A stretch of DNA of 64,000 nt, taken from contig JAFVBG010000002.1 of NCBI GenBank assembly GCA_017480095.1, forward strand, positions 67,728 through 131,727. The letters run 5' to 3'. The stretch comes from Candidatus Saccharimonadota bacterium. GTDB lineage: Bacteria > Patescibacteriota > Saccharimonadia > Saccharimonadales > Saccharimonadaceae. Every line of letters starts with the position of its first letter. The stretch's first letter is position 1. Made by a program: the position numbers and the translations under genes. The notes beneath the pieces are model-generated. The model was not told the origin of the DNA, did no database searches, and saw only the letters and a program-made list of their open reading frames with translations. Shown here piece after piece: positions 1 to 64,000 of the stretch.

Positions 1-1
1 A

Positions 2-46
2 ATTGAGCGTGAGTTGACTGAAAAATTTGATGCACGCGTAATCTAA
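2..46 (+). CDS. 3' end of an upstream gene (partial)
   Basis: An open frame enters from the left edge and ends with TAA at 44-46, leaving only 14 residues (IERELTEKFDARVI). A Shine-Dalgarno site for the next gene follows 12 bases later, which fits the tail of a same-strand operon neighbour. The fragment is too short to assign a family. Confidence 0.45.
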   Translation: MERELTEKFDARVI

Positions 47-68
47 TTCAGAGTGAATAAGGAGGTAT

Positions 69-791
69 ATGGAGCAGAGTTATGTCAAAACGAGCATGAA
101 ACAACGGATTATCATCTTTGCGATTGCTTTTCTATTACTGGCGGCGACCATCGCAAGCTATGTTTTGATTGTGCTAAACGATAAAAACGGTTCTACCGCC
201 AGCACGACCACTACCCGGACGGCCGAAGAGCAGGCTCAGCTAGATGCTTATACAACAGAGTATGAAGCCAAGGGCGCCGAAGTAACAGCTCGCGGTGAAG
301 AACTTTCCAAGGATTATTTTGATGAGTTTAAATCCTATCGTTCTAGAGTGCGCAGTTATAATGCCGCCACCGCCAATAGCAACGGTCTCAAGACCGAGGA
401 CTTAAAGCAGGGCACGGGTAAGGTTTTGACAGATGGCGACACGGACTACTTTGCCTACTATATTGGCTATTGTGCAGATGAAACCGTTTTTGACAGCTCA
501 TTTGACAACTACGAGAATCCAACTTCACTCAAAGCTCCGCTCTATGCGGCGGTGGGACTGATTGAAGGCTGGAATGCGGGCGTAGTCGGGATGAAGCTCG
601 GCGGAGTACGCGAGCTGACCATTCCTGGTGAACTGGCTTACGGTGAAACCCAAGAAATCTGCGGTGGCACTAATTCCCCACTCAAGTTCGTCGTGATGGC
701 GGTTGATGATGCAGAATTATTAAAGCTCAACAAAGAACTAGACGAAACTTATAATAAGTTGCTCGATTACTATTACTCGACAATGAAGTAA
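69..791 (+). CDS. Membrane-anchored FKBP-type peptidyl-prolyl isomerase
   Basis: Predicted to catalyse cis-trans isomerisation of X-Pro bonds on the outer face of the membrane. A short charged N-terminus is followed by one hydrophobic segment at about residues 14-36, a Thr/Glu-rich coiled linker and an FKBP domain at about 108-228. The family pattern is visible as VFDSSFDN, then GLIEGWNAGVVGMKLGGVREL, then IPGELAYGE. AAGGAGG lies three bases before the ATG; an in-frame ATG nine codons later (position 96) is the alternative start. The gene ends at a strong hairpin shared with the convergent sbcB. Family assignment is firm; substrates are unknown. Confidence 0.88.
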   Translation: MEQSYVKTSMKQRIIIFAIAFLLLAATIASYVLIVLNDKNGSTASTTTTRTAEEQAQLDAYTTEYEAKGAEVTARGEELSKDYFDEFKSYRSRVRSYNAATANSNGLKTEDLKQGTGKVLTDGDTDYFAYYIGYCADETVFDSSFDNYENPTSLKAPLYAAVGLIEGWNAGVVGMKLGGVRELTIPGELAYGETQEICGGTNSPLKFVVMAVDDAELLKLNKELDETYNKLLDYYYSTMK

Positions 792-794
792 AAA

Positions 795-828
795 TTAAAT
801 AATCCCCTCTAGTGAGGGGATTATTTAA
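795..828. terminator. Bidirectional terminator between FKBP gene and sbcB
   Basis: A perfect 15-bp stem (ttaaataatcccctc and its complement) closes a 4-nt loop, with A/T runs on both sides, so it can stop transcription from either direction. It overlaps the sbcB stop codon. Confidence 0.85.
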
Positions 829-2201
829 TCGTAATCACTACTTTGTAACATCTGATACCAATCGAGTAGGGCTTGCAGGATCTCTGGGTCGCAATCCTGA
901 CCACGCGAAGTTTTACCAGTTTTTTGCAAGGTCTCAATTTCTGCTAAGAACCTTGGCGCCTGGCGATTGAGGCGAGCAAGGCGATATTTCTCCCAATCTT
1001 TTAGTTCGTCTTCAGTTAAAATATCTGGATAATTACGTGCTTTGTAGTGCGCATAGAGGCTAGGCATACGCCCGTCGTCAAATTTCAGGCTCATACCTTT
1101 TAACTTTTCTTTTGAAGCCTGGCGAATCATCGCCATCAGGGCCTTGTCGCCATCATGCAAGAAGCCGTCGTAGAGTGCCGACTCGGAATCAACGGCCTTG
1201 TCGTAACTGTGGCTGGAGAGTTCTTTGATTTTAGCTTTCAAAATCTCTGGATTAGCCTTGTATTTGGCTAAGTTTTGTTTCACCGTGGCGAGGTCGAGCT
1301 TGATATTTTTCCAAGCATCGCCCTTGGTGAGCACACCGAGTGGAGCCACAGTCGGGCACTTGTTAAGTGCAATCTGATAAACATGGTCTGGGCTAGGCTC
1401 GTGACGCAAATCCAAGACTAAGATATTGCCCGTCGTGCCCTTTGCGACTGGGTAAACCACTGAAGTCTTAGCAATATCACCTGGGAAGACGCGGCTAGTA
1501 TAGACAATCGGCTGAGGATTATCCAGATTGACTAGCTCGGCCACGCGCTTCTTGTCGCGCATTTCGAGTAGGTAGTTATAGAGCTGAGGCTGTTTTTCTT
1601 TGATCAGCTTTGTCACTCCAATCAGAGCGAAAACGTCCGAAAGCGCATCGTGGGCATGGTCATGCTCAATATTATTAGCCTTGCTCAGATGTTCCAAACG
1701 ATTAGTCTCGACCGAAATAACTTCGCCAGTCTCTAAATCTTTACGGTCTTCAAACGGCCAGTTAGTTCCCTCTGGACGCAGGGCGCGTGTCATCCGCACG
1801 ACATCGAGCAAATCCCAGCGACTACGACCATCTTTCCACTGCCACTCGTAAGGATCGTAAAAATTGCGCCAGAAAGTGAAGCGCATGAACTCATCGTCAA
1901 AATGGATAGAATTGTAGCCAGTGACAATCGTATTTGGCGTAAAAACCTCGGTCATGACATAATCGCAGAACTCTTTTTCAGTGAGACCGTCTAGCTTGGT
2001 CTGGAGCGGAGTGATTTTGGTCACCATCAAAGCCCCCGGAGATGGCAGCGTGTCCTCTGGTAGTGTGACGAGTAGATTAACTGGCTCGCCAATCGGGTTG
2101 AGATCTAAATCTGTGCGTTGCCCAGCGAACTGCATGATACGGTCTTCGCGAGCATCAAGGCCAGAAGTTTCCAAATCATAAAAGAAGAAAGTCGATTCCA
2201 T
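825..2201 (-). CDS. sbcB: Exodeoxyribonuclease I
   Basis: A 3'-5' single-strand DNA exonuclease of the DEDDh superfamily, used in mismatch repair and recombination. The N-terminal exonuclease domain shows FYDLETSG (D and E of motif I), GYNSIHFDDEF (motif II region) and HDHAHDALSD (motif III, H and D). Trp/Tyr-rich blocks typical of bacterial ExoI (WRNFYDPYEWQW) and the C-terminal WEKYRLARL region are present. Length 458 aa is close to the 475 aa of the E. coli protein. A TACAAT -10 box ends 6 nt before the ATG, implying a leaderless mRNA. No partner recombination gene is adjacent. Confidence 0.95.
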   Translation of the reverse strand: MESTFFFYDLETSGLDAREDRIMQFAGQRTDLDLNPIGEPVNLLVTLPEDTLPSPGALMVTKITPLQTKLDGLTEKEFCDYVMTEVFTPNTIVTGYNSIHFDDEFMRFTFWRNFYDPYEWQWKDGRSRWDLLDVVRMTRALRPEGTNWPFEDRKDLETGEVISVETNRLEHLSKANNIEHDHAHDALSDVFALIGVTKLIKEKQPQLYNYLLEMRDKKRVAELVNLDNPQPIVYTSRVFPGDIAKTSVVYPVAKGTTGNILVLDLRHEPSPDHVYQIALNKCPTVAPLGVLTKGDAWKNIKLDLATVKQNLAKYKANPEILKAKIKELSSHSYDKAVDSESALYDGFLHDGDKALMAMIRQASKEKLKGMSLKFDDGRMPSLYAHYKARNYPDILTEDELKDWEKYRLARLNRQAPRFLAEIETLQKTGKTSRGQDCDPEILQALLDWYQMLQSSDYD

Positions 2202-2207
2202 ACTCCT

Positions 2208-2236
2208 ATTGTAACAGATAGTAAACTGATTAGCAA
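2208..2236 (-). promoter_or_regulatory. sbcB promoter, leaderless type
   Basis: On the minus strand TTGCTA (2231-2236), 17 nt, then TACAAT (2208-2213), then AGGAGT and the ATG. The start site would fall at or next to the start codon. The AGGAG lies one base from the ATG, too close to serve as a normal ribosome binding site. Confidence 0.6.
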
Positions 2237-2318
2237 GTTTTAAGGATTTTAAGTTTTCTCTAAGCTTCAGACACTATAATATAGTTATCAAGCCAGAAAG
2301 CTTGAAGAAAGGAGTCAA

Positions 2319-3023
2319 ATGATCCAGCGTGTCTTTCGCCGGACTGAGACAAAATATTTACTCTCGGAACAGGAGCAACAGAAACTCCTCGAACTGATTG
2401 AACCTTACCTCGTGAAGGACCAATACTTTAAAAATACGAACTGCAGTCTCTACTTCGATGATAAAGATAACACCTTGGCGATTCGCTCGCTCGAAAAGCC
2501 GCTCTATAAGGAGAAAGTGCGTTTGCGTAGCTATGGCGTGCCAACTCTCGAAGATACGGTTTTCCTCGAAATCAAGAAGAAATTTAATGGTATAGGTGGC
2601 AAACGGCGAGTACCGATTAGGCTGAAAGACTTTTACGCTTGGCAGCAAGGTAATATGAAACAGCCGCTTTCACCTGAAAACCCGCAGATTTCCGAAGAGC
2701 TAAAGTATCTCTTTCAGACGTATGACCTAAAACCTGCACTTTATCTTGCTTATGACCGCACCTCTTACGCCGACCGCGATGACCCGCATTTTCGCGTCAC
2801 TTTTGATAAAGATGTGCGCAGTCGGAGGACGAATCTTAACTTAGAGAGTGGAGATAGTGGCGAAAAGTATTTTAAAAATCGAGAAATCGTGATGGAAGTC
2901 AAAGCCGGCGGAGCTTATCCGCTCTGGTTTGTTAGAGCCTTGTCTCGGCTCAAAATCTATCCTGCCACCTTCTCGAAATACGGTCGCGTAATGATGCGAC
3001 TAGAAGAAACTAATCAATTATAA
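2319..3023 (+). CDS. VTC-domain protein (polyphosphate polymerase-like)
   Basis: Belongs to the VTC/triphosphate-tunnel fold family, related to the catalytic domain of eukaryotic Vtc4 polyphosphate polymerase. Seen: the N-terminal RRTETKYLL basic strand, alternating charged strands EKVRLRSYG and FLEIKKKFNG, and the C-terminal REIVMEVKAGG strand, all expected to line the tunnel. Its 234 aa match the bare VTC domain. SD AAAGGAG is well placed, and TATAAT lies at 2275-2280. It is followed within 11 bases by a DUF4956 gene and then a Cthe_2159-like gene, a grouping also known from Firmicutes. Whether it makes polyphosphate here is inference. Confidence 0.85.
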   Translation: MIQRVFRRTETKYLLSEQEQQKLLELIEPYLVKDQYFKNTNCSLYFDDKDNTLAIRSLEKPLYKEKVRLRSYGVPTLEDTVFLEIKKKFNGIGGKRRVPIRLKDFYAWQQGNMKQPLSPENPQISEELKYLFQTYDLKPALYLAYDRTSYADRDDPHFRVTFDKDVRSRRTNLNLESGDSGEKYFKNREIVMEVKAGGAYPLWFVRALSRLKIYPATFSKYGRVMMRLEETNQL

Positions 3024-3034
3024 GAAAGGAACGA

Positions 3035-3694
3035 ATGTTTGATTCAATTTTAACCTCAACCCTCACTCCGGTGAACTTCTTTGTTTGCCTTGGAGTGGCG
3101 ATGATATTAGGGCTAATCGTAGCTCTGACTCATCAGAAAACCGCACGCTCTAGTGCGAACTTTACCACCACGCTTGCCGTCTTGCCGATACTAGTCGCGA
3201 TGGCAATCATGCTGGTGAACGGCAACCTTGGCGCAGGCGTTGCTACGGTCGGCGTGTTCAGCCTCGTCCGTTTCCGTTCGATTGCTGGCAACTCACGTAG
3301 CATCCTCTCGGTCTTCTTCGCGATGGCGATTGGCTTAGCTTGTGGAACGGGCTATATCACCTTTGCCGCACTCTTTACCGTCTTGATTTCGCTCGTGCTC
3401 TTCGCCCTGAAAGCAATCCGCTTTGGCGAGACTACTCGCGAGCAACAGCTCAAGATTATGGTGCCAGAAGATTTAGACTACACTAACCTCTTTGATGACA
3501 TCTTTGGCGCTTATACTTCTCGTTTTGAACTGATCAAGGCCAAAACTACGAACATGGGTAGTCTCTTTGAACTGACTTATCGCATCAGCCTAAAAGGTAA
3601 CGTGAACGAAAAACAGTTTATCGACAAAATTCGAGTCAAAAACGGCAATCTAAAAGTCTGTTTGAGCCACGATTTGGAAGAAGAAGAGTTATAA
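3035..3694 (+). CDS. DUF4956 integral membrane protein
   Basis: About four hydrophobic segments occupy residues 12-35, 48-66, 93-113 and 115-130; a soluble C-terminal domain follows (about 145-219). The Arg-rich stretch GVFSLVRFRSIAGNSRSIL between segments is the hallmark of DUF4956. Biochemical function is not established; the family commonly neighbours VTC-domain genes, as here, suggesting a joint role at the membrane, perhaps in polymer synthesis or export. The gene lies 11 bases after the VTC gene and 21 before the next, with its own GGAACG-like SD. Confidence 0.82.
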   Translation: MFDSILTSTLTPVNFFVCLGVAMILGLIVALTHQKTARSSANFTTTLAVLPILVAMAIMLVNGNLGAGVATVGVFSLVRFRSIAGNSRSILSVFFAMAIGLACGTGYITFAALFTVLISLVLFALKAIRFGETTREQQLKIMVPEDLDYTNLFDDIFGAYTSRFELIKAKTTNMGSLFELTYRISLKGNVNEKQFIDKIRVKNGNLKVCLSHDLEEEEL

Positions 3695-3715
3695 TTAGAA
3701 TAAGGAGAATATAAA

Positions 3716-4789
3716 ATGACTAATGAATTAGAAGGCATCAGCCTAAAAAACCGCAAACCAGAACCAATGCCAGAGAGCGCGGCTATCAGTCCCGAACTTG
3801 AAGCCAGCTTAAACTCGGACCAGCCAAAAAAGTCCAAGGCAAAACCAATCATCATCGCCGCTGGCATCGTCGCCGTACTCGGAATCGCTGGCGTAGCAAC
3901 CTGGGCAGTAATTAATAATTCCAACAATGGCTCTAGCACCGCGACGGTCACTTCCGCCGACGGCGTAGAGGTCAAGACCGTTTCGGGCGACAATAAGATC
4001 ACCGCGGGTGGCATCTACACCTATACTGGCACTATCGATGGTCGTATTATCATCGACACCACTGCCGAAGTCACGATTATCTTGAAGGACGTTACCATTA
4101 CCGACTCTGAGGAAAATGCCGCAATTAAGTCCGAGCAGTCCAACACCGTCAAAGTAGTGCTCGAAGGTACGAATAAAATCAAGTCCGCTGGTGATGGCTT
4201 CAATGTCACGGGCAACCTAGAGATTAGCGGCAGTGGTAACATCACGATTGAATCTGGCGATGACGCGATTCATGCCGATAGCAAGCTCACGATTAGTGGC
4301 GGTACTTACAATCTCACTGCCGCCGAGGGTCTGGAGGCAACCTACATCACTATCAACGATGGTACATTCACCATTTCCGCCTCCGACGACGGCATCAATG
4401 CCGCACAAAAAGTCGATACGATGACCCCTACCATCGAAATCAACGGTGGAAATATCACTATCAAGATGGGCGCGGGCGACACGGACGCCATCTACTCCAA
4501 CGGCAATCTTTACATTAACGGTGGTACACTTGATATTACCGCTCAATCCGCCTTTGACTATGACGGTGAAGCCAAGCTCAGTAGCGACGCCAAGGTCACG
4601 GTTAACGGCACACAGATTACCAGTATCACTAGCCAGATGATGGGGCCTGGTGCTCAGGGTGGTCAAATGATGACCCCTGACGGCCAGAGCGGTGAAATGC
4701 CTGAAATGACCGACGAAATGAAGCAAGAGATGCAATCACGAATGCAAAACGGCGGTCAGATGCGACAAAGAGGACAGATGGCACAATAG
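3716..4789 (+). CDS. Cthe_2159-type beta-helix carbohydrate-binding protein
   Basis: A membrane-anchored extracellular protein: cytoplasmic Lys-rich N-terminus, one hydrophobic segment at about 42-66, then a repetitive beta-helix (about 85-300) of Ile/Thr/Gly/Asp-rich rungs such as LEISGSGNITIESGDDAIHA and LTISGGTYNL. This matches the polysaccharide-binding Cthe_2159 family. A Met/Gln/Gly-rich tail (about 305-357) follows and is probably disordered. It is the last gene of the VTC-DUF4956 cluster, with AAGGAG 8 nt before ATG and a strong terminator after the stop. Polysaccharide binding is family knowledge; the ligand is unknown. Confidence 0.82.
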   Translation: MTNELEGISLKNRKPEPMPESAAISPELEASLNSDQPKKSKAKPIIIAAGIVAVLGIAGVATWAVINNSNNGSSTATVTSADGVEVKTVSGDNKITAGGIYTYTGTIDGRIIIDTTAEVTIILKDVTITDSEENAAIKSEQSNTVKVVLEGTNKIKSAGDGFNVTGNLEISGSGNITIESGDDAIHADSKLTISGGTYNLTAAEGLEATYITINDGTFTISASDDGINAAQKVDTMTPTIEINGGNITIKMGAGDTDAIYSNGNLYINGGTLDITAQSAFDYDGEAKLSSDAKVTVNGTQITSITSQMMGPGAQGGQMMTPDGQSGEMPEMTDEMKQEMQSRMQNGGQMRQRGQMAQ

Positions 4790-4803
4790 GGGAGATAAGA
4801 TAC

Positions 4804-4837
4804 AAAACTGCAATACTTGACGGTATTGCAGTTTTTT
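4804..4837 (+). terminator. Rho-independent terminator after VTC cluster
   Basis: aaaactgcaatac pairs with gtattgcagtttt around a 6-nt loop and runs into TTTTTT. It closes the three-gene cluster. Confidence 0.88.
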
Positions 4838-4878
4838 GTGGCCCACAGAGGAAGGAGGTCACTTTTATGCTCTAACTA

Positions 4879-4907
4879 TTGACTTTTTAGCCAAAGTGTG
4901 GTATAAT
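4879..4907 (+). promoter_or_regulatory. Strong promoter with extended -10
   Basis: TTGACT, 17 nt, TATAAT, preceded by AAGTGTGG, which supplies a TGn extension. The same AAGTGTGG-TATAAT block recurs at 11265-11278 and 53130-53143. Confidence 0.85.
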
Positions 4908-4913
4908 GGAGAT

Positions 4914-5045
4914 ATAAGCATTAGCTCAATAAAACAGGGGCAGTGCTCGCACATTAAGAGGTGAGAATCCTCTTAGAATCTGTGTTTCTTTATAAAATAC
5001 GCCAGCCGCGGCGTGCAGAGCGGTCACAAGATAGGAGGAAGAGAT
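4914..5045 (+). promoter_or_regulatory. Structured 5' leader of the SH3-like gene
   Basis: About 130 nt separate the promoter from the gene, unusual here where most leaders are near zero. It contains GTGC-tc-GCAC, a perfect TAAGAGG/CCTCTTA hairpin with a 7-nt loop, and CGCC/GGCG before an AGGAGG ribosome site. No known riboswitch was recognised; a cis-regulatory leader is inferred. Confidence 0.4.
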
Positions 5046-5639
5046 ATGAAGAAGACAAACGTGAAGAAAGTAGTTAGAAGGACTGCAAAAAGAGTTGATA
5101 GTCTTTTCAACTACGTGTGTCCGGAACATCGGAAGCAGGTCAAGGCTGGCGTACTCTCCGCGCTCGGAGTCGCGGCATTTATCGTGTTTCTACTGGTCTG
5201 GAACGTCCAGGCGGCGCTCCACAGCGATTATAGTGACAAGTACACTACAATCACCCGCGAAGGTGAGTTCACCATCGTCGTTGATGGTGGCACTAACGTG
5301 CGGACGGAGCCACTGGCGGCTGAGCACCGCATCATCCATGGTCTCCCTGGCGGTTACGTCAACGAGAACTATTCAGTTCGCTCTGAAGGCGTCAACAACG
5401 TCATTGGTACAGTTGCCGACAGAAATAGCACCGGCGCAGTGTTCCACACAACGCACTATGTCGAGGTCACCGAGTCTTGGTGGGATGATTATTCTGACGG
5501 AGACGTCTGGAACGGACCGTATATCGGCCTGGTAGTCTCAGAACTGTCAAAGGAAGAATTAAAACTCTTGCCGAGAAAGGCGGCAAAAGACCCAGATGGC
5601 ATCGTCTGGATTTCGTCTAAACATCTTTCAATTTACTAA
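5046..5639 (+). CDS. Membrane protein with SH3-like extracellular domain
   Basis: A very basic N-terminus (MKKTNVKKVVRRTAKR) is followed by one hydrophobic segment at about residues 45-66 and an exported domain. The stretch GTNVRTEP with GTVADRN resembles the start of bacterial SH3 domains that bind cell-wall peptides, but the match is weak. The ATG at 5046 is chosen over one 33 bases upstream because AGGAGG stands 7 nt before it. It is a single-gene unit with a strong promoter, long leader and terminator, so it is probably well expressed. Function unknown. Confidence 0.7.
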   Translation: MKKTNVKKVVRRTAKRVDSLFNYVCPEHRKQVKAGVLSALGVAAFIVFLLVWNVQAALHSDYSDKYTTITREGEFTIVVDGGTNVRTEPLAAEHRIIHGLPGGYVNENYSVRSEGVNNVIGTVADRNSTGAVFHTTHYVEVTESWWDDYSDGDVWNGPYIGLVVSELSKEELKLLPRKAAKDPDGIVWISSKHLSIY

Positions 5640-5653
5640 ATCACCTCTTTTTA

Positions 5654-5685
5654 GCCCCCATCGCATGATGGGGGCATTTCCTTTT
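5654..5685 (+). terminator. Terminator after SH3-like gene
   Basis: GCCCCCATC and GATGGGGGC form a 9-bp stem with loop gcat, followed by a T-rich tract (atttcctttt). The next 100 bases up to aspS show nothing else. Confidence 0.75.
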
Positions 5686-5784
5686 CCGGGGCTTCATTAT
5701 CCGCAATTTATGAGCTAATAATCGGAGGCTAGGCTTTCTGGAATATCAAGTGGTACGGAAAAACTGGAAGTCGCGGAGTAGATT

Positions 5785-7611
5785 TTACTCGTCTTCTGGC
5801 AAGATGGCGATATGGGCATCCTTTAGCTGATATTCATCAACTGGGGACGGCGAGTTCATCATCAGGTCGATACCAGAGCCATTCTTCGGGAAGGCGACGA
5901 TGTCGCGGATGTTCTTGGCATCTTCAAGCACCATAAAGATGCGGTCGATACCGAAGGCGCAACCAGCGTGTGGTGGCGCACCGAATTTGAAGGCATTTAG
6001 CATGCCACCAAAACGTTCTTCGACATATTTTTCATCATAGCCGAGGTTGCCAAAAGCGGCATACATAATCTCTGGATTATGATTACGGACGGCGCCAGAA
6101 CAGATTTCGTAGCCGTTCATCACCATGTCGTATTGGTCAGCAACAATCTGGAGGCGTTCTTCGTCGGTCTTAGCCTCGGTAAGCGCCTGCAAACCACCTT
6201 TTGGCATAGAAAATGGGTTGTGGCCGAAGTCAAGTTTCCCCGGCTTACCAGTTTCGGGGTTAAGCGAATTTTCGTCCCACTCGTAGAACGGAAAATCCGT
6301 AATCCAACAAAGAGCGACTTCATTATCGTCTTTCAGGCCGAAGTGATCAGCAAAGGCGATGCGGAGCTGGCCGAGGATTTTATTGACCTTCTCGCGCGTG
6401 TCAGCACCAAAGAAGACGGCATCGCCAGCTTGCGCACTAGTCTGTTCTTTGATAGCCTTCAGCTCGTCGGCAGTCAAGAACTTCGCAATTGGCGACTTTT
6501 CATTACCATCGGCATCATAAGTGATGTAGGCCAGACCACCAGCGCCGAGCTTGCGAGCCTGATCGGTAAAGTTATCAATCTGAGAGCGAGTGAGCGAAGC
6601 GGCACCTGGGACACGAATAGCTTTGACTACTTCGGTCTTGAAAACTTTGAAATCGGTCTTTGCAAAGACAGGAGTCAAATCAATCAGCTCCAGACCATAG
6701 CGCAAATCTGGCTTATCGACGCCATAAGTATCCATCGAAAACTCATATGGCAAGCGCGGGACGTCTTCGCCGTCTTTTAGATAAGCCTTGGCCGGCTCAG
6801 ATTTCAAGACGAGTTTCTTCTGTGCAAAATCAGTGACGAGATTCTTGATTAGTGGCTCAACTTCGGTGCGGACTTCTTCCCCACTCTCGGCAAAAGCAAT
6901 CTCAAGGTCGAGCTGATAAAAGTCACCATAGAGACGGTCGGCACGCGGATCTTCATCGCGGAAACACGGCGCAATCTGGAAATAGCGTGGCACACCACCC
7001 ACCATCAGAAGCTGTTTGAACTGCTGTGGCGCTTGCGGTAAAGCGTAGAAATAGCCCGGCTTCAAGCGAGATGGCACGAGAAAGTCGCGTGCACCCTCTG
7101 GCGAAGAGTTGGCCAGAATCGGAGTTGGCACTTCAGTAAAATCATGCTCATACATATAGCCGCGAAGGAACTGATAGAAACGGCTACGCTCGCGAATCAT
7201 ATTCTGCATATAAGGGCGACGGAGATCGAGATAGCGGTATTTCAAACGTAAATCTTCACCGGTCTCTGGGCCATCATCATGAGTATTGACTGGCAACGGT
7301 TCAGACTTATTCAAAAGTTCAAGATTATCGACGACCAGCTCGATTTTACCAGTCTCGATGTTCGGATTGGCTAGCTCTGGCGCACGCTCGCGGACTTTGC
7401 CAGTGGCACGGAGAACGAACTCGTCCCGCACAGTCTCAGCGAGGGCAAAAGCCTCTTTCGTCTCTGGAGTGACTACGAGCTGGATGATGCCTTGGTGGTC
7501 GCGCAGGTCGATAAAGATCAGACCACCGTGATCGCGACGAGAGTTGACCCAGCCAGAGACAGAGACAACATCTTTTCCAGGTTTGAGGTCGGTAGATAAG
7601 GTTCTTAACAT
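5785..7611 (-). CDS. aspS: Aspartyl-tRNA synthetase
   Basis: Charges tRNA-Asp (possibly also tRNA-Asn) with aspartate. Domains: N-terminal OB anticodon-binding fold (about 1-105, VSGWVNSRRDHGGLIFIDLRD), class II core with motif 2 (PCFRDEDPRADR), a bacterial insertion domain (about 280-420) and motif 3 (GIDRIFMVL). Length 608 aa fits bacterial AspRS (about 590). The preceding dsbA-like gene ends 21 bases upstream, so both are probably co-transcribed. An AAAGG site lies 8 nt before ATG. Assignment is firm; tRNA discrimination cannot be judged. Confidence 0.97.
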   Translation of the reverse strand: MLRTLSTDLKPGKDVVSVSGWVNSRRDHGGLIFIDLRDHQGIIQLVVTPETKEAFALAETVRDEFVLRATGKVRERAPELANPNIETGKIELVVDNLELLNKSEPLPVNTHDDGPETGEDLRLKYRYLDLRRPYMQNMIRERSRFYQFLRGYMYEHDFTEVPTPILANSSPEGARDFLVPSRLKPGYFYALPQAPQQFKQLLMVGGVPRYFQIAPCFRDEDPRADRLYGDFYQLDLEIAFAESGEEVRTEVEPLIKNLVTDFAQKKLVLKSEPAKAYLKDGEDVPRLPYEFSMDTYGVDKPDLRYGLELIDLTPVFAKTDFKVFKTEVVKAIRVPGAASLTRSQIDNFTDQARKLGAGGLAYITYDADGNEKSPIAKFLTADELKAIKEQTSAQAGDAVFFGADTREKVNKILGQLRIAFADHFGLKDDNEVALCWITDFPFYEWDENSLNPETGKPGKLDFGHNPFSMPKGGLQALTEAKTDEERLQIVADQYDMVMNGYEICSGAVRNHNPEIMYAAFGNLGYDEKYVEERFGGMLNAFKFGAPPHAGCAFGIDRIFMVLEDAKNIRDIVAFPKNGSGIDLMMNSPSPVDEYQLKDAHIAILPEDE

Positions 7612-7632
7612 GATTTTCCTTTCGTTTACAGA

Positions 7633-8364
7633 TTATTCAGATTGCTTGAGAGTGTCAGATTTTTCCTCCGAAGAGGAATTATTTTGCAGTAACGGGTCGA
7701 TTTTCTCGGCAAAATTTTTCATAAAGGTTTCTTCGTCTTGATTTGGCGAAACTGACTCGCCGTTGATGTAAAAGGCTGGCGTGCCAGTAAGCTTGGTAAT
7801 CTGACCAGCGCCCATGTCGAAGGTGATTTTCTGAGAAACTTCTTTCGAGCGCATATCGGTCTTGAACTTATCAACATCACCTTTACCCTCGGTTACGTCA
7901 TTAAAATAGCTCACAAAGAGACCGAGGCGTTCGGAAGATTCGGCATAGTACCAATCGTTCTGGTTGGCAAAGAGCGTGTCAGCATATTCTCTCCAATATC
8001 CCTGGAGTGCGGCAGCATTCGCAGCGGAAGCAGCGGCAGTGGCATTGTTATGATAAGAAAGCAGGAAGGTGCGGAAGATCACTGCAACTTTGCCGTCGTA
8101 TTTCTCGACGAGCTTGTTGATGTATGGATTATAGAGAGCGCAATATTCACACTGATAGTCAGCATATTCGATAATCTTGACTGGGGCATTCCGATCGCCC
8201 TTGATGTTATCGTCGAAATTGCCAGTATCCGCCGTAGCAGAGACAAAATCGTTTAAATTATACTTACTGTAGTCGATTTGACTGGCGATTTTCATGACAA
8301 TCAGAGCCACAACTCCGCCGACCAAAATCAAAATTGCAATTATTTTCCCAATTTTCTGATTCAT
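7633..8364 (-). CDS. Membrane-anchored DsbA-like thioredoxin-fold oxidoreductase
   Basis: Residues 6-27 form a membrane anchor; the rest is a Thioredoxin_4/DsbA-like domain outside the membrane. The active-site motif is CEYC within YADYQCEYCALY, and TGTPAFYING carries the cis-proline. It is expected to form or rearrange disulfides in exported proteins. The C-terminus is Glu/Ser/Asn-rich. A TATAAT box lies 8 nt before ATG in the short region shared with the divergent CBS gene. It leads a likely operon with aspS, probably a coincidence of packing rather than function. Confidence 0.88.
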   Translation of the reverse strand: MNQKIGKIIAILILVGGVVALIVMKIASQIDYSKYNLNDFVSATADTGNFDDNIKGDRNAPVKIIEYADYQCEYCALYNPYINKLVEKYDGKVAVIFRTFLLSYHNNATAAASAANAAALQGYWREYADTLFANQNDWYYAESSERLGLFVSYFNDVTEGKGDVDKFKTDMRSKEVSQKITFDMGAGQITKLTGTPAFYINGESVSPNQDEETFMKNFAEKIDPLLQNNSSSEEKSDTLKQSE

Positions 8365-8406
8365 ATGGTATAATTATACTATAAAATAGTCAAATTGGGA
8401 AGTCGT

Positions 8407-9045
8407 ATGTCAAAGTTCCTTGAGAAATTTACAGGGTGGGTGGATCCAAAATTAGAAAAATATCGGGCGCCAAAACCGCTACCAAGTCCAGAGCCTTACC
8501 TGCCAAAAACGCTTGAGGATTTTATGTGGTTCTTGAAAAAGACTCCAGCCGAAGTCTTATCCCCGACCGATCGGGCGACGATTGCTTCGGCAATCTCTTT
8601 CCGCGAGCGCAAGGTGCGAAACGTAATGATTCCAAAAGACCAAGTCGTGTTCGTGCATGAACATGATTTCTTAGGGCCGCTGATGCTGGACAAGCTCTAT
8701 AAATCTGGACAGGCACATTTCCCTGTCTTATCCGCGGATGGACGGACAGTATCTGGGGTGATTCATACCGAAGCGCTTAACTCTCTGGAGACCGCCGCCA
8801 CCGACCGCGCGGCTAAATATGTTGATAAAAAGGTCACCTTCCTGCGCGATGATTATACATTGGAGCAGGCGATGGCAGCATTTCTGCGTACAAACTCATT
8901 CTTCTTTGTAGTGATTGATAAAACTGGGGCAATGGTGGGGCTTTTGACCTATAAATTGCTAGTGGAACATCTGCTAGGCTACCTACCGGATGACGGGTTT
9001 AATGACGATTCGTCGATTAGCGCCGTAATCAAACGTCAGTTTTAG
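8407..9045 (+). CDS. CBS-domain protein (CorC/HlyC-like, lacking membrane domain)
   Basis: Two CBS motifs span about residues 70-125 and 135-190 (RKVRNVMIPKDQVVFV opens the first, as in CorC/HlyC proteins; FFFVVIDKTGAMVGLLT closes the second). Such pairs usually bind adenine nucleotides and regulate transport or enzyme activity. The DUF21 membrane domain of CNNM/HlyC proteins is absent, and the N-terminal 60 residues are Pro-rich and soluble. ATG 8407 is preferred to the TTG at 8395 because GGGAAG precedes it. It ends one base from the convergent ruvB. Confidence 0.8.
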   Translation: MSKFLEKFTGWVDPKLEKYRAPKPLPSPEPYLPKTLEDFMWFLKKTPAEVLSPTDRATIASAISFRERKVRNVMIPKDQVVFVHEHDFLGPLMLDKLYKSGQAHFPVLSADGRTVSGVIHTEALNSLETAATDRAAKYVDKKVTFLRDDYTLEQAMAAFLRTNSFFFVVIDKTGAMVGLLTYKLLVEHLLGYLPDDGFNDDSSISAVIKRQF

Positions 9046-9046
9046 A

Positions 9047-10090
9047 CTATTTGCTAACTTTGCGTAAGTGTTCGCGGGCTTTTTCGGTCACGACACGACC
9101 GCGTGGGGTGCGGATTATGAGACCGAGCTGCATCATGTACGGCTCATAGTATTCCTCGATAGTTGGAGCTTCGTCACCAGTGAGAGCGGCGATAGTGTTC
9201 ACCCCGACTGGGCGGTCGCCATAATTGTCTAAAATCATCTTAAGCATATTGCGGTCGGCAGCATCAAGACCAAGCTCATCCACTTCAAGTAAATCGAGAG
9301 CTTCCTTTGCTACTTTAGCATCAATAATGCCATCGCCGTTGACATCGGCATAATCACGCACACGCTTAGTGAGGCGATTGGCGATGCGCGGAGTAAGACG
9401 CGAGCGAGTGGCGAGCAAGTCGGTAGCTTCTGGGTTGATTTTTGTATCCAAAATCCGAGCTGTGCGGCTAATAATCTGGGCGATTTCGGGAATCTTATAG
9501 TATTCTAGACGGTGAACGATGCCAAAACGATCTCGAAGTTGGCCTGCGAGAGAACCGGTGCGGGTAGTCGCGCCAATCAGGGTGAAGTGTGGCAAGTCAA
9601 GGCGGACGGAGCGGGCGGCTGGACCCTTACCGATAGTAATATCAATCACATTGTCTTCCATCGCAGAGTAAAGAATCTCGGCTACAGCATGACGCAGGCG
9701 GTGAATCTCATCGATGAAGAGTACATCGCCATCGGAGAGGTTGGTCAAAATACTAGCGAGGTCGCCAGCGTGTTCAATCGCTGGGCCAGAAGTGACGCGG
9801 AGGCTAGCGCCGAGCTCCTGCGCGATTACACCGGCCATGGTGGTCTTACCTAGCCCTGGTGGGCCATAAAGCAAAACATGGTCGAGAGTGGTGCCTGGAG
9901 CTACCGTGCCGTCTTCAGACTTCTCGCCCCGACGCTTCTTCACGGCGGCAATGGCCAGCTTTAAGTTCTTCTTGAGAGTGTCTTGACCGATATATTCATC
10001 AAAAGTCATCGGGCGCAGAGAACGCTCGACCAGCTCCTCCTCGCGGTCGTCGGCATGAATCTGGGTATCAATTACTCTCTCAATTGCCAT
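9047..10090 (-). CDS. ruvB: Holliday junction branch-migration ATPase RuvB
   Basis: The hexameric motor that works with RuvA and RuvC. Walker A is GPPGLGKTT, Walker B is LFIDEIHRL, sensor 1 lies in GATTRTGSL and the C-terminal winged helix carries [12 protein letters not shown]. Length 347 aa is typical. ruvA and ruvC lie 1.6-2.6 kb upstream on the same strand but are separated by pilin and PH genes and by their own promoters. The TATAAT box ends 6 nt before ATG, so the mRNA is probably leaderless. Confidence 0.97.
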
Positions 10091-10096
10091 GAGTAT

Positions 10097-10127
10097 ATTA
10101 TACCACAGTTTATCTAAGGTTTGTCAA
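10097..10127 (-). promoter_or_regulatory. ruvB promoter, leaderless type
   Basis: On the minus strand TTGACA, 19 nt ending in CTGTGG, then TATAAT, then ATACTC and ATG. The same TATAATATACTCATG string starts the gene at 42351. Confidence 0.65.
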
Positions 10128-10132
10128 ATAAT

Positions 10133-10720
10133 CTAGTTTTTCTTGATGCCCTTGCGGTTGTGGACGAGGTGCATGATGGTCTTGAGTTCGTCCGTAGGGG
10201 TATCGACATATTTAAAAGTGTAAGTCGTCTCATCGCCAACCGTAGAGAGACGGATAGTGCCGAGGCGGAAAATATGGTCGAGCAAACCATTTTGACGGAA
10301 AGAAACGTCTTCGATGCGGTTCAAGTCAATCACATTGACGGATTTTGCAAAGAGTGAAATTGACTCATAGTGAAAGATGCGACGATTCGTAACGAACATC
10401 CGATTTGCGCTATAGACCTTAGAGACCACAAAAGCGCAAAGGATGACCACGCCAAAGAGAATGAGAAAAATCAAGTAGAGATAAGTCGTGGCGTCGGGGT
10501 TAAAGCCCAAATCGTGCAAAATAGACGAACCACCCAGGTTGACCGTCATGGACACAATTAAAATAATCAGTCCGACTAGGACTGTGAGCGACCAGATACC
10601 AAGCAGGCCATATCTCGACCGCCGAATATCGAGCTCGACGAACTCATCCTCCTCTAATTCCAGCTCTGGATAATCTTTTTTGCTCCGGGCGTGATGAAGC
10701 TTAGCCAAATCTTCTTTCAT
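10133..10720 (-). CDS. Bacterial PH-domain (bPH2) membrane protein
   Basis: An acidic N-terminus is followed by two hydrophobic segments (about 42-64 and 80-105) and a C-terminal bPH2/YdbS-like domain opening with YSANRMFVTNRRIFHYES and ending near residue 185. Family members are membrane proteins of uncertain role. The gene starts 17 bases after the pilin gene with AAAGGAG before ATG, so the two form an operon. Confidence 0.78.
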   Translation of the reverse strand: MKEDLAKLHHARSKKDYPELELEEDEFVELDIRRSRYGLLGIWSLTVLVGLIILIVSMTVNLGGSSILHDLGFNPDATTYLYLIFLILFGVVILCAFVVSKVYSANRMFVTNRRIFHYESISLFAKSVNVIDLNRIEDVSFRQNGLLDHIFRLGTIRLSTVGDETTYTFKYVDTPTDELKTIMHLVHNRKGIKKN

Positions 10721-10737
10721 CTCCCAAACTCCTTTCT

Positions 10738-11127
10738 TTAGCTACGATTGCGGCGGACAAAAGTATCCTCTTTCTCTAAGTCCGCGCGAAGAGTGTATTC
10801 CTTGCATTTCCCATCCTCGCAGTTAGCCGCTTCATAAGAATATGAACTTCCTTCAACACCAAGGTTGATGCCAAATGGATCAGTGAAGAGAGCTGGGTCC
10901 ATTACCTTGAGATTCTCTTCAGAAATGGTCTCTGGGTAGTAGCCGTTTTTCGCATAAAAGCCTTCCTCCAGTGCATAATACATAGCGTTGATGGCAGTTT
11001 TACGATGGTCATCACGATCCATCGCGTCAAAATCAGCCTTTTGTAGGAAGAAGAAAATCAGAAGTAGAGATGCAAAGACAATGACGATGATTAGCTCAAC
11101 TAGGGTAAAACCATTTCTCTGTTTCAT
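10738..11127 (-). CDS. Type IV pilin-like protein (prepilin)
   Basis: The N-terminus MKQRNGFTLVELIIVIV is a canonical class III signal: short basic leader, Gly-Phe cleavage site, Glu at +5 and a hydrophobic helix (about 8-27). The mature domain contains YYPETISEEN and paired Cys residues in ANCEDGKCKEY, perhaps a disulfide. At 129 aa it is a minor-pilin or pseudopilin size. A longer frame begins at 11256 but runs through the promoter and a repeat, so ATG 11127 is chosen; TATAAT lies 9 nt upstream. Type IV pili are known in Saccharibacteria for motility and host contact. Confidence 0.88.
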   Translation of the reverse strand: MKQRNGFTLVELIIVIVFASLLLIFFFLQKADFDAMDRDDHRKTAINAMYYALEEGFYAKNGYYPETISEENLKVMDPALFTDPFGINLGVEGSSYSYEAANCEDGKCKEYTLRADLEKEDTFVRRNRS

Positions 11128-11162
11128 ACTATAATCATTATAGCATAAGATGTCTTTCCTGT

Positions 11163-11249
11163 CCACGGGTCCTGCCGCTTTGTATCGCCCATCCGCTCGG
11201 CTCGCTAAACGCGACCGGGCGGCGGGGCCCCTCAAAGCGTCACCCGTGG
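11163..11249. repeat. Palindromic element, copy 1 (intergenic)
   Basis: A 79-bp core starts GGGTCCTGCC and ends GTCACCC, bounded by complementary arms CCAC/GTGG. Inner stems: GCTTTG/CAAAGC and CGCCC/GGGCG. It is nearly identical to the copy in ruvC. It lies between the pilin promoter and the ncRNA promoter; TTGACA of the latter begins inside or next to its right end. Confidence 0.85.
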
Positions 11250-11278
11250 TTGACAAAATTACAAAAGTGTGGTATAAT
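11250..11278 (+). promoter_or_regulatory. Strong promoter of the candidate ncRNA
   Basis: TTGACA, 17 nt, TATAAT, with AAGTGTGG before the -10 box. The predicted start is about 11284-11286. Confidence 0.85.
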
Positions 11279-11283
11279 GGAGA

Positions 11284-11654
11284 GGTGTATCGTTTATGCT
11301 TGCATTATTTTGAGCAATTTGATACAATAGGAAAGTCGTTCTTTTCCCTAGCGTCCAAAGACTTAAGTGACGTTCTTAGAGGTGGGTCGGTCGTGAACGA
11401 CACAATTAAACAGGAGTTCGTAAGAGAACATAATGCGTATCGGACTTAAGCGAGACTATTCTCGCAAAAAGTCGCAGATTCCTCCTGCCCCATGGCAAGA
11501 GTTCATTGAAACCAAGATTGCCTAGAACTGAATAAGTTCATCAGCCTGCACTCAAATCCAACCGAGGTTCGCTTCAGCCGGATAAGAGATGCAGAATGCA
11601 ATCGGAAGTTTCAATGGTAAAACGCGCAAAGACCCCCGTAAAGGGGGTCTTTTT
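11284..11654 (+). ncRNA. Candidate structured ncRNA of about 370 nt
   Basis: The interval has a consensus promoter, a terminator and no convincing gene. Many small hairpins run along it: TGTATC/GATACA with inner TGCTT/GAGCA, GCGTC/GACGT, GTCG/CGAC, GTTC/GAAC, GCGAG/CTCGC, GGCAA/TTGCC, GAAC/GTTC and CCGGAT/ATCGG. Two short frames exist: a leaderless GTG frame (11285-11449, 54 codons) and ATG 11433-11525 (30 codons). I tested it by eye against tmRNA, RNase P, 6S and SRP RNA and found no fit. It could instead be a short mRNA with a leader. Confidence 0.5.
11628..11654 (+). terminator. Terminator of the candidate ncRNA
   Basis: aaagaccccc pairs with gggggtcttt around gtaaa, followed by T residues. 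It may also act for ruvA in reverse. Confidence 0.88.
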
Positions 11655-11691
11655 AGTGGCCCAAGTTTGATGATGGATATTTTAATAGCCC

Positions 11692-12267
11692 CTAGCGGTT
11701 CTTTAGAGCGAGACGGACACGTTCGGCGGTCGGGAGGTTTGCATCTACGCCGTCAAGGGCGGCAGTAGCATCCTTCAGAGGCAAGCCGAGAGCAATCAAG
11801 GCATCCAGAGCATCGTCATCTGGCGGGAGAGCCTTCGTGGCCGGCACAACCGAGCCATAATGTGAAGGGATGCCAACCTTATCGCGCAAATCCACAATCA
11901 CACGCTCGGCTGATTTTTTCCCTACGCCAGCGGCCTTTGAGACGAAAGTTGAATCGGCATTAGCAATAGCATTACGAACCTCCTCTGGTACGGCGAGAGA
12001 TAGGATGCTAATTGCTGCCTTTGGCCCAACCCCATTGACAGAGATTAGCATCTCAAACAGTTTTTTAGCGGCAAGAGTGGAAAAACCATACAAATCTTCC
12101 GATTGTTCGCGCACCTGATGATAGGTGTAAAACTTGTGCGTCTCCCCCAGTGAGACAGCATCAAAATCAATGCTCGTGAGCGTCAACTCATATCCCACCC
12201 CATGCACATCAACAATGACGGAGTTCAAAAATTTTTCGGCGATTACGCCTTCAATGTGGGCAATCAT
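11692..12267 (-). CDS. ruvA: Holliday junction DNA-binding protein RuvA
   Basis: Forms the tetramer that binds four-way junctions and loads RuvB. Domain I is an OB fold (about 1-62), followed by two helix-hairpin-helix motifs (LISVNGVGPKAAISILS, then SKAAGVGKKSAERVIVDL) and a C-terminal RuvB-binding helix bundle (about 148-191, DALIALGLPLKDATAAL). Length 191 aa is usual. TATATT lies 6 nt before ATG, suggesting a leaderless transcript. The gene is separated from ruvC by a small membrane protein gene and a repeat array. Confidence 0.96.
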   Translation of the reverse strand: MIAHIEGVIAEKFLNSVIVDVHGVGYELTLTSIDFDAVSLGETHKFYTYHQVREQSEDLYGFSTLAAKKLFEMLISVNGVGPKAAISILSLAVPEEVRNAIANADSTFVSKAAGVGKKSAERVIVDLRDKVGIPSHYGSVVPATKALPPDDDALDALIALGLPLKDATAALDGVDANLPTAERVRLALKNR

Positions 12268-12318
12268 ACAAAAAATATAACACGAAAAACCGCGTGTGGC
12301 AACTGAAGTTTCGGGCGA

Positions 12319-12594
12319 TTATTGCTCTGGGGTTTCCTCAGCTGGATCTACGTAGATAATCGTAGCGCCAGGGTTATTACGATCGGCTTCAAGGTTCTTT
12401 GCAAGCGCATCGTTATTGAGCTTGGTGCCGACCATGATGACAGTAGCCACCAACGCCGTAATCATGAAGCAGAGCGAAAGTGCCACAAAAGTATAGACGC
12501 GTGGTGTTTCTTTTTTACAGCTCGCAGTGCGTTTAGCAGTTGTCTTTTTCGCGGTGCGAGTAGCCGCGGTTCTTTTCGTTGTTTTGGTTGCCAT
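12319..12594 (-). CDS. Small Lys/Thr/Ala-rich single-pass membrane protein
   Basis: The first 36 residues are strongly basic and repetitive (MATKTTKRTAATRTAKKTTA), resembling histone-like or nucleic-acid-binding tails, followed by one membrane segment at about 38-62 and a short acidic end (VDPAEETPEQ). ATG 12594 is preferred to 12633 because a TATAAT box lies between them, 9 nt before the chosen start. It lies between ruvA and ruvC on the same strand. No family recognised. Confidence 0.65.
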   Translation of the reverse strand: MATKTTKRTAATRTAKKTTAKRTASCKKETPRVYTFVALSLCFMITALVATVIMVGTKLNNDALAKNLEADRNNPGATIIYVDPAEETPEQ

Positions 12595-12603
12595 AATACT
12601 TTT

Positions 12604-12745
12604 ATTATAGCATAAGCGAAGGGCGTTTAGCAATAGCGGTTTAGCGATTTAGCATGAGCGGATTACAGAAAAGCATAGACGTTTTGCAAATTAGCATAGA
12701 CGGATTAGTTTTTAGCTTAGACGTTTAAAGTTTTAAGCATAAGCG
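12604..12745. repeat. Degenerate tandem AGCNNNRRCG repeats
   Basis: About eight imperfect units built on AGCATAGACG/AGCATAAGCG, each spaced by T-rich stretches (gattagttttt, tttaaagtttta), fill the gap before ruvC and run into its last codons. Unit spacing is about 15-22 bp. Purpose unknown; local slippage or a protein-binding array are both possible. Confidence 0.6.
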
Positions 12746-13298
12746 AATGTGTGATAGCCGCAGCAAGAGCATCAGCAGCATCGTCTGGCTTTGGCACTTC
12801 TGCGAGCTTGAGATGCTGGCGCACCATCTCTTGCATCTGCGGCTTATCGGCACCGCCATAGCCAGTCATGGTCTGTTTGATTTCGTTTGGAGTGTATTCA
12901 AAAATCGGAAGGTTGCATTGACGAGCGACCAAGATGCAAACCCCGCGCGCCTCGGCAACGGATATTCCCGTGGTGATATTTTTACTGAAGAAAAGCTTCT
13001 CGATGCTGACACAATCGGGCTGATTTACCTCAATTATCTCATGGAGTGAATTATAAATATCGAGCAGACGTTCGGGTAGGGGCGTATGATGCGGTGTAGT
13101 GATGACGCCACAATCAAGCATACGGACGTTAATTCCCCGCCCAGTAGTCTCAATCACGCCAAAGCCGCAGATACCAGTGCCAGGGTCAATACCGAGGATG
13201 CGCGAGGGTCCTGCCGCTTTGTATCGCCCATCCACCCGGCTCGCTAAATGCGACCGGGCGGCGGGGCCCCTCAAAGCGTCACCCTCTCGCTTATTCAT
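12717..13298 (-). CDS. ruvC: Holliday junction resolvase RuvC with N-terminal insertion
   Basis: Cuts Holliday junctions symmetrically. Catalytic acidic residues are visible: D in RILGIDPGTG, E in VSIEKLFF, and DDAADALAAAITH near the C-terminus. ATG 13298 overlaps the radA stop (ATGAATAA), implying coupling. After MNKR come 29 codons derived from palindromic element copy 2, ending at RILGIDPGTG. Removing 87 bp restores MNKRILGIDPGTG, a normal RuvC start, so the element is an in-frame insertion. The active site begins only after the insert; whether the tail is tolerated is inferred from the otherwise intact frame. Confidence 0.94.
   Translation of the reverse strand: MNKREGDALRGPAARSHLASRVDGRYKAAGPSRILGIDPGTGICGFGVIETTGRGINVRMLDCGVITTPHHTPLPERLLDIYNSLHEIIEVNQPDCVSIEKLFFSKNITTGISVAEARGVCILVARQCNLPIFEYTPNEIKQTMTGYGGADKPQMQEMVRQHLKLAEVPKPDDAADALAAAITHSLMLKTLNV
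13202..13288. repeat. Palindromic element, copy 2 (inside ruvC)
   Basis: 79-bp core GGGTCCTGCC...GTCACCC plus 4-bp flanks gives 87 bp, i.e. 29 codons. It matches copy 1 except for a few bases; the inner stem reads CCCGG/CCGGG where copy 1 differs, and the stem survives. Coding-strand product includes DALRGPAARSHLASR. Confidence 0.88.
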
Positions 13299-14649
13299 TG
13301 ACGTAGCGGATGAGGGCATCACGCAAATCCTTTACTTTCAGTACGAATGAGTCTTTGACGGTGCGTGGACCGATGGCATTGGTGAAGCCGAGCTTCTTCG
13401 CCTCGGCAACACGCTGATCTGGGCGGAAGACAGAGCGGATTTCCCCGCCGAGACCGATTTCGCCAAAAACCACATATTCTTCAGAGAGCTTACGACCCGC
13501 CGCGGCAGAGGCAATCGCCATGCAGACGGCGAGGTCAGCGGCAGAATCGTTTAGCCTCATGCCACCCACTACGTTGATAAAAATATCTTTATCGTCTAGT
13601 TTCAGCTTTGTGCGACGTTCCAAGACGGCAATCAAGAGGTTAAGGCGGTTAAGGTCAAAGCCAGAGGCGGTGCGTTTTGGATAGCCGAAGTTCGTCGGCG
13701 AGACGAGGGCCTGAATCTCAACTAGAATCGGACGAGTACCTTCGAGGGTCGCAAGAATAATCGAACCATCAGTATTCTGGCGCTCGGCCAGCAGGGCGGC
13801 AGAAGGATTTTGCACTTCCTTGAGCCCCATAGAATCCATTTCAAAAATCGCAACTTCGGCGGTCGAGCCAAAGCGGTTCTTCTGGGCACGGACAGTCTTG
13901 AACCCGCCATAGCGGTCTCCCTCAAAGTTCAAGACTACATCTACTAGATGCTCCAAAACTTTCGGCCCAGCTAGATTTCCATCTTTCGTGACGTGCCCTA
14001 CAATGACTACGGCCGTATCAGAAGATTTAGCCGCGCGGATTAAGAGGTTGCCACAGTTATTGACCTGAGAAACCGTACCCGGAGCAGAAGCGATTTCTGC
14101 CAGCGAGAGAGTCTGAATGGAATCCACTATCACCAAGCTAAATTCACCCGACTCAATCGTTTTGGCAATGTCGTTTGCAGAGGTAGAAGCAGCAAAAAAG
14201 AGTTCGTCTGAGTCAGCCCCCAGCCGCTCGGCTCGCATCTTGACCTGACCAGCCGATTCCTCACCGGAAACATACAGGACTCGGCGACCACGGCTAATTT
14301 CGGCACAAATCTGCATTAGCAAAGTTGATTTACCAATGCCTGGCTGTCCGGTTAGAAGTGAAACCGACCCTTGTAAAATGCCACCGCCAAGCACCGTGTC
14401 CAAATCTTTAAAACCCGTGGCCAGTCGGGCCTTGTCATCAGAGGGCAGAATATCTTTGATGCCAGAATATTCGAGAGCTTTGCCGGAAATTCGCGAACGA
14501 GAAGCGAGAGATTTGTTGCCGTTTTCTTCTACCGCGGCAAAGTTCTCTTCCAAGGTATTCCACTCGCCACAGTTCTCACAGCGACCGCTCCATTTACTGA
14601 AGCTGGCGTTACAGTTACTGCAAACAAATTCGTTCTTATGTTTTACCAT
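13291..14649 (-). CDS. radA: DNA repair protein RadA
   Basis: A RecA-like branch-migration helicase. The N-terminal C4 zinc finger is CSNCNASFSKWSGRCENCGEW, Walker A is GQPGIGKSTL, the RadA-specific KNRFG motif is present (RAQKNRFGS), and the C-terminal Lon-like domain covers about 275-452 (VVGGMRLNDSAADLAV, ending in GEIGLGGEIR and beyond). Length 452 aa is typical. The stop overlaps the ruvC start. A minus-strand promoter (TTGCAA, 17 nt, TATTAT at 14675-14680) leaves a leader of about 19 nt. Confidence 0.97.
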   Translation of the reverse strand: MVKHKNEFVCSNCNASFSKWSGRCENCGEWNTLEENFAAVEENGNKSLASRSRISGKALEYSGIKDILPSDDKARLATGFKDLDTVLGGGILQGSVSLLTGQPGIGKSTLLMQICAEISRGRRVLYVSGEESAGQVKMRAERLGADSDELFFAASTSANDIAKTIESGEFSLVIVDSIQTLSLAEIASAPGTVSQVNNCGNLLIRAAKSSDTAVVIVGHVTKDGNLAGPKVLEHLVDVVLNFEGDRYGGFKTVRAQKNRFGSTAEVAIFEMDSMGLKEVQNPSAALLAERQNTDGSIILATLEGTRPILVEIQALVSPTNFGYPKRTASGFDLNRLNLLIAVLERRTKLKLDDKDIFINVVGGMRLNDSAADLAVCMAIASAAAGRKLSEEYVVFGEIGLGGEIRSVFRPDQRVAEAKKLGFTNAIGPRTVKDSFVLKVKDLRDALIRYVNE

Positions 14650-14650
14650 C

Positions 14651-14679
14651 TTGACAAATTACTCCGCTTATGCTATAAT
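14651..14679 (+). promoter_or_regulatory. Consensus promoter antisense to clpP 3' end
   Basis: TTGACA, 17 nt, TATAAT on the plus strand between two minus-strand genes, pointing into the end of clpP. The initial transcript would read AAGAAGATTGCCC. A similar arrangement occurs at lepA (59029-59057). Confidence 0.5.
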
Positions 14680-14692
14680 AAGAAGATTGCCC

Positions 14693-15295
14693 TTATTTTG
14701 CAATTACCTCATCAATAATACCGTATTTCTTAGCTTCTTCGGCGGACATCCAGTTGTCACGGTCCATGTCTTTCTCGATTTTCTTGGCATCTTGACCCGT
14801 GTTTTTCGCCATCATATCAATGAGCAACTTTTTCAGGTAGAGGCCTTCTTTCAGCTCGATTTCTTGGTCGGTGACTTTACTGTTTGGCGCACCATAGCTT
14901 GGCTGGTGAATCATCACGCGGGCATTAGGTAAGGCAAAACGCTTCCCTTTGGCACCGCTAGAGAGCAGCATCGCACCCATCGAAGCCTGGAGACCGATAC
15001 CGATAGTCTGGACATCCGGCTCAATATAATTCATAGTATCAATAATACCAAGGCCATCATAGACCGAGCCACCGGGAGAGTTGATGTAGAGCTTAATATC
15101 TTTCTTTGGGTCTTCGTGTGCGAGGAAGAGTAGCTGAGCAATCACGAGGTTAGCCGTGTGCGGATTGACATCTTCACCAAGGAAGATAATACGGTCTTTT
15201 AACAGACGTGAATAAATGTCGTAAGCACGTTCGCCACGATTGGTCTCTTCGATCACATTCGGGACGAGATAATCTTGTTTGAGTTTTGAATTCAT
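14693..15295 (-). CDS. clpP: ATP-dependent Clp protease proteolytic subunit
   Basis: Serine protease forming the tetradecameric chamber served by ClpC. Catalytic residues: Ser about 105 (GLQASMGAM), His about 130 (ARVMIHQPS), Asp about 180 (DMDRDNWM). Length 200 aa is normal. It follows clpC and a membrane HExxH protein on the same strand with 9-base spacing and AAGGAG before ATG, so all three may be co-transcribed from the CIRCE-controlled clpC promoter. Confidence 0.97.
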
Positions 15296-15304
15296 AATTT
15301 CTCC

Positions 15305-16354
15305 TTATTTATTAGTTTCTTTCGTATCCACTTTTACTTCGGGGCCAGCACGCGAGTCGAGCGCATAGTCGAGGTTCTTTAGATGTTCCACGCCAGAGTT
15401 ATAGACGTCAATCTTGGCGTTGAGTTCGGCGCGAGCCGACTCGTAAGCTTCGTAGGCGGCGTCGATTTGCTTGCCTTCAGCGATAAAAGCATCCCGACGA
15501 CTTTCAAAATTAACCAGCGAACAATCTGGGTCACGCGCGCAGACATTGAAAGCGTCAACCTTAGCATTATAATCATCGAGCCATTTTTCGTAATCATCCG
15601 CCTGTTGCATGAGCGCAGTGCGACCAGTCTCGATTTCAGCTGACAGAACTTCAGACTTTTTGATTAGCTCGTCCATGACAGAGTAATAACGTTCAAAATA
15701 GTCCACAATCAAGTCTTGGTCTTCAAAATAAGCAGCGTAGTGAGCCTCTAGCTCTGGCGGAAGATTGCGCACTCGCTCAGCCAGCTGTGAATGAAGCTCG
15801 GTCAGGAGAGCGTCGGGAGCATAATTTTCGGTGGACTTATGCAACATTTCGCCGTATTCTTCGGAATTATAGACCGAAAGGAGTAGCGGCTCAAGCTTCA
15901 TGCGGTCGAAATTAGAGAGACGCTCCCAGGCGGCGTGCATTAGCTCATGTGCTGCCGTAGCCTCTACCTCACCGGCCAGTTCTTCGGACTCAACGTTATA
16001 GATATGAATCTTCTGCGTACCGAGGTCATAACAACCAAGCGAAGAAACCGAAGTTTCGGAAACGGTGCAAGCATGATTAAAACTGTCGGCATCCTCAATC
16101 CGAGGGTCAACCGCGCCAAAAATGAATTTACCCTTATTCGTGAGGTGAAGGTTGGAAATCAACGTTTCAACATCGGCTGGCGTCTGCGTAGTTAGATTGC
16201 GAACGAGGTCATGAGCGAGGACGGCAGGGTCGGTGAAGAAAAAGTAGATAACAACATAAGCGATGACCGCCGCCAAAACAGTGCCGATAATCTTCTTCAG
16301 ACTAGGTTTTTTCTGTGTTTTAGCCTGAGCAATCGGCACGGATTCATTATTCAT
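15305..16354 (-). CDS. Membrane-anchored putative HExxH metalloprotease with coiled coil
   Basis: One membrane segment at about residues 23-43; an exported domain then carries TAAHELMHAAWE (about 135-146), an HExxH zinc-protease signature, followed by a long Glu/Lys/Ala-rich coiled-coil region (about 215-335). No family was recognised beyond the motif. The ATG overlaps the last codons of clpC by 8 bases, and clpP starts 9 bases downstream, placing it between chaperone and protease; this suggests a role in envelope protein quality control. Catalysis is unproven. Confidence 0.65.
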   Translation of the reverse strand: MNNESVPIAQAKTQKKPSLKKIIGTVLAAVIAYVVIYFFFTDPAVLAHDLVRNLTTQTPADVETLISNLHLTNKGKFIFGAVDPRIEDADSFNHACTVSETSVSSLGCYDLGTQKIHIYNVESEELAGEVEATAAHELMHAAWERLSNFDRMKLEPLLLSVYNSEEYGEMLHKSTENYAPDALLTELHSQLAERVRNLPPELEAHYAAYFEDQDLIVDYFERYYSVMDELIKKSEVLSAEIETGRTALMQQADDYEKWLDDYNAKVDAFNVCARDPDCSLVNFESRRDAFIAEGKQIDAAYEAYESARAELNAKIDVYNSGVEHLKNLDYALDSRAGPEVKVDTKETNK

Positions 16355-18869
16355 GTTCGACTTTTAGCTCCAGCTTAGCTTTATAATCATCTGAGGTGCT
16401 AGCTTTCGCGCCTTTCTCCATGGTGACCGAAGCGATGTCGCCTTTCTGCAAATCGCCCGCAATCATACTGTCAGCAATCAGAGCTTCGAGGTTATTCTCA
16501 ATCGCACGGCGGAGCGGACGGGCACCGTTCTTCGGGTCGTAGCCAATCTCACAGAGATATTTGCGCACCTCATCGGAGACGCGGAGACCGACACCCTTGG
16601 TCGAGAGCCGCTTGCGAAGGTCGTCCAGCATGGTAGTAAAAATCTGTGAAACCTGAGCTTCAGTTAGCGGATGGAAGACGAGAATTGCATCAAGACGGTT
16701 AATCAGCTCTGGGCGCATCACCTTTTCGAGCGCACGGCGAGCGGTTTCCTTCTGCATTTCATACTCGGCTTCGCGAGCTTTCTTGTCTTTCTTCAGAGTT
16801 TTACTAGAGAAGCCAAAGTTATCATCGTCAAACATTCCCTTCGAGCCAAGGTTGGAAGTTAAGATAATGACGGTATTATTAAACTTGACAACATTACCCT
16901 GACCATCGGTGAGCGTGCCGTCTTCGAGAATCTGGAGGAAGATGTTAAAGACATCGGGGTCGGCTTTTTCAATCTCGTCGAAGAGGACAACAGAATACGG
17001 ACGACGGCGGACGGCCTCGGTCAACTTGCCACCATCATCATAGCCAACATAACCAGCTGGCGCACCGACCAGGCGAGAGACGTTGTGTTTTTCACCAAAT
17101 TCGGACATATCAATCTTGATCAAAGCATCTTCGCCACCGAAGACTTCTCGCGCAAGCACGCGAGCCAGCTCGGTCTTCCCGACCCCGGTCGGCCCCATAA
17201 AGAGGAAGGAGCCAATTGGGCGATTTGGATTGGCGATACCAGAACGACCTCGGCGGATAGCCTTAGCTACGGTGTGGACGGCCTCGTCTTGACCAATGAT
17301 GGCTTTGTCGATATGCTCCTCAAGTTTCGTCAAAAGTTCAAGCTCGTCACCATGGACACGGTTGACTGGGATGCCAGTCTTGAGCGAGACGGCCTTAGCG
17401 AGCTGGTCTTCAGAGACAATCGGGCGCTTGACCTCGTCGCCAAGGGATTTTTCGAGCTTATTTAATTCCTGTTTACGTTTCTCGGCATCGGTTTTGAGGA
17501 GAGCAGCTTTTTCAAAATCGTTTTCTTCGGCGGCGACACTCATCTTTTCCTCAAGGTCTTTAATCTCGATCTTGAGTTTTTTCATCTTGCCACCACCAGC
17601 GCGATCGGCATCAACTTTACAAATCGCGGCAGCTTCGTCAATCAAATCAATCGCCTTATCTGGCAGGAAACGGTCGTTGATATAGCGGCGCGACATATTG
17701 ACCGCCATTTCCAAAATCTCATCTGGAATCTCCACGCCATGATGCTTCTCGTAGTGATTTTTCACGCCCTTCAAGATACGGAGGGCAACTTCCGGAGTTG
17801 GCTCATTGACCTGAACAGTCTGGAAACGGCGCGAGAGAGCCTTGTCTTTTTCGATATGACGACGGTATTCATCCATCGTGGTCGCACCAATCACACAGAT
17901 TTTACCACGAGCGAGAGCAGGCTTCAGGATATTAGCGGCGTCCATCGTGCCATCCGAGCCAGAGCCAGCGCCAGAAAGCAGATGCAGCTCGTCGATAAAG
18001 AGGATAATCTCCGGGTGATTGACAGCTTCGTCGATAATACCCTTGATGCGTTCCTCGAACTCGCCACGATACTTCGTACCGGCGACCATCGAGCTCAAAT
18101 CAATCTGGAAAATGCGCTTGCCGATAAGGTTGCTTGGCACATCATTTTTAACAATGCGCGAAGCCAAGCCTTCGACAATGGCGGTTTTGCCAACGCCGGC
18201 CTCACCGATGAGGACGGGGTTAGACTTCGTGCGACGGCCGAGGACGGTGATAGTACGCTCAATCTCCGAGTCACGACCGATGACGTTGTCCAGCTTACCG
18301 TCCTTTGCGAGTTTGGTCAAATCTTCGCCGAAACGAGAGAGGAAGCGGAGCTTCGGACTAGTCTGAAACTGCTCACGCTGGCGGTCCATGTCGGCGTAAC
18401 TATGTGCCTGAGAGATGGCCAGGGCGGCTTCTTCGCCGATTTCGTCGAGGGGAACGTCGAGATTGCGGAGGATGTGACCGGCGCGGGAATTTGGCTGAGC
18501 GAGTAGCGCCGCTAGGAGATGCTCGGTGCCGATTGGGTCGGGGTTCGCTGGGTCTTGGTTGGCAGCGGCGGCCGCCATGCGGAGGGTAAGCACGGCAGCT
18601 TCAGATAAAGACATCATGGCGAGACCGGCTTGGTTCGTAATGTCGGCAGGCTCGCCTGGAATTTGCTTTTTAACGTCATCTAACGAGACACTGTATTGAT
18701 GTAGGAGTTTGGCGGCAGTACAACCATCAACATCAAGGAGGCCGAGGAGGATGTGTTCCGTCCCCATGAGGCTGTTATTATAGACTTTGGAATATTGATC
18801 AGCTTTTTGGAACGCAATATGGGCATTTTCGGAGAGGCGCCCCATAATTTCATTGAAATCGTCTTTCAT
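16347..18869 (-). CDS. clpC: Clp protease ATPase subunit ClpC
   Basis: AAA+ unfoldase feeding ClpP. Domains: duplicated Clp-N repeats (about 1-150), D1 with Walker [10 protein letters not shown], a short coiled M-domain with a UVR motif (about 415-455), D2 with Walker [10 protein letters not shown], and the C-terminal D2-small domain. The UVR insert and short middle region favour ClpC over ClpB. Length 840 aa fits. A CIRCE operator overlaps the promoter, so heat-shock repression by HrcA is expected. The TACAAT box lies 7 nt from ATG (leaderless). Confidence 0.95.
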
Positions 18870-18876
18870 GTATATT

Positions 18877-18906
18877 ATTGTAGCACAGGGGAGTTAGCAC
18901 TGTCAA
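18877..18906 (-). promoter_or_regulatory. clpC promoter
   Basis: Minus strand TTGACA (18901-18906), 18 nt, TACAAT (18877-18882), 7 nt to ATG. The -35 box lies inside the CIRCE spacer and arm. Confidence 0.7.
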
Positions 18907-18920
18907 GGGTGGAGTGCTAA
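18894..18920. promoter_or_regulatory. CIRCE operator upstream of clpC
   Basis: TTAGCACTG, 9 nt, GAGTGCTAA: the consensus HrcA-binding inverted repeat with one outer mismatch. hrcA itself lies at 62590 in this window. Confidence 0.93.
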
Positions 18921-18925
18921 AATCA

Positions 18926-19540
18926 TTATACTGTGCCTTCTTCGGAGTGCAACAATTCCTTCACAAAGAGGTCGATATCGGTTGATGGCTTTGAAGTGAT
19001 AATATCTGTACCATTCTTTTCCCTTAATTTTTCGGCAACTTTAATGGCAAGTTGATAATCTTTTAATAATTCTTTATTGATATGTTTTCCCGTAATTAGA
19101 TCTTTTTTCCCCGCCTCTTGTTGTGCACCACTTATCGTTGCAAATGCATTGGATATATTACCAAAATAACATCCCAGCCAAACTTCTATACATGGATTTG
19201 ACAATAACAGAATAACGCCGCTCTCTGCAGCATGCTTTACAAATGAACGTAGCTGTGCAATAGAATAATTATCCACGTCACCAATTACGCAAATATAATC
19301 GAAGCCGTCGCCTTTCAGCTGTTCAGCGTGCGCCAACTCTATAGCTTTTAAAATAGCATCATCTATAGATCCTGAGTTAAATTTTGACTTGAGAATGACA
19401 CGTCGAAATTGCTCTTTATAAAGCTGAATTAACTCCTCCTCTGTAACTCTGCCATTATGAACAATCAAAAACCGTTTACGTTGCTCAAAGCGTGCGCTTT
19501 CAGAACGCCTACGATGCTGTCTTGGCCCTTTCTTATGCAT
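18926..19540 (-). CDS. RloB-family protein (AbiLii-like)
   Basis: The RloB family has a Toprim-like nuclease fold and pairs with an RloA ATPase in abortive-infection type defence. Seen: a basic N-terminus (KKGPRQHRRRSESARFEQRK), the acidic motif CVIGDVDN, and SNPCIEVWLGCYF, which matches the family signature SNPxxExWL. Its ATG overlaps the end of the ATPase gene by 8 bases, so the two are co-translated. Base composition is AT-richer than the clpC side, consistent with acquired DNA. Defence function is family knowledge. Confidence 0.8.
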   Translation of the reverse strand: MHKKGPRQHRRRSESARFEQRKRFLIVHNGRVTEEELIQLYKEQFRRVILKSKFNSGSIDDAILKAIELAHAEQLKGDGFDYICVIGDVDNYSIAQLRSFVKHAAESGVILLLSNPCIEVWLGCYFGNISNAFATISGAQQEAGKKDLITGKHINKELLKDYQLAIKVAEKLREKNGTDIITSKPSTDIDLFVKELLHSEEGTV

Positions 19541-20861
19541 TTTTTACAGCTCCTTTTCGTAGTATATCCCGCACGCTTTCAAAAATTGAGATGTCTGGAG
19601 TTGCGCCGTAACGACCGTTAATATATTTTACGCCAATATTAGCCCCTGCCCGCGGGAGGTCCTTGACGTCAGTAAGTGAAAAGATATCCGAGCGTCCGAC
19701 TTGGTCTTTCCTTGCAAACCAGATTTGATCGCGGTCCAAAATTTCCCCTTCACCATAATTCTCAATTAATGAAATGTCATGAGTAGTGAAGATGAGTTGC
19801 GCCCCATGTGGATTAGTTTCAGCACTATTAAATAGTTCAATTATTTTTGCTACTAGGATAGGGTGAAGGCTGGAGTCAATTTCATCAACTACACACACTG
19901 AGCCATCTTTGATGGCGTCATAAAGAGTAGAAGCTAAGCCAATCGTAGTTTCCGTTCCCCTAGATTCACTAACTTCTCCAAACATTGGATCATTTAATAC
20001 GCTCCCATTATGGACAAACATGAATTTAGTATTTTTTCTAATGAATTCATTTTTGTCAGCCACCCGTTCTGGATTAATCTTCATTAGGGCTTTTACAATT
20101 TGTTCACTTGGAGCTACTGGGCGAGCTTCTTTTATGCCAAAATCCACTGCTGGTAAAACTGCATTTAGAACACGCGCAAAGTTTTTATCTTTGAGGGCCC
20201 TTTCTCTCGCAAGTTCATATTTATTTGAAAAATTGCCAGCATCATTATAGATAACTTCGCTAGAAAAAAACCTATAGACTGGGCGAGTTGATTCCTCATT
20301 CAGACGTTTTAGAGTAGTTAATAATAAGGTATGTGGGAGTGGGGTAACTTCTTTTTTAATAGCCTGTTCTATATTTTTACTGGTAAACTTAGCGCCAAAA
20401 TTGAACTCCTGGTCTAATTCACGTAGGCTGTTTTTGAAAGATACGTTTCGTTCGAAGACTAAAGATGGTTTTTGACTCTCATAGACGTAGAGCGCTTCTC
20501 TATTGACGCCTCGGTGCCAGTATTCTAAGTCATATTGATACTTTATTCCATTTGAGGCGATAAAAATATAACTGAACTCGGAACTTTCTCTTAGTGGCAT
20601 TCTGCCAAATTGAAATTGATCTAGAATTGAGTAATAATTCTCTTCATGCTCCATGAGCTTAGAAACAAAGAGTACTGCACTGAGAAACCCCGATTTACCA
20701 GAGGCGTTAGCACCATAGATGGCCGTCACACGAGAAAGTTTATCATTATACTTGGTGACAATATCCGGTTTTTCATGTCGAATAGACTTGACGCGTTCCA
20801 TTGAAAAGAACTGTTCATCCTTATAGCTATGATGGTTCTTAAACTCAAAACTAATTAACAT
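19533..20861 (-). CDS. RloA-like AAA_15 ATPase (AbiLi-like)
   Basis: ABC-type ATPase of the OLD/RloA group. Walker A is IYGANASGKSGF, the signature region SRGTETTIG, and Walker B VCVVDEIDSSLHP followed by IFTTHD (switch His). Length 442 aa suits stand-alone RloA. With the downstream RloB it should form a two-gene phage-defence module. It lies at the left border of the accessory island, starting after an A/T-rich 300-base gap. Sure of the family; the trigger and effector mechanism are unknown. Confidence 0.82.
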   Translation of the reverse strand: MLISFEFKNHHSYKDEQFFSMERVKSIRHEKPDIVTKYNDKLSRVTAIYGANASGKSGFLSAVLFVSKLMEHEENYYSILDQFQFGRMPLRESSEFSYIFIASNGIKYQYDLEYWHRGVNREALYVYESQKPSLVFERNVSFKNSLRELDQEFNFGAKFTSKNIEQAIKKEVTPLPHTLLLTTLKRLNEESTRPVYRFFSSEVIYNDAGNFSNKYELARERALKDKNFARVLNAVLPAVDFGIKEARPVAPSEQIVKALMKINPERVADKNEFIRKNTKFMFVHNGSVLNDPMFGEVSESRGTETTIGLASTLYDAIKDGSVCVVDEIDSSLHPILVAKIIELFNSAETNPHGAQLIFTTHDISLIENYGEGEILDRDQIWFARKDQVGRSDIFSLTDVKDLPRAGANIGVKYINGRYGATPDISIFESVRDILRKGAVKNA

Positions 20862-20953
20862 AAAACTCCTTTACCACATTATACTCCATATTACTCAAAA
20901 ATGCAACTATTTTCTTTATTTGTGTTATTTTTTTACAAAATTTCAAAAAATAC

Positions 20954-20982
20954 TTGACGCTACTAACTCATTCTGCTATCAT
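20954..20982 (+). promoter_or_regulatory. Promoter of the structured leader / Cas2-like gene
   Basis: TTGACG, 17 nt, TATCAT. It faces away from rloA and drives a transcript whose first 170 nt are non-coding. Confidence 0.6.
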
Positions 20983-20988
20983 AGAGGT

Positions 20989-21150
20989 AGTTGCCACTTC
21001 CATGGGGTAGCAACCATAGAAAAAGCGCCACGGATCGACGCGGCACTTTTCCGAAAATACAATTTATTCTGGCGAGAACAACTTGTATTTTTCTATGATA
21101 ACATTAAAAAACGAGAAAGTCAACATCGGAAGAAGACTTTCCTCTATTAA
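20989..21150 (+). ncRNA. Structured leader or ncRNA before Cas2-like gene
   Basis: Four consecutive hairpins: GTTGC/GCAAC near 20990-21015; AAAAGCGCC/GGCACTTTT at 21021-21050; GAAAATACAA/TTGTATTTTTC at 21053-21093; GAGAAAGTC/GACTTTCCTC at 21113-21144. The gap from rloA is otherwise empty. It may be a cis-regulatory leader or a small RNA acting with the following protein. No known family was recognised. Confidence 0.45.
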
Positions 21151-21159
21151 GGTTTTATC

Positions 21160-21435
21160 ATGGCCGTTAAATTAATCTCTTATGATTTAGGCATACCAGA
21201 AGCCTCTACCTCATATCGGGAATTGATTTCTTACATCGAGAGCCTCGGCGATTCAATTAGACCGTTGGAATCATTCTTCCTAGTTGATACGATGCAATCA
21301 TGTAAATCTATTCGCGATGGAGCTTTAAAACTTCTTGACCAAAATGACCGTTTCATTGTCATGGAAGTTGACTTGGGCATCTGGGCCACGTATGGTCTGC
21401 CCAACTCAGTATTAGAGTGGATGCACAAACATTAG
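21160..21435 (+). CDS. Stand-alone Cas2/SinR-like small protein
   Basis: A 91-aa ferredoxin-fold-like protein: KLISYDLGIPEASTSYRELI, an ESFFLVDTMQSCKSIRD middle strand and DRFIVMEVDLG end match the stand-alone SinR/Cas2-like family, distant relatives of Cas2 and VapD. No cas1 or CRISPR array is nearby, so adaptation is not implied. It sits in a defence island behind a structured leader and converges on a predicted nuclease gene. Nuclease activity is possible but unproven. Confidence 0.65.
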   Translation: MAVKLISYDLGIPEASTSYRELISYIESLGDSIRPLESFFLVDTMQSCKSIRDGALKLLDQNDRFIVMEVDLGIWATYGLPNSVLEWMHKH

Positions 21436-21442
21436 TCTAGAT

Positions 21443-21470
21443 ACTAGACCTCTATGACTGGGGGTCTAGT
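21443..21470. terminator. Hairpin between convergent genes
   Basis: ACTAGACC and GGTCTAGT form an 8-bp stem with a 12-nt loop. It lacks a T-run, so terminator activity is likely but weak. Confidence 0.5.
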
Positions 21471-21476
21471 GATGGA

Positions 21477-22328
21477 TTAGTCCCCTTTAATAGCCATGCG
21501 TATTGCATTGGCTAGGATTTCGCGCTTTTCACGTACTCTGTCTATATCAATATCTCTAATCTGTATACGATAAGCTTTATTATCAATATACCGAATATTA
21601 AGGCCAGCGTATTCCAGTTCATCAGAAAATGCCTCATCTTCTGGCATTCGGATGTCTAGATACATAAAATTTCTCTTCGGATGAAAAGAAATAAAGTTAT
21701 TGGCTATGCCACCCTCACTGATGCCGATATAGAATTTATTGTATTTTAAAACCCTATCGTCCCGGTCATTTGGTAGCCAAGAAAAGATTTCATCAATTGA
21801 CTCCAACATCTTTGTCCGTGTTTGCCAATATTCTCTATTGGTTGGCTGAGCCTCTTTATCGTCATCCTCGTCTGGCAGGTCTAATTTTATAATCTGGTCA
21901 AAAGTAAGCAAGAGCTGATTATCACTCATGCAATGTGCGGACATCTGAATTGCGATAAGCGGGATGCTGCCATTAAAGAGCGATAGAATATTCATAAAAC
22001 GGCTTGTAATATCTTCCGCAACGATAACTGGATAGTGTTCATACTGCGGATTTCGTTTACGCTCTAAGTCCCAGTATTCAATGGTGCGGATAATGTGACT
22101 TGGGTTAGTTTTTCCTAGTTGAACTTCAACTTCGTAGCGTGTATCATCTTTTGCAAAGAGCAAGTCTAACCTGCCTCCAGAAGCTTGAACCTTCTCGCGG
22201 TCTTTTAGTTCCAAATCGTCGCCAAGCCCCAATACACTAGGATTATCTGCAATATAGTTTTGAATGATATACTCGTTGAGCCTAGGCACTTGTCCGAGCG
22301 GGATTGTTTTTGGCGTTATAATATTCAT
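21477..22328 (-). CDS. Predicted PD-(D/E)XK-like nuclease, function unknown
   Basis: The segment GGRLDLLFAKDDTRYEVEVQLG (with D, E-x-E and Q) fits a PD-(D/E)XK active site, followed by SHIIRTIEYWDLERKR and VIVAEDITSRFMNIL, which are conserved in a widespread family of 280-aa proteins often found on mobile DNA. The C-terminal half (about 170-283) has no recognised fold. It is a lone minus-strand gene in the island between the Cas2-like gene and the secreted-protein locus. A role in defence or DNA processing is inferred from location and motif. Confidence 0.6.
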   Translation of the reverse strand: MNIITPKTIPLGQVPRLNEYIIQNYIADNPSVLGLGDDLELKDREKVQASGGRLDLLFAKDDTRYEVEVQLGKTNPSHIIRTIEYWDLERKRNPQYEHYPVIVAEDITSRFMNILSLFNGSIPLIAIQMSAHCMSDNQLLLTFDQIIKLDLPDEDDDKEAQPTNREYWQTRTKMLESIDEIFSWLPNDRDDRVLKYNKFYIGISEGGIANNFISFHPKRNFMYLDIRMPEDEAFSDELEYAGLNIRYIDNKAYRIQIRDIDIDRVREKREILANAIRMAIKGD

Positions 22329-22353
22329 TTATTAACTCCCTTTTAGTTATTGA

Positions 22354-22388
22354 AAAATAGAAACCTCATTTGGAGAGGTTTCTATTTT
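22354..22388. terminator. Bidirectional terminator after first surface-protein gene
   Basis: aaaatagaaacctc pairs with gaggtttctatttt, 14 bp, with A and T runs on either side. Confidence 0.85.
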
Positions 22389-22406
22389 AGCTTTACTTAT
22401 ACTAGA

Positions 22407-23084
22407 TTAGTTATTGGTCGTAGCAGTATAGGTAATAGTATCGGTGTAAACACCAGTTGCCTGATCGGCAGCAGTTGCGATGTTATAGGTCATCACTGTC
22501 TCATCGCCGTTGCTGGTTTTTGCATCAGTTACCTTGACGCTTTGGTCAGTAGCAGCAATGGCAGCGTTTGTCAACAAGCCACCAGTGAGGTTCCATTTTG
22601 CGGTACCGGCAGCAACCGCTTCAGCGCCAGCTGGAATCGTGTCGGAAGCCCCAACTTTGGTGAGCGCAGTCGTAGCATCACTATCTTTTACAGCTAGAGT
22701 GTAACCAGATGTGTTGTTCGTCCAGACCTTGATGGTTGAAGTTGCGGTAGCGGTAGAGTTTGGAAGTAGAGAAACATAGCTGGAAGAAGCCTTGGTTGCA
22801 GTGGCTACTTCGTAAGCAGAAACATTCTCTCCGTCGATTGTCGTAGCCTCGGTTGAGTTCTTGACCTTAACCTGAGCGTTATCGCCAGCAGTGCCGTATG
22901 AGCCGTTGCCATCATTGTTACCAGTGATTGTCATAGAGATTGCAGGCTGAACTTCAACATAAAGATCAACATTGCCAGAAACGCTTTGTGGAGTCTGAGC
23001 AGCATAAGAAGCCAATGGCAAAGCAGCAGTACCTAAACCAGCAACAACGCCTAAGCTTGCGAGAATGATTTTTGATTTTGTCAT
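22407..23084 (-). CDS. Secreted surface protein, paralogue A
   Basis: The signal peptide (about 1-28, MTKSKIILASLGVVAGLGTA, cleavage near SYA-AQT) precedes a Ser/Thr/Ala-rich beta-type domain without cysteines, ending DQATGVYTDTITYTATTNN. Conserved blocks shared with the two paralogues: SGNVDLYVEVQPAISMTI, SSSYVSLLPNS, IPAGAEAVAAGTAKW and the C-terminal repeat. No anchoring motif (LPXTG) is seen. ATG 23084 is chosen because the first 45 codons of the longer frame are the divergent recombinase region. The first 113 coding bases lie in a perfect inverted repeat with paralogue C. Function unknown. Confidence 0.8.
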   Translation of the reverse strand: MTKSKIILASLGVVAGLGTAALPLASYAAQTPQSVSGNVDLYVEVQPAISMTITGNNDGNGSYGTAGDNAQVKVKNSTEATTIDGENVSAYEVATATKASSSYVSLLPNSTATATSTIKVWTNNTSGYTLAVKDSDATTALTKVGASDTIPAGAEAVAAGTAKWNLTGGLLTNAAIAATDQSVKVTDAKTSNGDETVMTYNIATAADQATGVYTDTITYTATTNN

Positions 23085-23100
23085 TTGAATAAACCTTTCT
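22969..23100 (-). repeat. 132-bp perfect inverted repeat, left copy
   Basis: Exact reverse complement of 25280-25411. It covers the ribosome site, signal peptide and first mature codons of paralogue A. Confidence 0.97.
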
Positions 23101-23123
23101 AAAGGTTTATCAGGGGAGACCCT

Positions 23124-23142
23124 CATAGTATAATATACTATG
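23124..23142. promoter_or_regulatory. 19-bp palindrome at the recombinase start
   Basis: CATAGTATA-A-TATACTATG is perfectly symmetric. It contains TATAAT (23129-23134) for the recombinase, 5 nt before its ATG, and a mirrored box for the divergent surface gene. It may be a shared promoter, an operator or a recombination site. Confidence 0.5.
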
Positions 23143-24057
23143 AATACACAGCCCAAAATCACAATCATCAAGCCAAAAGCAAAATCAGAGGCGGCCAAGA
23201 CCAGCCCTAAAAAGCTCAAGGTCGCCGCTTATGCTCGCGTCTCCACCGAGATGGACGAACAGCAAAACAGTTACGAAGCCCAGATTAGCTTCTATGAAAA
23301 TTACATCAAATCCAACAAAAATTGGCAGTTTATCGCCGTCTTCGCAGACCGTGGTATCACGGGTACTAGCACCAAAAACCGTACCAGTTTCAACAAAATG
23401 GTTAAAATCGCCCTGATGGGCGGTATCGACCTTATTTTGACCAAATCCATCTCCCGCTTTGCCCGTAACACCGTGGACACTCTCCAGACTGTGCGCAAAC
23501 TTAAATATTCTGACGTGGAGGTCTTTTTCGAGAAGGAAAATCTGCATACTCTCGATCCAAAATGCGAAATGCTACTCACTATCATGAGCAGCCTGGCCCA
23601 AGAGGAAAGCCGTAGTATCTCCGAGAACATTCGTTGGGGCAAGCGCAAAAGTATGCAAGACGGCCGAGTCTCGCTCCCCTATTCCTGCTTTCTCGGCTAC
23701 CGCAAAGGCGTAGATGGCAAGCTAGAGATTGTCGAGAGCGAGGCCAAAATCGTGCGCAAAATCTATACTCTACATCTAAAAGGTCGAAGCATGAGATTTA
23801 TCGCAAAATATCTAACCGCACATCGTATCCCTACGCCGCGCAAGAAGAAAATTTGGACCTCCGCCACCGTAAAAAACATTCTCACCAACGAAAAGTACAA
23901 GGGCGATGCTCTGCTTCAGAAAACTTATATCGAGGACTATCTTACTAAGAAGCGTAAGAAAAACACCGGAGAACTACCTCAGTATTATGTCAAAAACTCT
24001 CACCCAGCGATTATTCCGTCAGAGGTGTTTGATGAGGTACAGAGAAGACTGAGCTAA
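23140..24057 (+). CDS. Serine recombinase, truncated large type
   Basis: Catalytic resolvase domain at about 25-175 (AAYARVSTEMDEQQNS carries the nucleophile Ser; LTKSISRFARNTVDT carries the Arg residues), then a Recombinase domain (about 185-290, PYSCFLGYRKG to NILTNEKYKGDALLQKTY). The protein stops at 305 aa, right after HPAIIPSEVFDEVQRR, where the zinc-ribbon and coiled coil of large serine recombinases should follow. The gene lies between paralogous surface genes and inside long inverted repeats, pointing to DNA inversion. Activity of the short form is uncertain. The N-terminus is Lys/Pro-rich. Confidence 0.85.
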   Translation: MNTQPKITIIKPKAKSEAAKTSPKKLKVAAYARVSTEMDEQQNSYEAQISFYENYIKSNKNWQFIAVFADRGITGTSTKNRTSFNKMVKIALMGGIDLILTKSISRFARNTVDTLQTVRKLKYSDVEVFFEKENLHTLDPKCEMLLTIMSSLAQEESRSISENIRWGKRKSMQDGRVSLPYSCFLGYRKGVDGKLEIVESEAKIVRKIYTLHLKGRSMRFIAKYLTAHRIPTPRKKKIWTSATVKNILTNEKYKGDALLQKTYIEDYLTKKRKKNTGELPQYYVKNSHPAIIPSEVFDEVQRRLS

Positions 24058-24130
24058 GATTTTTCTTCTATGATTGCGGTATTCGCAATGCTCTTGTGAA
24101 TGATTTTCACCCAGATATTAGTATTTATAA
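24057..24130 (+). pseudogene. Remnant of AAA_14/DUF4143 ATPase C-terminus
   Basis: In one frame the sequence reads RFFFYDCGIRNALVNDFHP, matching the conserved C-terminal motif of DUF4143 proteins (FYDxGIRNAL-xNF-P). No start or ATPase domain is present, so this is a decayed fragment fused after the recombinase. Confidence 0.55.
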
Positions 24131-24195
24131 TAATCAACTCAGAAAATTGTCTCAAAATCTTTCCGAGCGATGGAATGGGGTTGTAGTTATTTTTA

Positions 24196-24255
24196 AAAAC
24201 GCAAGAAAATACTGGCGAGCTACCTCAGCATTATGCCAAAAATTCTTTCTCGCAA
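24196..24255 (+). pseudogene. Second remnant of a serine recombinase C-terminus
   Basis: About 60 bases closely resemble 23950-24010 in the intact gene. In frame they read KKxTGELPQHYAKNS, against KKNTGELPQYYVKNS in the recombinase. An extra base breaks the frame. It shows a past duplication or rearrangement at this spot. Confidence 0.65.
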
Positions 24256-24259
24256 AATT

Positions 24260-24292
24260 AAATCCCCTCAAGTTATAGAACCGAGGGGATTT
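24260..24292. terminator. Terminator of surface paralogue B
   Basis: AAATCCCCTC pairs with GAGGGGATTT around a 13-nt loop. The same arms occur after paralogue C. Confidence 0.7.
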
Positions 24293-24314
24293 GAATATCT
24301 ACGCCAATGTCAGA

Positions 24315-25109
24315 TTATTTGGTCGTAGTAGTATAGATAATAGTATCACGATAAACACCGGTCGCCTGGTCAGCAGCAGTGGCTACGCCATATTCAACCT
24401 CATAAGCAGTACCAGCGGAAGTTTTGATATCTTCAGTGCCAATTGTTGCTGGGGTAGCAGTACCTTCAGCTGGAGTGATAGGCATTGCAAGCCAGTCAGT
24501 AGCGTTCAGAGAAGCACCATCCTTGCTAGCTACACGGTAGCCCCAAGCGGCAGTACCAGCGTTCAAAGTAGTAGCAGAAGTTGCTGGAATAGTAGCAGTC
24601 TTGCCCGTTGGATCAAAGTGGACCAAATCTGCGCTAGCATCGGCATCAATTGCAGTTAAGTTATAGCCAGTGACATTGTTGGTATAAACGGTTACAGTAG
24701 ATTTGAAGTTACCGCCCTCAACTTTTGAATTTGGAAGCAAGCTGGTGTAGCTTGAAGAGCTAGTAGTAGTATGTGCTTCCGTATGACCATCTACGGTATA
24801 TGGGCTTGCAACTGTCTGACCAGATGCACTGGTAGTATTTGGGTTCATAACGTCAACAGCAGCATTGCCAGTAGCTGCGTGATTGTCAGTCTCACTATCT
24901 CCGAGGAGGTCAGTATATAGCTCATGATGATCATTATTCCCGACAATCGTCATAGCAATAGCTGGCATGACTTCAACATAGAGGTCGACATTGCCAGAGA
25001 CGCCTACGTTAGTAGCATTTGGAGTAGCATAAGATGCAAGAGGTAAAGCAGCAGTTCCGAGAGCAGCTACAACACCGAGACCTGCAAGGATTGTTTTAGA
25101 TTTGGACAT
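24315..25109 (-). CDS. Secreted surface protein, paralogue B
   Basis: 264 aa with signal peptide (MSKSKTILAGLGVVAALGTA, cleavage near SYA-TPN) and the same modules as paralogues A and C: VSGNVDLYVEVMPAIAMTI, SSSYTSLLPNS, TVYTNNVTGYNLTAID, then the C-terminal EVEYGVATAADQATGVY block. It diverges more in sequence and carries His-rich and Asp-rich insertions (NNDHHELYTDLLGDSE). AGAAAGG lies upstream of ATG. It is divergent from paralogue C across a 186-base gap. A cell-surface or host-contact role is inferred only. Confidence 0.8.
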   Translation of the reverse strand: MSKSKTILAGLGVVAALGTAALPLASYATPNATNVGVSGNVDLYVEVMPAIAMTIVGNNDHHELYTDLLGDSETDNHAATGNAAVDVMNPNTTSASGQTVASPYTVDGHTEAHTTTSSSSYTSLLPNSKVEGGNFKSTVTVYTNNVTGYNLTAIDADASADLVHFDPTGKTATIPATSATTLNAGTAAWGYRVASKDGASLNATDWLAMPITPAEGTATPATIGTEDIKTSAGTAYEVEYGVATAADQATGVYRDTIIYTTTTK

Positions 25110-25213
25110 ATTTTTCCCTTTCTAAAGGTTTATTCAATTTTTGCAAAACACTGGTTAATAAAAATTGGTAAAAATCTTACCTCTGGAAATGGATTTTTGT
25201 GGCAAAATCGTTC

Positions 25214-25242
25214 TTGACACAAGCGTTTTAAAGGAGTATGAT
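25214..25242 (+). promoter_or_regulatory. Promoter of surface paralogue C
   Basis: TTGACA, 17 nt, TATGAT, with a leader of about 45 nt before ATG 25296. It lies inside the segment bounded by the inverted repeats, so inversion would redirect it to paralogue A. Confidence 0.7.
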
Positions 25243-25279
25243 AGAAACATAGCAAGGTCATATTAAATAAAATAAAACA

Positions 25280-25411
25280 AGAAAGGTTTATTCAAATGAC
25301 AAAATCAAAAATCATTCTCGCAAGCTTAGGCGTTGTTGCTGGTTTAGGTACTGCTGCTTTGCCATTGGCTTCTTATGCTGCTCAGACTCCACAAAGCGTT
25401 TCTGGCAATGT
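25280..25411 (+). repeat. 132-bp perfect inverted repeat, right copy
   Basis: Matches 22969-23100 base for base in opposite orientation; covers the 5' end of paralogue C. Confidence 0.97.
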
Positions 25412-26051
25412 CAACCTCGCCGTCGAAGTTCAACCAGCAATTTCTATGACAATTGTCGGTAACAACGACGACAACAGTTCTTACGCTGCTGGTGCCACCC
25501 ATGCTGACGGCGTGAGCGTATTCAACCCAGCTGCTTTGAACACTAATGACGATTTCGATAGCTATGATGCAACTACTGCTCCAGCCGCCGTCTATAATAG
25601 TGCATCTCATCAGGCTTCCTCCAGCTACACTTCACTTCTCCCAAATTCTGTTTCCAACGATGCTACATTTAAATCCGCCATCAGCGTTTACACGAACTCC
25701 ACGACTGGCTACACTGTTGCAGTAGAGGATAGCGATGCTACTACGGCGCTCACTAATCAAAGCGACAACACTAAGACAATCCCAGCCGGCGCTACTCTAG
25801 AAGCTGGTACGGCTGCTTGGGCTTTCAAGGGTGGTAAAACTGTAACTGAAAATGAAGGCGTTTACACTTTTACTGACAATAATAACTGGCGTGCTATGAC
25901 TGCCAATGGTACTCAGACCCTTATTTATGGTTCCAACACCAAGACCACTGACGGCGACCACTTTGATATTAACTACGGCGTCTCGACTGATGCTGATCAG
26001 GCTACTGGTGTCTATACCGATACCATCATCTACACTGCTACGACTAAATAA
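25296..26051 (+). CDS. Secreted surface protein, paralogue C
   Basis: 251 aa; its first 39 residues equal those of paralogue A up to SGNV, then the sequences part. The mature part is Asn/Asp/Thr-rich with repeats of the family blocks (SSSYTSLLPNS, VYTNSTTGYTVAVEDSDATT, IPAGATLEAGTAAWAF) and ends ATGVYTDTIIYTATTK. It has its own promoter and terminator. Placement on the plus strand facing away from paralogue B, with A pointing the other way, fits an invertible cassette. Confidence 0.8.
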   Translation: MTKSKIILASLGVVAGLGTAALPLASYAAQTPQSVSGNVNLAVEVQPAISMTIVGNNDDNSSYAAGATHADGVSVFNPAALNTNDDFDSYDATTAPAAVYNSASHQASSSYTSLLPNSVSNDATFKSAISVYTNSTTGYTVAVEDSDATTALTNQSDNTKTIPAGATLEAGTAAWAFKGGKTVTENEGVYTFTDNNNWRAMTANGTQTLIYGSNTKTTDGDHFDINYGVSTDADQATGVYTDTIIYTATTK

Positions 26052-26073
26052 TCTAGTATAAGCGTAGGTATTC

Positions 26074-26099
26074 AAATCCCCTCTTCGGAGGGGATTTTT
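26074..26099 (+). terminator. Terminator of surface paralogue C
   Basis: AAATCCCCTC, loop ttcg, GAGGGGATTT followed by TT. Confidence 0.88.
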
Positions 26100-26166
26100 G
26101 AAACCATGTTTTTCAATAAAAGCTGACTTTTTAGCCCGCTCTCCATCGAGATATCGACGAATTTAA

Positions 26167-26292
26167 ATCGCAGATGATTTAGATACCAGCCGAAATATAT
26201 ACCTTAGCGAACAATCTGATTGGCTAGAGTCACACGGCAGAGGGGAGCTTTCAATTAGTACGTCGAGACTACCAGATGAACCCCAAAACTGA
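26167..26292 (+). pseudogene. Possible gene remnant (42 codons, no start)
   Basis: An open frame without a start codon ends at TGA 26290-26292 and reads protein-like (NIYLSEQSDWLESHGRGEL, then STSRLPDEPQN). It could be the tail of a lost gene. No family recognised. The remainder of 26100-26307 shows nothing. Confidence 0.25.
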
Positions 26293-26307
26293 TGAACATA
26301 TTACAGC

Positions 26308-27012
26308 TCATCCGAACCTTATCTCTAATTCATCCTTTATTTTTTTCCAACCAGGAATACGCGACTCTAAGAGCGTGAAGAAGTCTTTGTCGTGTTTTCC
26401 GTATTTCATATGGCACAATTCATGCGTTATAACGTAACGAATGGTCATTTTTGAAGTTTGTAAGAGCTTTGGATTGAGATTAATGGTATTATCTTTTTGA
26501 TAACTACCCCAGCGAGTTTTCATCTCGCGGATTTTTAGTTTTGGTATGATATCAATGCCGTAATCATGAATTGCAGATATTAATTCCTTTTTGAAAACTG
26601 ATTCGCATTTTTCTAAATACCATTTTTCATAAATTGCTTTATTGTGGTCAGAATTTCTTAAGCCTAACCGTGTTTTTATAGTAATAATACCAGGTGATAC
26701 GCTGATTCCTTCGGCCGGATTCTTCTCAACCCTTAACATATATTGTCTTCCTAGGTAGTAGAAGTTTTCGCCCGAAACGTAACTTTTAGTAATTTGGTTT
26801 TTCTTGTAGCGGCTAAGTTCACTTAGCTGGTTTTCTAGCCAGGTCCATTTTTTAATTAAAAAGCTATCAATGTCCGAATCTGATGCATCTAACGGTGCTC
26901 GTAAGGACACTTTCATATTTGAAAACACAACTAGACTAAACGTCTTTCTTTTAGAACGTTCTAAACCATAGTCATAGGTACGCTTGCCGTACCGGAACTT
27001 TCTTTGCTCCAT
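26308..27012 (-). CDS. YgjP-like (DUF45) metallopeptidase-family protein
   Basis: The zinc motif YVITHELCHMKYGKHDKDFF (HExxH plus a downstream His) and the preceding MKTRWGSYQK motif identify the DUF45/YgjP family. Length 234 aa is usual. These proteins are often encoded right after hsdR, as here, 2 bases downstream, but their target is not known. It is the last gene of the restriction operon, and no clear terminator follows. Confidence 0.85.
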   Translation of the reverse strand: MEQRKFRYGKRTYDYGLERSKRKTFSLVVFSNMKVSLRAPLDASDSDIDSFLIKKWTWLENQLSELSRYKKNQITKSYVSGENFYYLGRQYMLRVEKNPAEGISVSPGIITIKTRLGLRNSDHNKAIYEKWYLEKCESVFKKELISAIHDYGIDIIPKLKIREMKTRWGSYQKDNTINLNPKLLQTSKMTIRYVITHELCHMKYGKHDKDFFTLLESRIPGWKKIKDELEIRFG

Positions 27013-27014
27013 AA

Positions 27015-30000
27015 TTATTCTCCGAAAAGAGTATAGTTATTTTCGGCAAGCTCTAGAACCTTCTCGCGGATTTTTTTATTGGTAGATTCCGGGACATGCA
27101 TATTATCGTAGATATAATCGTCTAAGTAGTTTTCGATAATGCGTTTTTGGTCGTAATTTTTCCACCAGTCAATGATGGCATTGTCTTGGACAATTTTCGC
27201 TAATGATAAGATGCGTTCGTCGTATCGCTCTGAAGGAATGACGTCCTTTAAGTTGCGATATAAAATATCGGCGCCGTTTTGCTTTTGGATGGCTTCTGGG
27301 AGCTCGTCGTCTTTACGAGAATTTATTTCACTCGTAATAAGCGAAAGCTGTTTTAGGGCTTCAATATCGGCTAGTTTTTCTTCACGTAGTGCGTCGATGA
27401 TTGCTTGGATACGTTCTGAGAATTTTTGCCATAAAACCACGTCACCATGTGCTTTAAAAATCTCGGTAATTCGGCGCTCTGTTTGCGCAGCGATTGCTTC
27501 GGCCCTAGATTTGTTGCTGCCTAATTTTTCGATAGCCTTTTTGAATTCCTCTGAATTATTTATGTCGATTGGTTGGACTAGAATTTCGGCTTGTTCTGCA
27601 GTAATATGGTCATTTGCGATTCTTTTAAGCTCGCGTTCGTACTGACGAAGATCTATTTCGTCACCAAATTCTAGTTTAGCAGTTCTCTTAATTTCAACAA
27701 ATTTTTTGAGATCTGAAGCTATGTTGTCTACAAATCTACCATCAATATCTCTCAAGCATGAATATTCTGCAAAGGTATTTAAGAGAGAATTAAGCTGGTC
27801 AATAAATTCGCGACGAGTTGCGTCGTCTCTTAACACTTCGATATAACCCTGTTGTGAATTTAGGATCTTGCCCCTGAACATATCCAGAAGCTTTTGGTAT
27901 TTTTCTTCAACTTCAGCCTTCTTTTCATTGGCATTGGTTAATGTACCGTGGACATCATCTGGGTCAAAATTACCAAATAACGCCATCGCTTCCTTAATTG
28001 CTGCGGCATTAGATGAATAGTCTATTACAAAGCCAGCGGTTTTTTCAATCTTCTGGTTTTTATTACTAAATACCCGATTTACTCTTGCTATAGCTTGAAG
28101 CAAATTGTGGTCTTTTAAAGGTTTCGCTAAATAAAGCACGGTATTTCGGGGGGCATCGAAACCGGTAAGAAGCTTATCTACTACAATAAGTATTTCAATT
28201 CCTTCGTTGTCGTCTGTGAAGTCATCAACGACCATGTCTTCATAATTCTTAAGGCTAGAATATTTATATTTAATTTCATCTAGATATTCTTTAACTTCTA
28301 ATTTATCTTCGTCATCGGCTGAGATTTCACCATTTTCGTCACTTATAACGAGAGCTGTTTTTATGGTATTATCTGCTTTAAACCATTTTTGCATGAGGAG
28401 CGCAGATTTTTTATTCGGTGCGACAACTTGAGCCTTCAAACCAGTATTTTGAAAGATTTTTTGATAATGCTCTGCAATGTCATAACATATTTCTTCGATA
28501 CCAGCTTTAGCGCTACGCTTAATGTCTTTCTCTACATTCTTTGCAACAGATTCGCGTTGCTCTTCGTTCAATGTGGAGAGAAGCCTTTCGGTTTTGCGAT
28601 TAATGGCGTTTTCGTCTTGTTCTAGAGGAATGAATCTTCCTTCATAAATTAGCGGGACGATAACTTTGTCAGCGAGAGCATCATCAATAGTGTATTTATC
28701 AATGAATTCGCCGAATTTATTCTCAGTTTTTTGTTTTTTGAGTAGTGGCGTACCAGTGAATGCGATGTAACAAGCGTTTGGAATCATCTGAAGCATTTTG
28801 AGATTTGCTTCGCCACTTTGTGAACGATGGGCTTCATCTACTAGCACGAAAATGTTCGGATCTTCGTCGACAAAACTTTTACTGCGGTTACTGGCGGAAT
28901 TAAATTTATCGATAATTGTAGTTAGTACGCTATCGTCCTTATTCTTAATTCTGCGAAGTAAATCTTCACCACTAACGGTGCGGACTATATCTTTTTTGAG
29001 CCTACCGTTTTCAAAAGTTCCTTTAATTTGTCGGTCTAGATTGATGCGGTCGGTTACGATAATGACACGTGGATTTTTAATATCTTCGTCTTCAATGAGA
29101 GCGCGAACAAGCATAACCATAGTAAGCGACTTACCGGAACCTTGCGTATGCCAAATAATGCCGCCTTTTCTGCGATTCGGATTTTTGGGATCCATGGTAG
29201 AAATTCGCTTTAGAGTTTTCTTAACTGCAAAGTATTGTTGGTAACGTGCAACTTTTTTATGTAGCCCGTCATAAAATACGAAATTGCGGATAATATCCAA
29301 AATGCGGTCTTTTCGTAGCATGCCATAAATAAGTCCATCTTGAGGAAGGAAGCTCCGCGGTTCGATTGGTTTTACGCAGCCGTTTAAGTCGGATTTAATC
29401 TGCGTGAGAATATCTTGATTAAATTTGGTTGAAAGGATTTCTTCGATTTTGTCTTTAGTCTTTGCTAGCCCTAGGCCTTTTTCTCGCCAACCGACGAAAA
29501 ATTCGTCTGGAGTATCAGTAGTGCCATAAACTGCATTTAGTCCATCCATGGCAATAAGAAGCTGTAGAAAAGTATATAGCTTTGGTGAATATTCTTTGCG
29601 TTGATACCGATGTAATTGGTTAATGGCTTTTATGCAGCCTTCACTAGATTTTTTGTTTTCGATTTCGGCAATTGGAATTCCATTAATGAAAAGTATAATA
29701 TCGGCGCGAAGATTTTCTTCGTTGCCATTAACTTTATATTCTACTGTTACGTGATAATCGTTGTTTTCTGGATTATCAAAGTCAATATAGCGGATAGAAC
29801 GGTCTTGATAAGTGCCGTTTTCGAAAACTTTGATAGTCCCACCGCCGAGCTTCGGCATGATGCGACCACTAATTTCTCGACAAGTATCGATAAGTCCGTT
29901 AAACTCAGTGTTTTCTAACTCGTCGACCTTGGCGGCGATATCGGGTTCGTCGAACTTTTTGCCATCATAATCGTTGATGCGCATGAGCGCGTTTTTAGCG

Positions 30001-30146
30001 ATATTGGTAAGAATTACTTTCCTTTGATCATTGCCGCGGGCATTGTCGGCTTCTTCGCGACTAAGGTATGTCCAGCCGAGTTTAACTAACAATTCTACGG
30101 CGGGGAATTGCGATTCGTTTACTTCGTCAAAATCTACATCTATCAT
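27015..30146 (-). CDS. hsdR: Type I restriction enzyme R subunit
   Basis: Translocase-nuclease subunit. The N-terminal nuclease domain holds RADIILFINGIPIAEIENKK (D...ExK). SF2 helicase motifs follow: Walker A HTQGSGKSLTMV, DEAHRSQ, FTGTPLL, and LLTGFDAPRNTVLYL. A helical C-terminal region (about 760-1043) should contact HsdM/HsdS. Length 1043 aa is normal. The frame is intact. It follows hsdS by 2 bases. Cutting of unmodified DNA is family knowledge. Confidence 0.97.
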   Translation of the reverse strand: MIDVDFDEVNESQFPAVELLVKLGWTYLSREEADNARGNDQRKVILTNIAKNALMRINDYDGKKFDEPDIAAKVDELENTEFNGLIDTCREISGRIMPKLGGGTIKVFENGTYQDRSIRYIDFDNPENNDYHVTVEYKVNGNEENLRADIILFINGIPIAEIENKKSSEGCIKAINQLHRYQRKEYSPKLYTFLQLLIAMDGLNAVYGTTDTPDEFFVGWREKGLGLAKTKDKIEEILSTKFNQDILTQIKSDLNGCVKPIEPRSFLPQDGLIYGMLRKDRILDIIRNFVFYDGLHKKVARYQQYFAVKKTLKRISTMDPKNPNRRKGGIIWHTQGSGKSLTMVMLVRALIEDEDIKNPRVIIVTDRINLDRQIKGTFENGRLKKDIVRTVSGEDLLRRIKNKDDSVLTTIIDKFNSASNRSKSFVDEDPNIFVLVDEAHRSQSGEANLKMLQMIPNACYIAFTGTPLLKKQKTENKFGEFIDKYTIDDALADKVIVPLIYEGRFIPLEQDENAINRKTERLLSTLNEEQRESVAKNVEKDIKRSAKAGIEEICYDIAEHYQKIFQNTGLKAQVVAPNKKSALLMQKWFKADNTIKTALVISDENGEISADDEDKLEVKEYLDEIKYKYSSLKNYEDMVVDDFTDDNEGIEILIVVDKLLTGFDAPRNTVLYLAKPLKDHNLLQAIARVNRVFSNKNQKIEKTAGFVIDYSSNAAAIKEAMALFGNFDPDDVHGTLTNANEKKAEVEEKYQKLLDMFRGKILNSQQGYIEVLRDDATRREFIDQLNSLLNTFAEYSCLRDIDGRFVDNIASDLKKFVEIKRTAKLEFGDEIDLRQYERELKRIANDHITAEQAEILVQPIDINNSEEFKKAIEKLGSNKSRAEAIAAQTERRITEIFKAHGDVVLWQKFSERIQAIIDALREEKLADIEALKQLSLITSEINSRKDDELPEAIQKQNGADILYRNLKDVIPSERYDERILSLAKIVQDNAIIDWWKNYDQKRIIENYLDDYIYDNMHVPESTNKKIREKVLELAENNYTLFGE

Positions 30147-30148
30147 TT

Positions 30149-31312
30149 TTACTCCTTTCCTTTTTCGAGTTTAATATTGCTAACATCTAATTCGCCAGAG
30201 ATGAGATGGTTGAGGAGGTATTTATACTGCTTTTGCAGGCTTTCTTCATAATCTTCAAATTTTGAAATTATAGTTGCTTGAGTCTTTAATCGTAAAACTG
30301 CGTCTTGCTGAATTTTTAATGGTGGCAATGAAATTTTTATTTTAGCTAAATCTTTTGCGTGAACATGTGGCTGTGCACCACCTGTCTGTAATTGATAGAT
30401 TAATCTCTGCAGTAATATTAGCCAACTAAAAATATACATTGTATCAGATATGCCTTCTTTGCCGTATATAACAGTACAATCTGATGCCCATATTTTGCCT
30501 TGTCGGAAGTCAACATATCCTGCATTTGCTCCGCTTGCACTTACCGTTATCACATTTTCGTGTGTATATTTGTTATGTTTGTATGGGCTATCTATACCAC
30601 CCGCTATTACTGGTATATTACCTGGTATTAGATCTTTAGTCGTTAATGCTTTACCTCGCTCTATGTTAGCTATCTTACCTAATTCAATATTGATATATTC
30701 ACTAGATTTACCAGTTGTTTTATAACCCGATAATAATGCTGCATATAAGTATTTCATCAGATTATTCTCTTGTATTAGTTGGAATTTTATTGTGCCGATT
30801 GCATCATTCCAGGCATCAAGAATTTGAACAATTTTTTGCTGCGTTTCTAAATCTGGTACAAATATTTTAATTTTAGCTAACTCTCCAAGATACACACCAC
30901 CCTGTGCACCTTTGCTTTCGCGCCTCAATAGTTCCTTTTGAAACAAGCTAGTTTGAAATTGGTAATATGCATATTTGGGGAGTATTTTTGTTTTATCGAA
31001 ACGCACGATTGCAACACTACGTTGAAAGGTAAAATCGCCATTATAATTCCTTAGAATTGCGCATCTCCCCAAACTACCCACAATCGTAATCAAAATGTCG
31101 TCGTCTTGTAATTTGTAGCCGCGATGAATAGTGTCAAAATCTCTTTTCGATATCTTCCTGTCACTCTCGCCGATGAAGATATTGCCATTTTCAATATTTT
31201 GAGCGCTGAGCAAGTACGGTCCACTTTCTGCGTCCTTATGTGTTCCATGTGTACCGTCTTTGAGTAAAATAGATACGTCACCGAGTTTATATTCCGACCA
31301 ATTATTATTCAT
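30149..31312 (-). CDS. hsdS: Type I restriction enzyme S subunit (two TRDs)
   Basis: 387 aa with two target-recognition domains (about 1-150 and 205-340), each followed by a coiled conserved region (LETQQKIVQILDAWNDAI; LKIQQDAVLRLKTQATII). The N-terminal MNNNWSEYKLGDVSILLKDG and the second IELGKIANIERGKALT are paralogous TRD starts. It sets the DNA sequence read by HsdM and HsdR. Overlaps the upstream ATPase gene by 8 bases. A second, half-size S protein is encoded at the head of the operon. Confidence 0.93.
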   Translation of the reverse strand: MNNNWSEYKLGDVSILLKDGTHGTHKDAESGPYLLSAQNIENGNIFIGESDRKISKRDFDTIHRGYKLQDDDILITIVGSLGRCAILRNYNGDFTFQRSVAIVRFDKTKILPKYAYYQFQTSLFQKELLRRESKGAQGGVYLGELAKIKIFVPDLETQQKIVQILDAWNDAIGTIKFQLIQENNLMKYLYAALLSGYKTTGKSSEYINIELGKIANIERGKALTTKDLIPGNIPVIAGGIDSPYKHNKYTHENVITVSASGANAGYVDFRQGKIWASDCTVIYGKEGISDTMYIFSWLILLQRLIYQLQTGGAQPHVHAKDLAKIKISLPPLKIQQDAVLRLKTQATIISKFEDYEESLQKQYKYLLNHLISGELDVSNIKLEKGKE

Positions 31313-33599
31313 AAAGATCCCTCAGTAAATTTCTTGCTATATTTTGCAACTCATTATCGGCTACGACGCCCAATTCATGGGCATCAGGATTAAACTGTTC
31401 TCGGTATTGATTATATTTTTCAAATTGTTCTTGGCTAATAACGCCATCCCCCAATAACTTGTCGAGTTTTTCTTTGAGTTGCATTTTACGATCTGGTATA
31501 TACGGCTGGTGCCATATATTTATATGATTTTCTAGAAATTTTCTCAAATCGACCAAATCACAATCTATAGCACTTTCACCGTTCGCAAAAGTATTGATTT
31601 TCGTATACTGTCTTTCGTAATCAGATAAAATTAATTCCGAACAATCTGACTGGATAATCTTAGAGCTTCCTTGACTTTTTATTAATTCCAGATATTCAAA
31701 TTGGGCAGATTGTTTTATCATTCGAATCACAAATGTTTTATAATGCGTAGTAATGATTACCTGCGAAAATTTCCTCGATAATTCCTTAATCGATTCTACT
31801 GTTATTGAGACGCGGTTTTCATCAAAACTTACAACCGGATCATCCAGTACAAGCAGCTTAGTTTCATCTTCAGCGCAAGCCAAAAAGATTGATAGTGCTA
31901 AATTTCTACGGTCAGACTCACTGAATACAGTTTTAAAATTGTCTGATTCAATTTCCTGATTTTTATATTTCACCATTAAATCGCAAGTTGGTTTATTGCC
32001 TTTTCGTGATGGTTTGTAATTTAAATTAAAGTCTCTACTCCCCAATCGCTCAAACCAATCATTGATTGCTTCAAACCTTTTTTCAAGAAATGTCGCTTGT
32101 TCTTTTTCCAATTCATCTTGTTTTGCTCTTATTCCCTTTTTTAATTTTTTTCGCTCTTCAATAATATTAAGATATTTTTTACACTGGGTGTCTTGATTTA
32201 TTCTGCTAATTTGTTTATCAATCTCTGTTATGCTTGATTTTTTAGCTGTCAACTGCGTTTCCACTGATTTGCTGTCGATATTTTTAAGTTTCTCTGCTGT
32301 CTTACTTATAGAGCTACAGTATCCGTTCAGCGCTTCATTAAAAATTTTTACACTATCCGATAAATCGATCTCATATTTTTTTAACAAATTGATGTTGGGC
32401 TCTTTTAAGGCAGCGCCAATATTTTTATTCTTCTCTTTTATGAAAGTCTCAACCGCTTTCCTAGCTACCATGATTTCTTTGCTATAATCTAACTCTATTT
32501 TTTTAGTTTCTTGTATGAGCGCATCGAAATCATAAATTACATCATCAGGCCAAGCAATGAATTCATCATAATTATGAAGCAATCTGACTTTTTCGTTCAT
32601 TTTGTAAGATACTGCTAAGTTCGAAACTGAATCAAGAATATCAGTAGCTTCAGATTCTTCTGATAAAACGCCGTTTTTATATTTCTCAAATTGGGCATCA
32701 AATAGTTTTTTGTATGCGTCAATTCTGTTGCTTACTGACTTTAGTGATTGATTACAAAATGGGCAGTTTTTGTCGTTTGAGAATGCCATACCTTCTTCAA
32801 CCCAGTGGGTTTTATGTAGCCTCTCGAGTTCTTTGCTAATTTTGGCGATTGTGGTTGAAGCCGTTCGATCGTATCTGGATTCTGCAATTTTTTTCAACTT
32901 TTCCTCCAGCGTTGCTACGACCATCTCGTTCCCGTTAATTTTATTAGGCATCTGGAGGGATCTGAAAGTGTTGATTTTTTGTAGCTTATTAATGTCTTTA
33001 GTTAAGTTATTTTTTTCTTGCTCTAGCTCTTTGATACTTTTATCAACTTTGAGTTGACAAAACTTAACCACTTCTTCCTCCGATAAATGTCTAACCGGAT
33101 CTGGGCTAGCTTGACTTAATTTTTGTGGATATTTTGATAATTCTTCTTTTTTCTTTTCAATTTCTTTACTAATCTCTACGCCTTTTGAACCGAGTATTAA
33201 ATTAGTAAAATTTGTTTTATTATCTCTCGTTTGTTTTATCCCTTCAAAAATGTTATCCTGGATAAACTTTTGATCAAAGATATACAATCTATTTTTCAGC
33301 AAATTGTTTTGCCAAGAGCCGTTTTTATAAGATACGTTCTTCTGTCTATTAGCGCTTATTACGCAAAGCCCTACTTCTTGTTCCTCTGTTTTTCCGTTTG
33401 GTATGGTTACACGATCCACGATATAGCTAGGGCTGTCCTCATTGGCAGATCTAAAAATGTCCGTGAGTGTAGTTTTCCCAACTGTATTCTCTCCATATAT
33501 AACTGTGATTTCTCGGTCACCAAGTGGTACGCTACCGCCATTTCGAAAACTACTGAAATTTCCGACGTTAGTGATTTTTTTAATTCTACTGATTTTCAT
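31305..33599 (-). CDS. AAA_13 / RloC-like ATPase with zinc hook
   Basis: 764 aa ABC-type ATPase split by long coiled coils. Walker A is IYGENTVGKTTLTD at about 35-48; a Rad50/RloC-style zinc-hook motif CPFCNQSL sits at about 280 between coils; signature and Walker B (LLVLDDPVVSFDENR, then ITTHYKTF) lie near 590-640. The C-terminus has R-x3-E (RKFLE) and a later NPDAHE, which invites comparison with the Arg-Glu-His site of PrrC/RloC anticodon nucleases, but spacing differs (His 55 after Arg). Embedded in a type I operon like PrrC, it may act as a back-up suicide module. Inference. Confidence 0.75.
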   Translation of the reverse strand: MKISRIKKITNVGNFSSFRNGGSVPLGDREITVIYGENTVGKTTLTDIFRSANEDSPSYIVDRVTIPNGKTEEQEVGLCVISANRQKNVSYKNGSWQNNLLKNRLYIFDQKFIQDNIFEGIKQTRDNKTNFTNLILGSKGVEISKEIEKKKEELSKYPQKLSQASPDPVRHLSEEEVVKFCQLKVDKSIKELEQEKNNLTKDINKLQKINTFRSLQMPNKINGNEMVVATLEEKLKKIAESRYDRTASTTIAKISKELERLHKTHWVEEGMAFSNDKNCPFCNQSLKSVSNRIDAYKKLFDAQFEKYKNGVLSEESEATDILDSVSNLAVSYKMNEKVRLLHNYDEFIAWPDDVIYDFDALIQETKKIELDYSKEIMVARKAVETFIKEKNKNIGAALKEPNINLLKKYEIDLSDSVKIFNEALNGYCSSISKTAEKLKNIDSKSVETQLTAKKSSITEIDKQISRINQDTQCKKYLNIIEERKKLKKGIRAKQDELEKEQATFLEKRFEAINDWFERLGSRDFNLNYKPSRKGNKPTCDLMVKYKNQEIESDNFKTVFSESDRRNLALSIFLACAEDETKLLVLDDPVVSFDENRVSITVESIKELSRKFSQVIITTHYKTFVIRMIKQSAQFEYLELIKSQGSSKIIQSDCSELILSDYERQYTKINTFANGESAIDCDLVDLRKFLENHINIWHQPYIPDRKMQLKEKLDKLLGDGVISQEQFEKYNQYREQFNPDAHELGVVADNELQNIARNLLRDLYE

Positions 33600-34482
33600 T
33601 CTTTACCTCTTTCAAGCTGGGTTTTTCTTGGCTCTGTGATAGTTTCTTGATTTTATCAGTCGTGTGGTTAAATTCCAATGAGCGTAACTGCTTGATAGCA
33701 AGTTTGCGGAGAGTCTGGAGGCGTTCGCTTTGGGGTAAACCTTGTTCGATCATTAGAGCGTTCTGACTTTGAAGGTTTGCCATAACGATATTCTGGTCGA
33801 TCGAAGCATAGTCACGTTGGTTACCCTTCTTGTCTGGATTTTGCTTGCGAAATTCTGAAGCGGTCTGACCAAATAATGCAACGTTCAGTAAATCCGCCTC
33901 GCTGGCGTAGATGTGATTAATTTGACCTTTAGTGAGCTCTGGTAGGATGAGACAATCTTTTATTGTGTCAGTTTGCAGAATGTAATTTGCTTTTGCGAGT
34001 TCGCGGCGTACGTTCCATTCGATTGCATTATTGTATGCCTCTGACTGTTTTAATCTTTGAAACTCTTTGATGATGTATAATTTGAATTCTGGTGAAACCC
34101 ATGAAGCGAATTCCATGGCTATATCATAGTGTGCTAGTGTACCACCACCATAGCGACCAGACGAAGAGCGGAGCCCAATGGCATTAGTGGACTCTATCCA
34201 TTGTTTTGGTGATAAAGTGAAAGCATTCGAACCGGCGGAATTTTTAAACTGGTCGAAATCGACCATGTTAAAATTCGGATTATTGAGCTGTTCCCATAGA
34301 CCGAGAAATTCGATGGTGTCTTTACGGCGTAACCAGTTTTTTACTACATCTGCGGGGGCGATGCTGTTTTTATATTTCGCGATGTCAGTTAGACTGATAA
34401 AATCGGCGTCTTTCGGCTTAGTGATGACGGATATTCCTATTCCATTTACTTCAATTCTATTCTTGATATTCTTTGTACTCAT
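33586..34482 (-). CDS. KilA-N domain protein
   Basis: N-terminal KilA-N/APSES-like DNA-binding domain (about 20-140), with VVKNWLRRKDTIEFLGLWEQ and the family motif YGGGTLAHYDIAMEFASWVSP. A helical C-terminal half (about 150-298) ends in Lys/Glu-rich residues. KilA-N proteins are common in phages and are also found inside type I restriction operons; a regulatory or anti-phage role is possible. It starts 2 bases after hsdM and overlaps the ATPase gene by 14 bases, showing tight coupling. Confidence 0.82.
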   Translation of the reverse strand: MSTKNIKNRIEVNGIGISVITKPKDADFISLTDIAKYKNSIAPADVVKNWLRRKDTIEFLGLWEQLNNPNFNMVDFDQFKNSAGSNAFTLSPKQWIESTNAIGLRSSSGRYGGGTLAHYDIAMEFASWVSPEFKLYIIKEFQRLKQSEAYNNAIEWNVRRELAKANYILQTDTIKDCLILPELTKGQINHIYASEADLLNVALFGQTASEFRKQNPDKKGNQRDYASIDQNIVMANLQSQNALMIEQGLPQSERLQTLRKLAIKQLRSLEFNHTTDKIKKLSQSQEKPSLKEVKNENQ

Positions 34483-34483
34483 A

Positions 34484-35989
34484 TTATTTCACCCCTAATT
34501 CTTTCAGATATTCGTCCATCTTTTTCTCAAGTTCCGCTAGCTTTGGCTTTAACTCGGCGATTTCTTTGAGAGTGGCTTTGATGTCGATTTCTGGCTCGGG
34601 TTCGAAAGTGTCTACATAGCGCGTAATGTTCAAATTGTAGTCGTTCTCAGCGATTTCGGAAATTGGGACGAGGCGAGAAAAACGCTCAATTTCTTTACGT
34701 TCATTAAAGGTATTGAAAATCTTGTCGGCGTTCTCTGGTTCAAGTGAGTTCATAGCCTTGCCGGGTTTGAATTCTCTAGAGGCCTCGATAAAGAGAATTT
34801 TATCTTCGTTTTCGCGCTCGCCACCTTTTTCTCGTGCACGGTCTATGATAAGAATCGCGACTGGGATGCCTGTAGTTTGAAAAAGGCCGGCTGGCAAACC
34901 AATAACAGCATCAATTAGGTTTTCTTTAATTAGACTCTCGCGGATTCTGCCTTCACTGGCTCCGCGGAATAGAACACCATGTGGAACGATAACTGCCATG
35001 CGGCCAGTTTTGGGCTTCAATGTTTCTACCATGTGGGAAATGAAAGCATAGTCGCCTTTTGATTTTGGCGGCAAACCACGCCAAAAGCGATTGTACTTGT
35101 CACTGGAAGCTTTCTCATATCCCCACTTATCTAGCGAAAATGGTGGGTTGGCGACTTCGATATCGAATTTCATAAGATGGTCATCTTCTACGAGCATCGG
35201 TTCGTTTAAGGTGTCGCCCCATTCGATTTGCGCGGAATCCATGCCGTGCAAATACATATTCATGCGGCAAAGCTGGTATGTGGAGCCTTTGGATTCTTGG
35301 CCGTAGAGAGCAAAGTTATTGGAGCCTTGCTTCTGGACTTCTTTACCGGCTAACAGCAAGAGGCCGCCACTACCCACCGTGGGATCGCAAATTCGGTCAC
35401 CTGGACGAGGACGGGCGAGACGAGCGACAAGTTCAGCAACTTGGGATTTGGTAAAAAATTCTCCTGCTTTTTTGCCGGCGTCGGCACCAAAGCGTTCAAT
35501 GAGATACATGTAAGCATTGCCGATAATATCTTCACTGGTATCGGCTAGCTCGATTTTGTTAAAATCGTTTAGGAGATTGCGAACCATGCGGTTGCGGGCT
35601 TCAAGTTTGCCGAGGATGGCTTCAGAGTTAAAATCTAGAGCGCCGAAGATGCCGCGGAGTTTTTTGTCATTTTGATCTTCTATGGCGTGAAGGGCCTTAT
35701 TGAGAATCTCGCCGATATTGTCTTCTTCTTTTCTGACATAAACATCTTCAAAGCGGGCTCCCTCAGGGAGATAAAAGCGTGAAAGCTTCATTTTTTCGTT
35801 AATGCGATTTTCGTCGTTTCCAAAACGCTCTTTGAGTTTTTTGACTTCCGCTTTGGATTTGTCGCTTAGGTACTTGAAAAACAATACTGCAAGCGCGTAG
35901 TCTTTATAGATGGAGGCGTCGACCTGGACGCGGGAACTGTCAGCTGCTGCCCATAATGTTTGGTTTAGTTGGTCTTGAGAAATCGCCAT
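34484..35989 (-). CDS. hsdM: Type I restriction enzyme M subunit
   Basis: N6-adenine methyltransferase. N-terminal helical HsdM_N domain (about 5-135), SAM-binding motif I in CDPTVGSGGLLLLAG and the catalytic NPPF (VANPPFSLDKWGY). C-terminal coiled region (about 455-501) for S-subunit contact. Length 501 aa is typical. The ATG overlaps the stop of the half-S gene. It should protect host DNA and, with HsdR and an S subunit, restrict foreign DNA. Confidence 0.97.
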   Translation of the reverse strand: MAISQDQLNQTLWAAADSSRVQVDASIYKDYALAVLFFKYLSDKSKAEVKKLKERFGNDENRINEKMKLSRFYLPEGARFEDVYVRKEEDNIGEILNKALHAIEDQNDKKLRGIFGALDFNSEAILGKLEARNRMVRNLLNDFNKIELADTSEDIIGNAYMYLIERFGADAGKKAGEFFTKSQVAELVARLARPRPGDRICDPTVGSGGLLLLAGKEVQKQGSNNFALYGQESKGSTYQLCRMNMYLHGMDSAQIEWGDTLNEPMLVEDDHLMKFDIEVANPPFSLDKWGYEKASSDKYNRFWRGLPPKSKGDYAFISHMVETLKPKTGRMAVIVPHGVLFRGASEGRIRESLIKENLIDAVIGLPAGLFQTTGIPVAILIIDRAREKGGERENEDKILFIEASREFKPGKAMNSLEPENADKIFNTFNERKEIERFSRLVPISEIAENDYNLNITRYVDTFEPEPEIDIKATLKEIAELKPKLAELEKKMDEYLKELGVK

Positions 35990-36552
35990 TATTTTACTCC
36001 TTTTATAAGTTCGTTTTGGATGCCCTTAATTAGTCTTTCGTTTGCGTCATAATATTTAGTTAAAATGATCCGTTGTTCGTCCAGAATTTCCATAATACGT
36101 TCAATCTTATACTGAGTAGATAGCGAGACATCAGGAACTTGCAGTTCTCCCATGGATAGTGGCGATAGACTAGCAACCGTCCTGCCCGTAGACATGGAAC
36201 GAAGCCTTTTTTGTGATTTACTAGAGTTAATAACATGCGCCAAGTACAATGGAGTGTATCGGTCATTGAATAATCTGACTACTAGTACAGTACTTGTTGC
36301 CACATATGGATAATCATCACTTTGAGCTCTAAAAACTTTTGCTTCGTGATTTTCTCCACGCGCTTTGACTAAGATATCACCATTCTGTAAAAAATCTCGA
36401 AAGTTCACTGGGATTTTGCCACGTTTGGCTTCAGTAAAATTAGTAGAGATATCTTTAGCTCCAATCATGATAACAGTCTGTTTATTACTAGAGTTTGTAC
36501 TCCGCAGATTATACCCGACTCTTATTTTTGATATTTTATTCAAGGTGATCAT
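35989..36552 (-). CDS. Half-size type I S subunit (single TRD)
   Basis: 187 aa with one TRD (about 1-130, including DILVKARGENHEAKV and the typical STGRTVASLSPLSMGELQVPD) and one coiled conserved region (KIERIMEILDEQRIILTKYYDANERL). Natural half-S proteins can dimerise to recognise symmetric sites; it may offer a second specificity or be a truncated relic. It opens the operon and overlaps hsdM by one base. A clear promoter was not found in the AT-rich sequence upstream. Confidence 0.8.
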   Translation of the reverse strand: MITLNKISKIRVGYNLRSTNSSNKQTVIMIGAKDISTNFTEAKRGKIPVNFRDFLQNGDILVKARGENHEAKVFRAQSDDYPYVATSTVLVVRLFNDRYTPLYLAHVINSSKSQKRLRSMSTGRTVASLSPLSMGELQVPDVSLSTQYKIERIMEILDEQRIILTKYYDANERLIKGIQNELIKGVK

Positions 36553-36607
36553 GTTCTATATATATCACAGGTTTACTGAAGATGCAACAGTTTTTGAACG
36601 TAAACTT

Positions 36608-37168
36608 CTAATGTGTTCTATCAAAAATCACACCCCACGCCAGCCGAGCACACTCCACGCGGGCGGGCATCTGGGCAACATTGTCTAGCGGCGCATAGAC
36701 CGGGTTCGGCGTGCCAGCATCTATGCTCTTTAGATAGCCAGCGACGTATTCTTGAGCCTCGTCGGTGGCTTTGCCAATGATATTCTCGCAGAGAAAATGG
36801 GCGCTCGCCATCGAGATAGCACAGCCAGAACCTTCAAAACGCGCGTCGAGGATCCTAGCCGCTTGAAACTCGGATTTTTGGGAAGATATCCCTTCAGCAG
36901 TAGTTGAGAGAGTCGAAGGAGACGGGACGGCAATTTTCAGATATAGAGTCAGTTGGTCGCCACAAGAGGGATTTGAACCTTCTAGCCGGACAACCTTCTC
37001 GCCAGGCCTTAGACCAGTTTCCTCTATTTTGCCACGATATTTTGGCGAACGCGAAGCCTCTAAAATAAATTGGCGGTAGAACTTCGACGTTGGCACCGAG
37101 CAGGTAGAAGCAGTTCCAGGTTGAAAACCAGCCCTGCGACAATCCGAATTTTTATCCTTTGGCATCAT
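36608..37168 (-). CDS. sufU: SufU/NifU-like Fe-S assembly protein
   Basis: Zinc-dependent sulfur acceptor for SufS. The three ligand Cys motifs are present: SNPSCGDQ, EGSGCAISMAS and RVECARLAW. Start 37168 (ATG overlapping the sufS TGA) is chosen for coupling. Compared with ordinary SufU, there is extra sequence before FYRQFILEASRSP (about 27 residues) and an insertion of about 25 residues (AVPSPSTLSTTAEGISSQ region) between the first and second Cys motifs. The inserts are in frame. It ends the suf operon. Confidence 0.9.
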   Translation of the reverse strand: MMPKDKNSDCRRAGFQPGTASTCSVPTSKFYRQFILEASRSPKYRGKIEETGLRPGEKVVRLEGSNPSCGDQLTLYLKIAVPSPSTLSTTAEGISSQKSEFQAARILDARFEGSGCAISMASAHFLCENIIGKATDEAQEYVAGYLKSIDAGTPNPVYAPLDNVAQMPARVECARLAWGVIFDRTH

Positions 37169-38586
37169 TTCAAAATCTCCCAAGCTTCCTTAATGGCAAA
37201 AATAAGCTTGTCGACATCAGAGACAGAGTTATACAAGCCGAAACTCGCGCGGCAGCAGCCTGGAATACCTAGATGTCGCATCAGGGGCTCGGCACAGTGA
37301 TTCCCCGCCCGGATACAGACACCTTCGTCGTTCAAGAGTGTGGCAACGTCGTGCGAGTGAATGAGATTTTCTGGGGTATGCTCGACGGAACGGTAGAGGT
37401 TGAACGAGACAATCCCGACCGCGTCGCGTGGGCTGATTAATTCGATAAATGGCAGAGCGGAGAGTTGGCCATGAGTGTATTGCACTAAGTTCGACACGAG
37501 TTCGGCTTTGGCTTTTGCGACATTCGACTTTTTTTGTACAAGTTCGGAAGAGTTTGCAGATTGGCGTTTTTTCGACAACCACTCAATCGCCACTTTCAAC
37601 CCCACTTCACCAGCCAAGTTGCGTGTACCCGGCTCGAAACGCGACACGTCATCCGCCAAAATAGTCTGCTTTTCCGAGACCTGCGAAATCGCACCGCCCC
37701 CAAAGGAACTTGGCATAAACCCAATCGGATTCTTAACATAAAGCACACCAATCCCCATCGGCGCATACATTTTATGCCCAGAGAAGGTCAAGAAATCAAC
37801 ATCGAGCTTCTTTGTGTCCAGAGGCAAATGTGCCACCGCTTGAGCAGCATCAAGCACAACCTTAGCTCCGACAGTGTGCGCGCGAGTAGTAATCTGTTCC
37901 ACAGGGAATCTCTCCCCCGTTACGTTAGAAACCGCAGTAACAGCGACAATTTTCGTCCGCGGAGTGATTGCTTGCTCAAGCGCCTCTGCCAAGTCCGATG
38001 GGTCGGTCGGAAAATCGTAAATATACTTCAACTTAGCCCCGGATTTTTGCGCCAACTTCTGCCAAGGGACAAGATTGGAATGATGTTCAAAAATCGAGAG
38101 CACAATCTCATCGCCCGGCTTCAAGATTGAACTCTGCAAAGACTTTCTAAATTGAGCTAGCACAGAATCCGCACTTGATTGCTGCTGAACTTCGGCGGCA
38201 TAAGCTAGATTTGCAATCGAACCTTGTAGGAGTTCAGCATAGTGGAGTGCGACCAGATTTAGACCCTCGGTGCAACCACTCGTGAAGATAATTTGTTCAG
38301 GACTAGCACCAATGAAATCCGCCACGGTTTGACGACATTTGGCATGGAGCTTCGTTGCATCATGACCGAGGTCATAGAGTGCGCGACCTGGATTGGCATT
38401 CTGATTCGCATAGAAATTCTGCAGAGCATCTAAAACTGCTTGCGGTTTTTGAGTAGTGGCGGCGGAGTCTAAGTAGGTTAAATCTGGACGATTTTTGAAA
38501 AACGGAAAATCAGCTTTTGACCCGACCGACATGATTGCACTGCCCATAGAATCAGATTGGCAGGGTTTGGAACTCTTAGCAATCAT
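37165..38586 (-). CDS. sufS: Cysteine desulfurase SufS
   Basis: PLP enzyme delivering sulfur for Fe-S clusters. Visible: LTYLDSAATTQKPQAV, the PLP lysine in FLTFSGHKMYAPMG, and the C-terminal active Cys in VCIRAGNHCAEPLM. At 473 aa it is longer than the usual 405-420. The excess includes an N-terminal SKPCQSDSMGS tail and about 35-40 residues between GLNLVALHYAEL and LKPGDEIVLS, where weak arms (TGAACTC ... GAGTTCA, 38108-38246) suggest a decayed palindromic insert. ATG overlaps the sufD stop. Confidence 0.94.
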   Translation of the reverse strand: MIAKSSKPCQSDSMGSAIMSVGSKADFPFFKNRPDLTYLDSAATTQKPQAVLDALQNFYANQNANPGRALYDLGHDATKLHAKCRQTVADFIGASPEQIIFTSGCTEGLNLVALHYAELLQGSIANLAYAAEVQQQSSADSVLAQFRKSLQSSILKPGDEIVLSIFEHHSNLVPWQKLAQKSGAKLKYIYDFPTDPSDLAEALEQAITPRTKIVAVTAVSNVTGERFPVEQITTRAHTVGAKVVLDAAQAVAHLPLDTKKLDVDFLTFSGHKMYAPMGIGVLYVKNPIGFMPSSFGGGAISQVSEKQTILADDVSRFEPGTRNLAGEVGLKVAIEWLSKKRQSANSSELVQKKSNVAKAKAELVSNLVQYTHGQLSALPFIELISPRDAVGIVSFNLYRSVEHTPENLIHSHDVATLLNDEGVCIRAGNHCAEPLMRHLGIPGCCRASFGLYNSVSDVDKLIFAIKEAWEILK

Positions 38587-39218
38587 CTCAAGGTCTCCTT
38601 CAACATCTCTTCAAACTGCTCCTCAAGAGAATTATCCCAGTTTTGCTCCGGTTTTGCAAGCTTAAACGCTTCGGCGAAGCGACTACGGATAATCAGCTCT
38701 TTCGCCGCTTTTTCTGAAAGCCCACGAGACCGGAGATAGTCCAGCTCTCGCTCTGGCATTTCACCCAGCGTGACTCCATGCGAGCCAGAGATGGTTGGTT
38801 CGGCGCAGAGGATAATCGGTGAAGACAAATTCCGCTTTGGCTTGCCGAGCAAAAGGACCTCTTCGCGTTCATTTCCGGTGGAGTTAGTGGCGCCGGCTTT
38901 GAAATCTAGGGTGAACTTCAGTGACTTCTCGGCACCAGCGGCCAAGACGCCAAAACAGTCATAGTCGATTTCGACGCCGCTTGAGTAGATTTCGATTTTG
39001 TCTTCGAGCTGAAGTGGTGCAGAAGTCGTCGCAAAGTAGCGCGTGATGATGCGGTATTTGCCTGGCTTGGTAAGCTTGAGATGAAGAGGGTTAACTCTAA
39101 TGATGCGAACGATCGTGGACGGGTCCTGCCCCGCGCTCTCCCCAGTTTGTGCTAAAAAGCCGCTACAAACTGGGGATACCCCAGCGCGGGTCACCCGTCC
39201 ACCGTCATTCTGGCTCAT
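38583..39218 (-). CDS. sufD: Fe-S assembly scaffold SufD, short, with N-terminal insertion
   Basis: Partner of SufB and SufC in the cluster scaffold. The core holds beta-helix strands (VEIDYDCFGVLAAGAEKSLKF, ILCAEPTISGSHGVTLGEMP) and the family C-terminus (DYLRSRGLSEKAAKELIIRSRF). At 211 aa it lacks most of the N-terminal half of standard SufD (about 400 aa). Residues about 7-34 come from palindromic element copy 3; excising 84 bp leaves an in-frame MSQNDG-TIVRIIR. ATG overlaps the sufB stop. Confidence 0.87.
   Translation of the reverse strand: MSQNDGGRVTRAGVSPVCSGFLAQTGESAGQDPSTIVRIIRVNPLHLKLTKPGKYRIITRYFATTSAPLQLEDKIEIYSSGVEIDYDCFGVLAAGAEKSLKFTLDFKAGATNSTGNEREEVLLLGKPKRNLSSPIILCAEPTISGSHGVTLGEMPERELDYLRSRGLSEKAAKELIIRSRFAEAFKLAKPEQNWDNSLEEQFEEMLKETLR
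39117..39200. repeat. Palindromic element, copy 3 (inside sufD)
   Basis: 76-bp core from GGGTCCTGCC to GTCACCC with GGAC/GTCC arms (84 bp, 28 codons; pairing extends to GTGGAC/GTCCAC). Inner stems CCGCGCT/AGCGCGG and CCCCAGTTTGT/ACAAACTGGGG close loop GCTAAAAAGCCGCT. Confidence 0.92.
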
Positions 39219-40717
39219 AATCCCCCTTTTATCTCAAGATTAACCAGTCGGTTCATCTCTACGGCGTATTCGAGTGGGAGTTCACGGGCGACGGATTCGG
39301 CGAAGCCAGAAACAATCAGATTTCGAGCTGCGGATTCGGACAGCCCACGAGATTGCAAATAGAGTAGTTGCTCCTCGGAAATACGGCCAACCCGGGCTTC
39401 GTGACTGACGTCGGCAGTGACGCCTTTTAGCTCGACTGACGGAATCGTGTCGGAAACCGGAGCTTTTAACGTTGTGTTTTTTACAACGTTTTCAGGGGCA
39501 GTTTTATGTGATTTCGCGACATTCTGGGAGTTTTCCACAGGGTTTTCCACAAGTAGAGAATCACAATTCGAGGAGGATTTACAATCTTCGGCACAGATTT
39601 TCACCAAGCTCCGAAAGGTGGTCTTGCCACCAGGCTTGACGATGCTTTTGCTCTCGATAGTAGAACTAGTCTGCGGAGCCAGATGAATCATCTTCGCGCC
39701 AGTATCGAGGTCTTGCCCTTCACCAGCTAACGAGATACCTAAGTAAGATGAGCTGGCCCCTTTCCCCGCCAAAACCGAACACGGATAGAGCATTGTAACG
39801 TGCGAACCGAAGCTGCCACTCACCCATTCTAACCGTCCGCCAGCCTCGACTTTGGCACGTTTGGTGTTCAAATTATACATATTTTTTGACCAGTTTTCCA
39901 CAGTTGAATACCGAACAAGCGCTTTCTTCCCAACATAGATTTCTACACAGCCGGCGTGAAGGTTAGCTTCGTTATACTTTGGCGCCGAACAGCCCTCGAT
40001 AAAATGCAACTTGGCACCCTCGTCCACGATAATCAGAGTATGTTCAAACTGCCCTGCAGATGGAGCGTTGAAACGGAAATAAGCCTGGAGCGGAATCTCA
40101 ACTTCGACACCCTTCGGCACATAGACAAAGCTACCGCCAGAATGTACTGCGCCGTGGAGGGCAGCATAAAAATGCTCGTCTGGCTTCACTAACTGCATAT
40201 AATGTTCACGCACCATATTAGCGATTTTGGCATTTTCCGCTTCTGATAGCTCTGGGATTTCGCCACGGGCAGCCACATCAAAATCTTCATAGATCACACC
40301 CTTTTTGCGGACGGTCTCACGCAGATTATGATAGACCACTTCGGAATCGAACTGCGCGCCGACACCGGCCAGCGAAGATTGCTCCGCCTCTGGAATACCG
40401 AGGTCATCATAGATTTTAGCGACATCTCCCGGTAATTCTTGCCAAGTGGCTTTGCGAACGGTCTTTGGGTCAACGTAATACTGAATCTTGTCGAGATTTA
40501 GACCGGACAAATCTGGTCCCCAGGCGGGTTGCGGGATAGTTTTCAATAATTCCGCGCAGGCAAGACGATATTCAAGCATCCACTTGGGCTCGTGCTTTTT
40601 CTGGGAAATTTCGGTGGCCATGGCCAGCGGGTCCTGCCACACGCTTTCCCCATTCTGCGCTAAAAAGCCGCTGCAGAATGGGGATGCCCCAGCGTGTGTC
40701 ACCCGCTGACTAGCCAT
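39215..40717 (-). CDS. sufB: Fe-S assembly scaffold SufB with insertions
   Basis: Core scaffold subunit. Family blocks: GIPEAEQSSLAGVGAQFDSEVVYH, PKGVEVEIPLQAYFR, NTKRAKVEAGG, and the C-terminal HEARVGRISEEQLLYLQSRGLS plus ARELPLEYAVEMNRL. ATG 40717 overlaps the sufC TAG (ATGGCTAG). Codons about 4-31 derive from palindromic element copy 4; an internal ATG (40621) after it is an alternative start. A further in-frame insert of about 30 residues (VENPVENSQNVAKSHK region, 39460-39560) breaks the normal VQCDALL...IEV segment. At 500 aa it is slightly above usual (about 470). Confidence 0.95.
   Translation of the reverse strand: MASQRVTHAGASPFCSGFLAQNGESVWQDPLAMATEISQKKHEPKWMLEYRLACAELLKTIPQPAWGPDLSGLNLDKIQYYVDPKTVRKATWQELPGDVAKIYDDLGIPEAEQSSLAGVGAQFDSEVVYHNLRETVRKKGVIYEDFDVAARGEIPELSEAENAKIANMVREHYMQLVKPDEHFYAALHGAVHSGGSFVYVPKGVEVEIPLQAYFRFNAPSAGQFEHTLIIVDEGAKLHFIEGCSAPKYNEANLHAGCVEIYVGKKALVRYSTVENWSKNMYNLNTKRAKVEAGGRLEWVSGSFGSHVTMLYPCSVLAGKGASSSYLGISLAGEGQDLDTGAKMIHLAPQTSSTIESKSIVKPGGKTTFRSLVKICAEDCKSSSNCDSLLVENPVENSQNVAKSHKTAPENVVKNTTLKAPVSDTIPSVELKGVTADVSHEARVGRISEEQLLYLQSRGLSESAARNLIVSGFAESVARELPLEYAVEMNRLVNLEIKGGL
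40625..40708. repeat. Palindromic element, copy 4 (inside sufB)
   Basis: 76-bp core with CAGC/GCTG arms (84 bp). Inner stems ACACGCT/AGCGTGT and CCCCATTCTGC/GCAGAATGGGG differ from copy 3 at several positions yet remain paired; the loop GCTAAAAAGCCGCT is identical. Confidence 0.92.
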
Positions 40718-41516
40718 TGAATCCTTCCGCTAAAGTGGCAAGCGCTAGACCTAGGTTGCCAGTTTTAACAATTTTACCATTTTGTAAAATGGCGACTTTG
40801 TTCGGGTTTAGACGCTTGATTAAGCGTGAATTATGGGTGATAATAATAGCAGATTTTTCGGAAGTATGCCACTTTTTGATAGATTTCGCAACTGTGCGCA
40901 CAGTATCAACATCGAGCCCAGAGTCGATTTCGTCAAAAACGGCAAGCTGAGGATTCAACATCAAAAGTTGTAGCATTTCCAGCTTCTTTTTCTCGCCACC
41001 AGAGAAACCGACGTTCAGTTCGCGATCGGCATAATCTTCCGGTAAGCCGACCAGCGCCAAGTTTTTACTAAGGTTCTGATAGAACTCCGCCAAATCCACT
41101 TCTTCCGAAGTGATGGCGCGAAGAAAATCGGAAATCGTGATGCCGGGAATGGCTGGCGGCTCTTGGAAGCTGAGGAAAATACCAAGGCGAGAACGGACTT
41201 CTGGCGGGTCCTGCCGACGCAACAAGTCAACCCAGCGGACCGCTTGCTCCGGCCCGTCTTCACGGGCGGAGCTACGCTGTACCTCGTAGCAACTTCGGCA
41301 TGTCCGCAGGGCTTGACTTGCGTGCGCGTCACCCGCCAGATATCGCAGCTCCCCTTGATACTTTACTAAGCCCATAATCGCGCGGGCCAGCGTGGACTTC
41401 CCGGCGCCATTCGGCCCCATAATCACCAGAATATCACCGTCTTCAACCGTCAAGCACAAGCGGTTTAAAATCTCCTTGCCGGCGAGCCTAACCGTCAAGT
41501 CTTTGATATTTAGCAT
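40710..41516 (-). CDS. sufC: Fe-S assembly ATPase SufC with internal insertion
   Basis: ABC ATPase that drives the SufBD scaffold. Walker A GPNGAGKSTLARAI, Q-loop LSFQEPPAIPG, signature LNVGFSGGEKKKLEM, Walker B LAVFDEIDSGLD and the switch IITHNSRL are all intact. Between RYLAG and PPEVRSRLG lie about 43 extra residues (Arg/Ser/Cys/Glu-rich) encoded by palindromic element copy 5; removing the 129-bp core restores RYLAPEVRSRLGIF, close to normal SufC. The insert falls in a loop before the Q-loop. First suf gene, 4 bases after the CmpB-like gene. Confidence 0.95.
   Translation of the reverse strand: MLNIKDLTVRLAGKEILNRLCLTVEDGDILVIMGPNGAGKSTLARAIMGLVKYQGELRYLAGDAHASQALRTCRSCYEVQRSSAREDGPEQAVRWVDLLRRQDPPEVRSRLGIFLSFQEPPAIPGITISDFLRAITSEEVDLAEFYQNLSKNLALVGLPEDYADRELNVGFSGGEKKKLEMLQLLMLNPQLAVFDEIDSGLDVDTVRTVAKSIKKWHTSEKSAIIITHNSRLIKRLNPNKVAILQNGKIVKTGNLGLALATLAEGFNG
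41201..41339. repeat. Palindromic element, copy 5 (inside sufC)
   Basis: 129-bp core sharing the GGGTCCTGCC start and GTCACCC end, with CTGGC/GCCAG arms. The longer interior is different: AAGTCAA/TTGACTT, GCGGAC/GTCCGC, GCTCCGGCCCGT/ACGGGCGGAGC and GCTAC/GTAGC hairpins. The core length is a multiple of three. Confidence 0.85.
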
Positions 41517-41520
41517 CTTA

Positions 41521-42351
41521 TTACTTCCCTTTCTTTCGCGTTAGATTCTTAAACCGCGCTTCACGGCGGCGCATGCTGGCTTCAAACCGCGCCTGGCGGC
41601 GTTTCATACTGGCATTGAAGCGGTCTGTCAGCATTTTTTGACGCTTTTCAAACTCCTCATGCGCACGACGAGCCAAAATCCGCGGGTCGGCACCACGCCA
41701 AAGCTGGACAAACTGCCCCAGCATCCGCGTACACTGACGCTTAATCTCATTGGTCTGATCGCCGACGATTTTGCCAAAATCCGTCACCTTGACCGCACGT
41801 TTGACAGCGGCGACCGACACAAAAGTGTCCAGTAGGAACAGGGTCAAAAAGACAATCGCCAGCATAAGTCGAGCCGTAGGACTAAGCCAATGGACAGCAC
41901 GCGCGACCAGCGGATGCAACCAATGAACAATTACCACCCCACCGAGGCCGAAGAGCAGTGAATTTTTGAGACAAATCCGACCGTTCAAGTGAATCTTCGC
42001 TTTAACCGAGTAATCCCACCAGCGGACCTTAAATATCTTCTCTAGTGCGAGACTAGTAAAATACTCCAATATCGAACACGCAACCAGTGAAAGCAGAAAA
42101 GTGCGGGCAAAATCTGGCAAAATCACCGACAAATCTGAAGAGAAAGAAAGTGGCTCGTCAATGATGACGGGATTGCCAAATAGCGAAGCGGCAAAGAGAA
42201 TAATCAGCGCACCGAAACCATAAAGCGGCACGACTGGACCAAAGAGAAAACCACGATTCACCACGCGTTTCTGACTGACCGAGCAAGTGACAACTTCGGC
42301 GAGATAGCCAAAAACAGCGTAAATCGTAAAATAGAGTACCAATTCCGCCAT
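41521..42351 (-). CDS. Putative ABC-transporter type IV (CmpB-like) membrane protein
   Basis: Five or six hydrophobic segments between residues 3 and 185; the N-terminal FGYLAEVVTCSVSQKRVVNRGFLFGP and VVPLYGFGALI match PF06541-type proteins. The C-terminal 70 residues are very basic with a triplicated RRxARFxxSMRRRxARF pattern, probably cytosolic. Role unknown; the family annotation as a transporter is tentative. TATAATATACTC precedes the ATG (leaderless), with the -10 box overlapping the end of the RNase J gene. It probably shares an mRNA with the suf genes. Confidence 0.75.
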   Translation of the reverse strand: MAELVLYFTIYAVFGYLAEVVTCSVSQKRVVNRGFLFGPVVPLYGFGALIILFAASLFGNPVIIDEPLSFSSDLSVILPDFARTFLLSLVACSILEYFTSLALEKIFKVRWWDYSVKAKIHLNGRICLKNSLLFGLGGVVIVHWLHPLVARAVHWLSPTARLMLAIVFLTLFLLDTFVSVAAVKRAVKVTDFGKIVGDQTNEIKRQCTRMLGQFVQLWRGADPRILARRAHEEFEKRQKMLTDRFNASMKRRQARFEASMRRREARFKNLTRKKGK

Positions 42352-42357
42352 GAGTAT

Positions 42358-42363
42358 ATTATA
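42358..42363 (-). promoter_or_regulatory. -10 box of CmpB-like gene and suf operon
   Basis: TATAAT on the minus strand, 6 nt from ATG, overlapping the TAA of the RNase J gene. It is the only obvious promoter element upstream of sufC, so it may drive the whole operon. Confidence 0.5.
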
Positions 42364-44560
42364 CTCTATTTATGACTGGAATGACAATAGGAGTGTGCCC
42401 AGTAGCGTCGAAGAGAATGTGGGTGACGTCCTCCTTAATCTCTTCTTTCAGGTCTTTCAAATCCCCCATGATGGCGCCAGATTTTTCCGTCTTCAGGCGG
42501 AGATAATGGCGTATCTTGCCAATCAGCTCCTCGGAGTTGTCGAGATAGATAAAGGCACGTGAGACAATGTCTGGTGTTTTGACCAGGCGACCAGTTTTCT
42601 TGGAGACGGTGAGGACGAGGACAAAGATACCCTCGCGGGAGATATGAATCCGGTCTTTCACCACGGCCTCGTGGACTGGCTGATCGGCATCATCATAGAG
42701 CTTGTTACCAGAGTGGATGCGACCGTTTTTGCGGATGGTCTTATCTGGCAAAAGTTCAACAATATCACCATCATCGGCCAGAATAATCCGGTCGCGTGGA
42801 ATACCAATGACATTCTCTGCCATCTGCGCATTGTGCTCCAGCATATAGAACTCGCCGTGATATGGCATATAATTCAGCGGGTGGGTGCGTTCGACAAAAT
42901 CAACATGATCTTCGTAATAAGCGTGACCAGAAAGATGTAGTGGGCCAATGTTGGTGAGGTGGGTCTTGCCATTCTGAATCACCTGCGCGCCCTCGCGAAG
43001 TAGGCCGTCCACCGTATTCACTACGTGTGGCTCGTTGCCAGGGATTGGATTTGAGCTGAAGACAATCGTATCGGTAGCTTTAATCTTGATAAACTTGTGC
43101 GCACCCGTAACCATGCGGTTCAAAACAGCGTTAAGCTCCCCCTGTGAGCCGGTACAGACGATCGTAATCTTTTCGTCTGGGAGCTTGATGATGTCCTCCA
43201 TCTTCATGATGGTGTCTTTTGGCACTTTGATTTCCTTCGTACGGAGGGCAACTTCGACGTTGTTAATCATCGAGAAGCCCGCAAACGCCACCTTCCGACC
43301 GCGCTTTGCAGCCTCTTCAAGTACATTGCCGATACGACCAATCTGAGAGGAGAAGCAAGAGATAATCACGCGGCCATTAGCATAATGATCCATCACAGAG
43401 CCGAGGCTATCGCCAACATCATATTCTGAATGTGGATGATGCCCTGGAGAGTCAATATTGGTGGACTCATTTAACATCAAGGTGATTCCCTCGTTCTTAA
43501 CAATCTCATCAATCCGCTCGTAGTCGGCTTGACGCCCCATCGGGTTAGCTTCGTAGCGCCAGTCACCGGAGAGGTAAATCAGACCATTTGGCGTACGCAC
43601 CACGATGGCAGTGCTACCTGGGATGGAGTGCAGGACATGGATAAACTCGACCGAAAGATGCTCCGAGACCTGAAACTTCTCGTGTTTGAACGGATCGACT
43701 ACCTGATAATTCAAATCTGGTACATCGTCAAGTTCACTCATCTGGCGCTTAATCATGCCAATGGTAAAATCAGTACCATAAATCGGGGTGAGTGGATTAA
43801 ACTTTGGCAACAGGTGACGGCAACCACCGATATGGTCTAGGTGAGCATGGGTAAAGAGTAGAGCCTTGACCTTGTCACGGTTATTTTCAAGATAATCAAT
43901 ATCTGGAATCATATAGTTGACACCAGGATAATCGTTGCCAGCGAAGAGGACACCCATATCCACGACGACAATCTCCCCCTTGTACTCGATAGCAGTCATG
44001 TTTTTACCGATGCCAAACTCGCCGACACCACCGATAGGAATAATGCGGACGGCATCTGGATTAGGGCGAGCCTTTTTGAGCTGGGAATTAGTCACTTGGG
44101 CGCCATGATAGCCATTATAACGTGATTTATTAACTGGGATGCCGATGATGTGTTGCGTAGCCTGAGCATTGACATCTTGCGAGAGCATTCGCTGGTGGTG
44201 GACAACCTCGCCTTTTCGCACACTTACGCCCAGAGCCGTTTTAGAGGCCTTTTCAGCGGTTTTGGTCGATTTTGAAGATTTCGGCGCTTTTTTACCATTA
44301 GCGTTCCTAGAGCCTCCTGGGGCCGTTTTAGACGATTTCGCCTTTTTTGACGATTTTTTGACTAAATGAGCATCCTTGCCGCCTTTTTCAAAATTACTGT
44401 TGAAATTTCGACTCTGAAGTTCGTCAAAAGCGTCAATTTTGGTGGACATAGGGTCAGCTTTGGCCGCCTGGCGCTCGGCAAACTCTTTCTTAATCTTCGG
44501 CAGACGCTCTGCACTCATCGCCATCAGGCGGGCACGGCGCTCCGTTTCACTTTGATTCAT
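42359..44560 (-). CDS. rnj: Ribonuclease J
   Basis: Metallo-beta-lactamase exo/endo-RNase for mRNA decay and rRNA processing. Core motifs: FTHAHLDHIGG, then GDWRYE, STNIDSPGHH, the beta-CASP region and LSGHAYYEDHVDF (C-terminal His motif). Start 44560 is used because AGGAG lies before it and the longer frame crosses the leader. The first 150 residues are a Lys/Ser/Ala-rich extension (KKSSKKAKSSKTAPGG), about 733 aa in total against about 560 usual, perhaps an RNA-binding tail. Its 5' leader is about 45 nt. Confidence 0.95.
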   Translation of the reverse strand: MNQSETERRARLMAMSAERLPKIKKEFAERQAAKADPMSTKIDAFDELQSRNFNSNFEKGGKDAHLVKKSSKKAKSSKTAPGGSRNANGKKAPKSSKSTKTAEKASKTALGVSVRKGEVVHHQRMLSQDVNAQATQHIIGIPVNKSRYNGYHGAQVTNSQLKKARPNPDAVRIIPIGGVGEFGIGKNMTAIEYKGEIVVVDMGVLFAGNDYPGVNYMIPDIDYLENNRDKVKALLFTHAHLDHIGGCRHLLPKFNPLTPIYGTDFTIGMIKRQMSELDDVPDLNYQVVDPFKHEKFQVSEHLSVEFIHVLHSIPGSTAIVVRTPNGLIYLSGDWRYEANPMGRQADYERIDEIVKNEGITLMLNESTNIDSPGHHPHSEYDVGDSLGSVMDHYANGRVIISCFSSQIGRIGNVLEEAAKRGRKVAFAGFSMINNVEVALRTKEIKVPKDTIMKMEDIIKLPDEKITIVCTGSQGELNAVLNRMVTGAHKFIKIKATDTIVFSSNPIPGNEPHVVNTVDGLLREGAQVIQNGKTHLTNIGPLHLSGHAYYEDHVDFVERTHPLNYMPYHGEFYMLEHNAQMAENVIGIPRDRIILADDGDIVELLPDKTIRKNGRIHSGNKLYDDADQPVHEAVVKDRIHISREGIFVLVLTVSKKTGRLVKTPDIVSRAFIYLDNSEELIGKIRHYLRLKTEKSGAIMGDLKDLKEEIKEDVTHILFDATGHTPIVIPVINRV

Positions 44561-44611
44561 GTAAAAACTCCTGTTTATGTAACTAAAATACAAGTTGAAT
44601 TAAGTATCTTA

Positions 44612-44640
44612 ATTATAGCGCAACAGGAGTTGAATGTCAA
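44612..44640 (-). promoter_or_regulatory. RNase J promoter
   Basis: Minus strand TTGACA (44635-44640), 17 nt, TATAAT (44612-44617). It abuts the stop codon of pgk. AACTCCTGTT in the spacer is the inverse of AACAGGAGTT at the ribosome site. Confidence 0.8.
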
Positions 44641-44641
44641 C

Positions 44642-45730
44642 CTATTCGTCCAGGTTTTCCAAACCAGGGAGCGATAAGCCAGATAGTAGTTCAAGTGAAG
44701 CACCGCCGCCAGTGGAGACGAGAGAATATTGCAAATCTGGGTTTTTCGCCTGTAGGTTTTCAATGAAGCCAGTGGTATCACCACCGCAAATCACCGTCGT
44801 GGCGCCGTTTTTAGTGGCTTCGGCCAGGGCAAAGGCGATTTTTTCTGAACTCTTGGCAAATTCTGGGTCTTCCACCTTGCCGAGCGTACCGTTCCAGAGG
44901 ATAGTTTTGGCAGTTTTGATAATTTCGATAAACTTATCTACCTCGGCTTCAGCAATATCAAGTTTCGCACCCTCACCATCCGTCGCAAAATCACCAGCCA
45001 CTATAACTTTGTCAGTCAAATCGGCCGGCACAGCATAGCCATCGGCAGCAATTTTACCGCCGACCAGGACTTTCTCGGCTTTTGGTGCTATTTTTTCAAT
45101 CAGAGGTTGTTTGTCGTCCACCTTAGCACCACCCAGGATCATCACAAATGGATGGGCTGGATTCTCCGCGACTTTAGTCAGCTCGGAGACTTCTTTCTCA
45201 AGCAAAAGCCCAGCGACGGACGGAATCTCTTTTGTAATAGCGTCGGTCGAGGCATGAGCACGATGAATCACGGCAAACCCATCTTGGACGAATAAATCAG
45301 CATGAGTGGACTCAGCAATTTCGCGTGCAAATTCGGCGGAGTTGGCCTCTTCTCCAGGGAAGAAACGTAGATTTTCGAGCAGAAGAATACCGCCGACTGG
45401 GGTCTTTTCTACAGCTTCTTCCACATCTGGGCCAGAGACATCACCGACAAAGTTGACCTTGGCATCTTCACCAAGTAGCGCTTTCAGCCTTTCTGCAATC
45501 GGGCGAAGCGATAATTCTGGCACTTTCTTCCCCTCTGGACGACCGAGGTGTGAACAGAGGATAATCCGACGTGCACCCTTTTTCTTCAAGTATTCAATGG
45601 TCGGCAAACTCGCGCGAATCCGCAAGTCGTCGGTAATCACACCATCCTTCAGCGGCACATTGTAATCTACTCGCACTAGGACATTCTGACCACGTGGGCG
45701 AGCATCTCTAACTGTTAGCTTTGAAAACAT
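44642..45730 (-). CDS. pgk: Phosphoglycerate kinase
   Basis: Glycolytic ATP-forming enzyme. N-terminal substrate site VRVDYNVPLKDG and SHLGRP; the VILGGAKV-like FVMILGGAKVDDK hinge and the nucleotide site WNGTLGKVE with CGGDTTGF and STGGGASLELLSG. 362 aa, about 30 fewer than usual, as often in small-genome CPR bacteria. It follows pyk by 20 bases on the same strand, forming a glycolytic pair, the likely main ATP-making steps here. Confidence 0.97.
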   Translation of the reverse strand: MFSKLTVRDARPRGQNVLVRVDYNVPLKDGVITDDLRIRASLPTIEYLKKKGARRIILCSHLGRPEGKKVPELSLRPIAERLKALLGEDAKVNFVGDVSGPDVEEAVEKTPVGGILLLENLRFFPGEEANSAEFAREIAESTHADLFVQDGFAVIHRAHASTDAITKEIPSVAGLLLEKEVSELTKVAENPAHPFVMILGGAKVDDKQPLIEKIAPKAEKVLVGGKIAADGYAVPADLTDKVIVAGDFATDGEGAKLDIAEAEVDKFIEIIKTAKTILWNGTLGKVEDPEFAKSSEKIAFALAEATKNGATTVICGGDTTGFIENLQAKNPDLQYSLVSTGGGASLELLSGLSLPGLENLDE

Positions 45731-45750
45731 ATACCTCCTTTTCCACCTTA

Positions 45751-47187
45751 TTATAGACGAACGATTTGAATAGTATCCGTACCTCCCAGGGTATCTCTAT
45801 GCCCAGAAACGATTAGCGCAGTCAACTCAGTCTTACCATCTTCCATCTGGAGATAGCCATTTGCCTTCAAATCTTGACCGAGGTCGAGACCATAGGTCGG
45901 CGAGTATGGACGAACAAAAGCAGCGTTCGCATAAGTAAGCGCCAGTTGCCCAGCCACGCGTGGATTGCTGGTAACGGTAATAATTGGGGTTGATGGGCGC
46001 TGAGCCGCAATCGAAGCGGCGGTAGTACCGGTAGCAGTCTGGCAGATAATCACATCAGCATCAATTTTCTCTGCCATGTTTGTCACAGCAGCCGAAACAG
46101 CATCGTAATTTCTAAAGTCACCGGTAATTTCATGGGCGATTGGCAGAATCTTGGCGTTATTCTGCGTGTAGAGAATCACCTTTTTCATGGCTTTGACCGT
46201 CTCAACTGGATATTTACCATTAGCAGTCTCATCCGAAAGCATCACAGCATCGGCACCAAGCATGACGGCCGTAGCAACATCAGAAACTTCAGCACGAGTT
46301 GGCTCTGGATTATCCACCATCGAGCCCATCATCTGGGTCGCCACAATCACTAGCTTAGAATACTGACGACAGAGGGCAATCAGCTTGCGCTGGACGATTG
46401 GCACAACTTCAGCACCAGCTTCCACCGCCATGTCACCACGCGCCACCATGATACCATCGGTCGCCTTGACGATAGCTTCCATAGTCTCATCGTCTTGAAT
46501 GGCCTTTTTAGTCTCAATCTTGGCGATAATCTGCGCGGTAGAACCATGCGAAAGCAAAATCTGACGCAGTTTTTCAATATCTTCAGCGGATTGAACAAAA
46601 GAAAGTGCAACATAGTCAAAATCACGAGAGGCGCCAAATTCAATATCGGCCATATCCTTCTCGGTGATAATATCGCCGCCAAAGTCGGTATCGGGCAAAT
46701 TTAAGCCCTTTTTTGACATGATGAAACCGTCGTTTTCAACTTCAACCTTGATTGCGGTTTTGCTTTCAATCTCGGTGACGTGGGTGCGGATTTTGCCGTC
46801 GAAAATGAAGATTGGCTCGCCAACTTTAACCTTTTCAGCCAGATTATACTGGACTGGGAGACGGTTAGAACCATCGTGTTCAGTAACGGCGTGGTCGAGA
46901 ATCAAAATGTCGCCAGTTTTGACGTCCATCTTGTCGTCTTTTAGCATACCAAGACGAATCTTTGGCCCCTGTAAATCTTGTAAGATTGCTACGGAACGAC
47001 CCTTTTTCTCGGCCGCAGCACGGATCCATTTGATTTGCTGGTCACGCTCGACGTAATCGCCATGAGAGAAGTTCAAGCGGCAGCCGTTGACACCAGCCAT
47101 GATTAGTTCTTCAATTTTTTGTTCAGTAAAGGTGGCCGGCCCAATGGTCGCCAAAATTTTAGTGCGTTTAAATAATTGTTTACTCAT
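45751..47187 (-). CDS. pyk: Pyruvate kinase
   Basis: Converts PEP and ADP to pyruvate and ATP. Conserved: TKILATIGPAT, GCRLNFSHGDY, the K+/Mg2+ site IIAKIETKKAI, the family signature MVARGDMAVEAGAE and the TATQMMGSM/PTRAEVSDVA region. The C-terminal allosteric domain (about 350-478) is present. TATAAT lies 12 nt before ATG. Operon head for pgk; divergent from murB across 91 bases. Confidence 0.97.
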   Translation of the reverse strand: MSKQLFKRTKILATIGPATFTEQKIEELIMAGVNGCRLNFSHGDYVERDQQIKWIRAAAEKKGRSVAILQDLQGPKIRLGMLKDDKMDVKTGDILILDHAVTEHDGSNRLPVQYNLAEKVKVGEPIFIFDGKIRTHVTEIESKTAIKVEVENDGFIMSKKGLNLPDTDFGGDIITEKDMADIEFGASRDFDYVALSFVQSAEDIEKLRQILLSHGSTAQIIAKIETKKAIQDDETMEAIVKATDGIMVARGDMAVEAGAEVVPIVQRKLIALCRQYSKLVIVATQMMGSMVDNPEPTRAEVSDVATAVMLGADAVMLSDETANGKYPVETVKAMKKVILYTQNNAKILPIAHEITGDFRNYDAVSAAVTNMAEKIDADVIICQTATGTTAASIAAQRPSTPIITVTSNPRVAGQLALTYANAAFVRPYSPTYGLDLGQDLKANGYLQMEDGKTELTALIVSGHRDTLGGTDTIQIVRL

Positions 47188-47265
47188 AACTTATCTATAA
47201 TTATACCAGATAAACTGGGGTTAGCAAGAGGGTAAACAATGGTATCCATAAAGCCTCTTTTATGA

Positions 47266-47271
47266 TATAAT
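47266..47271 (+). promoter_or_regulatory. murB promoter -10, leaderless type
   Basis: TGATATAAT (extended -10), 7 nt, ATG. No Shine-Dalgarno sequence is possible between them. Confidence 0.6.
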
Positions 47272-47278
47272 ATATATT

Positions 47279-48376
47279 ATGAAGATTAGAGAGAACATCC
47301 CGATTTCTGAGCTTACTACCATGCGCCTCGGCGGTAATGCGCGCTACGTGATTGAGGTTGAATCGCCAAAAGATGTGGCGGAAGCCTTTGCTTTTGCTGA
47401 AGAGAAGAACCTACCGACTTTCGCTCTCGGTAGCGGTGCGAACACGATTGGTCACGATGAAGGTTTTAATGGCGTCATCATCCTCGATCGCATTAAAGGT
47501 ATGGAAGTCCTAGACGAGTCTGAAGACGGGGTGTTTGTCCGCGCTTGTGGTGGTGAAGTTTGGGATGATTTTGTCGCCTTTTGTTGTGAGCGTGAATATT
47601 CTGGAATTGAAGCTATGAGCGGTATTCCAGGTCTAGTTGGTTCAGCCCCGGTGCAAAACATCGGAGCCTATGGACAGGACATTTCTCAAGTTATCGACCA
47701 TGTTGAAGCCTACGACACGAAAACTAAAGAGATGGTTATCCTCGGTCGCGACGAGATGAAGATGGGTTATCGCACTACGATTTTCAATACTGGCGAAGAT
47801 GCAGGCAGATATTATATTACGGCCATTACTGTCGAGCTTGAGAATCGCGAGATGTTGAAACCGCCATTTTATACCAGTTTGCAGGCTTATCTAGCTGAGC
47901 AGCAAGGGGCGACACTTCCAGCGAACCATTCTGAACTACCAGAAATCGAAGATCGTGAATACACTCCAAGTGAAATTCGCCAAGCGGTTTTGGCGGTGCG
48001 TGGCAGCAAGTTGCCAGACCCGGCCAAAGAAGCTTCTGCGGGTAGCTTTTTTAAGAATGTTTACCTCACGGAGGCAGAGGCAGAAGCGGCACGCGCCAAA
48101 GGTCTAAAAGTTTACGAAAAGCCTGGCTCGGTACTAAAAAATGCTGCTGGCGAACCACTGAACTTTATGGTGAATTCTGGCTTTCTAATTCAGGAATGTG
48201 GACTATCTGGCAAAACGTTACACGGTATGCGCGTGAACGAAAAGGCCGCGCTCGTGCTTATTAACGATTCGGCTAAAGGTTATGAAGATTTAGCCAAGGC
48301 TCGCGCGGAAATTCGCCAGATTGTCAAGGAAAAATACGGGTATGATCTAGAGCAAGAACCGGTGGAAATTATTTGA
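47279..48376 (+). CDS. murB: UDP-N-acetylenolpyruvoylglucosamine reductase
   Basis: FAD/NADPH enzyme for peptidoglycan precursor UDP-MurNAc. N-terminal TTMRLGGNARYVIEVES, FAD site LGSGANTIGHDEGFNGVII, GIEAMSGIPGLVGSAPVQNIGAYGQDIS, and the C-terminal catalytic GSFFKNVY (Ser) with the final Glu region. The 365-aa length with an extra segment (about 195-225) suits the type I-like form. Presence shows the organism builds a cell wall. Promoter is leaderless. Confidence 0.95.
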   Translation: MKIRENIPISELTTMRLGGNARYVIEVESPKDVAEAFAFAEEKNLPTFALGSGANTIGHDEGFNGVIILDRIKGMEVLDESEDGVFVRACGGEVWDDFVAFCCEREYSGIEAMSGIPGLVGSAPVQNIGAYGQDISQVIDHVEAYDTKTKEMVILGRDEMKMGYRTTIFNTGEDAGRYYITAITVELENREMLKPPFYTSLQAYLAEQQGATLPANHSELPEIEDREYTPSEIRQAVLAVRGSKLPDPAKEASAGSFFKNVYLTEAEAEAARAKGLKVYEKPGSVLKNAAGEPLNFMVNSGFLIQECGLSGKTLHGMRVNEKAALVLINDSAKGYEDLAKARAEIRQIVKEKYGYDLEQEPVEII

Positions 48377-48380
48377 TATG

Positions 48381-48409
48381 TTGACAGAATAAGCTACTTA
48401 TGCTATAAT
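48381..48409 (+). promoter_or_regulatory. folD promoter
   Basis: TTGACA, 17 nt, TATAAT, then 14 nt to the ATG at 48424. Confidence 0.8.
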
Positions 48410-48423
48410 AAAAGATTAGGTCT

Positions 48424-49212
48424 ATGAAAATCTTAAAAGGTCGTGATTTAGCAGATTTTATCAAAGAAAAACAAGCGCGTCAAACGCGTCAATTTTTGGC
48501 GCAAAAAATCCAGCCGAAGCTACTCATTATCCGCGATAGCGAAAACCCCGTCATCATGAAATATGTCGGGTTGAAAAAACAATACGGCGAAGATATTGGC
48601 GTCGAAGTTGAAGATTTTTGCGCTAATTCCAAAGCTGAAATCGAAACGAAAATTGCCGAGGCCAACAATGACCCCAAAACCCATGGCATTATCGTTCAAC
48701 TGCCATTAAAAACCGTTGAAAAATCCGAGCTGGACGAGGTGCTTGGCAAAATTAACGTTGAAAAAGACGTCGATGGTCTCACAGGCAAGACCGACACCGC
48801 CACGGCAGTTGCGATTAACTGGCTAATTGCTGGGCATGGGCTCGACTTGAAGGACTTAAAAATTGCCATTGTCGGTCGTGGTCGCCTAGTCGGTGCACCG
48901 CTGATTCGGATGTGGACTAATTCCGGCTATGATATAACAGTTTTTGGGCATGATGGAGATCTAAAAACTTTGAAAGATTTTGATGTAATTGTCACCGCGA
49001 CTGGCGTGCCGCATCTCATTACTTCTGAGATGGTGAAGCCAGGCTGCATCCTGATTGATGCTGGCACCGCCGCTGAAGATGGTGTCCTGGTTGGCGACGT
49101 GGATGAAGCAGTGCGAAGTCGCGAAGATTTAAAAGCGATTACACCGAAGGTTGGTGGCGTCGGCCCACTCACAGTTTGCGCTTTATTTGACGGCGTGCTG
49201 AATAGCGTTTAG
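48424..49212 (+). CDS. folD: Bifunctional methylene-THF dehydrogenase / cyclohydrolase
   Basis: One-carbon metabolism. The catalytic Lys lies in MKYVGLKKQYG (YxxxK), HGIIVQLPL and KDVDGLT are conserved, and the Rossmann part carries AIVGRGRLVGAPL in place of the common GRSxxVGxP. The ending GGVGPLTVCALFDGVL fits. 262 aa, slightly short of 280. The first few N-terminal residues look trimmed. Own promoter; convergent with the Clp-like ATPase gene. Confidence 0.93.
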   Translation: MKILKGRDLADFIKEKQARQTRQFLAQKIQPKLLIIRDSENPVIMKYVGLKKQYGEDIGVEVEDFCANSKAEIETKIAEANNDPKTHGIIVQLPLKTVEKSELDEVLGKINVEKDVDGLTGKTDTATAVAINWLIAGHGLDLKDLKIAIVGRGRLVGAPLIRMWTNSGYDITVFGHDGDLKTLKDFDVIVTATGVPHLITSEMVKPGCILIDAGTAAEDGVLVGDVDEAVRSREDLKAITPKVGGVGPLTVCALFDGVLNSV

Positions 49213-49226
49213 GCTAGAGAGCCAAT

Positions 49227-51764
49227 CTACAACTCGCTCTGTACCAGCTCTGGGGTGATGGTGATTTCTGCGCCAGAGGTGGCGGTACCCGCGAGGACGA
49301 GTTTGGCGACGATGTTCTCGACGGTCTTCTGCACGACGCGCCGCATCGGACGTGCGCCGAGTTGCGGGTCATAACCTTTTTCGACTAGTAAGTCAAGTGC
49401 TCCGTCGGTCAGTTTCACGGTAATCTTCTGGTTGGCGAGAGTCTTGTTTGTACTCTTGACCAGGAGCGCGGCGATTTTGCGTAAATCTTCTTTTGAAAGT
49501 GGCTTAAAAATACAAATTTCGTCGAAGCGGTTGAGAAACTCCGGCTTAAATTCACCGTTTTTAATCAAAGTATTAGTCAGCTCCTCTTTAATTGCAGCTA
49601 AATCTTCCCCGCCAGAAACGGCCGCACGGATGCGGTCGGCACCGGCGTTCGACGTGGCAATCACAATCGCATCCCGGAAGCTAACTTCGCGGTTCTTGGT
49701 GTCGCGCAGGATGCCTTCATCTAGCATCTGGAGTAGGGTAGTTAATACCTGCGGATGAGCTTTCTCGATTTCGTCCAGCAAGACTACTGAAAATGGGTTC
49801 TTCATCATCTGGGCAGTGAGACTCATCGGGTCAACCGTTGGCTCGGCAATCAGACGGGAAACATCATCGGCGGAAACATACTCGTTTAGGTCAATCCGTA
49901 CGATGTCGTTTTCACCACCAAAATAGACCTGCGAGACGGCTTTAGCCAGTTCGGTTTTACCGACACCAGTCGGACCGAGGAAGAGGAAAGTGCCGATTGG
50001 ACGGCTAGTATTGCGCACGCCAGCAGCAGAGCGACGCAGAGCATCGGAAACAGTTTTTACTGCTTCGGCCTGGTCAATCATTCGCTCATGAATCAAGTTT
50101 TCCATGTTGAGCAAACGGTTGCGTTCGGCAGTGTCAGTCTCGACTTGAACTTTTACGCCCTGAGTTTTCTCAATGGCTTTACCCACGCTTTCTGCCAAGA
50201 CAAAGCCGTGGTCGGCATAACTAGCTGCACTTTCGAGCAGATGGAGTGCGCGGCCTGGCATTTCAAGGTCGAAAACATAGCGGCTAGAGAGGCGATAAGC
50301 TTCTTTTAACGCCCAAATGGTGTAAGTAACTTTATACTGATATTCTAAGCGTGGCACCGCATCTTGCATTACGCGCAGAGTCTCAGCTTCGTTCGCTGGT
50401 GCAACCATGATTTTGTTGAGCGAGTTCGCTAGAGCGGGATTTTTAGCGGAGATTTCGAGATATTTCTGCTCGTCCATGGTCAAGATGATACGGAGAGCGC
50501 CGTTTTCGAGGGCAGGCAGAAGCAGATTGGAGATGTCAACCGAGCCGACGCCTTCCTCGAAGAAGAGGTGCGCATCTTTGAAATAGAGAATGATATTTTT
50601 GGCGGCATAGGCTTCGTTCAAAATTGCCGTCACCAGACGTTCGACCTGACCGCGCTCTGGAGCCTGACCGAGAATCGTGGCAGAATCAAGCTGAAAAACT
50701 TGGCGAAACTTCAACGTGCTTGGAATATTCTTATTGTCCGCCGAGAGGATTTCCCAAGCAAAAGCACGCACAATGGTGTTTTTCCCTGTGCCATCTGGAC
50801 CAATCAGGGCAGTGTTTTGGCGACCATCAGTCGAGAAAGTTTGAATCATGCGGTTGACAACCTCCATGTGCGGCTCAAGTTGCACCTGTTCCGGATTTGA
50901 ACTCTGGCTAATAGAAATGTTACGGCCAAAGCGAGACATCAGCGGAATGTAGCCAAAAGAAAGGTCGCGCGCAATACCACCATCACGACGCTTGACTTTA
51001 GCGGTCTTGACAATGCCGTGCAGGTAGCTATACCAAGTGATACCATCCTTCAAATCAGAAAGTTCCAGTTTTAACGAAGCCAGCAACAATTCAGCCTGCG
51101 GATGGAGCGAAATCATGGCGACTTCGAGCATACCGCCAGAGACAGTTTCGCCGTTTAGCTCCCTACGGAGAGATTTAGCGACGGAAAACACCCGCATTTC
51201 AGCCTCGGTGCCATAGACCCGCTGGAGATCCAACGCAACTTTTTGCAAGATTTCTGGGCCGATGGCATAGCGCGACATTAGGAAACGGCCAGAGCGGCTG
51301 CCGGCTGGTAGGCTTTTTGCCATGCCCATCACCGTAGCATCTTTTGATAATAGGCAAAGAGCGTTTGGCGAGAGGACGTCGTTGATATTTTCAGTCTCGA
51401 TATTATTACTACCAGCAGTGCAGCCAACCGGGACTTTTTTCAAAACCAACTTTGTCCAGATGAAGACAATCATAAGCAGTGAAGCAAGACCGAAGCAGAG
51501 CCAACCCAGAGGGTTTTTCAGATAGAATGAATAGCCCGAAGCGGCGAGGCAGGCAAGGATAGCAATCACATTGAGAGTAAGCATAGGCGTATTACCTAGA
51601 ATTTGCCCCAAGCGAGCTTCACGCGCACGGAGAGAGAGGTGGTCGAAGAGGTCGTTAGAGCGGTTTGGGTTGATGGCAAAACCCTGCGGAACTGGTCCGA
51701 ACGGTGATGTTTGCGACGCTGGCTGAAATTGTGATGCTAGCGGAGTCTGATTCTGTGGTGTCAT
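49227..51764 (-). CDS. Membrane-anchored double-AAA Clp-like ATPase
   Basis: A disordered Gln/Pro-rich N-terminus (MTPQNQTPLASQFQPASQ) is followed by two membrane segments (about 48-68 and 72-92), a linker, then two AAA+ modules: D1 with Walker A GPDGTGKNTI (Asn replaces Thr/Ser position partner) and D2 with [10 protein letters not shown] and DEIEKAHPQ. The C-terminal D2-small domain (GYDPQLGARPMRRVVQ) is ClpB/ClpC-like. No Clp-N repeats or UVR motif. Start 51764 overlaps the stop of the preceding membrane protein gene. The architecture suggests a membrane-tethered unfoldase; function unknown. Confidence 0.85.
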   Translation of the reverse strand: MTPQNQTPLASQFQPASQTSPFGPVPQGFAINPNRSNDLFDHLSLRAREARLGQILGNTPMLTLNVIAILACLAASGYSFYLKNPLGWLCFGLASLLMIVFIWTKLVLKKVPVGCTAGSNNIETENINDVLSPNALCLLSKDATVMGMAKSLPAGSRSGRFLMSRYAIGPEILQKVALDLQRVYGTEAEMRVFSVAKSLRRELNGETVSGGMLEVAMISLHPQAELLLASLKLELSDLKDGITWYSYLHGIVKTAKVKRRDGGIARDLSFGYIPLMSRFGRNISISQSSNPEQVQLEPHMEVVNRMIQTFSTDGRQNTALIGPDGTGKNTIVRAFAWEILSADNKNIPSTLKFRQVFQLDSATILGQAPERGQVERLVTAILNEAYAAKNIILYFKDAHLFFEEGVGSVDISNLLLPALENGALRIILTMDEQKYLEISAKNPALANSLNKIMVAPANEAETLRVMQDAVPRLEYQYKVTYTIWALKEAYRLSSRYVFDLEMPGRALHLLESAASYADHGFVLAESVGKAIEKTQGVKVQVETDTAERNRLLNMENLIHERMIDQAEAVKTVSDALRRSAAGVRNTSRPIGTFLFLGPTGVGKTELAKAVSQVYFGGENDIVRIDLNEYVSADDVSRLIAEPTVDPMSLTAQMMKNPFSVVLLDEIEKAHPQVLTTLLQMLDEGILRDTKNREVSFRDAIVIATSNAGADRIRAAVSGGEDLAAIKEELTNTLIKNGEFKPEFLNRFDEICIFKPLSKEDLRKIAALLVKSTNKTLANQKITVKLTDGALDLLVEKGYDPQLGARPMRRVVQKTVENIVAKLVLAGTATSGAEITITPELVQSEL

Positions 51765-52135
51765 AACGTTACTCCCGAAGTCCAGAGGACGATGCAACAA
51801 ATCGGCATGATTGGCATGAACGGATAAGCAATCATCGCCACGATTGAGATGGCGGATTGTAGTATGAGCGAGATAAGACCGAGGATGATCAGGAGTGTGC
51901 GCAGAGTGAAGCCGACCGCACGAGAGACGAGACGATCTAGGAAGGCTTGGAAACGCGTCTCAAGTGAGCCTTCGACGCTGCCGGCAGAGATTTGGCGAAA
52001 CGGCAAAAACCAGGTTTTGACGAGTGAACCGATAGAGAAGAAGTCGGCAGTATTGCGAAGCTTGTCGATAAGCTTCAAAAAGAAGGCTTTGAACCCGCGA
52101 CCATACCACCAGTTTATCAGTTCGACGAGTAGCAT
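51761..52135 (-). CDS. Small membrane protein upstream of Clp-like ATPase
   Basis: 124 aa with a short amphipathic start (VELINWWYGRGFKAFF) and two hydrophobic segments (about 77-95 and 96-118). No family recognised. It is co-translated with the membrane Clp-like ATPase (ATGA overlap), so it is probably a partner or adaptor. TATAAT lies about 10 nt before ATG in an AT-only stretch. Confidence 0.65.
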   Translation of the reverse strand: MLLVELINWWYGRGFKAFFLKLIDKLRNTADFFSIGSLVKTWFLPFRQISAGSVEGSLETRFQAFLDRLVSRAVGFTLRTLLIILGLISLILQSAISIVAMIAYPFMPIMPICCIVLWTSGVTL

Positions 52136-52239
52136 ATATTATATATTATATCACACTCTATGCCCGCTAGCTCTATAAAGAAAATACGTGACGACCCAAT
52201 ATATGTGATATAATGGGAGTAGCTTAATGGAGTTCAAAA

Positions 52240-52791
52240 ATGGCAACAATTTATGATTTTAAGGTGAAGAAGCGCGACGGTAGCGAGCTAGATTTAGCCA
52301 CGCTGAAGGGTAAGGTTTTACTAATCGTCAACACGGCGACTGGCTGTGGCTTCACCCCGCAATATGAGGGGATCGAAAAGTTTTACGAAGAGTATCATGA
52401 TAAGGGCTTTGAAGTCTTAGACTTCCCTTGCGACCAGTTTGGACATCAAGCGCCTGGCGATAATGATGAAATTCATGAGTTTTGCACGGCGAAGTACAAA
52501 ACGCAATTTGACCAATTAGCAAAAATCGAGGTCAACGGTGATAAAGCCGAGCCGATTTGGAATTTCTTGAAGGAAGCAATTCAAGATGAGGAAGTAAAGG
52601 GTCTCGCAAACAAGGCAGCGATGGCAACGGTTTCAAAAATTGCTAAGGCTACCGGCGGCGAGAAAGGCTTTATCCGCTGGAACTTTACGAAGTTTCTCGT
52701 GGACCGCGAGGGCAATGTGGTTGGACGCTATGCGCCGACAACAAAGCCGGAAGAGTTTGAAGGCAAGGTTAGAGAACTGGTCGAAGGGTAA
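52240..52791 (+). CDS. Glutathione peroxidase family thiol peroxidase
   Basis: Thioredoxin-fold peroxidase. Catalytic motif VNTATGCGFTPQY uses Cys rather than selenocysteine; the FPCDQFGHQAPG and RWNFTKFLVDREG motifs place Gln and Trp of the tetrad. 183 aa is typical. The electron donor is likely thioredoxin (a gene lies at 63893) as Cys-type homologues usually do. SD GGAG 7 nt before ATG; TATAAT 21 nt upstream of that. Confidence 0.92.
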   Translation: MATIYDFKVKKRDGSELDLATLKGKVLLIVNTATGCGFTPQYEGIEKFYEEYHDKGFEVLDFPCDQFGHQAPGDNDEIHEFCTAKYKTQFDQLAKIEVNGDKAEPIWNFLKEAIQDEEVKGLANKAAMATVSKIAKATGGEKGFIRWNFTKFLVDREGNVVGRYAPTTKPEEFEGKVRELVEG

Positions 52792-52800
52792 TCTTTTGTA

Positions 52801-52830
52801 AAATCCACTCCATACAGGGGTGGATTTTTT
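52801..52830 (+). terminator. Terminator after glutathione peroxidase
   Basis: AAATCCAC pairs with GTGGATTT, followed by TTTTTT. Confidence 0.85.
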
Positions 52831-52862
52831 AAGGTTTCGATGATATAATATGTGTAGTATAT

Positions 52863-52939
52863 GCACCCTTAGCTCAGCTGGATAGAGCGTCAGTTTCCGG
52901 AACTGAAGGTCGCACGTTCGAATCGTGTAGGGTGTACCA
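52863..52939 (+). tRNA. tRNA-Arg (anticodon CCG)
   Basis: 77-nt cloverleaf: acceptor GCACCCT/AGGGTGT with a G-U first pair, D arm GCTCAGCTGGATAGAGC, anticodon stem TCAGT/ACTGA with loop TTCCGGA, T arm CGCACGTTCGAATCGTG, discriminator A and encoded CCA. TATAAT lies at 52843. It reads CGG codons. Confidence 0.95.
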
Positions 52940-52940
52940 G

Positions 52941-52972
52941 ATAAAAATAGGTCCCGAAGGGACATATTTTTA
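52941..52972 (+). terminator. Terminator after tRNA-Arg
   Basis: ATAAAAATA-GTCC and GGAC-TATTTTTAT form a long stem around the cgaa loop. Confidence 0.85.
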
Positions 52973-52980
52973 TTTAGAGA

Positions 52981-53114
52981 CATACACGATGAGAACGTAG
53001 TTCGACCTCCGTAGGAGCCGAGTCAAGCGGAAATGCTTGCATTTCCATTTGCGAGGCGACGCCCGGAGGAAAAGGAATTTGCGTAGCAAATTCCGTATCG
53101 TGTAGGGTGTACCA
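52981..53114. repeat. Cloverleaf-like palindromic element with tRNA 3'-end duplication
   Basis: The last 18 bases of tRNA-Arg (ATCGTGTAGGGTGTACCA) are repeated exactly at 53097-53114. Between lie stems TACACGAT/ATCGTGTA, CTCCG/CGGAG, GGAAATGC/GCATTTCC and GGAATTTGC/GCAAATTCC, giving a branched fold of about 125 nt. It may be an integration scar or a small palindromic element; no gene is present. Confidence 0.7.
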
Positions 53115-53143
53115 TTGACAAAAATACTAAAGTGTGGTATAAT
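53115..53143 (+). promoter_or_regulatory. Strong promoter for a very short transcript
   Basis: TTGACA, 17 nt, TATAAT with the AAGTGTGG extension. The next terminator is only about 30 nt beyond the start site. Confidence 0.7.
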
Positions 53144-53176
53144 AGAAAGATTGAACTCTTTAGAGCCGTTCTTAAG

Positions 53177-53200
53177 AAAAATCCCCCGAAGGGGATTTTT
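53177..53200. terminator. Bidirectional terminator near VirB6-like gene
   Basis: AAAAATCCCC and GGGGATTTTT with loop cgaa. It ends the short transcript from 53150 and the minus-strand VirB6-like gene. Confidence 0.85.
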
Positions 53201-53223
53201 AGATGCTCGCATTATAAGCTAGA

Positions 53224-56200
53224 CTATGGGCGAGGACCAGGGGCATCGTGACCAGGACCAAAACCTGGGCCAAATCCAGGACCGCCAGGTCCCATCGGGC
53301 CAGGGCTGCCAGGACCACGCCCAACAGGACCACGACCAGTGCCCATTAAATTATTGTTCGTAATGTCCGAAGATGGATAGCCACTACGCCTAATGTCATT
53401 GGCTGATTCGCCTCTACCACCCGTAGCGCTCTGAATCTCGCCCGAAGACATAGGACTTCCACTACCATCTGCAACCACTTCGCTCTGAGATGAGAGGTCA
53501 GGAACCCAGCGCAGGCGTTGTCGCATACTATCTACGGTATCGTGGACATTAGTTTGACGAGTAACCGTATGGGCTTCGTCAATTGGATGGGTGGCAACTG
53601 TTTCAATAGGAGTAATCGCTGGTGGCGCTTGCCTGGTCGTACGTGGAGCTTCCTGTTGAACTGTCTGCTGATTTTCATCAACATCAGGATTGAGCGGATT
53701 GTTGAGGGCGGTATCATCTCCCATATCTGGACCACCAGAGCGTACATCAAGCGTACTATTATCACCAGTAATTGGACCATTAAATGGAGTGTCTAATCTG
53801 CTACCATCACTGGTATCTGGGCTTACGGAGCGCGTATCGAGAACTGGCGTTGATGCACCCTGGACTTGAACTGAACCAGTTTGAGCTGGTGCATTCTGTG
53901 GTACTTGCGTTTGAGCATTAGATGTCGATGCTGATTCCGCGCTTGGGGCAATGTCGCCAATTTCAGCATCTGGAGTAGCTTGAGCAGCTGGGGCAGCCGG
54001 AGTGGCTGAAGCACTAGTGCCACCAGGCACACTTACTATTGGTGCGTTATCTACATTTGTTGTACTACCAGAAGTGTTTTGCCCAACCGTCGTATTCACT
54101 GGGGTACTGCCAAGCGTTGTAGATGGAGCTGATTGCGTAGGCTGTTGGACTGGAGGGATGGATGGAGCTGATTGCGAAGACTGCTGTGCACCAGTTGCCG
54201 GCTGTGCCGTAGTCGTTTGCGTATTGGCTACTGGTTGCGTCGTGGTAGTTTGCGTGCTGGTAGTAGATCCAGCAGGAGCAGGAGACGCGGACGGAGTAAC
54301 CGGAGATGGGGCGACCGCAGGAGATGCGGATGGCGTAGGTTGGACAGTAGGAGCAGGGGAGCTGGAGGTGCTAGTAGGTCCCGTGACCGTTGGCGCAGAG
54401 ACACCGGCATCTGGTAGTGTTGAGAAATCAATACCGCTAGTGTCGTCTGGGGCGGCTACATTTCTAGTCGCAGCCTCAACACGCTGTAAGAATTTGAGCT
54501 TCTCTGTACTGAGATTCATATTGCCACTTGAGTAGTTCTTGAGAGCCTGAACGGCGGCGCTGCGGTATTGCTTCTTGGTAGCATCGGTGATAGCACCTGA
54601 GGCACCCACGGCGTTTTCGATTGAGCCCCAACGACTGTCGTCAATGTTTGCAAGCTCTTGAGCAGACATCTTTTCACCCAGGCTATTATCAACGGCATAT
54701 TCAAATCTGTCGATACTCTCGCCGGCGCTACGCTTCTCCGCCCAGTTCTTGATAGCACGGTCGCCATTCTTCCATGCGCCACTATTATTCTTAATTGCCG
54801 TGGCAAGATTACTAAGTTTTACTTCACCTTCAGCCGTACTAGCCATGCGCGCGCCGTGACGAGTTAAGTAGTTGTGGATGAGGCCGCGGCCATGGTCATC
54901 ACCAGAAAGAACATTGGTAATAGCAGAAATTTCTTCGGCGCTACCATTCTGGATATAGTTGTCAAGCATGTCGTACATTGGGTCACCAGCAGTAGCGTTT
55001 TCATGAACACCTTTCGCATAGGCAGAAGAGTTAATGATGCTCTGCTCGACATCTTTCACGACTTTTGCACGCTCGCTAGCATCAATTGAAGCAAAGCTAG
55101 CATTTAACACGTCTGCGCTGGCCATGCGCTCAAGACGGCGACGGCTACCATATAGCTCCGTAGCCTGCGCGTTAGTTGCACCTTCGAAGATTTTGTCTTC
55201 AGACATGCGAGAGGTCTTTTCGGCTTCCGCGCTTATACTCAGGTCTGCCTGACGACGTTTGCCAGTTACGTATTTATCCTGATTATAGAGCGCCATCTCC
55301 TTTTGAGTAGTTTCATTTTTAAGCTGATTCTTCTGAATGGCGGCATTGGAAAATCCTGCATCGGCGAAGTTTGATGTCTGGTCAACAATATCCATGTTGT
55401 TGACTATATTGTGCATACGCTGACCCGCGGCAAAGGTCTCGTTGGCATAGTTGCCGACTTTTCTAATCTGATCTTCGTTGGAAATCGCGCCGCCGACTAT
55501 GGTGCCAGCTAAGAAGGCATTGGCCGCGGTAGCTCGCGTAGTATTGGCAAAAGCATTTTTCGCCTGCTGGACACGCTCATTGTAGTCTTTATCGCTTTCA
55601 CCTTCTAGACGTTCTGGCATTTCAAATTCTGCGCCAGCAATGGCGTTATTACCAAGCATTTCGTTAGCTCGGTTAGTGGCGACCTCAGTTTTTGCCGCAT
55701 TTTCCATGGCGCGGCCCATCGCACGAGCTTGCGTACCGCCGATAAGACGCCCACCGACACCTTTCCCTCCGGCCACATTCCGTCGCCAGTTTTGCAGGGC
55801 TCCGTTCTTATTTTCATATTTATAGGTGCCATCTGCTTGACGGACGCGCTTGATACCGGCACGTTCCATGTCTCGACGCTGGCGGTAGCCTTCAGAATTA
55901 CGCAGAGCGCCAGATGCGCGACCACCGAGATTGCGACCGAGCTGACCGATACGATTACCAAGGTTGCCAATCGCCTGGAATGAACCACGAAGCAGAGTTG
56001 GAATAAAGAAGAATGGCACGATACCCACCAGCATCGCAGAGAGTGCAAAGAAGAAACCCTGATCGCTGGAATCTGCCGCTGCTAGGAGGAGTTTACTGGC
56101 GAAGTTACCGCCACCAATCATCACACCGACGATTGGGTAGAGCATCAAAAGTCCAGAGAACATTTTAATCCAGCGATCGAACCATTTGCGGGTGTTTGGT

Positions 56201-58167
56201 AGCATATACATTACCACTGCTACTGGCGAGATAACTGTAAGAATAACTACACCGGCTTGACGCGCGCCGAGCAAGACAAAGGTAAAGAAGAGGGAGATAA
56301 TGCCAGCAAGCACAACTGGAAGAATGGCCAGGAGAATACCCATACCACCACCATAAGCTAAAACAAGTCCCGCACCGACGAGTGCGCCAAGGATTGCGGT
56401 TAGCAAACCGCTCCCGATTGTCGTTGCAACGCCGCCAACGGTAATTGTGCCGCCAGTTTGAACATCTGCCAACGAGTTGAATAGCCCATGTAAGCCATTA
56501 CCGAGGATGTTGCTTACGTCTATCGCCAACAGACAGAGAATGTAACTCAAGTTCACCAGAATGACTGCTACGATGAGTCGTGGAAGAATACGTTTGATAC
56601 CAAGATTATCGATGCCTACTCCGGTAAGCTGAGAAATGATCACGACAAGAAGCAAGATTACAAAAATGATATTCGCAAAGGTCTGAAATGTCTGCCAGGA
56701 TTTGAAAGTATCGGTACTAAACATGCTAGCACGAACTTGCAGGAAAGGCTCAATCACATGCTCGTAGAGAAAATCGAAAAGACGTTGAGCGCCAGAAAGA
56801 ATTGGACAAAGAATCCAACCGAGTGACTCGGCGGAGTTAAAACAGGTCGGTTCGTTAGACGAGCTATCATCAGCCGTCTGCCCGTCTTGCGAGACGGGAT
56901 CGGTATCAGAGGCATCATGAGTAGTGGCGTCTGGCACATCCAGACCATCCAATGAACCCACGGAGCCAGCATTACTGTTCATCCAAGCTGCAATATCAGC
57001 AAATTTTCCCGTCGAAGTGCCAAAATGGTTACTGCCATCAATCGTAGCGACTGATTCATTTTCATTTTTTTGTGGTTTAGCAATACATCCAGTTTTTACA
57101 GTGCCGCCGCTATAAACCGCAATATCAACATAGCCCTGAGATTTCTTTGCAGTTTTCTCATTATCCGTTCCGTCACACATTATGTCGGCATTATAGTAGT
57201 CCGTGATATAGTTTGAATAAAGTGCAAAAGTCTCACCATTAATAAAGGCTGGCATTGTAGTATATTTCGTTCCAGTGGCAGCTTTAGTTGCCGTAGCGGC
57301 TGCAGCTGACTTATCTGCAATCGTGAAGCTAGAGGAAATGTCACCAAGTGGTTGCGTTGGAATGTTATTTGGGTCTAGCGTATGCGAAAAGCCGGTTGGA
57401 CCAAGGATACTCGTGTGGTTCTTTTGATTACAGCTTGCATTACTAAGCAACCTGGACTGTACTGAATTTTTGAAGCTTGACCAAGAGTCGCCGATGTTAT
57501 AAGCCACAGTCCCGCCACCACCGTCTCCAATCTCCCATACGGCACAATCTATAGTGAGCTTGCTGCTATCCGCGGAGAACTGGACAGAGTAGCTACTGCC
57601 GCTATGATTTCCACCGGCTGTCTCTATCCTAAGTGCACTGTCGATTTTCCCGTTCGTAATCTTATCTGCACAAATATAGTCCGTTGGGATTGTCTCTGTG
57701 CTGCCATCGCTATTCCATCTCAAAGTATAGTTGAAATAAAAACATTCACCTTCAGAATTACCGTTGCTTTTAGTATAACCTAGAGTATCAGTAAGAAATT
57801 TTGCTTTATCTTCTGGAGAGGCGCTGGCGTCTGGCCACTGAAAACTATTTTGCAGAATATCCCGGCATTTTGTATATAATCCATTATCGCTAACGTTGCC
57901 ATAGGTCGCTGGCATATATGTTGATGTATCACCCCAAGTAACCGCACCATTATTAAAATCATAGTCATTCAGAGTTAACGGGGTCTGGAGAATGTCTGCG
58001 TCATAGCACTGTCTAATAGCGGTAGCAAGTGCTTTTTTATACTCAGCTGAATCCGTAGAGCCAGCAGCAAATGCCTGCCCAATCGGCAAGCTCAAAACAA
58101 TCGACAGTAGAACAATAACAGCAGAGAGTATGGCACTAGCTTTTTTTACTATTCCATGTTGTTTCAT
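53224..58167 (-). CDS. Giant VirB6/TrbL-like membrane protein
   Basis: 1647 aa. A signal peptide (about 10-34) leads an exported Cys-containing domain (about 35-440); then a polytopic region of about six to eight membrane segments (480-760) with GARQAGVVILTVISPVAVVMY and WFDRWIKMFSGLLMLYPIVG, typical of VirB6/TrbL proteins of type IV secretion. A long charged cytoplasmic part (770-1270) is followed by a Pro/Ser/Thr/Gln-rich low-complexity region (1275-1500) and a Gly/Pro-rich end. Probably a secretion or surface-apparatus component. Its start overlaps the partner gene's stop. Confidence 0.75.
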   Translation of the reverse strand: MKQHGIVKKASAILSAVIVLLSIVLSLPIGQAFAAGSTDSAEYKKALATAIRQCYDADILQTPLTLNDYDFNNGAVTWGDTSTYMPATYGNVSDNGLYTKCRDILQNSFQWPDASASPEDKAKFLTDTLGYTKSNGNSEGECFYFNYTLRWNSDGSTETIPTDYICADKITNGKIDSALRIETAGGNHSGSSYSVQFSADSSKLTIDCAVWEIGDGGGGTVAYNIGDSWSSFKNSVQSRLLSNASCNQKNHTSILGPTGFSHTLDPNNIPTQPLGDISSSFTIADKSAAAATATKAATGTKYTTMPAFINGETFALYSNYITDYYNADIMCDGTDNEKTAKKSQGYVDIAVYSGGTVKTGCIAKPQKNENESVATIDGSNHFGTSTGKFADIAAWMNSNAGSVGSLDGLDVPDATTHDASDTDPVSQDGQTADDSSSNEPTCFNSAESLGWILCPILSGAQRLFDFLYEHVIEPFLQVRASMFSTDTFKSWQTFQTFANIIFVILLLVVIISQLTGVGIDNLGIKRILPRLIVAVILVNLSYILCLLAIDVSNILGNGLHGLFNSLADVQTGGTITVGGVATTIGSGLLTAILGALVGAGLVLAYGGGMGILLAILPVVLAGIISLFFTFVLLGARQAGVVILTVISPVAVVMYMLPNTRKWFDRWIKMFSGLLMLYPIVGVMIGGGNFASKLLLAAADSSDQGFFFALSAMLVGIVPFFFIPTLLRGSFQAIGNLGNRIGQLGRNLGGRASGALRNSEGYRQRRDMERAGIKRVRQADGTYKYENKNGALQNWRRNVAGGKGVGGRLIGGTQARAMGRAMENAAKTEVATNRANEMLGNNAIAGAEFEMPERLEGESDKDYNERVQQAKNAFANTTRATAANAFLAGTIVGGAISNEDQIRKVGNYANETFAAGQRMHNIVNNMDIVDQTSNFADAGFSNAAIQKNQLKNETTQKEMALYNQDKYVTGKRRQADLSISAEAEKTSRMSEDKIFEGATNAQATELYGSRRRLERMASADVLNASFASIDASERAKVVKDVEQSIINSSAYAKGVHENATAGDPMYDMLDNYIQNGSAEEISAITNVLSGDDHGRGLIHNYLTRHGARMASTAEGEVKLSNLATAIKNNSGAWKNGDRAIKNWAEKRSAGESIDRFEYAVDNSLGEKMSAQELANIDDSRWGSIENAVGASGAITDATKKQYRSAAVQALKNYSSGNMNLSTEKLKFLQRVEAATRNVAAPDDTSGIDFSTLPDAGVSAPTVTGPTSTSSSPAPTVQPTPSASPAVAPSPVTPSASPAPAGSTTSTQTTTTQPVANTQTTTAQPATGAQQSSQSAPSIPPVQQPTQSAPSTTLGSTPVNTTVGQNTSGSTTNVDNAPIVSVPGGTSASATPAAPAAQATPDAEIGDIAPSAESASTSNAQTQVPQNAPAQTGSVQVQGASTPVLDTRSVSPDTSDGSRLDTPFNGPITGDNSTLDVRSGGPDMGDDTALNNPLNPDVDENQQTVQQEAPRTTRQAPPAITPIETVATHPIDEAHTVTRQTNVHDTVDSMRQRLRWVPDLSSQSEVVADGSGSPMSSGEIQSATGGRGESANDIRRSGYPSSDITNNNLMGTGRGPVGRGPGSPGPMGPGGPGFGPGFGPGHDAPGPRP

Positions 58168-58952
58168 TTGTTTTCTCCATTGACTAGTTTATCCATCGTC
58201 CATAATGCCCTTTTTGAGTCGGATATTATCTTGTCAAACCCGATTCGCTGCTCAAAAATCTCATAATTTGAACTAGCGAGAGCGGTACGGTCGGCCTGTG
58301 TCATTTTACGTGCTAAACAAGTATCGTCAAGCTTTTGATTCACTATACACCCAGCCTCATCATATAATGCGTATGTCTCAATGATGGACTTATAGTATGC
58401 TTTCTCATTAGTAATAATTTCAGCACTATTTTCATACGGAGTCGTTTCAAGGTCAGTAAATAATATATTGATTTCATCAATGGTTGTGCCCTCACCTTTT
58501 TCGATATAATCCGCGAGTAATGATTCTGCGGTAGGAAAAACTGTTCGACCGATAATACTAACGTAATTAAACAGACCACGATATCTATCTACTGTACCCC
58601 TCAGTGAAAGATTAGTATCGGCCACGGACTCGTTGAATTTATCAAACAACGGCTGGACTTTTTCAAAGAAATCTTTACCTTCGCCATTTGCGATGGCCTC
58701 ATCTACGGCGTAGGAGCGTCCTCTTATATACGAGACGTCAAAATCAATATCATCACCTAGATATGCTTTAGCAAAATTTGCGAATGCGACGGATGGGGAT
58801 TGAGTCTGCGTGGCTTGCTGATTATTTTCGTCGTTTTTCTTCGGCAATGAAACAAAAACTACCAGGGCGATTGCCGCGATGGCGACAACAGCGATACCCA
58901 AAAGTATGAGTGGATTTGGGCGCTGCGAGCGCGCTTGTTTGTTTTGACCCAT
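58164..58952 (-). CDS. Membrane-anchored protein, partner of VirB6-like gene
   Basis: 262 aa: basic N-terminus (NKQARSQRPN), one membrane segment (about 17-40), a Gln/Asn/Thr linker and a helical exported domain (about 55-262) with two Cys (EAGCIVNQ, DDTCLAR) that may pair. No family recognised. ATGA overlap with the VirB6-like gene shows coupling, so it is likely a component of the same apparatus. TATAAT is 9 nt before ATG. Confidence 0.7.
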   Translation of the reverse strand: MGQNKQARSQRPNPLILLGIAVVAIAAIALVVFVSLPKKNDENNQQATQTQSPSVAFANFAKAYLGDDIDFDVSYIRGRSYAVDEAIANGEGKDFFEKVQPLFDKFNESVADTNLSLRGTVDRYRGLFNYVSIIGRTVFPTAESLLADYIEKGEGTTIDEINILFTDLETTPYENSAEIITNEKAYYKSIIETYALYDEAGCIVNQKLDDTCLARKMTQADRTALASSNYEIFEQRIGFDKIISDSKRALWTMDKLVNGENK

Positions 58953-59028
58953 CGTGGTTTAATTATAGCACAAACGGAATGGGAAATGCAAGGTTTCAAG
59001 TGCTTGTGGAAAACTATTTAGCTTAAGC

Positions 59029-59057
59029 TTGACTTTTTAGATAATTTGTGCTATAAT
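59029..59057 (+). promoter_or_regulatory. Consensus promoter antisense to lepA 3' end
   Basis: TTGACT, 17 nt, TATAAT, pointing into the end of lepA. The initial transcript would read TAGAAGATTGGGC, similar to that at 14680. Confidence 0.5.
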
Positions 59058-59069
59058 TAGAAGATTGGG

Positions 59070-60950
59070 CTATTCGCCATCTCTCTTCAGCATCACCGTA
59101 AAGGCCTCGGATGGAATATCCACTTTGCCAAAGCGTTTCATGCGGGCTTTACCACGCTTTTGTTTGTTCAAAAGCTTGGCCTTGCGGTCGCGATCGCCAG
59201 TATGAATCTTGACCGTAACATCTTTACGATAGGCGCCAATAGTCTCACGCGAGATAATGCGAGCGCCAATCGCCGCCTGGAGAGCAACCTCAAAACTCTG
59301 GCGCGGGATGACTTCTTTCAACTTTTTCGTCACTTCCCTGCCAATACGCTCGGATTCGGAACGATGACACATAATTGCGAGGGCGTCAATTCTCTGCCCA
59401 GCGACCAGAAAATCGACACGAACAAGATCTTCGGCCCGATAATCGGCGAGTTCATAATTAAACGAAGCATAGCCGGAAGTGGTACTCTTAAGCTGGTCAT
59501 AAAAATCCGTCAAAAGATTTGCCATTGGCGCTTCAAAATCAATCACTGCACGGTCTTCGATATAGCTAAGATTAGTCTGGCGACCGCGTTTCTCGATGAT
59601 GAGATTCAGAACGTTGCCAATCATGTTGCTCGGCACGATGATTTCACCCTTAACCCACGGCTCGCGAATTTCGAGCACTTGCGTCTGGTCTGGCAAATCG
59701 CCAGCGGATTTGATTTCCATCTCGGTGCCGTCATTCAAAGTAACTTCATAATTCGTAGAGGGATTAGTGACGACAAGGTCGAGGTCGAACTCGCGTTCCA
59801 GACGCTCACGGATGATGTCAAGGTGAAGCAAGCCGAGAAAACCGATGCGGAGGCCGAAGCCGAGGACGGGTGAATTTTCGGGCTCGTATTGCAGAGCAGA
59901 ATCGGAAAGGGCAAGTTTTTCAATAGCGTCTTTCAGAGTTTTATAATCTTCGTTTGAAACTGGGAAAAAGCCTGCATAGACAAAAGGTAAGACGTTTTTA
60001 TATCCTGGCAGAGGTTGCGTGGCGGGGGCTTTTACCAAGGTGACTGTGTCGCCAACCTTAGCCTCGCGAGTAGTCTTGAGGTTGGTGACGATGTAGCCGA
60101 TTTCGCCCTCTTCTAGAGTGTCTTTTGGCGACATCTTTGGCGTAAGCGAGCCGATTTCGAGGGCGAGACCCTTGGTGTGGTTTGCCATCATGAAAATCTC
60201 GGAGTTCTTATGCAGAGTGCCGCTGAAGATGCGGACGTATAAGACAACGCCGCGGTAGTCGTCGAAGTAAGAGTCAAAAATCAAGGCCCGCAAGGCAGGG
60301 CGGTTATTTCTCGGACACGCGTCCGAAAAATCCGTCGCCACGGACTTTTCGGCGCTACTACTCGCGCTGCCGCGCTCCGTACTGTCCGAGCAAATAGCCG
60401 CACCTGCCTGCGGTGCCGGTGATTTTTCGACGATTGCGTCCAACACTTTTTCGACGTTGAGGCCTGTTTTTGCCGAGACGCCGATGATGTCCTCTGGTTT
60501 GCAGCCGAGCAGATTAACCAGCTGAGCAGAGACCTTCTCGACATCGGCGGCGGGGAGGTCGATTTTGTTGATAACTGGGATGATTTCCAAATCTTGTTCT
60601 AGGGCGAGATAGACGTTTGCCAGAGTCTGCGCCTGAATACCTTGCGTGGCATCCACCACCAAAATTGCCGTCTCAACTGCCTGTAGACTACGGGAGACTT
60701 CGTAAGAAAAATCAACGTGACCTGGAGTGTCAATCAAGTTCAGCTCGTAGCCCTTATAGTGCATCTGAACAGGAGTGAGCTTAATCGTAATCCCCTTTTC
60801 CCGCTCCAGTTCCATGCTATCGAGTAGCTGAGACTTCATCTCGCGCTTGGCCACAGTGCCAGTCAACTCCATCATGCGGTCGGCAAGAGTGGATTTGCCG
60901 TGGTCGATGTGAGCGATAATGCAGAAATTGCGGATTTTTGAGTGGTCCAT
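59070..60950 (-). CDS. lepA: Elongation factor 4 (LepA) with internal insertion
   Basis: Ribosome-associated GTPase that can back-translocate. G1 AHIDHGKSTL, G3 DTPGHVDF, G4 NKIDLP; domain II, EF-G-like domains and the LepA C-terminal domain (KAKLLNKQKRGKARMK) are present. Start 60950 (MDHSKIRNF) is preferred to 60980 because the TATAAT box sits inside the extra codons and is 7 nt from this ATG. Between SPAP and RALIFDSYFDDYRG lie 40 extra codons (Ser/Ala/Asp-rich), encoded by a palindromic insert. Without them, length is normal (about 590). Confidence 0.96.
   Translation of the reverse strand: MDHSKIRNFCIIAHIDHGKSTLADRMMELTGTVAKREMKSQLLDSMELEREKGITIKLTPVQMHYKGYELNLIDTPGHVDFSYEVSRSLQAVETAILVVDATQGIQAQTLANVYLALEQDLEIIPVINKIDLPAADVEKVSAQLVNLLGCKPEDIIGVSAKTGLNVEKVLDAIVEKSPAPQAGAAICSDSTERGSASSSAEKSVATDFSDACPRNNRPALRALIFDSYFDDYRGVVLYVRIFSGTLHKNSEIFMMANHTKGLALEIGSLTPKMSPKDTLEEGEIGYIVTNLKTTREAKVGDTVTLVKAPATQPLPGYKNVLPFVYAGFFPVSNEDYKTLKDAIEKLALSDSALQYEPENSPVLGFGLRIGFLGLLHLDIIRERLEREFDLDLVVTNPSTNYEVTLNDGTEMEIKSAGDLPDQTQVLEIREPWVKGEIIVPSNMIGNVLNLIIEKRGRQTNLSYIEDRAVIDFEAPMANLLTDFYDQLKSTTSGYASFNYELADYRAEDLVRVDFLVAGQRIDALAIMCHRSESERIGREVTKKLKEVIPRQSFEVALQAAIGARIISRETIGAYRKDVTVKIHTGDRDRKAKLLNKQKRGKARMKRFGKVDIPSEAFTVMLKRDGE
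60291..60410. repeat. Palindromic insert in lepA (second family)
   Basis: Terminal arms (60291-60318 and 60382-60410) share CGG-TATTT-CTCGGACA and GGCAGG in inverted order. The inner hairpin uses GCG-CCGAAAA-TCCGT paired with ACGGA-TTTTCGG-CGC. The 120-bp length equals 40 codons and keeps the frame. No match to the GGGTCCTGCC family. Confidence 0.8.
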
Positions 60951-61011
60951 GAAAGTAATTATAACATATAATCTTTGCAATTTCTAGATATATATTATAT
61001 AATATACTATC

Positions 61012-61908
61012 ATGAAGAAGATTCTGGCGGTTTCGGGCGGGGTGGATTCGATGGTGTTACTTCACACGTTTCGCAACGAGTCAGATGTCGTGGTAGCACA
61101 TTTTGACCACGGCACGCGCCCAAGCTCAAAAGCCGATGCAGAGTTTGTGCGAAAAATTGCAGAATCCTATGGTTTACCGTTTTTCTTGGGAAGTGCGAAG
61201 CTGGGCCCAAATGTTTCTGAAGAACAGGCTCGTATATCACGGTATGAGTTTTTTGAAGATTTAGCGCGAAAGCTAGACGGTGAGATTTATACGGCTCACC
61301 ATGCCGATGATTTAATTGAGACGATGGTCATCAATATCATCCGCGGAACTGGTTGGCGAGGCTTGGCACCGTTTTCGAGGCAGAATGTGCATCGACCGTT
61401 TTTAGAGGGTGAAACACCTCTGTTTCGGAAGGACATTTATCAATATGCCTCGCAGCATGGATTAAGTTTTCGTTTTGACCCGACCAATGCCGAGGACAAA
61501 TATCTACGCAACCGAGTGCGAGAAAAACTGATGAACCTACCATTCGATGCAAAACTTGAGTTGATAAAAATATATCACCAGATGAATAATTTGCGCATGG
61601 AGATTGATACGGAGATTTCGGAGATTTTGGCAACTTACTCTCAAAAAGATGGGTTTTACAAGTATGACCGAACGATATTCATGAACCTTGAAGATGCTAC
61701 TGCGCTAGAAATCCTACGTGCAATCTTGGCGCGTGAAGATATTTCTGCCACCCGGCCACAACTGCACGATTTTTTGAAAGCCATCCAAAACTACTCGGCC
61801 GGTCGGAAGTTTAATCTGCCAAAAGACCAGTTCGCCAAAATCGGCACACGTGAGTTTTGGGTTATTACTATGCCTGCGGACGGGTCGCGAAATCATAAAG
61901 TGCATTGA
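61012..61908 (+). CDS. tilS: tRNA(Ile)-lysidine synthase, short form
   Basis: Modifies C34 of tRNA-Ile(CAU) to lysidine. PP-loop ATP motif AVSGGVDSMVLLH at residues 5-17; AHFDHGTRPSS and TAHHADDLIETMVINIIRGTGWRGL are catalytic. 298 aa: the full C-terminal substrate-binding domains of long TilS (about 430 aa) are reduced. TATAAT lies 8 nt before ATG. Its 3' end overlaps the convergent kinase gene by 41 bases. Confidence 0.92.
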   Translation: MKKILAVSGGVDSMVLLHTFRNESDVVVAHFDHGTRPSSKADAEFVRKIAESYGLPFFLGSAKLGPNVSEEQARISRYEFFEDLARKLDGEIYTAHHADDLIETMVINIIRGTGWRGLAPFSRQNVHRPFLEGETPLFRKDIYQYASQHGLSFRFDPTNAEDKYLRNRVREKLMNLPFDAKLELIKIYHQMNNLRMEIDTEISEILATYSQKDGFYKYDRTIFMNLEDATALEILRAILAREDISATRPQLHDFLKAIQNYSAGRKFNLPKDQFAKIGTREFWVITMPADGSRNHKVH

Positions 61909-62506
61909 TGACATTCGTCACTACGACTTCGCGTGGGGCGTCGGCATTGACTGGTAAGAGCAGGCCGAGGCTCTTATAATGTTGTAAAACTGGCATAGTT
62001 TTCAGGCGGAACTCTTCGCAGCGCTGCTTAAAAATCTCGATTTTCGAGTCGTCCTTGCGCGCTTCACCTGGCACGCCGATACGAGCGCCGTTGTCATGCG
62101 CTTCATGCCAGCGTTGCTCGACGTCGGCCTCGGAGATGTTTAATAATACCGCGGCGCGAATCGGGTGGCTGTACGCCTGAGCATTCTCAATCACGGCGTT
62201 TTCTTCGCCACTCCAACGCCCGACACTAGAGAGAATCAGTGGCAACCCCCGCAAATCTTCTCGCCCAAAATACGGCAACACCCACTCATAAAACACGTCA
62301 GAAGGAATCAGATTCCCCTGTTCGCTATAATGACTCCTAGTCTCGGCTTCCATCGCACGGATAATCATACCTGACGAGAGCAGACGAGCGCCCAAAATCT
62401 CCGCCAGAGTAGTGCCGACGGTGTCTTTTCCGCTCATTGGGAGACCGAAAATATTAATACTGCCTGTACCTAACCAATTTTTGATGACTTCAACTTTTTC
62501 TTCCAT
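61868..62506 (-). CDS. Adenylate kinase-like nucleoside kinase
   Basis: P-loop NMP-kinase: INIFGLPMSGKDTVGTTLA carries the nucleotide loop (with Met-Ser-Gly-Lys); SSGMIIRAMEAETR and the LID-side DNGARIGVPGEARKDDS follow. 213 aa matches short adenylate kinases, but the usual GxPGSGKGT loop and zinc LID are altered, so the substrate is uncertain; the canonical adk may lie elsewhere. Start 62506 is chosen as TATAAT lies 7 nt upstream; the longer frame crosses it. Confidence 0.78.
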   Translation of the reverse strand: MEEKVEVIKNWLGTGSINIFGLPMSGKDTVGTTLAEILGARLLSSGMIIRAMEAETRSHYSEQGNLIPSDVFYEWVLPYFGREDLRGLPLILSSVGRWSGEENAVIENAQAYSHPIRAAVLLNISEADVEQRWHEAHDNGARIGVPGEARKDDSKIEIFKQRCEEFRLKTMPVLQHYKSLGLLLPVNADAPREVVVTNVINALYDFATRPQA

Positions 62507-62544
62507 TATGAATATTATAGCATACTCCAGTAAAATAGGGTAGT

Positions 62545-62571
62545 CTGGCACTCTTGACTTTTGAGTGCTAG
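62545..62571. promoter_or_regulatory. CIRCE operator upstream of hrcA
   Basis: CTGGCACTC, 9 nt, GAGTGCTAG: an inverted repeat matching CIRCE at most positions. The -35 TTGACT (62554-62559) lies in its spacer, so bound HrcA would block RNA polymerase. Confidence 0.9.
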
Positions 62572-62582
62572 TCCTCTATAAT
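62554..62582 (+). promoter_or_regulatory. hrcA promoter, leaderless type
   Basis: TTGACT, 17 nt, TATAAT (62577-62582), then AAGGGGT and ATG at 62590. Confidence 0.8.
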
Positions 62583-62589
62583 AAGGGGT

Positions 62590-63378
62590 ATGGAACTCAC
62601 GAAACGGCAAAAAGATATATTATTTGCAATTATTGAGGAATACGCTGAAGTGGCGACCCCGGTGGGGAGCGTGACTTTGGCGAAGCTCTTTGATGTGTCT
62701 TCCGCCACCATTCGCGCGGAGATGGGGCGACTGGAAGAACTGGGACTGATTACTCACCCGCACACTTCGGCTGGGCGCATCCCGACCGATGCGGGCTATC
62801 GGCTTTATGTTAATTCCCAGATGGAGAACACCGACAATCCGTCCGAACGAATTCCGCATGAGTTACCGACTGGAGAATCTGCTGGCGAGCGCCTAGTCAA
62901 TCCCGCCAGATTATTGCAAGATCCGTTCCTAGAGAAGATTGACCGTCTATTCAATGCGCGAGTAGTTTCTCAAAATAAAGCCGACATCGCAATTCGCGGA
63001 GCAGTCGATTCCCTGGTGGAGCTGACTGGCAACTTGGGTCTCGCGACTATCGGTAGCCAACTATACTTGGCTGGTATTTCGCATCTGTTTATGCAGCCAG
63101 AGTTTCTTAATCACGAACGAGTGCAGGCGGTAGCAAAGCTGCTAGACAACTTGGAACCGTGGCTCCGAGAGACGGCGCCGGGGGAGCCACTCAATATCTT
63201 CATTGGTTCAGAAAACCCGATTGGCAAATCGGCAGAAATGTCGCTGATTATCAGCAAGTTCCACAGTCCGTTTTCAGATAATAGCTATATCGGTGTACTG
63301 GGTCCAACTCGGCAGAATTATAGTCGCGTGATGGCACTAGTGCGTAGGGCGGGAGAAATGTTGGAGGATAACTTATGA
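62590..63378 (+). CDS. hrcA: Heat-inducible transcription repressor HrcA
   Basis: Repressor of the chaperone genes. N-terminal winged helix (about 1-75: ELTKRQKDILFAIIEEY, SATIRAEMGRLEELGLI, then HTSAGRIPTDAGYRLYV), followed by the GAF-like and dimerisation part (about 90-255, ending GPTRQNYSRVMALVRRAGEML). 262 aa, shorter than the usual 340. Its own promoter carries CIRCE (autoregulation), and a second CIRCE precedes clpC. It overlaps grpE by 4 bases. Confidence 0.95.
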   Translation: MELTKRQKDILFAIIEEYAEVATPVGSVTLAKLFDVSSATIRAEMGRLEELGLITHPHTSAGRIPTDAGYRLYVNSQMENTDNPSERIPHELPTGESAGERLVNPARLLQDPFLEKIDRLFNARVVSQNKADIAIRGAVDSLVELTGNLGLATIGSQLYLAGISHLFMQPEFLNHERVQAVAKLLDNLEPWLRETAPGEPLNIFIGSENPIGKSAEMSLIISKFHSPFSDNSYIGVLGPTRQNYSRVMALVRRAGEMLEDNL

Positions 63379-63854
63379 GCGTAATCAAGAAAAAACCAGA
63401 AGATAATACCCCTGAAGAGCCGAAAGTCGCGCCAGAGGTGGCGGAATTGACCGCAAAAAACACCGAGCTACTAAACGATTTGCAACGGACGCGAGCGGAT
63501 TTTGAAAACTATCGCAAACAGATGGATTTGCAAAAAGCTCAGATGGCAGATTATGCCAGATTTGAAACCGTGAAGAAGATTCTACCTCTGGTAGATGATT
63601 TTGATCGCGCCATCAAGGTCTATCCAGAGCAACTGGGGGCACTGGCAAAGAATTTCGATAAAATCATGGGCGAGCTGAAGCTAGAGCGGATTAATTCCGA
63701 GCCAGGCACGGAGTTTGACCCAGAGCAGCATAATGCCGTGATGATGGAAGAAGGCGAAGGCTCGACCGAAGTAATCGCCGAGAGTTTGCAGACTGGCTAC
63801 AAATACGAAGGCACAGTGATTAAGCCAGCCATGGTGAAAGTAACTACTAAATAA
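63375..63854 (+). CDS. grpE: Nucleotide exchange factor GrpE
   Basis: Cochaperone releasing ADP from DnaK. A disordered Glu/Pro-rich start, coiled coil (about 25-80, [20 protein letters not shown]) and the C-terminal beta domain with [16 protein letters not shown] and [19 protein letters not shown]. 159 aa is within range. Coupled to hrcA by an ATGA overlap; dnaK is not next, since a thioredoxin gene follows. Confidence 0.95.
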
Positions 63855-63860
63855 ATAAAG

Positions 63861-63879
63861 TGTTGTATTTTTTACAACA
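63861..63879 (+). other. Hairpin between grpE and trx
   Basis: TGTTGTA and TACAACA pair around TTTTT, just before GGAAGGAG of the thioredoxin gene. It may affect stability or partial termination. Confidence 0.5.
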
Positions 63880-63892
63880 GGAAGGAGATTTG

Positions 63893-64000
63893 ATGAGCGT
63901 AACCGAAATTACGAGCGCAGAAGAGTTTAGAAAAGTAGTCTTGGAGAGCCAAACCCCTGTCGTGGTGGATTTTAACGCCGATTGGTGCGGACCATGCCAG
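63893..64000 (+). CDS. trxA: Thioredoxin (5' part, cut by window end)
   Basis: The first 36 codons read [19 protein letters not shown] and [13 protein letters not shown], the thioredoxin active site, before the sequence ends. AAGGAG lies 6 nt upstream. Likely co-transcribed with hrcA and grpE and perhaps electron donor to the glutathione peroxidase-type enzyme at 52240. Confidence 0.92.

Follow-up and report, generated by a model that had tools for sequence, protein, structure and literature searches.

A conserved microprotein gene of about 30 codons with a structured 5′ leader in Saccharimonadales

In the 64,000-nt stretch of Saccharimonadaceae DNA that we analysed (the window), a 30-codon open reading frame lies on the forward strand at 11433–11525 (product MRIGLKRDYSRKKSQIPPAPWQEFIETKIA), with two promoters upstream and an intrinsic terminator downstream on the same strand. 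The distal promoter (11250–11278), TTGACA-N17-TATAAT with the TG of an extended −10 box, is a perfect sigma-70 match at 12 of 12 consensus bases, as the initial annotation of this interval had read it; no counterpart was noticed at the same place in the relatives that we read. The promoter common to the relatives is the proximal one (11300–11328), TTGCAT-N17-TACAAT with a TG-extended −10, which that annotation overlooked; most relatives have at this place a recurrent element of the form GCTTATGCTTGCAT...TTTG.TA..AT. A Shine-Dalgarno sequence, AGGAG (11412–11416), kept in nearly all relatives, precedes the ATG by 16 nt. In the fold, a small hairpin (GUUC-GUAAGA-GAAC; 11416–11429) occupies the space between it and the start codon, and two relatives, L005 and L007, have similar GUAC-N4-GUAC hairpins there.

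The terminator, AAAGACCCCC-GTAAA-GGGGGTCTTTTT at 11628–11654, bears out by sequence and fold the strong terminator claimed earlier; it is visible in the fold and absent from the listing of the terminator scan. Terminator-like sites were found 3′ of the ORF in 88 of 124 relatives, versus 4 of 124 in shuffles. The fold also pairs the end of the ORF (CATTGAAAC, 11504–11512) with the 3′ UTR (GTTTCAATG, 11608–11616) in a long hairpin spanning 11504–11616, whose closing arm is matched in relative L002 (CATCGAAAC/GTTTCGATG) and whose inner part shows no conservation. It had been claimed that the unit holds at least eight hairpins. The fold as a whole is indeed stable (z = −4.74), but with the terminator removed z is −2.33 and most of the hairpins are unremarkable by energy; the 5′ leader folded alone has no excess stability (z = +1.25).

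Just upstream of the distal promoter there is one copy (11171–11220) of a 50-nt GC-rich palindromic repeat (CCTGCCGCTTTGTATCGCCC...), the second copy of which, with three mismatches, is at 13210–13259 of the forward strand. The copies adjoin the promoters or starts of a pilin-like gene and of ruvC, and the start of the annotatable ruvC ORF extends into the repeat.

Rfam models were run on the window and ten relatives at gathering and at permissive thresholds, and returned only tRNAs and sub-threshold chance matches; the earlier statement, made by eye, that the unit does not fit tmRNA, RNase P, 6S or SRP RNA holds even at permissive thresholds. One sub-threshold match, PsrR1 in relative L013 (32.8 bits, under the gathering threshold of 42), overlaps the end of the ORF and the terminator. 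Neither the tmRNA nor the RNase P RNA model matched in the unit, and both RNAs were located elsewhere in the genome; RF00013 (6S) and RF00169 (small SRP RNA) did not match in the unit either. As a separate observation, these last two models found no match in the whole genome, which is 97.9% complete.

A nucleotide search of relatives yielded 22 homologous loci from the window's genus; every match had its centre at query positions 180–228, that is, on the ORF. Reading these loci, we found common to them a small frame with Shine-Dalgarno sequence and stop, on one strand. A profile of the 22 members was then run on 118 genomes of the genus and found exactly one copy in each of 108. The resulting genus set comprises 124 distinct ORFs of 26–39 codons (one of them, L122, from Candidatus Nanosyncoccus alces) with the shared pattern MRI..LKR..RKK....PAxWQEFIE. 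All 124 end in a motif of the W/G-x-E/Q-F/Y-I/L-E type, WQEFIE in 113, a count that is not independent evidence, since the ORFs were picked by a pattern including this C-terminal motif; none contains cysteine. The codon statistics and the genome search are independent of the motif.

When the relatives' loci are compared, the ORF is better conserved than any other part of the unit, and its conservation is of the protein type. The ratio pN/pS is 0.25 in frame against 1.43 and 1.80 in the shifted frames (1018 pairs from the 124 distinct loci; the pairs are not independent, but all three frames are contrasted on the same data). Substitutions at codon positions 1, 2 and 3 number 3907, 2877 and 9496, third positions being the most variable, and the window's copy shows the same codon pattern against its nearest relatives. 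The ORF therefore has a start, a Shine-Dalgarno sequence, a stop and, in this frame only, purifying selection on amino acids. The initial annotation had seen no good gene here and was mistaken; it had proposed an independent non-coding RNA and named codon-like change in a small frame as the result that would speak against it, and such change is what we found. At the level of RNA, a start-codon hairpin, GATAC-AUGC-GUAUC, forms with at least five pairs in 68 genus members (58 expected after re-pairing, with a maximum of 64 in 200), a result that is no more than suggestive.

The gene order around the microgene gave the means to follow it further. In most relatives it adjoins a gene for a DsbA-like membrane-anchored thioredoxin (Pfam Thioredoxin_4/DSBA), which is convergent and next downstream in 85 of 124 genus loci and is followed by a gene for a CBS-domain protein (Pfam CBS). 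The order of microgene, dsbA (reverse strand) and CBS gene (forward strand) also holds in most of 35 loci of other genera and families, so that dsbA and the CBS gene may be regarded as the ancestral first and second neighbours. In the window they are found at 7633–8364 (reverse strand) and 8395–9045 (forward strand), 2.4–3.8 kb upstream of the microgene; ruvB and other genes lie between, which indicates that the window's locus has been rearranged.

A profile of the genus form gave no match in any other genus of the phylum, but weak hits in two other genera adjoined the CBS-domain gene, the one found after dsbA in the window's genus. When the loci of the CBS gene were located and read in the family's other genera (families and orders are those of GTDB), small ORFs such as MPIAIEFVSSRRKKIAVDVVPAEWQLYIAQ with AGGAG came to light at the syntenic place. 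Restriction to a single genus, a reading that this syntenic search overturned, had reflected the sensitivity limit of the genus-only profile. The divergent form (MPIAIEFVSSRRKKIAVDVVPAEWQLYIAQ; MPVKIKVMNSRGTRVEVRVRRPSWQQFLQY) occurs in other genera and in more than 10 other families of the order, usually with exactly 30 residues; the ORF of one genus, g32, is more divergent still (MKKRSRKGALRVESFRWNDYIEM).

Of 392 genomes of the class, 154 had a match (E ≤ 0.05) to a profile of the divergent ORFs. Among the matches listed, nearly all family members from other genera had E-values from 1e-10 to 1e-22, and many other families of the order gave weaker, full-length matches. The proteins encoded by the outer-family loci are mostly exactly 30 residues long and align without gaps. 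An order-wide profile recovers these loci (families f18 and f19, for example, at E = 1e-14). Outside the order, it gave no convincing match among 380 genomes of the phylum; four weak ones (E 0.002–0.009) are about the number expected by chance. No relative was found in viral contigs, in a search that did not include the order-wide profile.

The genus and order forms differ in their N-terminal halves, but in profile–profile comparison the 15 C-terminal columns match with probability 93.8 and E = 1.8e-7. This match and the gene order together support a common origin of the two forms. The microprotein family is thus, as judged from sequence comparison, an old single-copy gene of Saccharimonadales, older than the genus. 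Several near-complete genomes of the genus keep the dsbA–CBS pair while the microprotein gene is apparently absent, which suggests that the protein is not strictly essential. In four genus genomes (L358–L361) dsbA and/or the CBS gene is kept, and no adjoining microprotein gene was found.

Searches by sequence and profile against Pfam, NCBIfam, PHROGs and PDB gave nothing convincing for the microprotein; matches to ghrelin, VP1 and the like had E-values of 0.1–0.3 and were put down to chance. In the open literature, as distinct from supplementary tables and small-protein catalogues, we found no description of it. No named family was found for the putative protein in these databases, and the leader element described below is absent from Rfam.

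The leader (11335–11401, forward strand), defined by a covariance model and by covariation, consists of a stem, P1 (11335–11341 with 11395–11401), and the motif GGUCG (11389–11393) beside its 3′ arm. In the window the model matches with 28.3 bits and E = 2.4e-4 (3.9e-4 for the whole genome). The arms GUCGCUC/GAGCGAU have many covariants, among them GUUGUUC/GAACAAC, GCACUCU/AGAGUGU and GUUGGUUC/GGACCAAC. In a model-fitted alignment of 62 sequences pairing in P1 reaches 92.5%, and its 24 compensatory cells exceed the count in each of 500 shuffles; in other genera, aligned without the model, it is 99.1% paired with 13 compensatory cells, again more than in all shuffles and far more than in slid controls. 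Shuffling the arms between loci lowers the stem score. MAFFT alone misaligned the 3′ arm because the spacer is variable, and the covariance model was built from constant-spacer leaders. An outer pairing, P2 (CCCA/UGGG), showed no compensatory changes and was dropped as a second helix.

Of 115 genus leaders, 102 carry GGUCG beside the 3′ arm, where about 6 would be expected; in the family's other genera it is present at 25 of 28 loci, mostly as UUUAAAGGUCGAA. Outside the family it occurs in none of 23 loci, where a stretch of the ACAAAAACA type is common instead. In these loci of other families of the order (L294–L320) an A-rich (g)agACAAAAACAnTaAAA stands upstream of the Shine-Dalgarno sequence in 15 of 23, in place of the GGUCG hairpin. 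The leaders also vary by insertion: L013, L050 and L052 carry an extra hairpin of 35–40 nt (ATCCCTATATGGGAC...CCATATAGGAT) between GGUGGG and GGUCG, and other genus members have different insertions at the same point.

The distance from the leader element to the Shine-Dalgarno sequence is most often 16–22 nt, and that from the −10 box to the ATG has a median of 89 nt (60–153) in 115 members. Eight genus members (L128, L146, L166, L167, L187, L196, L200 and L201) have a −10 box ending 6–9 nt before the ATG and no Shine-Dalgarno sequence left, with the ORF and its start kept; they appear to have lost the leader and retained the ORF. Together with the outer families, in whose genomes the leader model found no match, they imply that the leader is dispensable in places. 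Good matches to the model all lie upstream of the microgene, once per genome; two extra matches with E 0.04–0.05 are as many as chance gives. The leader is therefore an element that was added in cis, at the level of the family, to a gene shared at the level of the order. The proposal of an undescribed structured RNA accordingly survives in part: it is right for the first ~110 nt of the transcript, with a covarying stem, GGUCG and no Rfam family, and wrong for an independent RNA. As for the covarying stems that the initial annotation had suggested looking for in relatives, P1 has more compensatory changes than all 500 shuffles in two independent sets.

The unit is almost certainly a monocistronic mRNA that encodes a conserved microprotein of about 30 residues and has a structured 5′ leader and its own terminator. 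We hold the identity of gene and leader, leaving the mechanism aside, to be highly probable. The product can be predicted to be a small cytosolic protein that has no signal peptide, transmembrane segment or cysteine. The net charge of the genus form is about +4.6; its AlphaFold model is weak (mean pLDDT 70, pTM 0.22) and contains a C-terminal helix only. The strong promoters and the Shine-Dalgarno sequence suggest high expression, and the fixed distance from leader to Shine-Dalgarno sequence suggests translational control. Most likely, then, this would be a well expressed protein whose translation is under the control of the leader, and the leader hairpin probably controls its production. A riboswitch regulon, with the element before several pathway genes, was not seen, strong matches being upstream of the microgene only; absence of the element from other genes favours a gene-specific operator and disfavours a metabolite riboswitch regulon.

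A possible mechanism runs as follows. The gene would be transcribed from its strong promoters, and the RNA would carry the structured leader and stop at the gene's own terminator. The basic middle of the protein (SRRKK / RRxxK) could touch RNA or another acidic surface, and the short helix at the C-terminus, with WQ-x-[FY]-[IL] as its end, may dock on a conserved partner. The leader stem and GGUCG, some 18–21 nt ahead of the Shine-Dalgarno sequence, would act as a translational operator dedicated to the microgene, with feedback most simply by the protein itself, or by an RNA or ribosomal complex that the protein joins. This operator-plus-feedback scheme is a working proposal that we consider somewhat less probable than its negation. 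The basic middle and the conserved C-terminal aromatic helix would suit equally a peptide that docks on a partner and a protein associated with the ribosome or with RNA.

The second of these could take a specific form, a lineage-specific ribosomal or ribosome-associated protein whose autoregulatory leader mimics its rRNA site. The protein is tiny and, in most members, basic; its gene occurs once per genome nearly throughout the order, has a strong promoter, and has its own leader with a stem resembling a protein site and a conserved GGUCG. Against this, the gene is lost in some genomes, the MPIAI form is only weakly basic, and no ribosome structure in PDB containing the protein was found by sequence. 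Some known systems come close. The mRNA leaders of S15, L20 and S6:S18 are conserved structured 5′ UTRs, each of one gene or operon and near the Shine-Dalgarno sequence, and the proteins are small and often basic. The microgene leader is likewise conserved, structured, dedicated to one gene and close upstream of the Shine-Dalgarno sequence; unlike them, it matches no Rfam leader, and the product is not a known ribosomal protein. The mycobacterial proteins bS22 and bL37 are small extra ribosomal proteins of about 25–35 residues, lineage-restricted and basic. The microprotein resembles them in these respects, but no sequence match was found, and its pattern of two possible strands and a C-terminal Trp helix presumably differs from theirs. 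Saccharibacteria have reduced, unusual ribosomes (PMC12641178), which would suit this reading. On balance we regard it as a plausible minority possibility.

Rather unlikely is a dual-function RNA, in which the transcript makes the microprotein while its leader or 3′ UTR doubles as a trans-acting small RNA. The dedicated conserved leader, the strong promoter and the extended 3′ UTR hairpin of the window's form would agree with it, but a fixed short distance from leader to Shine-Dalgarno sequence is what a cis element would have, and the leader is missing from the outer families and the eight genus members.

More improbable still is the regulation of a neighbour, for instance the dsbA-like gene, by a leader or arrest peptide. 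Adjacency to dsbA is conserved across the order and some members have PP before the conserved W; however, dsbA is convergent on the opposite strand in most genomes, in the window the dsbA–CBS pair is kilobases away with other genes between, and the microgene's own terminator makes the usual attenuation of a downstream gene impossible. The independent structured non-coding RNA is the least credible reading: the strong promoter and terminator, the lack of an Rfam family and the covarying stem in the 5′ part speak for it, but conservation is highest in a reading frame whose substitutions are protein-like, ORF and start persist in the eight members lacking the leader, structure outside P1 is not conserved and the leader has no excess stability.

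We return to the microprotein mRNA with its proposed leader operator. Few Patescibacteria have been cultured, Saccharibacteria among them, and for many saccharibacterial genes no role is known; genetic tools exist for the cultured Saccharibacteria (PMC10633639). Microproteins encoded by bacterial small ORFs are collected in catalogues such as GMSC (PMC11364881). Like them, the present gene has 30 codons, occurs in single copy, is unannotated and carries a promoter and a Shine-Dalgarno sequence of its own; it is unlike them in order-wide conservation with fixed length and gene order, and it has no curated Pfam or NCBIfam family. The case shows that a tiny gene with a structured leader can pass for a non-coding RNA. 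A 30-residue protein kept across the order at fixed length and in a fixed gene order, and missing from the curated libraries, is a promising candidate for a function that defines the lineage, and its leader is an RNA element without an Rfam entry. One tentative idea, which we would not rate as probable, is that this order-wide protein may belong, so far unrecognised, to the unusual translation or RNA machinery of Saccharibacteria and that, in one family, it would control its own synthesis through a new operator (the stem plus AAAGGUCGAA).
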